Assembly: GCA_943704415.1 (NCBI GenBank)
Contig: CALSCO010000117.1
Location: forward strand, 1 to 35,940
From: Parvularia atlantis
Lineage: Eukaryota; Opisthokonta; Rotosphaerida
DNA length: 35,940 nt
Direction: 5' to 3'
In this document: piece by piece, positions 1-35,940 of the stretch
Numbering within the stretch: position 1 is the first letter of the stretch
How the letters are laid out: every line of letters starts with the position of its first letter
The notes under the pieces: generated by a model
The model's input: the letters and a program-made list of their open reading frames with translations, nothing else
What the model was told of the DNA's origin: nothing
Databases searched by the model: none
Program-made: the position numbers and the translations under genes

Positions 1-11
1 GAAGCGCGCGC

Positions 12-101
<90 letters not shown>

Positions 102-2241
102 CCGCAACGTCAATCAGTGCGCGCACCTCCTCGAGCAGGATGGAGAAGAAGAGCGGATTGGCCGTCTGCGGCGAGCTGAGGATGCGCTCGCGCTCGTCGT
201 CGGACCACGGCTGCCGCGTCCGCAGCGCAAAGTCCTGCGCACGCGGCGCCACTTCAGCGCGTCGCGTCCGCGCACAGGTCCAGCCAGACGCACGGCCATC
301 ATCGCAATCTTCTCCTGCGGGATCAGCGCCGAGACGTCGAGCGTGCGGAACGGGTGGGTGCGTCCATGCGTGAGCGCGTTGATCGTGCTACCAGGGGCGC
401 ATGACGCCAGCACGGCGATCTCGTTGGTCGGCAGCAGCACGCTCAGCCACTTGCTCGGGTCGCCACCTGCGCTGGGGCGTCAAAGGCCGCTGCACGCACA
501 TGTGAACCTGCACAAGTTGCACCCTTCTCGGCGTCGTCGATCTCCAACGCGTCGATGCCGTCGAGCACGAGGATGACGCTCGCGCCGCGCTTGCAGGCCG
601 CGTCGAGCCACATGTGCACCTTGCGCACGAGCGACATGAATTCGGCCGGGACCTCGCCCGGCAGGTCGAACGAGCGCTTGAGCTCGTCGGCAAGGCGCCG
701 GAGCATGTTGGTGAGCGAGCGCGCCGAGTTGCTCGCGCCGACAAAGTGGCTGCGTAACGTGTGAGCAGGTGCCCGCCCAGCGTCCTTCGGCAGCACGCGC
801 ACCTGAAGACAAAGTGCCGCTTGCAGACCTCCATGTGGCGCACGATCCACTCGGCCAGGATGGCCGACTTGCCGCTGTCGGCAGAGCCAGTGACGACCAT
901 GGACTGCGCGCGCGCCCGCACCGTGAGCCGGCGTGGCGGGCGCTGCGGTGCAAACGTGCGAACCTGCGTGGCCGCACGTACAGACGGCGATTGCGGCGCG
1001 GCCGACGGCAGCGTGCACAGCTGCTGGTCGAGCAGGTCGTAGTAGTGCGAGCTGGGCAGCTTCACGCGCGAGCGCGAGTGCAGGTACGCTGCGCCGGCCG
1101 TGCTCAGCCGCGGCGGTGCGTAGCGGGTGAGAGACTGCGACAGCACCGTGGTGCAGCGAGTGCTCGATGTCAATCGTGTTGGGCTTGTTGCGCAGGTAGT
1201 GCCGGTCGACGTAGGCCATGAGCGTGCGCGTGAGCAGCTGGACGCGCGCGCACGGTAAGCAGCGTGCAACGTGCACCGAGGAGCGAGCGCACAGACCTGT
1301 GTGCCCTGGCGCGGGTCGAGGTAGTTGTCGAAGCAGATGGCCTTCCGCGACTTGGACAGGCGCAGGATTAGGTCGAAGCGCGCCTGATTGGCGTCCTCGT
1401 TCTCATTGGCAAAGCTGCGGCGGCCGTAAGCTCCGGCTGGGGCGGGTCAGTGGCGGTGTCGCACCCAGGCTCGCCGGCATCGGCGCGCACGCGGTCGAAG
1501 TCTGTCGAGCGAAAGAAGAAGAAGCCCGGGCGGGTGCCCTCGCGCAAGTGGCCGTGGAGCGCCTGCGTGGCGCGCGCGTGCCTCAACACGGGCGCGGCGT
1601 CGGGCTGCCACGGTCGTGTGCACCTCGATCTCTGTAAACGACGCCGAGCGCACGTCGCTCAGCCAGCCGAAGCGCGCCTCAGCCCGCTCGACGTTGCGGC
1701 GGAAGACGGCATCGTCGGGCGAGCCGCGCCAGCCGTAGTGCGCGCCGTACAGGCCCACGAAGAGGTCCGATGAGCCGATCTGGCGCAGGCACACGTCGAG
1801 CAGTGCGCCGCTGCGGTTGTGTGCGCGAGCACGCGTGAGGCTGAGGGAGTGAGCGGGTCGAGCAGTGCTCACCGCTGCGCAAGCGGGTGGGCGGGGGCGG
1901 CGTCGAGCAGGATGGGAACAAAGAGCACGCCGCGGTGCTCGCAGTAGCGCCGCAGCTGCGGGAAGACCGTGTCGACGAGCAGCGCGCGCTCGTCGCGCAT
2001 GCCGAGGGCCGCGGGCGGGCAGGCAAAGTAGACCTGGAGCCTACGCAGGCGCGTCTGCTCGCGTGGCGCGTGCGCTGCCGCTGCTGCTGCCGACACCGCT
2101 GCTGTGAGCGGCGTGCGGGCGCGCGCGAGACGAGGGGCTGCGCACGGTCCGCGTCGCTGTCGGCGCCGCCAGCCTTGAGCGGCATCGTCTCGACCTCGTC
2201 GTCGTCGTCGTCGTCGCCCTCGATTTCGTTGCCGTCCTGCC

Positions 2242-2284
<43 letters not shown>

Positions 2285-2842
2285 ATCATCGTCGGCCACC
2301 AGGCGTCGACCCAGCTGCAGCTTGACGCCGCGGCGCGAGGGCGGCGGCGCGGGAGCCGCGGGTGCGTCGGAGTCCGATGCGGCGCCGAAGGGCGACTGGA
2401 GGCGCGTGGGCGGCGTCGTCGGCACAAACATCGCCGCCGCAGCCGCGTCGCGCTCGGCCGCCTGCGCCGCGCTGTCCTTGCGCCGCAGCCCGCCTGGGCC
2501 GGGCGCCGCGCGTCCCGCTGCAGGTGCCGCACCACTGGCGCTGCCGCCGCCGCCGAGGGAGAACGAGGGCAGGTGGAGCGACGGCCGCGGCAGGCGCCGC
2601 AGCACGCTGCCCGCGCCGGCCGCGAACGAGCTGCGCGCCGCCGGTGCGTCGTCGGCCCCGCCGCTGCTGCTGGTGCGCTCGGCCAGCAGCTCGGCGGCGG
2701 CGCGGCTCAGACGCCGGTCGCCGGCACCGCTGCTGCTGCTGCCGCCACTGCCGCTGTTGCCGCCCGCCACGTCACGCCCCGCGCCGCCGCCGCCGCCGCC
2801 GCCGCCGCCGTCCGCGCCCAGCGTCGACGCGTTGGCCCCCAT
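1..2842 (-). CDS. DUF4062-NACHT signalling NTPase, nephrocystin-3/TEP1/NWD1-like, 3' end outside window
   Basis: Multi-exon gene on the minus strand; the ATG is at 2840-2842. It opens MGANAST, which fits an N-myristoylation signal (Gly2, Ser6), followed by Gly/Ser/Ala-rich and poly-Asp low-complexity sequence. A DUF4062-type domain follows (about 2060-1320): RDERALLVDTVFPQLRRYCE, then FVGLYGAHYGWRG, then FFFFRSTDFDRV. The NACHT/STAND NTPase comes next, with Walker A GSADSGKS near 890 and a Walker B-like strand ILVLDGIDALE near 550. It continues with KWLSVLLPTNEIAVLASCAP and NPLFFSILLEEV near 140, then a donor GTGCGC at about 133. Human NPHP3 is also N-myristoylated and has an NTPase followed by TPRs; any TPR part here lies beyond the edge. 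Introns are 50-65 nt. One join near 1150 is unclear: the frame changes around IEHSLHH without room for a normal intron. Family assignment is good; strict NPHP3 orthology is inference. Confidence 0.78.
5..100. repeat. Compound microsatellite (CG)n(TG)n(AG)n
   Basis: A short CG run, then about 19 TG units, then about 24 AG units, end to end. It lies in the last intron visible of the NACHT NTPase gene, just downstream of the donor at about 133. Both halves make spurious open frames (Cys-Val and Arg-Glu repeats). Confidence 0.95.
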
Positions 2843-2892
2843 CGACGGCCTTCCAGAAATAGAGTTGGTGACGGCTCCGTGGTGTTCCAGTG

Positions 2893-2898
<6 letters not shown>

Positions 2899-2952
<54 letters not shown>
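2899..2952. repeat. (CA)n microsatellite between two tandem minus-strand genes
   Basis: About 27 CA units fill much of the 129-bp gap between the stop of the MAP4K-like gene (2972) and the start of the NACHT gene (2842). The gap must hold both the 3' end of one gene and the promoter of the next. A Cys-Val frame running through it is an artefact. Confidence 0.95.
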
Positions 2953-2955
<3 letters not shown>

Positions 2956-2971
2956 CAGACCAAAGACGTCC

Positions 2972-5900
2972 TCACATCGGCACCGACGGCGCCGCCCCCG
3001 GCATGCCCTGCTGCTGCTGCTGCTTGAGCCACTCGCTGCGGCGCCGTGCGCACGGCATTTCAGCGTGACACGCGATGCGCCACGGCACCCGCGCACCTCA
3101 CGATCGACAGAACGGTCGTCGACGTCTGCAGCGTCCCGTCGTCGGCCGCGCGCTCGTCCGTGTACGACACCAGCACGCGCGCGTTCTTCGATTGCCGCAC
3201 CGCTGGCGCACCAACGTCAGCAGCACGCACACATGCGCGTGCGCGCCGCGCACAGGTCAGCGGAAGGCCGTTGCTGAACGTCTGCAGCAGCTGCGCGCGC
3301 GACACCGACCAGATGTCGAGCGTGTTGGACGTCGACACGGTCACGACCGCGTCCGAACCCAGGCTCACTGTAGGCGCACGTCAACACGTGCCAGCGCGCA
3401 TTGACAGTCGGTGTGCGACGCACTGACACTCTTTAGCGGCTCGCGCCACGTAAAGTTCTCGCCCAGCGGCCGCCCGTCCGAGTCGACGCGAGCGCCGTAG
3501 TCTGCGCGTGCGTCTCGCTGGGCAGCCACACATGCACACGCCCTAGTCCGCGCAGCGCACCGTCAAAGCACATCAGGAAGCGGTTCTTGCTCAGGTTGAT
3601 GACCGCGCGAGGGAACGATCCGCTCTGCACGTCCACCGCGTTGTCCAGCCGCACGGGCTGGCCCACGCCCGTCTCGATCTGGCGCCGCACCCGCTGTGAG
3701 TCACTAACCCAGCGAGCGCGCGGGCGGACGCACGTCGAAGATCTCAAAGTACGCCTGGTACGCGACAATGAGCTTGAGGCCGCCGTCGTCGTCCTCGTGC
3801 ACGGCCGTATCGACGTACGGCCGGTCGATGACGATGTCCTTGCGCGGCGCACCGTCAGCATCACGGCACGCCGGCGAGCGCACGGCGGCAGCGCTCAGGC
3901 CGGCGCGCACCTTGACCTTCTTGAAGCTGTTGAACGGGTGCGGCGCCCAGCGCATCAGGAGGATGTTCTTCGGCCGGTAGATCGACAGGAAGATGCTGTC
4001 GCCCAGGCGCTCTGAGGACACGCACGCCCCGTTGCCGTGTCAGTGTTGAGGCGGTGCGTCGTCCGTATGCGGGCGCACCGATCTTGAAGCGCTCGCACTT
4101 CTGCGAGTTTGGGATGCGCTTGGTCACCGTCTTGGCCTCGAACTTCTGCTGCCAGAGCGAGAAGCGGCGCATCTTGTGCTCGGACGAGACAAGCGGGATG
4201 AGGTCGTGTACGGACACGTACTGCTGCTTGCCTGGACGATCGCGGGCGTGAGCGTCGCGTTGCCATGTGGGCGGTCGCTCGCCCCGCCCCCCCGCACCCG
4301 AGATCGACAGCATGATGCAGATGTCCTCGAGGATGAGTACCTGCGTGAAGCGGCGCGGCGACATGTGAAGCAGCTGCGGCTTGTTCATGTCTGCCGGGGT
4401 GCGCACGCGCCACGGTGAGTGCTATGCATGTTTTTAGGCGCGCGGGCGACGTCACCCTGCAGGTCGACGCCCACCAGACCGTCCTCGCCGCCCAGAATGA
4501 GGATGTTCTCGCCCTCTAGCCGCGCGCGCACGCCTTCAGCGAGCCGTCACAGGGCGCCCGTGCGCGAAAACGCACCCCAGTAGTCGCCGCACAGGACGTC
4601 CTTGCGCAGCCGACACAGCTTGCTCATGTAGTACTGCGACTGCGGCGTCGTCGCCGGGCGCTCGCGCGGCTGCGGACGCCGTCAGCACGGCGATGCGCAC
4701 GCCAGTACGGACGCACGTTGCGCACGGCGAGCGACGCCTGTAGCGACCGCGCCAGCTGCTCGTCGCTCAGCAGCTGCTCGCTGCTGTTGGTCGGCGTGCC
4801 ACCGAGCCGCGGCGCCGCCTGGACCTGTGCCTTCGCCTCGGCCGCCTGGGCCCGCGAGTGAGCCAACGGTGCGCAGGTGCAGGCGCGTCGCACCTCCATG
4901 CGCTGCAGCCGGCGCGCAAGCTCCTCGTCGGCCTTGATTGTCTGTGTGCGCTGCTGCTCGAGCTTGAGCAGCTCCTGCAGGTTGTCGCCGTTGGACTCGA
5001 CTAGCACGTGCGCCACACGTGAGCGACGGACAGGGACGACACCGCGCGACACGCACGTGCTTCCCGCGTCGACGCCGCCGACAGCAGCAGGTCCACAGCG
5101 CGCTCCATGTTCATGCCCTGCACCGGCAGCGGTCAGCGCCGTGGACCGGAGGGGGTGTGCACGTGCGCGTTCACCGTCTCGTTGAGCGCCTCCATCCCCT
5201 CCTCGCGACTGAAGCCCATCAGCACGAGCTGCGTGATGAGCTCCTCCGGGATCGGCTTGGGCTTGTCCTGGGGCAGCTGGATCGGCCCGGGCACGCTCGA
5301 CGGCGGCCGCCGCACAATCGTCTCGGTCTTCTTCGGCGGGGCGCGAGTGATGGTGTCACTGGAGCTCTCCGATGCCGAGCGCCTGCGACGCGGGCGCGTA
5401 GTCAGCGCACACGGGCGCGGGTGGCGACGTGCTTGGCGGTCTCGTTGCTATTTGGCGTGCTGGCACTGGACGCCGGCGAGGGCTGCTCATCGTCGCTGTC
5501 GACGGCGGTGTCCTGACGCGGGCGACGGAGCGTGAGCAGCACCGGGCGGGGCGGCGCGTGGCGCGTGCACCGGCGACCCGCCCGCCGTGGCCGGCTTGGA
5601 CGAGCGGTCGATGATGTCCATGATGACCTTCTCTTTCTTTATCGCCAGGGTGGTGATAAACGGGTGCTGGCGAGCGCACGTGCCAGAGTAAGACCGAGCG
5701 CACGCTTGCGAGGCCCGACCGCTGCCTCGCCTCGCACCGTCAGCAGCGCCTTGGCGTCGGCGCGCTTCTTGGGGTTCTTGTTGAGGCACGCGTCGAGAAA
5801 CTTGTGGAAGTTGTCGGACCTTGGCCGGCGGCCGTGAGCTGTGCCGGACCACGCGCACACGGCGGCAGCGCACCACTTGGCCTTGTCGGTGAGCGTGGGC

Positions 5901-7189
5901 TGCTTGTGCTTGGGGATCATAAAGAGCGCGCGCATTGGGTGCAGATCGTACAGCGGCGGCGCGAGCTCGGCCATCTCGATAGCGGTGATACCGAGCGACC
6001 ACACGTCGCACTATGATCACAGCATGAGCGTGAGCGGACACGGCGACGCGGCTGCGCACGCACCCGCGAGTCGTACGCGACGTCTGTGTCCTCGGCCGAG
6101 ATAACCTCGGGCGCCATCCTACGCGCACGCAGCGTCGGCGGACGCGCACGGCACGCAGCACCGCACGCGCAGCGTACCAGTACGGGCTGCCAATGACGGT
6201 CTTGCGCTTGTTGAGCGTCTTGGTCAGCTGCGCGGAGACGCCAAAGTCGGCTGTGTGCGCGGTGGGTTGAGCGCGTGACGGAGGGCGCGCGTGACGGAGG
6301 GCACGCGGGCGCCGCACCGAGCTTGACGGCGCCGTCATGCGTCAGGAGCAGGTTGCCACCCTTGATGTCGCGGTGGATGAGCCCGGTCGAGTGCAGGTAC
6401 GCGAGGCCCTGATGTGTGGCTCGTCAGCGCGTGCGTGCGTGCGGGCGGGCGTGCCTGGAGCCCCTCGCGCATGACGGCCTGGATCTCGACCTCACTGAAG
6501 GGCTTCTGCGTGGCTGTGCGCGCGCGATGCGTGTCGTGGTCGGCAGCGGCGTAGGCGTGTGCGTGCTGCACGCGTGCGCACCCTTGTAGATGGCCTCGAC
6601 CGAGCCGCCGCCGCAGAACTCCATGCCGATCTGGCGCGCGCGCGCACAGTGCGGTGAGGTGGCGCGGCGCGGCGCGGCGCGGCGCGGCCCAGCGCGCACC
6701 CAGATCTGCGGCGCCTCGCCAATGACCTCGAGGCGGTAGCAGCCGTAGTACTTTACGATGTTTGTGTGGTTGCACTGCTTGAGGATCTCGACCTCGTTCA
6801 GCACCTCGTCCAGGTCCTCGCCGGGCTCGAGCGTGATGACCTTGACGGCAGCGACCTCGCCCGTGGCCTTGATGTTGGCCTGCGCGAGGGGCGACGGGTG
6901 GGTTGGTCACACGGCGCACGGCGGGCGGTGCAGCAGGCTGGCGCGCCTTGTAGACGTAGCCGTAGCTGCCGCTACCGACGCACTGCAGCAGCTCGAAGAC
7001 GTCGCCGGGCTTGGTGCCGACGCTGATGGTCTCTGCGGAGGGGGCGGGTGAGCGCGGCGCAACGGGCGACGGGCAGGGTGCGCAGGCGGGCGCACGGGGC
7101 GAGAGCGCGGCGGCGGCGGCGGCGCTGGACGGTGCGCCGGGGCCGGCCAGGGCCATGGGCGACGCGGGCGCCTTGCCCTTGGCGGCCAT
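2972..7189 (-). CDS. MAP4K/germinal-centre Ste20 kinase with UBA and CNH domains
   Basis: Start ATG 7187-7189 (MAAKGKAP), stop 2972-2974; about 1,000 residues over many short introns. An Ala/Pro-rich leader precedes the kinase: glycine loop [10 protein letters not shown], lysine strand VAAVKVI, hinge [14 protein letters not shown], catalytic HRDIKGGN (near 6380), DFGVSAQ, MAPEVI and [19 protein letters not shown]. All are typical of MAP4K1-5, and all catalytic residues are present. A UBA domain follows (about 5270-5050; [20 protein letters not shown]), then a coiled stretch with [11 protein letters not shown] and [14 protein letters not shown], which resemble ubiquitin-interacting helices. 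The citron homology domain (about 4560-3060) is shown by [31 protein letters not shown] and NRFLMCFDG. The last exon encodes [17 protein letters not shown]4Ks act upstream of MAPK cascades; the UBA is not part of the animal members. Divergent from TMF1. Confidence 0.87.
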
Positions 7190-7343
7190 GGGGCTGCGGG
7201 GTGGCGGGGCGGGCGGCGGCGGCGCGCGTCAGTCGCAGCAAGGAGGGACGGGGCGGCGCCCACGGGGTTGCGTCAAGCTGAACTCCCCGATTGCCGTGGC
7301 CGCGGACGCGCCTGGCTGGGCTGCGGCCGGTGCCAGCGTGGCC

Positions 7344-7391
<48 letters not shown>

Positions 7392-7499
7392 CTCTCTGTC
7401 GCTCTGTCTCTGTCTCCTACGCTCTCTCCCGCTCGGGCCCCGCACTCTCACTCGCCACACACTCACCTTCACACACCCACACACACAGGCGCACGCAGC
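7190..7499. promoter_or_regulatory. Shared upstream region of MAP4K-like kinase and TMF1, with (CT)n tract
   Basis: A 310-bp gap between two divergent start codons, so it must hold both promoters and 5' UTRs. It contains an imperfect CT tract (about 7346-7420) and a CA-rich stretch just before the TMF1 ATG. No TATA box is evident. A tract ending ACACACAG at about 7489 could be a 5'-UTR splice acceptor. The regulatory role is inferred from position only. Confidence 0.55.
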
Positions 7500-10400
7500 A
7501 TGAGCTTCTTCGGCAACCTCGACAGCCTCGCCGCCTACGCGCAGACCGCCGTGACCCAGGTGCGCCACACGCCGCACGCCACGCGCCTCACACCGACGCC
7601 GCGCCACGCCACGCCCACGCCAGGTCGCGTCGCACGTCGAGAAGCGCATCGACCGCGTGCTCGACATCTCCGACACCGAGAACAACGAGGCACGCGCCGC
7701 CGCCGCCGCCCAGCGCGCCCTCAGTGCGTCGCGCGGCCGCCCTCGCCGCCCGCTCACGACAGACGCCACGCCGGCAGAGCGGTCCACGGCAACGCCCGAC
7801 CCGGCCGCCCTCCTCACGTCCTTCATCCTCGGCCCGGCTGATGCAGCAGCAGCAGCAGCAGCAGCACCCGCATCGTCGCCACGCGAGCGCCCGCCCACAC
7901 GCACGCCGCCGCCCGCCGCCACGGCTGCCGCTGCCGCTCTGGACAACGACCTCTTCGCAGCCCTGCCCGCCTCGCCCCTCAAGCCGGCCGACAGCGCCAC
8001 CGCAGCAGCAGCAGCGGATGCGCGATCGCCGCAGCGCAAGTCCGGCCGCACACGGCGCACGCCTTCCACTCCCGCAGCTGCACCCGCACCCGCACCAGCA
8101 CCGGTGGCCGCGCTTGCCGTTGATGCCGAGCCGGCACTCGCACCGGCACTCGAGCCCGCACCCAAGCCCGCACCCGAGCCGGCACCCGAGCCTGTGGCAC
8201 AACCAGCACCCGACGAGCCACCACAACAGCCGCCGCAGCCGCCGCAGGACGAGCGCGACCTGCTGCTTGAGCGCCTGGCACAGCGCGAGCGCCAGATCCT
8301 CACGCTCACTCAGGAGAACTCGTCACTCAACGAGTCGGTCGGCGGCCTGCGCCAGCTGCTGGAAGAGGTGCGACCCGGAGCAGCCGTGTACCAGCGCATC
8401 GCTGACACGTGCGCCACAAGCTTGAGCAATCGAGGGCGACGCCCGCCGGCGACGTGGAGGCGATGCGCGAGGAGTTTGCGCGCCGGCTGACCGAGACCGA
8501 GCGCAAGTTGCAGACGGTCATCAGGGTGCGCGCCGCCGCTCCGGCCGCGCTTGTGCCATTGCCTGAACCCGCACGCACGTCGCAGGAACGCGACCAGCTG
8601 CGCAGCAAGGCGGCCGGCGAGTCGAGCGACCTCGCCAGGTGTGCGGCCACGAAGCCGGCTCACAGCCTGACGACGTGCGACAACAGCGCGCTGCAGGCCA
8701 AGGACGACCAGCTGCGCGAGCGCGACGAGCAGATCCAGCAGCTGCGCGCCGAGGGCGAGAAGCTCGCGCTCGAGCAGGGCAAGAGCGCGAGCCAGATCAA
8801 GAAGCTGAAGCAGAGCGCCAAGGCACTGCGCTGATCGCTCTCGTCTTGCGTGCAGGCTGATGCGTGTGCGCCCGGTGCAGGATGCCGAGGCCAAGGCCGT
8901 CGCGCTGCAGACACAGCTCGACGAGGCCATGGCGCGCGTCGCCGTGATGCAGGAGGAGCTCAAGACGGCCGAGCGCTACAAAGAGTCGGGCGCCAAGGTG
9001 CAGCAGCTGAGCGAGGCGCAGGCCAAGCGCGTCGCCGAGCTCGAGCACCACCTGCACGAGTCGCGCGCGGCCGAGGCGGCAGTGCAGGTGCGTGTGTGTG
9101 CTATGTTGCGTGCTCAGCGATGGCTCACCTTGCGCGCGTAGGCCAATCTTCAGCGCGCCTTTGCCGAGCTGTCGGATATGCGCAAGGCGAATGCAGAGTC
9201 GGTTGCGGCGGCGCAGTCGGACGCTCTACTCAAGGAGATCCGCAAGAACGAGGTGCGTGAAGGCCGGCAGCAAGGCCAGCATCGCTTACGCGCTGGCGCA
9301 GGAGCTGCACTTGCGCATGGAGGCTGCGCTGCGCGAGGCCGAGGAGCGCGAGAGTGCGCTGCGCCATGACGTGCGCTGCTCTGTCTGCATGGTGCCGCGC
9401 ACGCCAACCGTGCCGCACCCGTGCCGCAGATCCTCGACCTGCGCGCGACGCTCACGCGCGTGGAGGACATGGCCGGGTGGCGCGAGGACAACTTGCGCCA
9501 GGAGATCATGGTGCAGCAGCCGGGGCTCGCACGGCTGCCAACGTTCGTTCTCACTCTCTTTCCACGCAGAATCTGCAGACGCGCTTGCAGGCGTCGGAAG
9601 CGCGCACAGAGGAGCTGCATGCGAGCGCCGAGGACGCGGCCGCCCCGCTCCTGCGCCAGCTGGAGGCGCTGCAGTCGCAGATGCTCGCCAACAGCAAGAA
9701 CTGGGCCGTGGTGGAGCAGAGGTGCGACGGCGTGCATTTGAGGGCGCAGTCTTGATGCGGCCGCGCGCGGGCCCAGTCTGACGGGGCAGGTTCAAAAGAC
9801 GCTGGAGGAGCGCAGCGATGCCGTCGAGAAAGAGCGCGCGGCCTCGCTGCGGCTGCTGGATACGGTGCGCGTGCGCTGCGCTGCTCGATTTGACGTTAAC
9901 ACCAGCCACAGACCGCGCGCCTTTCCAGCATTGAAGTGCAGCTGCAGACCAACCGCGAGGAGCGCGCCAAGCTCGTCGCTGAGCTGGAGGTGCGTGCGAT
10001 GAGCTCACCGGGGCTGCGCACTTGACGTGCTCTGCGCGAAAGCTGGCGCGCACCAGGGTCGAGGAGCTGGAGCACCGCCTCGCCGACGCCGACGCGCGGC
10101 TCGAGGCGCAGCGGCAGAGCCACATCCACGCGGCACAGGAGAGCAAGACGTCGTTCCAGACGTGCGCTCTCGCGGCGTGGTGCGGCATATGCGTGCCCTT
10201 AGACGCCGCGTCTGCAGCTTGCTGCGCGCACAACTGCAGGAGGAGCGCACGGTGTGGGAGCGCAGGGTGGCCGACCTCGAGACGCGGCTGCGCGACGCCC
10301 AGACAGCGCGAGATCACAGCGCGGCGGCGGCATTAGCGGCGGTAGCGGCGGGCACCAGCGGGAAACGCGCGGGAGACACGCGGCGCGGGACAAGCAACGG

Positions 10401-11023
10401 CCACGACGGCGGCGCGGCGTTTGAGCTGCCTAGGGGCGTGGCGGTGGCGCTAGGGGGCGGCTCGCACGCCATGCACGAGCTTGGCGAGGGGACGAACGGT
10501 GCCGGGCCGGGCCTGATCGTTGAGCGGCTGTCGGCGTCGCTCAAGGTCAAGGCGGCTGAGGTCGACACGCTGACGGAGCAGCTGAACGCACTGCGCACGG
10601 CGCGCGACGAGCTCGCCGAGGAGCTGCTGCGCATGACGCACACTTTGCAGCAAAAGTGCGTGTGACGGCGCGATCGACGCACGTGGCACTGACAGGCGCC
10701 TTGCAGGGAGCAGCAGGCGTCGCGCGTGCCGGCCCTTGAAGCGGCCGTCGACGAGCTCAACAAGCGGTGCGACGCACAGCGCAGTGACGGCCGCGGCTGA
10801 CGGAGCGGGGGCGGGGTGCGCACGCGCGGCAGATACATGGCCACGCTGGAGCTACTGGGCGCCAAGACGGAGGAGGTGGAGGAGCTGCGGGACGACCTGA
10901 CGGATGTGAAGGTTTGCGTGCACGCCACGGTTGCGGGACGGCTGACGCTTTGTCGGCGCGCAGGCGATCTTCCGCGAGCAGGTGACGGAGCTGCTCGGGC
11001 GGTTGGAGCGGCTGTCTGGGTGA
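7500..11023 (+). CDS. TMF1: TMF1/Sgm1-type golgin (Rab6-binding coiled-coil protein)
   Basis: Start ATG 7500-7502, stop 11021-11023; roughly 900 residues over about 14 introns. The N-terminus MSFFGNLDSLAAYAQTAVTQ joins across an intron to EKRIDRVLDISD, matching the start of TMF1 (human: MSWF..., then KSIDRVLDIQ). A Pro/Ala-rich linker is followed by a long coiled coil. Conserved landmarks occur in family order: QLLEE, REEFARRLTETERKLQ, KDDQLRERDEQIQQLRAEGE, PLLRQLEALQSQM, IVERLSASLKVKAAEVDTL, and the C-terminal block RYMATLELLGAKTEEVEELR then IFREQVTELLGRLERL. TMF1 sits on Golgi membranes, binds Rab6 through its C-terminal region and tethers retrograde vesicles; yeast Sgm1 is the fungal counterpart. 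Length is near the family norm (about 1,090 in human). Function is by homology. Confidence 0.9.
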
Positions 11024-11124
11024 GTGAGGCGGTGTTGTGCAGTAGACGGCCAGGCAGCTTGCGAGAACGCTTGGGCTCTGGGATTCGCTGCGATCGGCCG
11101 CAACCGCACCATCTCGCGCGCTCG

Positions 11125-12227
11125 ATGGACGAGGCGGCGCAGACACACGCGTGGTGGGTGTGGTGGGCGCTCGCGGCGGCGCGGCAGGCGACGCGCGGCG
11201 TGCCGTGGCCGCGGGTGGCGCAGGCCGCGCTGGTGGCGGCGCTGGTGGCGGCGATCGCGGCAACGCTGTGGGCGACCGAGGCGAGCGCGCGGGTGCTGTA
11301 CGACCGGCGCGTGCTGGCGGCGCGGCGGGCGGTACGGGCGGCGTACGATCGGCTGGCGGTGCCGGCCGCGCGCGCGGCCTGGCGCGGCGTGGCCCGGCGC
11401 GACCACGTCGTGGCGCCGCTGGCGGCGGGTGCGCTGCTGGCGGCCGTGGTGCTCATGGCGCGGTGGCACGCGGCCGAGCTGCGCACAGCCAGCACCGCGG
11501 TGCGCGAGGGCGCAGTCGGGTGGCACGCGCACTGCGGCATGCTGCCGATCGAGGTCGTGCGGGGCGGGCCCGAGACGTACCAGGCCGTGCTCTGCGCCGT
11601 GGTCGACCTGCGCACGGGCGCGGCCACGCACGACCCCGTCGCGAGTGAGAACGACATCTTTGACCACCGCTGGGGCCGGCCCCTGCCGCACCCAACGCCC
11701 CCGCCCGAGCTGTTCATCGTCCCGCCCTCCCACGGCAACCCCGCCCGCCGCCGCGGCCTGCCGCTCCCGCTGCTCCGGCGCGCCGTCGACGCCGCCCAGG
11801 CCGAGTGGTGGGCCGCGCCCGCGCGCATCGACGTCACCTTCGCGCCCGAGCTGCACGCCGAAGCCCGCGGCACCGACCACGCGCTCGGCGTGCCCGGCTG
11901 CATCTCGCCGGCCGCGCGCGATGCCGACGTCGCCGCGGCGCTTCAGCGTGCGTCTGGCGGGCTTGGCATGGCCTGATGCGGCTGGCCTGTTGTCTCACTC
12001 TCTCTGCCGCTCGCCTGCCTGCCTGTCCGCCTGCCTGCCCGCCCGCCCGCCTGCCTGCCTGCCTGCCCGCCTGTCTGACAAACGCCCGCTGGACAGTCGG
12101 GCCGCAGGTCGACGTGCGCGCGCTCGAGACCGAGGTGCCGTGGATCGTGCGCGAAGCCTGGGACGACCTGCTCGAGCAGCTGATGTCGGTGGCGCGGCCA
12201 CACATCAAACGGCGGTCTTGGGGGTGA
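11125..12227 (+). CDS. Unknown two-pass membrane protein
   Basis: Two exons, 11125-11947 and 12097-12227, give an in-phase product of 317 residues ending RRSWG. The donor is GTGCGT and the acceptor GGACAG. I do not recognise the family. Near residues 31-54 lies one hydrophobic span (AQAALVAALVAAIAATLW) and near 97-118 a second (VVAPLAAGALLAAVVLMA), separated by about 40 Arg/Ala-rich residues that favour one side of a membrane. The remaining ~200 residues are soluble, with a proline-rich middle and an acidic, amphipathic C-terminus (EVPWIVREAWDDLLEQL). A tryptophan cluster (WWVWW) lies near the start. There is no clear cleavable signal peptide. It follows TMF1 by 101 bp on the same strand. It could be a mitochondrial or ER membrane protein; this is not settled. 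Confidence 0.65.
12013..12075. repeat. (CCTG/CCCG)n tetranucleotide tract inside an intron
   Basis: About 15 imperfect CCTG, CCCG and CCGC tetranucleotides lie within the 149-nt intron of the two-pass membrane protein gene. This intron is over twice the usual 43-75 nt; the repeat explains the extra length. Confidence 0.85.
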
Positions 12228-12393
12228 CGGCGGCGCGGAACTGCGGCCGCGGCAAGGAGGAAGCGAGGACACAAATCTGCATGCATTGCAATCGCAATCG
12301 GCACGCGCCGCGCGCACCGCGACAATCGTGCAGGCCTACTGCAATCGACACACGTCACACGACACACACACACGTGCCACGCGCGCACGGCAC

Positions 12394-12615
12394 TCACAAC
12401 CCGCGCAGCTGCTCATTCGTCCGCTCGAGCTCGACCACCTGCCGCTCGAGCGCGTCATAGTCTCGCTGCAGCGCCACCAGCACACCCTGCAGCCGCCCGT
12501 GCTCGGCCGCCGTCTGTGTGCGCCGGGCCTGCAGCGCCGCGATCTCGCGCGCGTACTCGCCGGCGGGGCGTGCGCCCGCGACCGTCGCCGAGCCCCCACC
12601 AAAGTCCGCGTCCAT
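12394..12615 (-). CDS. Small coiled-coil protein, unknown
   Basis: Uninterrupted frame of 73 residues from ATG 12613-12615 (MDADFGGG) to the stop at 12394. An in-frame ATG at 12666 would add 17 hydrophobic, Cys-rich residues (MMAAIVTVCSC) that look less natural. After a short Gly/Ala linker the rest is a strong heptad coiled coil: EYAREIAALQARR, then RLQGVLVALQRDYDALERQ, then ELERTNEQLRGL. The coding strand is chosen because the other frames lack comparable heptad order. It is divergent from SKI2, with 75 bp between start codons, and convergent with the two-pass membrane gene. I do not recognise a family; small subunits of tethering, kinetochore or adaptor complexes look like this. It may have an extra upstream exon. 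Confidence 0.5.
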   Translation of the reverse strand: MDADFGGGSATVAGARPAGEYAREIAALQARRTQTAAEHGRLQGVLVALQRDYDALERQVVELERTNEQLRGL

Positions 12616-12690
12616 CCGGATCGGGATGCACAGGCAGGAGCAAACAGTGACAATCGCCGCCATCACCCCTCACACGACCGCGCCACGCGG

Positions 12691-15600
12691 ATGCTCGCGG
12701 CCGGTCAAGCCGGCGCGGCGCTGCCACTGCCGGCCCTGCCCGGCGCGCCCATCACGGCACAGACCCTGCCACTGCCGCCCATCTCGGCCCTCGTGCCTGC
12801 CGGCCGCGGCGATGACCTGCGCAAGCGCATACAATGGGACCGCCGCGCCCTCGCCCACGCGCACTTGCCGATGCCTCGCCAGCCCGCCGCCGACCGCGCG
12901 CCGTGGCACATCGCCGCGCTGCAGCCCTCACGCCCTGTGACCACGATCGAGGCCGTCCGCGACCCGCGCACGCGCGCCGTGCTCGCCCATCGCGAGGTGT
13001 GCGCACTCTGCACTGATCGTCTCTTGTGCAGTTCGCTGATCGAGCGCGTGCACAGGTCGCGCTCGATGCGGGCACGGTGGACCCGCGCCAGTCATCTTCG
13101 ATGCTGCGTGAACCTGCCCCGCACGACGATTTTGTGCGCGGCCGCACCACCTTCAAGCCATTCGAGCCCGGTGCAGCCGCGTCTCAAGCGCACCGCTTTG
13201 TGCAGTCACTCACACACGTAAGCCCAGGCGGGCTGGCAACGGACAACCCTGTGCGCAACACCGTCGCTAGCGGCCCTGCAGTCAATGACGATGACGACCC
13301 CGCGACAGCGCTGCGGCGCGATCTCTTTGGTGAGCGCACCAGGCTACTCATGGGTCAGCTCACACGTCTGCACCCGCAGGAGGCGCTCTCGAAAGCATCC
13401 CGCCCGGCTTTGCGCGCGGGCTCAGCTGTGCGTCGCACAGGACATAGACCTAGCGCGGCAACTGATCGCGCGACACAGACCGTGACGTCGTTGCGCTCGG
13501 CGCGACCGCAACCGACGCCGCGCCACGGCTCCGCTCTGTTGCCCTCTCATTCGACATCAACATTGACAGCCTCGACCGACCCGCGCCCGCCGCAGCTGCC
13601 CCTGGGTCAACGCCCATGCAAAGTAACGACGAGTCGGCACTGAAGCAGCCGGAGGACGATATGCTGGACCGCGTCAAGGTCCCCTTGCATGCTCGCCGCT
13701 CTGACGCACTCACGTGGCATGTTGGACGCAGGTGCCTCCGATGCCAGCTGCAAGAGCGTCACCGCAGGCAGCTCAGCAAGACTCCTCAGGCCGGCGACGC
13801 TTTGCGCAGGTGGTGGACGTGCGCCAGCCCTTCGCAGACTTTCACGAGCGTGTGCCACACATGGCGCACAAGGTGCGATGCAAGCTAGGCTGCCCACGCG
13901 CTGCTCCCCGCTGTTTGCTGAGTCGCGCGCACGCAGTACCCGTTCGAGCTCGACACGTTCCAGAAGCACGCCGTATTCAACCTCGAGCAGGGCAACAGCG
14001 TCTTCGTGGCCGCACACACCTCCGCCGGCAAGACCGTCGTCGCCGAGTACGCCATCGCCCTCGCACAGCGCCACCTCACGCGGTGCGCATGCGCGCGTTA
14101 AGGATAATGACTCGTGTGACACGCGGCAAACGCACAGCACGATCTACACCTCGCCCATCAAAGCACTCTCAAACCAAAAGTTCCGCGACTTTCGCAACAC
14201 CTTTGGCGAGGTCGGCCTGCTCACGGGCGACGTCCAAATCAACGCGGAGGCGTCGTGCCTGATCATGACGACCGAGATCCTGCGCTCGATGCTGTACCGC
14301 GGCGCCGACATCATCCGCGACGTCGAGTGGGTGATCTTCGACGAGGTGCACTACATCAACGATATCGAGGTGCGTGCGCGCACAACACACAGTTGCCGCG
14401 ATGGCTGATGCGCCGGCACTTGCTTGGTATGCGCCAGCGCGGCGTCGTTTGGGAAGAGGTCATCATCATGCTGCCCGCGCACGTCGGCATCGTCCTCCTG
14501 TCGGCCACGGTGCCCAACACGATTGAGTTTGCCGACTGGATCGGGTACGGCGACCTCAGTGTTGGCAATCATGCGCTTGCTCACTCGCATCCCCTGCAGT
14601 CGCACAAAGCAGCGCCCGATCTACGTCATCTCGACGCTCTACCGGCCCGTGCCGCTTGAGTACAGCCTGCTCGTCAACAAAGAGCTGTTCAAAGTCGTCA
14701 GCGCCCAACGCGAGTTCCTCAACGAAGGGTGCGCAGACACACGCCGCAAAGTGAAGCTCACAACGCGTCTAGCTACACACGTGCCGTCGAGGCCATGCGC
14801 GGCCCGTCACGCGGCGCCAACGCGGGCGCTAACGCACGCGGTGGACGTGGTGGAGCGGCCCAGCCGACGCCATCTGCGCGAGGACCACAAGGAGGTAACG
14901 AGCAGCAGGCGCGCAGAACGGCTACTAGGCCTAGAGTGTCCAGTCTGCGCAACTGACGCAAACAGACGCAGTGGGTCTCGGCCGTCGACTTCTTGCGCAA
15001 GAACGCGATGGTGCCGACCGTCGTCTTCACCTTCTCCAAGCGCCGTTGCGAGGAAAACGCAGCTGCGTTGTCCAACACAGACCTGACGACCGCCTCCGAG
15101 AAGAGCCAGATCCACCTGTTCATGGAGGCATCGCTCAACCGCCTGAAAGGTGTGCGCCAGCGCTATACTTAATTTTATCGCGGCTAAACGTTGCAACTTA
15201 CACGCACAGGCAGCGACCGCGATCTGCCGCAAGTGCATCGCACCAAGGACCTTTTGCGCCGCGGTATCGCCGTGCATCACGGCGGTCTCCTGCCAATCAT
15301 CAAAGAGGCACGCGCAGCGAGCTGGCACAAAGCCGTGTGACACGCGCACGCATCAGATGGTCGAGATCCTGTTCAGCAAGGGCCTTGTCAAGGTCCTCTT
15401 CGCCACCGAGACCTTCGCGATGGGCGTGAACATGCCCGCACGTTCCGTCGTGTTCTCAGGCCTGCGCAAACCAGACGGCCAGAAAGGCTTCCGCGACCTT
15501 CTACCAGGTGCAGTGTGCGTCGATCTGCACGGTGGTCACACTGACGCACAGCCGCCAGGCGAGTTCACACAGATGGCTGGCCGCGCGGGTCGTCGTGGTC

Positions 15601-17820
15601 TTGATTCCGTCGGAACGGTCATCTACCCGTGCTTCGACGACGTGCCAGACGTGCGCGCTGTGAAGGATGGCGGTGCGTAGCGCTTTCTGATTGTGCTGTG
15701 CGCTCGCAGACGGCCACGCTGAACAAGATCATGCTGGGCGAGCCCACCAAGCTCGAGAGCAAGTTCCGCCTCACATACATCATGATCCTGAACCTTCTGC
15801 GCGTCGAGGAGTTGCGCGTACAGGACATGATGAAGCGCTCGTTCTCCGAGTTCCACAATCAAGCTGCTCTTTTCGACCACCAAGCCCGCATAGAGCAGGT
15901 GGCATGTTTGAGCACCAGGCACGCCCGCTTGCAATCTGATGCGCTCGCACTCGCAGTCGCGCGCGACGCTGCGCGCACTACCAGAACTCGACTGCAGCCT
16001 ATGCCAGCATGACCTGGCAGCGTACTACAAGCGCTACGTCCAGCTGGTGCCCTCCCTTGTTGCTCCCGCGACACGGAGATTTAGTAAACACGGCGTGCGC
16101 AGATCAACATGAACGCGCAAGTGATGCAAGCCCTTCTGACGTCTGCTGCAGCGGCCAAAGCACTCGGCCCGGGTCGAGTTGTCGTGGTCAACACCAAGGT
16201 TCGTCCGCATTTGCTTCTGGCGTGCCACGTATGTGACACCGCAGCGACGTCAGACGCTGCGGAACGCACCCGCAGTTGTGCTCAAGACCGACACAAGAGG
16301 CCAGACGCGACTCTTCACGTGCTTCATCTTGGCCCCACAGCTTGAATGCGGGAGCGCAGAAGGTGTGTTCTCACATTCGGCATACTGCGACTCACGTGGA
16401 CTGGCAACAGCCGGCGACACAGCACCGCTCCCACTGCGCTTCCTGAGCGTACCCAGGGGCCAACCGTCGTACCGCATCGATGACGTGACGCAGGAGGGCA
16501 TTGTCGTCATCGGCAAAACGCGTTACAAGGTGCCCTCTCACGCCTGGGCGTCTTGTGACTACCACTTACTGCAGCGACTCAGATGGATGCAGCGCTTTTC
16601 ATCCCCAAGACGGACGCGAAGGAGGCGTCGGCCCTGGCGCACAAGCTCGTTCAACTAGCGCATGAAAATCCTTCAGGTTCACGCCGTCACTGCGGCTACG
16701 CGTCCGGGTCGTCTAACATTGCCCGCACCGCAGTCGGTATTGAACCGCTCCACCTGGTCAAAGAGCTTAAGATCAACGACGTCGACTTTGTGGAGCTGTT
16801 CCAGCGTCAGCAGGCGCTTGCTTACAAACTGTCGCAGCCCGACGCGTTCCAGTGCCTTCGATGCCCCGACTTCAAGCAGCACGTGCGTGCCAGACTGGTC
16901 CCGCCGGCACAGGTGCTGACTGTTTGCTGGCAGTACGAGCGCATTCAGGCCTGGCACATGCTCAAGACGGAGCTCGAAGAACTCGAGTACAGAGTGTACG
17001 CCGACGCAGGATTACGTTTGCGCTCAACTGCATGCGACCGACAGCTCCGATCGCAATCTGCAGCTGCTGCCCGACTACGAAGTGCGTCTGAACGTGCTAA
17101 AAGCGCTGTCGTACGTGGACGAGCGCGGCATGGTTCAGCTTAAAGGCCGCGTGGCCTGCGAGGTAACGTAGATGGCGCAGGTATGTGCCGCTGCTTTAAC
17201 ACGCTAACCATCTGTCTCACGCAGATCAGCAATGGGTATGAGCTTTTGATTTCCGAGCTGATCCTCGAGAACGTCTTTGTTGAGCTTGAGCCGGAGGAGC
17301 TGGTCGCGCTGTTGTCGTGCTTCGTGTTCGAGGAGCGGTCCGACAACGCACCACAGCTGACCGACAGCTTGGAGAAGGTGCGACCGATCGCAGATCGTGT
17401 CTCGTCTCAGCTGCGCGCACTCACGCAGGGCAAAGCAACCATCGAGGCGATTGCCGACAAGCTCATGCAGACGCAGAACCGCCTCGGCCTGTCTGCGCAC
17501 GATGCCGATCTCGACCCGCTAACGTCACTTCGGTTCGGTCTAGTCGAAGTCGTCTATGAATGGGCGCGCGGCAAGGTGCGCCGTCGTGCCTTGTTATGCG
17601 CACTCATTCGTTGCGGCAGTCCTTCAAGCAGATCATGGACCTCACGGACATCCTCGAGGGCTCCATTGTGCGCTGCATCGTCCGTCTGCACGAGACCTGC
17701 CGCAACGTGCGCAATGCAGCTAAGGTCATCGGCAACACATCGCTCGCGGCCAAGATTGACACGGCGTCTGCACTGATCAAGCGAGACATCGTGTTTGCAG
17801 CGAGCTTGTACTACGGCTAA
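12691..17820 (+). CDS. SKI2: Ski2-type RNA helicase of the Ski complex
   Basis: Start ATG 12691, stop 17818-17820; roughly 1,300 residues and at least 16 introns, mostly 45-71 nt. The N-terminal part matches SKIV2L/Ski2: [15 protein letters not shown], then [10 protein letters not shown], then [15 protein letters not shown]. The DExH core begins [17 protein letters not shown], with Walker [10 protein letters not shown], motif Ia [19 protein letters not shown] in [12 protein letters not shown], motif [11 protein letters not shown], motif [13 protein letters not shown], and motif [12 protein letters not shown] (near 15,575). [15 protein letters not shown] and [10 protein letters not shown] are present, and the C-terminal helical domain ends [14 protein letters not shown] and [12 protein letters not shown], the hallmark Ski2 end. 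It feeds RNA 3'-5' to the cytoplasmic exosome with Ski3 and Ski8. The Ski2 N-terminus and [10 protein letters not shown] distinguish it from Mtr4. Splice sites in the arch/insert part (about 15,900-16,600) were not all fixed. Confidence 0.93.
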
Positions 17821-18089
17821 AGATGAGCTGTGGTTGCACTGGTCTTTCAGAACGATCTTCGTACCGCCCAGTTTCGCCCTGATACCAAAACGTCAAGCGC
17901 TGCGCCGAAGACAACATGGCCGGAGTCTTTTTTTCATCACAACGCCGCCGCGCATCGAGTGCCATCTCATGCTGGCAGCGGCCTTGAGCCATCGGCAACC
18001 TGCTCTCTGAAGTTCAGACTTTCTGCATGCATGACTTTCCGTTGGCATTCAGCACTCCACATTGCAAGGCATGGAAACGCGGGCGATCC
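17821..18089. other. Convergent 3' intergenic region
   Basis: A 269-bp gap between the stop codons of SKI2 and the FG-GAP receptor gene. It is less GC-rich than its flanks and has one T8 run near 17928-17935. It must hold both 3' UTRs. I see no gene, tRNA or clear hairpin terminator. Confidence 0.6.
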
Positions 18090-21000
18090 TCAGACCCGGA
18101 AGTTGTCCCGAGGAAAGTTGATGGGCTCCAGCTTGACGGCCCGGCGCTGCGCGCGAATGAAGAAGGCCAGCGCACTCACACCAGAAATGATCAGCGACGC
18201 GAGGACAACGCCTGTGATAATCCGCACAACGTCCGAAGCGGGATCCTGCTGCTGCTGCGGGGGAGCGACGACGCTTGGAGCCGCAGTCGGCGTGGCTAAG
18301 TGAGAACAGCGGATCAGTGGCACACATCGCTCAGGGCAGACGACGGCATACCAGTAACAGATGTTGTCCACCCTGCACCACCCGTGGCGTCACTGCCTGT
18401 TGCACGCGTGACCACGGCACTGGTCGAAGGGGGAGAAAGACCAGCGGCCGCGGTCTGCGTTGATCCGATGCCCACCGTCTGTGTTGATCCATTGCCGGCC
18501 GTGTTGGTGGATCCGCTACCCGCGGTCTGCGTCGACCCGCTGCCCGCAGTCTGCGTCGATCCGCTGCCCGCCGTGTTGGTGGCGCTGCTGCCGGCCGTGT
18601 TGGTGGACCCGCTGCCCTCCGTCTGCGTCGATCCGCTGCCCGCCGTGTTGGTGGATCCGCTGCCCGCGGTCTGCGTCGACCCGCTGCCCGCGGTCTGCGT
18701 CGATCCACTGCCCGCCGTGTTGGTGGCGCCGCTGCCGGCCGTGTTGGTGGCGCCGCTGCCGGCCGTGTTGGTGGACCCGCTGCCCTCCGTCTGCGGCGAT
18801 CCACTGCCCGCCGTGTTGGTGGATCCGCTACCCGCGGTCTGCGTCGACCCGCTGCCCGCGGTCTGCGTCGATCCACTGCCCGCCGTGTTGGTGGCGCCGC
18901 TGCCGGCCGTCTGCGTTGATCCGCCGATGATCGTCAGTGTTGATCCAGCGCCTTGCGTGTTCGCTGTCGGAGAGGTGAACGTGATCTCCGCTGTGCTAGT
19001 GCGTTGAGCTGTCACGAAGACGGTCTCGCTCAGGCGTGTGTCGCCTGTTGTTGTCATGACCATGTTCTCTGTTAACGTCGGCAGCAGGGTCGGCAGTGCT
19101 GCAGCTCACAGAGTCAGTACTTGTGCTGCAACTTATTTAATCAGGCTAACGCACGTGTGGCAGCGGCGAAGCGCGTTGTGACTGGTGCGGCTGTCGTAAA
19201 CGTGGCGGCCACGGTCCTTGTGCGGCGTCGGGCGATCGTCGCTGTCGGCGCGATGGTCGTTGTGCCTGTGTAGGCCTCGTTAGTTTGTAGACACAACGCA
19301 TGCACAGACGGACACACGCTTCGGTCGGAATGGCGGTTTCGGGCACGGGAAATGCGGCGGCCGCGGCCACGGCCAGTGTGGCGGATGCGGCGGCCAGTGC
19401 GGCGGGAACGGGAAGTGAGGACGGCAGTGGTGTCCGTCGTCCCAATCCCAGTCCCAATCCCAATCCCAATCCCAATCCCAGTCCCAGTCCCAGCCAGGAA
19501 AACCAGAGGCATCCAGCTTGTTGCAGTCGCGGTCGCAGTAGCAGTTGCGGTCGCAGCGCCAGTCATGATCGCAGTCGCAGTCGTCGTCGTCGTCGTCGTC
19601 GCAGTCGCGATCGCAGTAGCAGTCGCGGTCGCACCGGTTGTCGCGGTCGCAGTCGCAGTCGTCGTCGTCGTCGCAGTCGCGATCGCAGGGGCAGTCGCGG
19701 TCGCAGAACCACCCACGATCGCAGTCGCAGTCCCACTCGCAATCGCGGTCGCAGCGGCAGTCGCGGTCGCACAACCAGTCGCGGTCGCACTCGCAATCGC
19801 AGTCGCGATCGCAGAAGCAGAACGGGTTGCAGCGCCGGTCGCCGTCGCAAGGGCACGGCAGCCACGGGAACCACGGAAACCCAGGAGGGTGCGGCGGGCG
19901 CGGGCACGGGCAGTGCGGCTTGCGGATGCACGGCCAGTGCGGCGGGCGCGGGCATGGCCAGTGCGGCGGCTTGATGATGATGATGGTGACGCCCACGCCG
20001 CCATGGCACGGCCCGCCGATGATGATGATGAGCGCGCCCGCGACCACAGCGCGACCGGTCTGAGCGTCGGCCGGGGCGAGCTCGGCAAACACGTGCTGGA
20101 GCTCGCACGCGGTCGCGTCTGCGGTCGCGTCCGCGGTGCAGTTGAGCACGCTCACGCTTGCGTCCAGAGCCCGCCCTGTCGCCGCCAGGATGCAGTGTCC
20201 GTCGCAGGCCACCGTTGCGCCCAGCTGATCGCCTGCGCTGGTCCCGCTGCCTGCGGCGACAAAGTTGCACGCGACGGGTTTGGAGCGGCAAGCCATGCTG
20301 TAGACTTGCCCTGCACGGATGAGCGTCAGCGACCGCTGGCGCACGCGCTCTTCGGACGCACCGGCTGCACTGTTCTTGCCCGGGGCTCCCACCATGACAG
20401 CGTCGCCGTTGGTTGCGACAGTAGACCCAACGAGGTCGCCTGCGACGGCACCGACCGGGAACTGCTGCGCCGAGATGGCGGCGACGGTATCTTCTGGCGC
20501 GTCGAGCTGGACAACAAAGACCGCACCTGCGGGTGCCCCGTGCGCGTGCGCGCATGTCAGACGCGACGCGCGCGCCTGGGGGACGCACGCACCGCGCGAG
20601 TCTGCCTGACCAGGGGCGCCGACGACGTAGAAGTTGGCGGCGGGGTCGAGTGCGAGCGTGTGGCCAAAGTGCGCGCGCGGTGACAGCTCGACCGGTGCGG
20701 CGCGTTGCAGCAGCGAACACTCGGCCCACGTCGCGCACGTGAAGACAAACACGGCTCCTGCGTTTGCGCGTGACAGGACCACCGTCAGCAGCCCACGCGA
20801 GGATTTGACGAGCCGCACGCGCACCGCGCTCATCGGGGCCACACCAAGGTGCGCCTGATGCGTGCGCGCCGCCGCGGTTTGTCAGCAACGGCGGAGAGGC
20901 GCGCGCGGGCGTGGCCGCACGCACCGATGATGATCGACAGGAGGCACGTCAGCTCGCTCACGGCCACGCTCGCGCCAAACCGTGCACCGCGATCGCTCGC

Positions 21001-21832
21001 CTCGGGCGCGCGCAGGATCGCCACGGCGCCCTCGTCGCAGTTGGAGATGTTGGCGCGGCAGGGATAGACATACACGGCGCTGGCGCGGCGCGACGTGCGG
21101 TCAGGCCCCCATCGGTCCCGCGCGGGCGCGGCGCGCGTACCCATCGGGCGAGCCGCCGTCTGCGCTGTGCGGCCACGGCGTGTCGGGGGCACCGACGACG
21201 AGCACGTCGTCAAACTCGCTGATGGCCACGGCATAGCCAAAGGCGCGCGCGGCTATGCCGGGCGCGCGCGCGCGAAATCAGTGACCGATCTCAATGCGGG
21301 CAAACTGACGAGCCGCACCCGGCCGCGAGAGGATGCGCGTCTCCACACAGGCGGGGGCGGTGCGCATGGCGTAGGCCGGCGTTGCCGTGCACTGGTAGAC
21401 GAAGACCGCTCTGCGTTCGCGCGCAGATAGGGCGAAACAACTCAGCCGCAGCGGCTCCGAAGCGGCACGCCTGTGCAACGCGCACCCGACCGACCCGTTC
21501 AGCACCAGCGCCGGTGCGCCCACGGCGAGCGCCTCCTCGTCAAAGCTCAGATCGACGGCAAAGCTGCGTGCATCACGCGCCCGCTCAGCACTGGCACGTC
21601 TGCGGTGTGGTCAGCGCGGCGCGCACCCAAAGTCGTCGCCGGGCGTGCCGATAGAGGCCGAGAGCGTGAGCGAGTGTATCGCGTTCTCGTCGACGCCAGG
21701 GTCACGGGTGGGCGCCGCCTTGGCGTGTGCAGACGCGGCGAGCACGGCGAGCACGAGGGCGAGGCCGCCCAGCAGCAGCCGAGCCTTTCGCAGCGCCGGT
21801 CGTCCCGGTCCGGCCTGCCGCGCGCAGAGCAT
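18090..21832 (-). CDS. Integrin-alpha-like FG-GAP receptor: signal peptide, propeller, repeat stalk, one membrane span
   Basis: Twelve exons: 21832-21627, 21563-21486, 21410-21319, 21252-21141, 21079-20925, 20854-20825, 20757-20593, 20526-20362, 20310-19318, 19265-19155, 19098-18352, 18295-18090. They sum to 3,060 nt in one phase (1,019 residues). A signal peptide (Arg/Lys, then LLLGGLALVLAVLAASAHA) leads into FG-GAP propeller repeats to about residue 430: GDDFGFAVDLSFDEEALAVG, FGYAVAISEFDDVLVVGAPD, FGASVAVSE, IIIGAP, FGHTLALDPAANFYVVGAP, VATNGDAVMVGAPG. A Pro/His/Trp, Cys/Asp and Asp-Trp stalk follows (about 430-665), then a Thr-rich link, 20 Ser/Thr octapeptides, a membrane span (ITGVVLASLIISGVSALAFF, about 977-998) and a 21-residue basic tail. 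Likely a type I surface adhesion or wall-sensor protein. The stop-like gap at 19141 falls in a 56-nt intron (GTGCGT...CTGAC...CAG). A split into two genes is the alternative, but the second half would then lack a signal peptide. Confidence 0.78.
18440..18919 (-). repeat. Coding 24-bp tandem repeat, 20 units
   Basis: Twenty consecutive 8-residue units of the form S/A-T-Q/N-T-A/E-G-S-G in exon 11 of the FG-GAP receptor gene. Units follow a higher-order order (STQ, STQ, STN, then a QTE unit, STN, ATN) that recurs, so blocks of six or seven units were copied together. The Ser/Thr content suggests a heavily O-mannosylated extracellular stalk. Confidence 0.93.
19330..19990 (-). repeat. Coding simple-repeat stalk: Cys/Asp and Asp-Trp arrays between Pro/His/Trp blocks
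   Basis: Within exon 9 of the FG-GAP receptor gene. In protein order: a Pro/His/Trp/Cys block (PPHWPCPRPPHWPC; near 19980-19870), a hexamer/dodecamer array giving CDRDCDCDRDC-type sequence (about 19850-19520), a short unique linker, about nine Asp-Trp dipeptides from GATTGG/GACTGG hexamers (19441-19495), and a second Pro/His/Trp block (PHWPPHPPHWPWPRPP). The two Pro/His/Trp blocks resemble each other, so the arrays look inserted into an older repeat. Confidence 0.85.
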
Positions 21833-22206
21833 GCGGGCTGCGTCGTCTGAGCCTGCGGGCGGGCCGGCGGCAGGGCAGAGGGCCGTGAGCACGCGCGCAC
21901 ACGGCAAACGGCCACGGGGTCACGGGTACAGCGGAAGCGGGCGCGGAAAAACCGCTGATTTCTGCGTCGGGCGCACTAGCGGCGCCGTCGGGCGAGCGGC
22001 GCGGCGGCCACGCGACCCGCGCAGGGAGCCCGCAGCATAGCGCGGTGCTCGCAGGGCGGCGGGCGGCGGGCGGCGGTTGGCAGCAGGGAGGAGGCGGAGC
22101 CTCAGGCAGGGGAAGGGGGATTTTGGCCCCTTAGTTAAGCAAATTTGTGTCTTGAGGGGCACGGCGCTAGCGCCGCATGCGCCGTCTGAAACGAAACGAC
22201 ATAACA
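21833..22206. other. Upstream region of the FG-GAP receptor gene
   Basis: A 374-bp gap between two tandem minus-strand genes. It holds the 3' end of the coiled-coil gene (stop 22207) and the promoter of the receptor gene. It is very GC-rich with GGCGGGC runs near 22055-22078, plus a short AT-rich patch (TTAAGCAAATTTGTG) near 22133-22148. An in-frame upstream ATG at 21907 could lengthen the receptor, but the signal peptide fits the start at 21832 better. I see no other gene. Confidence 0.5.
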
Positions 22207-23528
22207 CTAGTTGCCGCCAAAGGGCTTCACCGGCTTAAGCGGTCGGTAGAGCGGCGCTGGTGCACTGGCGATGTGCGTGCACACCGCCAGCGCCGTCACG
22301 GGCAGGGCCGGTTCAGCTGGCGCGGCCGGCTTGGGCGGCTCGGCGGCCATCACAAGGTCCTCGTCCGCCTCGGTGTTGTGCGCGAGCCGGCGCCGCTTGG
22401 GCTCGGCGGGCGACGGGATGGCCGTGCTCAGCGCCGCACGGCCGCGCCGCGTCAGCTCGTCTACCGTTACTTGAAGGTTGATGAGGCTGCGGGACAGCTC
22501 ACTGTTCTGCGCGCGCTCGTGTGAGGGCTCGCCTGGCGTGTGGGCAAACGCGCGCACCTTCTGCTTGCTCGCCTGCAGCTCCTTTTCCTTCTGGTCCACG
22601 TGCACGAGCAGCCGCGACGTCTCTTGTCGCACGGCGGCGATCTCCCTGTCGCGGGCGGCTCAGCCCGGGGCTGACACGTTCGCCCGGCATAAGTACACAC
22701 GTCGACAGCGTCTTGTTGCGCGAGGCCAGGTGCAGGATGATCTGGTCGGCCGACATGGACGCGCGCAGCTTGTCAAGCGCGCTGGCGGTGGTGGAGTCCT
22801 CCTTCACCCTGCGTGCGTGGGTGCGTACGTGCACGACAGTTAACGGCCGGCGGCACTGCGGTCGCTGCGGCGCACGTCTGGAGCACGGCGAGGCGGCCTT
22901 CGACGTCGCCGAGACGCGTGGTCGCAGTGACGAGCTCGCGCCGCATCGAGGCGATGATCTTGTCGCGGCCGGCGAGGTCGGCGGCGAAGCGGGTGTTGGC
23001 GACGGCGAGCTCCTGCTGCAGCTGCTGCGCACGCGCTGTGCCCTCGGCCTGGACGCGCGCCTTGTCGGCGTTGGCGTTCGCGAGCTGGTTGCGCAGGGCC
23101 TCGGCGGCAGCGGCGTGCTCGGCGGCGGTGTCGATCATGGTCTGCATCACCTTGAGCGTCTCGGCCATGCCGCCCATCGTCGCGGCGCAGTTGCGGCAGG
23201 CGTCGCCGGCTGGCACGGGTGCGAGTGCAGGTGCGGGTGCGGGTGCGGGTGCGGGTGCGACCGCGGGTGCAGCAGCGGGACGCGGCGGGACGACCAGTTG
23301 CAGTGCCGGGCGAGCAGGCGCGGGGCGCGGTGCCGCCACAAAGGGCGCGGGCACGGCCGAGGCCGGGGCTGGCCTTGGCGCTGCCGCCGCCGGCACCGGG
23401 AGGGCGCGACCTGCAGCAAGGGCCGCGGCGACGTCGAGGAAAGACAGGTCGTCGCCGGAGTTGTAGGCGGCGCGCGGGTAGTGGCCGTAACGGCGCTTGG
23501 GCTTCGCTTTGGCGGGAACACGCGGCAT
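22207..23528 (-). CDS. Coiled-coil protein with basic ends, unknown
   Basis: Four exons: 23528-22876, 22808-22701, 22645-22558, 22506-22207, summing to 1,149 nt in phase (382 residues). All donors are GTGCGC or GTGTGT; introns are 67, 55 and 51 nt. The start MPRVPAKAKPKRRYG is basic. A long Ala/Pro/Val stretch follows, then one CxxC (CRNC) at about residue 125. A coiled coil spans roughly 130-300 (MAETLKVMQTMIDTAAEHAA, ALRNQLANANADKARVQ, LLVHVDQKEKELQASKQK, LSRSLINLQVTVDELTRRG). The tail carries EPKRRRL and ends RPLKPVKPFGGN. The two basic clusters could be nuclear localisation signals. I do not recognise a family. It is divergent from the PHD-finger gene, with 193 bp between start codons. 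The exon model is firm; the function is unknown. Confidence 0.72.
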
Positions 23529-23721
23529 GTTGAGTTGCCTGGCGGGGTTTGAACGTGGGTCGCAGGCGGGGTTGAACGCGGGCCGCAGTCGCTCCGCGCG
23601 CGGTTTGGACGCTGGGCGCAACCGTGACTCGCGCTGCGGCAGTTCAACGCGGCCGGGGGGTGGCGCGCAAACACGTCACCCAGTCACTTCACGTGATGCC
23701 GCAGCACTTTCCTCGGGCGTG
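23529..23721. promoter_or_regulatory. Shared upstream region of coiled-coil and PHD-finger genes
   Basis: A 193-bp gap between divergent start codons. It must supply both promoters. No TATA box or clear repeat was seen. Bidirectional use is inferred from the layout. Confidence 0.5.
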
Positions 23722-25781
23722 ATGATGACAGACCGCTCAGTGCCGGGCGCGGCCGCGCAGCAGCAGCAGCGTCTTGCGCAGCAGCACCACCAGCAGCACC
23801 ACCGGCAGCACCACCAGCAGCACCACCAGCAGCACGACAGCAGCCAGCACGACAGCAGCCAGCACGACAGCAACCAGCAGCGCACACCGCGACGCTCGGC
23901 CGCCGCCGCCGCCGCCCTCGCCGTCACCCAGACGCTCACCAGCGGCGCGGCCTCCGCCAACGGCACGGCCGGCGGCGCGGCCAGCAGCACGGCCAGCGGC
24001 GCGAACGGCGGCGGCAGCGGCAGCAGCAGCAGCAGCAGCGGCCCGGCGCGGCTGCCTGTGCAGGACGGCGGCGACGTCGTGCGCTGCGTGTGCCGGCGGC
24101 AGAGTGCGCCGAGGCCGCTGCCGTATGCCGCCTGCTGACGCGCGCCGCGCCACCCCGCGCCGGCCACAGACGCCAAGGACACAGCGCTGGTGCAGTGCGA
24201 GCAGTGCGACGTGTGGCAGCACGTGCGCTGCGTCGGCCTCACCCCGGATGACGCCGCCCGCGTCGCCGCCTATTACTGCGAGCGCTGCCGCCCGGACCTG
24301 CACGACCGCGCTGGGTGCGCGCCCGCCCCGTGCTGCGCAGCCTCCCATGTCGCGCTCACTGCGCGCGCGGCAGCCACTTTGTGCAGCGCCAGCGCTCGCA
24401 GCCGAACGCGGCCCGGGTGCGCGCGTTTGATCGCCTGGCCGCTTCGCTGATGCTCCCAGGTGACGCAGCCCGCGCCCGCACCGCCCGCAGCAGCACCGGC
24501 CGCGGAGCCCGCTCCGGCTGCAGGAACAGGGAGCGGTGTGGGGCCGCAGCCGGCCGCAGGACCGGGCGCAGGACGGCCCGCGCAGGCCGCGCCCAAGCGG
24601 CGCATGACCATGAACAGCCTCGTGACCGACATGGACGACCCGAACATGGTCAACTTCGTCCTCGGCGCGCCGCCCGCACTCGTCGCCGCGCTCGGGACCG
24701 CGCCCGACGCGCCAGCCGCCGTGAGCCCCGCGCCGACTAAGCGCGTCCGCACCGAGCTCGAGAAGCTGCTCGACGCCGGCCACGCCGCAGCCAAGCCGGA
24801 CAGCGGCGCCAACGGCACGTGGTCGCCGCTGCGGCGCACGCCGTCGTCCTCCGCCGCGGCCCCGGGCACAACTGCCGACGGCAGCGCACCGGGCGCGCGC
24901 AGCAAAGGCAGCAAGAACGCGTCGCCCCGTGGCTCGATTTCCGTGGCCCCCGCGCGCATCAAGCCCGACCCGGCCAGCGACGACGCTGCCGACGCGTCGT
25001 CCGAGCATGAGGTGCGCGACGTCGAGCAGCGCCCCAGCCCGGTCCTGGGCGCTGCAGACATCAAGGACGAACCGCTCGGGGCCGGACCGCAGCGACGCCG
25101 GTCTGCGCCCAAGGGCTCGCCGGCGCCGAGGGCAGGCAGGTGCGTTCATTGGCGACAACGTGCGCGTGTGTTGCTGACGTGCGATGTGGTCACGCCAGCG
25201 TCAAGAAGAGCAAGCTCGCGACAGCCGTGCCTTGCGCCGCGCCCGCACCGGACGACGCCGGCGCGCCTCCAAGCGATGATGCCAGCGAGGCCGCCACTGC
25301 CGCTGGCCGCGCGGACAACGAGCCTGCTGCCGCGCCGGCAGCATCAGAAGGCGCTACAACGGCCGAGCCAGGGCCCGCACCGAAGCCTGCCGCCGACGTG
25401 CAGCCGCGCCCGACGACACGCAACCGCAACCGCACGTTCCACCGCGACATGAGCCTGGCCGACATGCTGCAGCGCTCCAAGTTGATGCTCGCCTTTTTGT
25501 CGCGGTCGAAGCACGACCTCGTCGGGCAGCCCGTCGGCCACGTCAACAACGGCGACGATGACGACGACGACGGCATCGCCGCGCGCAGCCTGCAGATGAT
25601 CGCCGAGCTCGAGCGGGCCCTGCATCGGTTCCGCTCGATGTACGCGCCCAAGAAGCGCAAGCGGGACAACTCTGGCGACGACGCGTCCTCGAGCTCGTCC
25701 GCGCCGTCCTCGCCCGAGTCGTCATCGGCCGCCTCACCCGCGCCTGCCCCGGCACCGCTCTCGCGGGCGCGGGCGCCTTAG
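23722..25781 (+). CDS. PHD-finger chromatin protein
   Basis: Five exons: 23722-24103, 24170-24314, 24374-24416, 24460-25139, 25199-25781, in phase, 610 residues. The N-terminus is rich in Gln/His, Ser, Ala and Gly. One PHD finger spans about residues 120-172: CVC, QCEQCDVWQHVRCVG and YYCERCRPDLH supply the Cys4-His-Cys3 ligands, and the Trp before the His fits a finger that reads histone H3 methyl-lysine. The rest is disordered, Pro/Ala-rich and charged. Two short conserved-looking segments stand out: MNSLVTDMDDPNMVNFVLG (near 24,610) and MSLADMLQRSKLMLAFLSRS followed by a helix MIAELERALHRFRSMY. A basic KKRKR near the end may be a nuclear signal. Similar fingers occur in Cti6, Set3-complex and Bye1-type proteins; I cannot choose among them. 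One intron is only 43 nt. Confidence 0.8.
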
Positions 25782-26003
25782 GCGGAGGGGAGGCGCGCGG
25801 GGCGTGACGCACATATTGTACACCGATTTTTTGTGCTCGTTTAGGCCCACCCCTGAGAACACACTACCCGCATCGGGCTCTCTCTATACCTCTGAAACAC
25901 GGTGCGTTTTTGTGTGTGTGCATGGCTCGCAGTTTGCTGACTCGAACGACTGTTGACTCGTTGTGAAATGAACGTTGAATGGTCGTTCAGTGTTGTTTTC
26001 TCT

Positions 26004-26395
26004 TCAATCCGGACACGCGGTTGTGCAATGCGTGTTCCTTGCCGCAAAAAACTCGAGGCCGGCCATGTGCGCCTTGAAGAGCGTGCCGATGTTGCGCGCA
26101 CCGTTGACGTCGCGGTTCCACGTCCAATGACAGACACTTTTGCAATGCTTGGAAGCCACGGACTTTAACCACGACGCGAGGACGCCGAGGCGGGCGTTGG
26201 CGTCGACCTGCCGCACGAACTCAGCAAGAAGGCGGTCGGTGCCTGCCATGGTGTGAACGAGTGTTCGGTGAACTTGAAGCGACGAGCGGCCTTCTCCAGC
26301 GCCTGGTGCACACACATTACGACGGTCAAGTGCTTGGTCTCGTAGTCGCCGGCGTCGTCATTGCCCCCCGTTGGCGCTTCGGCGGCATGGAGTGT
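26004..26395 (-). mobile_element. Decayed, internally shortened Fanzor (eukaryotic TnpB) gene
   Basis: On the minus strand, WNRDVNGARNI (26088-26120) is the C-terminal RuvC-III motif of TnpB/Fanzor nucleases. It follows a Cys-rich knuckle (CKSVCHW) and is followed by GTLFKAHMAGLEFF. Upstream, in other frames, lie a Lys/Arg-rich start (MPPKRQRG near 26,390) and a helix ALEKAARRFKFTEHSF, which look like a Fanzor N-terminus. Only about 390 bp separates the two ends, against well over 1 kb in full genes, so most of the middle is missing and the frame is not continuous. The copy lies in a more AT-rich 750-bp gap (25,782-26,538) between the PHD gene and MIP1, which otherwise holds nothing I can name. 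Fanzors are RNA-guided nucleases carried by transposons and known in chytrids. This copy is a non-coding remnant. Confidence 0.68.
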
Positions 26396-26538
26396 GAGGA
26401 AGGAGCAAACTGAATGGGAATAGAATCCGTGTCTTACAGGTAGGTAGTAGGTACAGTAAACGTAAAAACCATTCGGCACACCGGGGTATCAGAATGCGCA
26501 CTCGAAGGTGGCGATGGCGGGTGGCGGGGTGGCGGGGC

Positions 26539-29500
26539 TCATGCACGCTTGGCGAGCCCAAGGAGGTCGCGCCCGTGGTTCGTGGATGCTAGGGTTGCGT
26601 TGATGTCGACCGTCTGGCCGGGCGGGATCGGCGTAGGCGACGACGGCGTGACGCAGTCGAGCGTGACCTCCTTGCGCAGCACCGTGTCGATGTCCACGCC
26701 GCTGAAGAACGCGACCGACTGCGGCGCACGAGCGCACGTGTCAGCGGCAGCAGCAGCCTTGCCACTACTCTACCTGCGGCAGGTCGGGGATGCCGAGGCG
26801 CGCGGCAAACATCGCGCGGGTGAGTAGGTTGCTGATCTGCAGGGCCAGGGCCACCAGCGGCGCGTCTTCCTCGCGGCACAGGTAGCGTACCTCGTCGTGG
26901 ATCGAAATCGAGAAGCGCGCGCGGTTCTGCGTTGCAATCAGCGGCGTGTCGGCGCAGGCAGCGTGCCGCTCACACCTCCAGCCCGTGTTCGTGCAAGAGC
27001 CACTTCATCGACACGAGCAGCATGTGCAGGTAGTCCACGCCGGACGACTGCACCACCCAGTTAATGCGGCTGGTCATGTACTGAGCGCGTGCGCGCGGCA
27101 GGCGTGTGAGCGACTGTGAGCGCGCGCCTTTGCGCGCACCTCGGTCTTCACCGTCGACGGCTTGAGCGCGTCGCTGATGGCGCAGCCGAGCGCGGGTGTG
27201 CGCGGGTCGCTGGACAGCGCAATCTCCTGCAGCGCACGCCCAACGTCAGGGCCCCTTCGTGTGAGCAGGCGCGAGCGGACCTCCAGCTTGTTGAACATGA
27301 ACGACTCGGACCCGCCCTGCCACACCGCGCGCACGTCCGACGGCCGGTTGCGCCTACGAAACGGTGGTCAGCGCGGGTCAGGCGGCGGTGCGCACGCGTG
27401 CCGCCTCACCGCTTTGAGGCGTTCAGCTTCTGGTAGTACTCGTCGGCATCGATCGAAAGCCCGTCGCTGCTGACGAAGCGGCGCACGCCTGGGTGGCACT
27501 CGGCCTCAAATGCGCGCAGTAGACTCGTGCGCGCACACACCCTTGGTCGAGCGGTACAGTGCCTGCGCGCGCTCCTTGGCCACGGCCTCGTCCACGGCCT
27601 TGTTGAACTGGCGCAGGAGTTGCGCGGCGTAGTTCTCACCCGCGCCGTAGATGCGCCTGGCGTCGCGTCGCGAGTCATGCACGACCGCGGTGTCCAGGCG
27701 GCACACGCGCACCCGTAGTTGAACACCTTTGCGTGGTCGCGCGAGATGCCGAGAATCTGTGCCGACTTGGAGTGCAGATCGGTGCCGTCCGACTTGCGGC
27801 CCTGAAGCGTCATCCACCCGAATGCTGAACCCCCGCGGTCAGCGCGCCGCCGCGACCGCGTGCGAGCACGCACGCGTCGCGCCGTGACAGCCAAAGATGC
27901 TGTCCCCGATCAGCGCCGAGATCCACAGCTCCTGGCTGCACGCGTGCAGCAGCAACGGTCAGCACATGCACGATCGAGCCAGAGGCATCACCGACACCTG
28001 TCCACGTCCGCGCCGACAAAGCGCCAGCCGGGTGGCGCGGTGACCTAGGCCGGGCGCGGCGTCAGTACTCGCGGGAAAGCGACGCATGCGCGCACCATCG
28101 CCTTGAGCTCCGAGCCAAGCAGCTTGCGCTTTGGGTTTGACGCGGTCATCCACGTCGCCTCGACCGCGCGCCGCGTGACGGTGCCGGCGGCGATAACGAG
28201 CGGGACGATCGCGCCGAGGCGTTCGCTGGCCGTGCGGGGCGTGCACAAAAAGGTGAGCAGTGCGCGCACGCGGGGCGCACGGCGCGGTCGCACCCTGTGA
28301 CGCTGTCCGTGCCCGTCCACACCACAAACTGGTCCTTGACGCGGTTGCGGCACGAGATCCAGTAGCCGCACGACATGTTGAGGTCGAGGGCGTGCCGGGC
28401 CTCCTGTGCGAGGCGTCATTGTCCGCCAGCGCGCGGTTGGCAGCAACGCGCCTCATACTCGGACGTCAGGACGCCGGTCTGGATCGCGTTGAGGTAGTCC
28501 TTGGCGAGCGGGTTGCCTGCGACGCGGCGGCGGCGTTCACGGTCAGCGTCACAGACAGGGCAAGCGGGACGCGCACCGCAGGGCGCTTCCGGGCCGTCTT
28601 TATGCGGGATCGGGTAGAATAGCACCTCCGCCGCGCCTGCATCGTCCGCGCCCTCTGGCAGCAGCAACGCAAGCGGCGTGCCCTTGAGCGACCCCTGCGA
28701 TGCCTCCTCGCTCCTGCGTGTGCGCGCCCGCCTCAGCTCTGGCGAGCCAGCCGAGCCACCGCACTTGGGCACGATGTAGCCCCAGCGACCGTCGCAGAAC
28801 CGCAGCGGGTACTTGCCCTGATCGCACGCACAGGCGTGAGCAGGTGTGCTGCGTCGCTTCACGCGCGTCTGCACCTGCCACTGCAGCTTGAGCAGGTACG
28901 GCGTCACGCGCGTCCGCGTCGTCATGTGCGGCTCGGCGCTGCCTGACGGGCAGAGGTCTGCGGGGAGCAATGAGCTCGGCGCTGCACAGCACCGACTGGC
29001 ACACCCTTAAACCACTCCGGGTAGCCTGGCAGGCGCTGTTTGGCCACCGGACGCGGCTCACCGCCCTTTGCGTACGACCCGTCCTTGCGGTACTTTGGCT
29101 GCCGCGCGCACGCGACGTCGTCAGGCATACGGCGACAACGGAACGCGCACGCACGGGCACCTTGGTGAACTTCTGCGGCTGCACGGTCCAGTCCAGCTGG
29201 CTGAGCCACGGGTCGTTCTGACGCGCAGCGTTGTGGGCACTTCGCGTGCAAGCGGAAGCGGAAGCGCAGGAGCACCTTGTGTGCGCCGTCCTTGCCTGCC
29301 TCGAGCGCACGCATGGCCAGCTCGCGCAGGCGCGTCTCGAGGCTTTCGCGCATGGCGACATATGTGGCCTCGGCACGGTCAATGTAGCTGGCAGCGACGC
29401 GCGTGAGCACAGCGAGAAAGCGACGCGGGCGCAGGCGCAGCAGCACCGGTTCCAGCCCTCGTTCACTGGCAGGAAGCAGCTGCCCATCTCGAGCATGCCC

Positions 29501-31200
29501 GCAAAGCTGACCGGGTGCGGGCACTTTTCGAAGAAGCGCACAATGAGCGCGCGCAAAACCTGCCGGCGCGCGTGCAGGCGTTCAAGCGTTCAGGCAGGAT
29601 GCGTGCATGCGCACCTCGTGTGTTGCGGCGACGTCGGTCGCGCAGTACGTGACAAGCTCCTGGAACTGCACTCGGACGTCGTCGATCGTGCCGTCAACAA
29701 AGACGTTGCGCTTGCTCTTGTCGAGTGTGAGGCGACTGAAGCGTCCGCAGTGGAACTTGTGCACCTCAAGCAGGCTGTGTGTGCGAGCCGCGATGGCACA
29801 TGAGCGGCTGCTTCTGGCGGCCTATGTGCGCGCACCTGTTGGCCGAGCCAGCGCCAAGCCAGCTCGAGCGCCCAGTCGCAGCGTCCACATCGCCGTCCGC
29901 GCCGTCGGCGTTGTCGTCGTCAAAGTCCGCGCCCGAGCCGATGTCGCGGAACGGGTCCATGTGGCTGTCTGGTGCTGCGGCGGTGAGCGGGTCGTCCTCG
30001 GCGGCATTGGCGCTGGCGACTGCGGCGGCCTCGGCGGCCTTGAGTCTGCTTGCGGCCTTTTGCTCGCGCAGCCGCATGACCTTGGACCAGATGCCGCGCT
30101 GCTGGCTGCACGCGCGTGCGCGCGTGACTGCGTCAGCGCAAGGAGCTGGCGCCCGCAACAGCTGCGTACCTCGTGAAGCCGGCCACGGCCATGTGCAGCG
30201 ACATGGTGTCGACGAAGCGCGTGCGCGAGCCGAGCAGGTCGTACTCCTGGCGTACGCGCGCGCGGTCGTAGCTGACGTTGTGGCCGACGATGACGCGCTC
30301 GCAGTCGCAGGGCATGTCCATCAGCTGCGCGCCGAGCAGGCCGTGTCGGCTGTGCGTGCCGCAGTTCAAGCCAGCACACCTCGGGTTCGGCGTTGTGGTC
30401 AAAGAGCGCGCGGCTGGTCCACGAGTACCACGCGTCGCGTGAGACGGCCGTGGCGAGGGTCGGGTGCTTGCCGGCGGCGACGCAGACCTCGACGTCGAGC
30501 ACGAGACCGTCCTCGGTCGGTGCCTGCGACGGATGAGTGAGGCGACGAGCGGGCGGGCAAGCAGGCGGGCGGGCGGGCGCACAGCGACGGGCACGCCGGC
30601 GGGATTGGCGGCGTCGTAGCGGATCCAGCCGGGCGGCTCGGCGCGCCAGACGGCGGGGCGGGGTGGGAGAGCGGCAACGCGTGCGAGGTCGAGGGTGATG
30701 GTACGGTAGGGCTCGGCGAGGCGTGCGCCGATAGCGCGGAAGTGCTGCTGGACGTCTGCCGTTGCTGTGCTTGCGGTGCTGGGCGTGCTGGGTGAGGTGA
30801 GTAAGGTGGCTGTGCTGGGAGTGGTGGATGCGCTGCCGCCTCCCCTGGCGTTGTTGCCCGCCTTGGCGCCGTCGCCCATCTTGGCGTCGTTGCCCGCGCG
30901 CAGCAGCGGCGGCAGGGCCAGGACGATCGGCTCAGCGCGGTCCGTCGGCTTATCCCAGAGGCCGTGCGCGCGCAGGGCGGTCTCGGACGCGGCGCGCAGC
31001 GGCGGCGCCATCGACCGCGCCGGCGCCCGCCCAAACAGCTGGCGCCGCAGCGGGCCGGCGAGCATCTGAATGCCGACGTCGTTGACCCGCAGCAGCGCAT
31101 CGTCCGCACTGCTGGTGGTGGTGGTGGTGGTGGTGCCCGCAGCGGACGGCGCCGGCGTCGCCGAGGCCGTGCCCAGCCCGCGCCGCATCAGACGCCGCAT
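26539..31200 (-). CDS. MIP1: Mitochondrial DNA polymerase gamma
   Basis: Start ATG 31198-31200; stop 26539-26541 after GLAKRA. About 1,050-1,100 residues with more than 20 short introns. The basic, Ser/Thr-rich start ([18 protein letters not shown]) fits a mitochondrial presequence. All three exonuclease motifs are present: Exo I DVEVC (near 30,490), Exo [19 protein letters not shown] with DTMSLHMA, and Exo [15 protein letters not shown] (near 29,640). The polymerase has [25 protein letters not shown], motif A around [27 protein letters not shown], motif [12 protein letters not shown] with RIYGAG, and motif [15 protein letters not shown] (near 26,890). The C-terminus [20 protein letters not shown] is typical. 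It replicates and proofreads mtDNA. It is family A and is restricted largely to opisthokonts, which supports the taxon guess. Two in-frame ATGs upstream (to 31,251) could lengthen the presequence. Confidence 0.94.
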
Positions 31201-31314
31201 CCTCAATGACACACGCGTAACTCGTAAACTGAATGAGATTATGTACATCATGGCCGTGATGCGCAACTGATGGGACTCGACGTGCTCAGCACCTGGCACA
31301 AAACACAACAGGGC

Positions 31315-34300
31315 TCAGTCTGTCCCCCGCCCGCGCGCACCGCCAGACACCACGCCCCGCGCCGCCAGCGCCTGCCGCACAAACAGCACCACCAGCACCA
31401 CCAGCAGCCCATAGACCAGCACTGCAAACACCGCGAACCCGGCGTGGTGCTCGACCACGATGCCCTCGATCCTGTCGCCGCCCAAAGCCACCGTCAGCGT
31501 CCGCTCTCTCAGCCCTTTCAGACGCGCGCACCGGTTGCGCATCACCAGCAGGATGTCCGTGTCCCCGTCCCCGTCGATGTCCGCGAAGACCGGGTTGTGC
31601 ACCGCCGCCCCCGACAGCGGCAGCGTCGCCAGCGTCGCGCCCAGCGTGCTCAGCAGGACGAGGTGGCCCCAGCCGAGCGCCGCGATCATGATCGACTGGG
31701 CCTTGCGCCGCCGTCAGCACACAGCAACAGCGCGCAGCGAAGGGCAGCCCACGCGTACCGTCACCGGCGCGTACGTCTTCGTGCTCATCAAGCTCAGCGA
31801 CGCCCGGAAGGCCGAGGGCGACGACGTGTCCATCGACCACACGGCCGCCTCAGGCGACGAGCTGCGCAGGCCCAGCGCCAGCCCCGACGCGCGCTCGGCA
31901 GCCGTCACCCACCACGCCGGTGTCTCGACGTGCCAGTTGACCGCGCCGGTGGGGCTGTAGGACGTGGCCTTGCCGTCGCTGACGAGGAAGACCGTGTCAA
32001 ACAGCACCTGGCCACTCGAGCTGACGCTGTGCGCCCGGACGCGTCAGGTCTAAAGCGCACGCCCGCGCAAAGCAGCGCACGCACTGCGGCACGGCGAGCG
32101 GCGCCACGGCCTCGAGGTTGCGGTCGTGCACGCTGCGCGCCTGCCCGTACGATGCGCCCTTGGTCTCGACGAAGCGTGACGTCTGGCTGAAGAGGTCGTC
32201 GAGCACACCGCTGCCGTCGCACAGCGAGCCGTTGAACAGCGGCTCGAGCGGCGGCACACCAGACCGCGCGAGCACGTAGCACGAGCTCCCGCGCGGCACC
32301 GATCCGCGCGCACGGAACACTGCCGTCGGCGAAGCGCGTCAGCCAACTGTGCAACTGCGAGCACGCACAAGACGGGCCGCACCGCGGTCGTCCGTCTCAC
32401 CGACGTAGGCCGCGACGTAGTCGAGCACGCCGTCCGCGTTCACGTCCGCAAACAGCGCCGTCTCGCCGTGCGCGCCGCCGCCGAGGCGCACGCGGCACAG
32501 CGGCTGGCCCGATGCGAGCTGCAATACCTCGACCGCGTCGTGCAGGTGCGCCACGATGACGTTGAAGTCGCCAGCATCGACGTGCCGCGCGGCCGAGTCC
32601 GGAAACAGCGTCTCCTGCAGCAGCTCGAGACCGCCCTGGAACCCGAGCGCTGCTCGCACGGCGCGTGAGCTTTGTGCGAGCGCGTTTCGACGAGCAGCAC
32701 GCACTCTGCGCGACGACGTACTGCTGCTGCTGTTGCTGCACGCGGCGGTCGTCGATGAGGCGCGGCAGCGGTTGCCGCTTGTTGGCGCCAGCGCTCGCCG
32801 CGGCGGCCGAGCGTGTCGCGGTGGGCCCTGCCGCGTCGCCGCGCGCGCGCGACAGGTCCTCGTGCCGCTCTCGCGCGCCGCGACCCGGCCCACCCTGGCC
32901 GCCCACGCGCCGGTTCTTCTCAAAGTGCGCGAGGTGGATGTGCGTGTCGTCGCTGGTCGACCAGCGGTGCGGCATGGCCCACTTCAGCATCGCCGAGCGG
33001 TACTGGCGCCAGTCCTCCTCGCCGCGGTGCTTGAGCTGCACGCGCGCGTCCGCCTTGAAGTGGTCTGACAGGTACTCGCGCTGTCGTTTGTGCCTGCGTC
33101 AGCACGAGCAGCAGCCTCGTTGGCGCGCACCTGCTCCCGCGGTCCGCTGGTCGCGTCCAGAAAGTCGCCCTCCTCGTGCTTCCACACGAGGTCGCCCGTG
33201 CGCCCGTCCAGGCCATAGTACGAAAAGTGGCCCTCGCCGAACGCGAGCGAGCCGTCGTCGTCGTCGTCGACCATGCCGCCGTCGCCGTCGTCGTGGCGCC
33301 GCTCGCCGGCAAAGGCCGACTTGGTCGAGCTGCGCACGCTCGCGTGTCAGCTGGCACGCGCGAGAGCCCTCTGCAGCCGTACGCACCCAAACTCGCGCCC
33401 GCGCTGCCCGCCCTCGGTGGCGACGCGCACGCCGATGACGACCAGGCCGCCCTCAAACTGCGCGTTGGCCGGCGCGATGACGATCGACGACTCCCTGGGC
33501 TGCACGTCAGCGCGGCTACACTCACACGCGCGCGGCGCACATGATGTAGTAGCCCGCGGGCAGGTTGCGCTGCAGGACGTGCTCCCAGCGCAGGCGCAGG
33601 TCGGCCGAGTAGCAGAGCACGGCCATGCCCTTTGTCAGCACGACCACGGCCTCGCTTTCGTCCGCACGCAGCGCGCCGACCTCGAGCGCGGTGGCCTGGC
33701 CGAGGCGCCTGATGGCGGCGGAGGACGCGAGCGAGACGGTGTGCTGCGCCGCCACGTCAGACGCCAAGCGCGCATTAAGGCGCAGCACGCACCCTCTCCT
33801 GCAGCTGCCCGGTCGCGGCTGCGCTCGGCTGCGCGCTGTAGTGGTACACGCGCAACGCGGGCTCGTACGTGGCGACGACGATGTCTGTCGTAGGAGCGTG
33901 AGCGCGGCGCGCTGATTGTGGGGCGTGCGCACCGGGCACGCCGTCGAGGTCCAGGTCGGACACGCGTGGCGGCGGCCTGCCGAGCGTAGCACGGGTGTGA
34001 GCGACTGGTTTAACGGCACGGCGTGGGCACAGGCGACGCACAGGCGCTCGGCGGGCGAGGCAGGGAAGTGCCCGTTGACGAAGACGTCGGTGAAGGCCTC
34101 GGCAGCGGCCGCGCGCGCGTCCGTCTCGCCGATGGGCCCCTTGCGCGTGTGCGTGGCGTCACCTGCCGTAGCTGCTGCCGCTGCTGCCGCCGCCGCCGCC
34201 GCCGCGGTCGTGGTCGCCGGGCCTGCCGCGCCGAGCGGTAGGACGAAGGCCGAGTGCAGCGTGACGGCGCCCTCGATGCGGAAGGTTGCAGCGACGGCAA

Positions 34301-34403
34301 GGACACACAGCACGAGCACGCCGATGTCGCGCAGGCGCAGCCGGGCCGCTGCGCCCGCTGCGCCGCTCGATGTCGGCGACGAGGCGACGGCGCCTCGGTA
34401 CAT
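31315..34403 (-). CDS. FG-GAP membrane protein of the plant NERD1 (At3g51050) type
   Basis: Start ATG 34401-34403, stop 31315-31317; about 850 residues, roughly nine introns. The N-terminus LRLRDIGVLVLCVLAVAATF is a signal-anchor like that of the plant protein (KRDLAILMLSAFAIFF). After a poly-Ala insert, two introns join LPPPRVSDLDLDGVPDIVVA to TYEPALRVY, matching LPPPIVADLNGDGKKEVLVA in the plant family. Other shared blocks: MPHRWSTSDDTHIHLAHFEK, ADVNADGVLDYV, SRFVETKGASYGQARSVHDR, FLVSDGKATSYSPTGAVNW and FADIDGDGDTDILLVM. The C-terminus has a second hydrophobic span (VLVYGLLVVLVVLFV) and a short basic tail. The propeller therefore lies between two spans, probably lumenal. From memory, Arabidopsis NERD1 is a Golgi protein linked to the exocyst and root growth. 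The role here is unknown. Confidence 0.85.
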
Positions 34404-34588
34404 CCGGAGGGATCAGCGGCGTGTCACGCTTCCCGCCACGCTGGAAATGGCGTGGCCACAGTGAGGGTGCTTTACTTGGCGAAAGAAGCAGTCTTCGTCT
34501 CTCAGCGGCGTGTTGCTCACAGGACGCCCGCACGCCGCACGCCGCACGCAGCACGCAGCACGCAGCACACAGCACACAGCACACAGCA
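34404..34588. promoter_or_regulatory. Shared upstream region of NERD1-like gene and COX4
   Basis: A 185-bp gap between divergent start codons. The half next to COX4 is a heptamer repeat described separately. The palindrome-like GCCACGC...GCGTGGC (near 34,436-34,457) could be a regulatory site; this is speculative. Confidence 0.5.
34530..34585 (+). repeat. Eight tandem 7-bp units abutting the COX4 start codon
   Basis: Units GCACGCC (x2), GCACGCA (x3) and GCACACA (x3) run without a gap and end three bases before the ATG at 34589. The units change in a graded order along the array. They presumably form the COX4 5' UTR. Confidence 0.92.
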
Positions 34589-35511
34589 ATGCTCACCCTG
34601 CGCCGCGCCGCCGCCGCCGCGCCACTCGCAACGCCGCTCCTCCGCCGCGCGCTGGCGACGGGCCACGGCCACGGCCACGGCACGCCGGCCGCCTCCGCGT
34701 CGTCCTCGCCGGGTGCACGCCGCCGCCACCCCGCCGCACGCCCCTTAACCCCCCGCCCTCACAGCCAAGACTGGCGACGCGCTGCCCGAGGAGCCGCCCG
34801 GAGCGCCGCCCGGCGCCATGCCCAGCAACCTCGAGCAGGCCACGGGCCGCGAGCGCGAGGAGTACCTGGCCGCGCTCAAGGGCTTCAACCTGTTTGAGGA
34901 GCAGCCCAAGGTGGCCAAGCACTTTGGCACCAAGAAGAACCCCGTCGTCGTCTTCACCCACTTTGACGAGCGCGTCGTGGGCTGCCAGGGTGCGTTCTCA
35001 GCGGTGGGGCTGGCGGTGGTGGCTGTTGGCTGCGTGGATGGGGCTGAAAGCACGGCTGTGCTTGTGGTGGTCCTGGCCGAAGTGCAGATGGACCTTTTGC
35101 ACCCTCTCGCTGCTCCCCTTCTTCCAGGTCATTTGAGCTGGCCGTTGGGCTGGTCATTGTGCTGGCTGTGCATCTTGACTCTTTCTTTGTCTACTCGCAC
35201 CCTCGCTCTGTCTACTCGCACCCTCGCTCTGTCCACTCGCACCCTCGCTCTGTCTACTCGCACCCTCGCTCTGTCTACTCGCTCCCTCGCTCTCGCACCT
35301 TCACGCGCCCTGTCATCCCTTCCAACCCCCACCCACATCCAACACACTCACCCAATCGACAGGCCCGTGCCCGTTCGAGCACGAGGCCGGCTGGGGCCTC
35401 TGGTGGAACATGAAGGTCAACACGGACAAGCGCTGCCCCGAGTGCGGCCAGTACTTCCAGCTGCGGAAGGACCCGCACGCGCACGAGGATGAGGCGCACG
35501 GGCACCACTAG
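34589..35511 (+). CDS. COX4: Cytochrome c oxidase subunit Cox4/COX5B
   Basis: Three exons, 34589-34712, 34765-34989 and 35363-35511, in phase, 165 residues. The first exon encodes an Arg-rich mitochondrial presequence (MLTLRRAAAAAPLATPLLRR). The mature part starts near PSNLEQATGREREEYLAAL, matching the COX5B/Cox4 family (yeast PTDLDQETGLARLELL). It continues with KNPVVVFTHFDERVVGCQG, then a Trp-rich loop, then RCPECGQYFQL, which supplies the CxxC half of the zinc site. The other ligands come from VVGCQGPC. The tail is His-rich (HEDEAHGHH), as in yeast Cox4. The protein sits on the matrix side of complex IV. Length agrees with the family (yeast 155). The second intron is 373 nt, far longer than others here, because of a minisatellite. 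Confidence 0.94.
35191..35295 (+). repeat. 21-bp minisatellite in COX4 intron 2
   Basis: Five near-identical copies of CTACTCGCACCCTCGCTCTG plus T; the third begins CCACTCG and the last has CTCCCTCG in place of CACCCTCG. The array lies 67 bp before the acceptor at 35362. Confidence 0.9.
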
Positions 35512-35521
35512 ACGCGCGCGC

Positions 35522-35579
35522 GTGCGTGCGTGTGTGTGTGCTTGGCGTGTGGTGTGTGGTGTGTGTGTGTGTGTGTGTG
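35522..35579. repeat. GT-rich microsatellite after COX4
   Basis: Imperfect GTGCGT, GTGTG and TGGTGTG units just downstream of the COX4 stop. They probably lie in its 3' UTR. Confidence 0.85.
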
Positions 35580-35756
35580 CGGGGGATGGCCGCAGTGAGG
35601 TCTGTGTTGTGTGTCGTCGTCACAGCGTGGTTGGATCGCCTCTTACAAAAGTGCCTATTTAAACCTAAACTGAACTCCTTGTGTCACTGTGGAGCCGAGT
35701 CGTCCTTGGTGGCACCTTTCTCCGGGCCCGAGGCAGCCTCAGGGGTTTCCCCCGCA

Positions 35757-35940
35757 TCACGAGCAGTTCTCGTGGTTCTTGAGATATACGTTCCGTGCGC
35801 CGTTCATGTCGCGTCCCACTGCAGTGCCGCACGACTTGCAGTGAAAGTGGAGTGGAGGACGCCGCACCAGCCGCACGTTTTGCTGGTGTACGACTCGTCG
35901 ACGATCACGACCTTCAACCAGGGGTACTCGCGTGCCTTGT
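35757..35940 (-). mobile_element. C-terminal end of a second Fanzor (TnpB-like) gene, running off the window
   Basis: Minus-strand translation gives VVIVDESYTSKTCGWCG, then FHCKSCG, then GRDMNGARNVYLKNHENCS and a stop at 35757-35759. These are the paired CxxC zinc knuckles and RuvC-III motif of Fanzor/TnpB nucleases, in the right order and spacing; YTSKTC is a family hallmark. The two knuckles lie in different frames here, so this copy is probably inactive unless spliced. The N-terminal part lies beyond 35940. Its motif (GRDMNGARNV) differs from the copy at 26.1 kb (NRDVNGARNI), so the two represent separate lineages. The 35,580-35,756 flank is more AT-rich and holds no gene I can see. Confidence 0.75.

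What the first reader, a model, noticed from the sequence alone, without database searches (positions are those of the whole stretch)
18090..21832. Integrin-alpha-like type I receptor with FG-GAP propeller in a fungus-like genome
Seen directly: a signal peptide, at least six FG-GAP-type repeats, a long stalk, one membrane span and a 21-residue tail, joined by 12 exons whose phases all agree (3,060 nt). Known: integrins are largely lost from Fungi, and FG-GAP propellers are the N-terminal part of integrin alpha. Inference: this is a surface adhesion or wall-sensing protein that uses an integrin-like head on a mucin-like stalk. The boundary AFFIRAQRR is only loosely like the integrin GFFKR motif; I do not claim homology there.
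Basis: partly seen in the sequence, partly recalled or inferred. Interest (0 to 1): 0.75.

Follow-up and report, generated by a model that had tools for sequence, protein, structure and literature searches.

The report
Integrin-like propeller receptor in fungal relative
The window encodes a real single-pass surface protein whose outer end is very probably the same seven-bladed wheel that animal integrins use to grip ligands, but of a bacterial-type, calcium-free kind and without the rest of an integrin, in an organism that seems to branch just outside the Fungi.

The parts
18090..21832 (-). whole gene: 12 exons (21832-21627, 21563-21486, 21410-21319, 21252-21141, 21079-20925, 20854-20825, 20757-20593, 20526-20362, 20310-19318, 19265-19155, 19098-18352, 18295-18090)
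   Evidence: 3,060 nt, one stop; branch-like motif in 11 of 11 introns
21722..21832 (-). signal peptide, about residues 1-37 (AHA at 35-37)
   Evidence: hydropathy 2.16 at residues 19-37; cleavage site by eye
21635..21679 (-). residues 52-66, strand before blade 1, proposed to close blade 7 as in integrin alpha
   Evidence: by position; closure by the N-terminal strand is described for integrins in PMC3192720 (passage); inference for this protein
20234..21634 (-). FG-GAP_2 repeats 1-5, residues 67-360, spread over exons 1-9
   Evidence: PF14312, 4 stretches, E 2.1e-17; 5 significant repeats; cysteine pair in 4 of 5
20060..20227 (-). degenerate repeat 6, residues 363-418
   Evidence: 26 of 2,000 shuffles as high (own-genome profile), 269 of 2,000 (bacterial profile); spacing fits
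19973..20059 (-). degenerate repeat 7, residues 419-447 (hydrophobic; could be misread as a membrane span)
   Evidence: 58 of 2,000 (own-genome profile), 154 of 2,000 (bacterial profile); hydropathy 2.07
19850..19972 (-). Pro/His/Trp-rich stalk segment, residues 448-488
   Evidence: sequence
19520..19849 (-). Cys/Asp-rich CDRDC repeats, residues 489-598
   Evidence: the gene's frame and one other have no stop, the third has one, so openness is weak evidence of coding here
19436..19495 (-). Trp-Asp run, residues 607-626
   Evidence: sequence
18449..18904 (-). 19 contiguous units of an 8-residue Ser/Thr/Gly repeat (GSGSTQTA / GSGSTNTA), residues 768-919, mucin-like stalk
   Evidence: 55 of 75 minor bases at third codon positions
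18156..18221 (-). membrane span, residues 977-998
   Evidence: hydropathy 2.38 at 980-998
18093..18155 (-). 21-residue cytoplasmic tail RAQRRAVKLEPINFPRDNFRV
   Evidence: no NPxY by inspection

Best explanation
A type I surface receptor with one closed seven-bladed propeller of the FG-GAP_2 kind: the integrin-alpha fold, without calcium loops, and stiffened by paired cysteines in several blades. It is held away from the membrane by a Cys/Asp-rich and then a Ser/Thr-rich, probably O-glycosylated stalk and anchored by one span with a short basic tail. It most likely binds a ligand on prey, neighbouring cells or substrate with the propeller face and acts alone, not in an integrin heterodimer. Shown: gene model, repeats, cysteine pairs, stalk composition, hydrophobic span. 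Inferred: the closed seven-blade fold of this very protein, disulfides, glycosylation, ligand binding, adhesion.
Confidence: 0.62

Rival explanations
1. It is a divergent true integrin alpha subunit that pairs with a beta subunit and links to talin.
For: Propeller fold of the family matches integrin alpha; talin is encoded in the same genome; AFFIR at the membrane resembles GFFKR loosely.
Against: No DxDxDG motif in residues 1-450, no leg domain in the protein, low-complexity stalk instead, no exact GFFKR. Integrin_A_Ig_1 and Integrin_beta were not detected in the assembly, but no control genome rang and the assembly may be incomplete.
Confidence: 0.04
2. It is an orthologue of LINKIN (ITFG1/TIP), which has seven atypical FG-GAP repeats, one span and a tail of about 22 residues.
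For: Same order of parts and similar tail length (PMC4275582, passages).
Against: LINKIN repeats carry a Dx(D/N)xDxxxD calcium motif and the protein has about 600 residues; here the motif is absent and about 520 residues of stalk are added. By eye the tail does not resemble the worm LINKIN tail peptide printed in that paper. No direct comparison with LINKIN sequences was run.
Confidence: 0.05
3. The gene model is partly wrong: residues 429-447 are the membrane span, or the low-complexity exon joins two genes, so that the stalk is not extracellular.
For: Hydropathy 2.07 at 429; the Cys/Asp tract is open in two of three frames; introns 2, 7 and 8 would stay open if kept.
Against: Repeat 7 fits the segment by spacing; the downstream 8-residue array varies as coding sequence; introns 9-11 carry branch-like motifs and in-frame stops; a stronger span followed by basic residues lies at 980.
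Confidence: 0.1
4. A secreted or shed FG-GAP_2 protein of bacterial origin, used as a lectin or scaffold rather than as an adhesion receptor.
For: Only 4 of the 120 listed relatives name an organism, and all four are bacteria; related propellers bind sugars (PMC8023676, passages).
Against: Eleven introns, own-genome paralogues with a shared cysteine pattern rare in relatives and a C-terminal span argue for long residence and surface anchoring. No tree of the propeller was made, so origin is open.
Confidence: 0.15

Closest known systems
LINKIN (ITFG1/TIP), animal cell-adhesion protein
   Same: signal peptide, seven atypical FG-GAP repeats, one span, short tail (PMC4275582, passages)
   Different: LINKIN keeps calcium motifs; it has no long Cys/Asp or Ser/Thr stalk that I saw described; its conserved tail looks different by eye
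Integrin alpha propeller (PF01839 type)
   Same: propeller fold, by proxy; the strand before blade 1 closes blade 7 in integrins (PMC3192720, passage)
   Different: FG-GAP_2 family, no calcium loops, no legs, no GFFKR, no beta partner detected
Bacterial-type FG-GAP_2 (PF14312) repeat proteins
   Same: nearest sequence relatives, best E 1.7e-37 at 31% identity; repeats mostly in sevens
   Different: cysteine pair in only 47 of 4,368 repeats; only 19 of 236 have a strongly hydrophobic stretch in their last 80 residues
Fungal SSITL and Psathyrella velutina lectin
   Same: [quoted passage not shown] PMC8023676, passages)
   Different: SSITL is secreted, 302 residues, modelled with five blades; the lectin has a DxDxDG calcium motif

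Membership tests
Integrin alpha subunit | N-terminal seven-bladed FG-GAP propeller | tested here: inconclusive
   five significant and two weak repeats; fold shown on proxy P0088 only
Integrin alpha subunit | DxDxDG-like calcium loops in blades 5-7 (PMC3192720, passage) | tested here: not met
   no D.[DN].[DNS]G in residues 1-450; a looser pattern gave one match, DLSFD at residue 73 in blade 1
Integrin alpha subunit | thigh and calf leg domains | tested here: not met
   Pfam lists none in the protein at E <= 1
Integrin alpha subunit | juxtamembrane KxGFFxR | tested here: not met
   sequence reads ALAFFIRAQRR; some true integrin alphas lack it too (PMC3192720, passage)
Integrin alpha subunit | beta-subunit partner | tested here: inconclusive
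   Integrin_beta not detected in the assembly, but no control genome rang
FG-GAP_2 (PF14312) repeat family | score above the curated cut-off | tested here: met
   63.5 bits against 23
LINKIN | Dx(D/N)xDxxxD in its repeats | tested here: not met
   no D.[DN].D in residues 1-450
LINKIN | conserved short tail | tested here: inconclusive
   compared by eye with the worm tail peptide printed in PMC4275582; no alignment run
Talin-binding receptor of the integrin-beta/SibA kind | NPxY in the cytoplasmic tail | tested here: not met
   tail RAQRRAVKLEPINFPRDNFRV, by inspection

The most novel reading that the evidence does not exclude
In a talin-bearing lineage next to Fungi in which no integrin beta was detected, a calcium-free, disulfide-stapled FG-GAP_2 propeller on a mucin-like stalk is the working cell-contact receptor: an integrin-alpha-like head acting alone.
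Probability: 0.13. Interest if true: 0.7.

Novelty: new variant of a known kind. Interest (0 to 1): 0.42.

Why it matters
The Fonticula alba paper states that its genome lacks obvious cadherins, integrins and Dictyostelium-like adhesion molecules although its cells make actin-enriched contacts (PMC9097593, passage). If this genome is a relative, which the RPB2 tree allows but does not show, a talin together with a stalked integrin-type propeller gives a concrete, testable candidate for a contact receptor in that part of the tree, and would show the integrin head serving outside an integrin.

Tried and rejected
NCBIfam on the head: no family. PDB search with the head alone: 8 sequences at E <= 1, all integrin alpha chains, best alpha-4 at E 4.6e-4. 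HisK_sensor (below its cut-off) and Ice_nucleation (above its cut-off, but on the 8-residue stalk array) were discarded. A hoped-for eukaryotic family with the cysteine pattern: the search with paralogue C23 (1,174 proteins at E <= 1e-3, 120 listed) named an organism in 5 rows, all bacteria. My first cysteine pattern (219 of 236 relatives with none, 1 with three) was insensitive, finding only 2 of the window's pairs, so I replaced it by a count per repeat; 7 of 236 relatives have three or more paired repeats there, of 21 to 31 in the five rows printed after the first. P0310 was read: many of its cysteines lie in linkers. An early guess of a Caulochytrium-like chytrid was dropped after the tree; the paper search for it found nothing. 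Vinculin and radial spoke 3 were not detected, but no control rang. Kang et al. 2021 is not held, so what it says of nucleariids was not seen. No held paper has three of 'integrin alpha', 'nucleariid', 'talin' and 'Holomycota'. An insert in an RNA polymerase gene that I took for an intein gave no intein family in Pfam.

Full report
Observation. The gene lies on the minus strand at 21832-18090. The introns are 51-75 nt and GT..AG. Each of the 11 contains CTRA[CTG]; shuffled introns average 1.6 of 11 and coding segments 0.85, and neither control reached 11 in 5,000 draws. The motif was chosen after looking at these introns. Six introns contain an in-frame stop, two shift the frame and three (2, 7, 8) would stay open, so retention of those three cannot be excluded from sequence.

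Anatomy. Signal peptide (about 1-37), propeller (52-447), Pro/His/Trp-rich segment (448-488), Cys/Asp-rich CDRDC repeats (489-598), a Trp-Asp run (607-626), a second Pro/His/Trp segment, a Thr-rich stretch, 19 contiguous 8-residue units (768-919), a span (977-998) and a 21-residue tail. The 8-residue array varies 15/5/55 at codon positions 1/2/3, and neighbouring units differ by 50 synonymous against 28 non-synonymous codons, so it is very probably translated in this frame. The Cys/Asp tract is open in two frames and has one stop in the third, so its openness is weak evidence.

What the head is. Pfam assigns FG-GAP_2 (PF14312) at E 2.1e-17 and does not list PF01839 at E <= 1. A profile from 400 of 832 repeats of the 120 listed relatives finds five significant repeats, starting at residues 68, 130, 197, 255 and 313. 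Repeats 6 and 7 sit where the period predicts. With an own-genome profile, partly trained on repeats 1-5 of this protein, 26 and 58 of 2,000 shuffles score as high; with the bacterial profile 269 and 154. They are suggestive only. The database search gave 295 proteins at E <= 1e-3 among the 7,993 candidates scored, best E 1.7e-37 at 31% identity over 71% of the head; the 120 listed rows all carry PF14312, and the four that name an organism name bacteria. Counting repeats at E <= 0.01 in the 236 relatives listed by two searches gives 7, 14, 21, 28 and 35 in 8, 90, 34, 18 and 6 proteins, together 156; the other 80 have other counts. The family is built largely in sevens.

Cysteines and calcium. 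Four of the five clear repeats carry a cysteine pair, as do 10 of 10 repeats of own-genome paralogue C23 counted the same way, against 47 of 4,368 repeats in the 236 relatives. The alignment puts the pairs in the same columns. I infer a disulfide-stapled hairpin. No D.[DN].[DNS]G motif occurs in residues 1-450; a looser pattern gave one match, DLSFD in blade 1.

Organism and context. The assembly has 16.25 Mb in 616 contigs. In an RPB2 tree of 32 rows it pairs with the unnamed environmental protein P0122 (100/100). The pair is sister to 20 rows, namely Rozella, 15 fungi and four unnamed rows (100/99), and all 22 form a clade (99/97); holding the pair together with the four animal and animal-relative rows is disfavoured (p-AU 0.02, a group named after the first tree was seen). 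The first tree, of 42 rows, agreed. That this is where nucleariids and Fonticula branch is recalled; neither was sampled. The pair sits on a long branch and the query RPB2 was an incomplete splice. PF03142 chitin synthase was not found, in a search that rang in 4 of 14 controls; other chitin synthase families were not tested. Talin is present, with FERM_f0, FERM_M, a PTB-like domain, rod domains and I/LWEQ on pieces of contig C147. Integrin_beta, Integrin_A_Ig_1, vinculin and radial spoke 3 were not detected, but no control rang, so absence is not shown. Other FG-GAP genes exist: C23 and C129 (FG-GAP_2) and C396, C434 and C455 (PF01839).

Mechanism. The best reading is a stand-alone receptor: a propeller held out on a long stalk, binding something outside through its loop face, with a short basic tail. 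Binding, glycosylation and adhesion are inferred. The tail has no NPxY, so talin binding of the integrin-beta kind is not expected. Talin can serve without canonical integrins: in Dictyostelium it engages SibA (PMC12686525, abstract and passages).

Comparison. LINKIN has the same order of parts and a similar tail length and acts in adhesion (PMC4275582, passages), but has calcium motifs. A 2011 survey of 47 unicellular eukaryote genomes found no protein with seven repeats bearing its integrin-type motif (PMC3192720, abstract and passages); this head, with two degenerate repeats and no calcium loops, would probably not meet those strict criteria either. Fungal integrin-type propellers without spans are known (PMC3544710, passages). 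So it works, in all likelihood, like an integrin or LINKIN head, and is filed as a new variant of FG-GAP_2 surface proteins, not as an integrin.

Noticed in passing
31315-34412 (-): A second FG-GAP-type gene: one piece matches FG-GAP_3 at E 2.2e-4, below the curated cut-off, and ends in a hydrophobic segment by eye. Exons were not spliced, and the two other pieces tested gave no family.
   Followed up: partly
G000 contig C23, L022:1426-7566: A paralogue with 13 FG-GAP_2 matches at E <= 1 (layout would fit two sets of seven with one degenerate), long Cys-rich repeats and several hydrophobic segments near its C-terminal end.
   Followed up: partly
L041:3215-4864: An RNA polymerase second-subunit gene is interrupted by an in-frame insert that looks like an intein by eye; Pfam gave only Rpb2_6.
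   Followed up: partly
G000 contig C147, L046: A talin gene with head and rod domains in a relative of Fungi; it was not spliced to full length.
   Followed up: partly
L019:4191-5507 and L020:3954-5453: Two PF01839 genes, one with an EGF_3 domain; the other, on C434, resembles GPI-specific phospholipase D (resemblance recalled, not tested).
   Followed up: partly
27406-31314 (-): Exons resembling mitochondrial DNA polymerase gamma, recognised by eye; the one piece tested gave no Pfam family.
   Followed up: partly
1447-2040 (-): A DUF4062 domain (E 3.7e-7).
   Followed up: no
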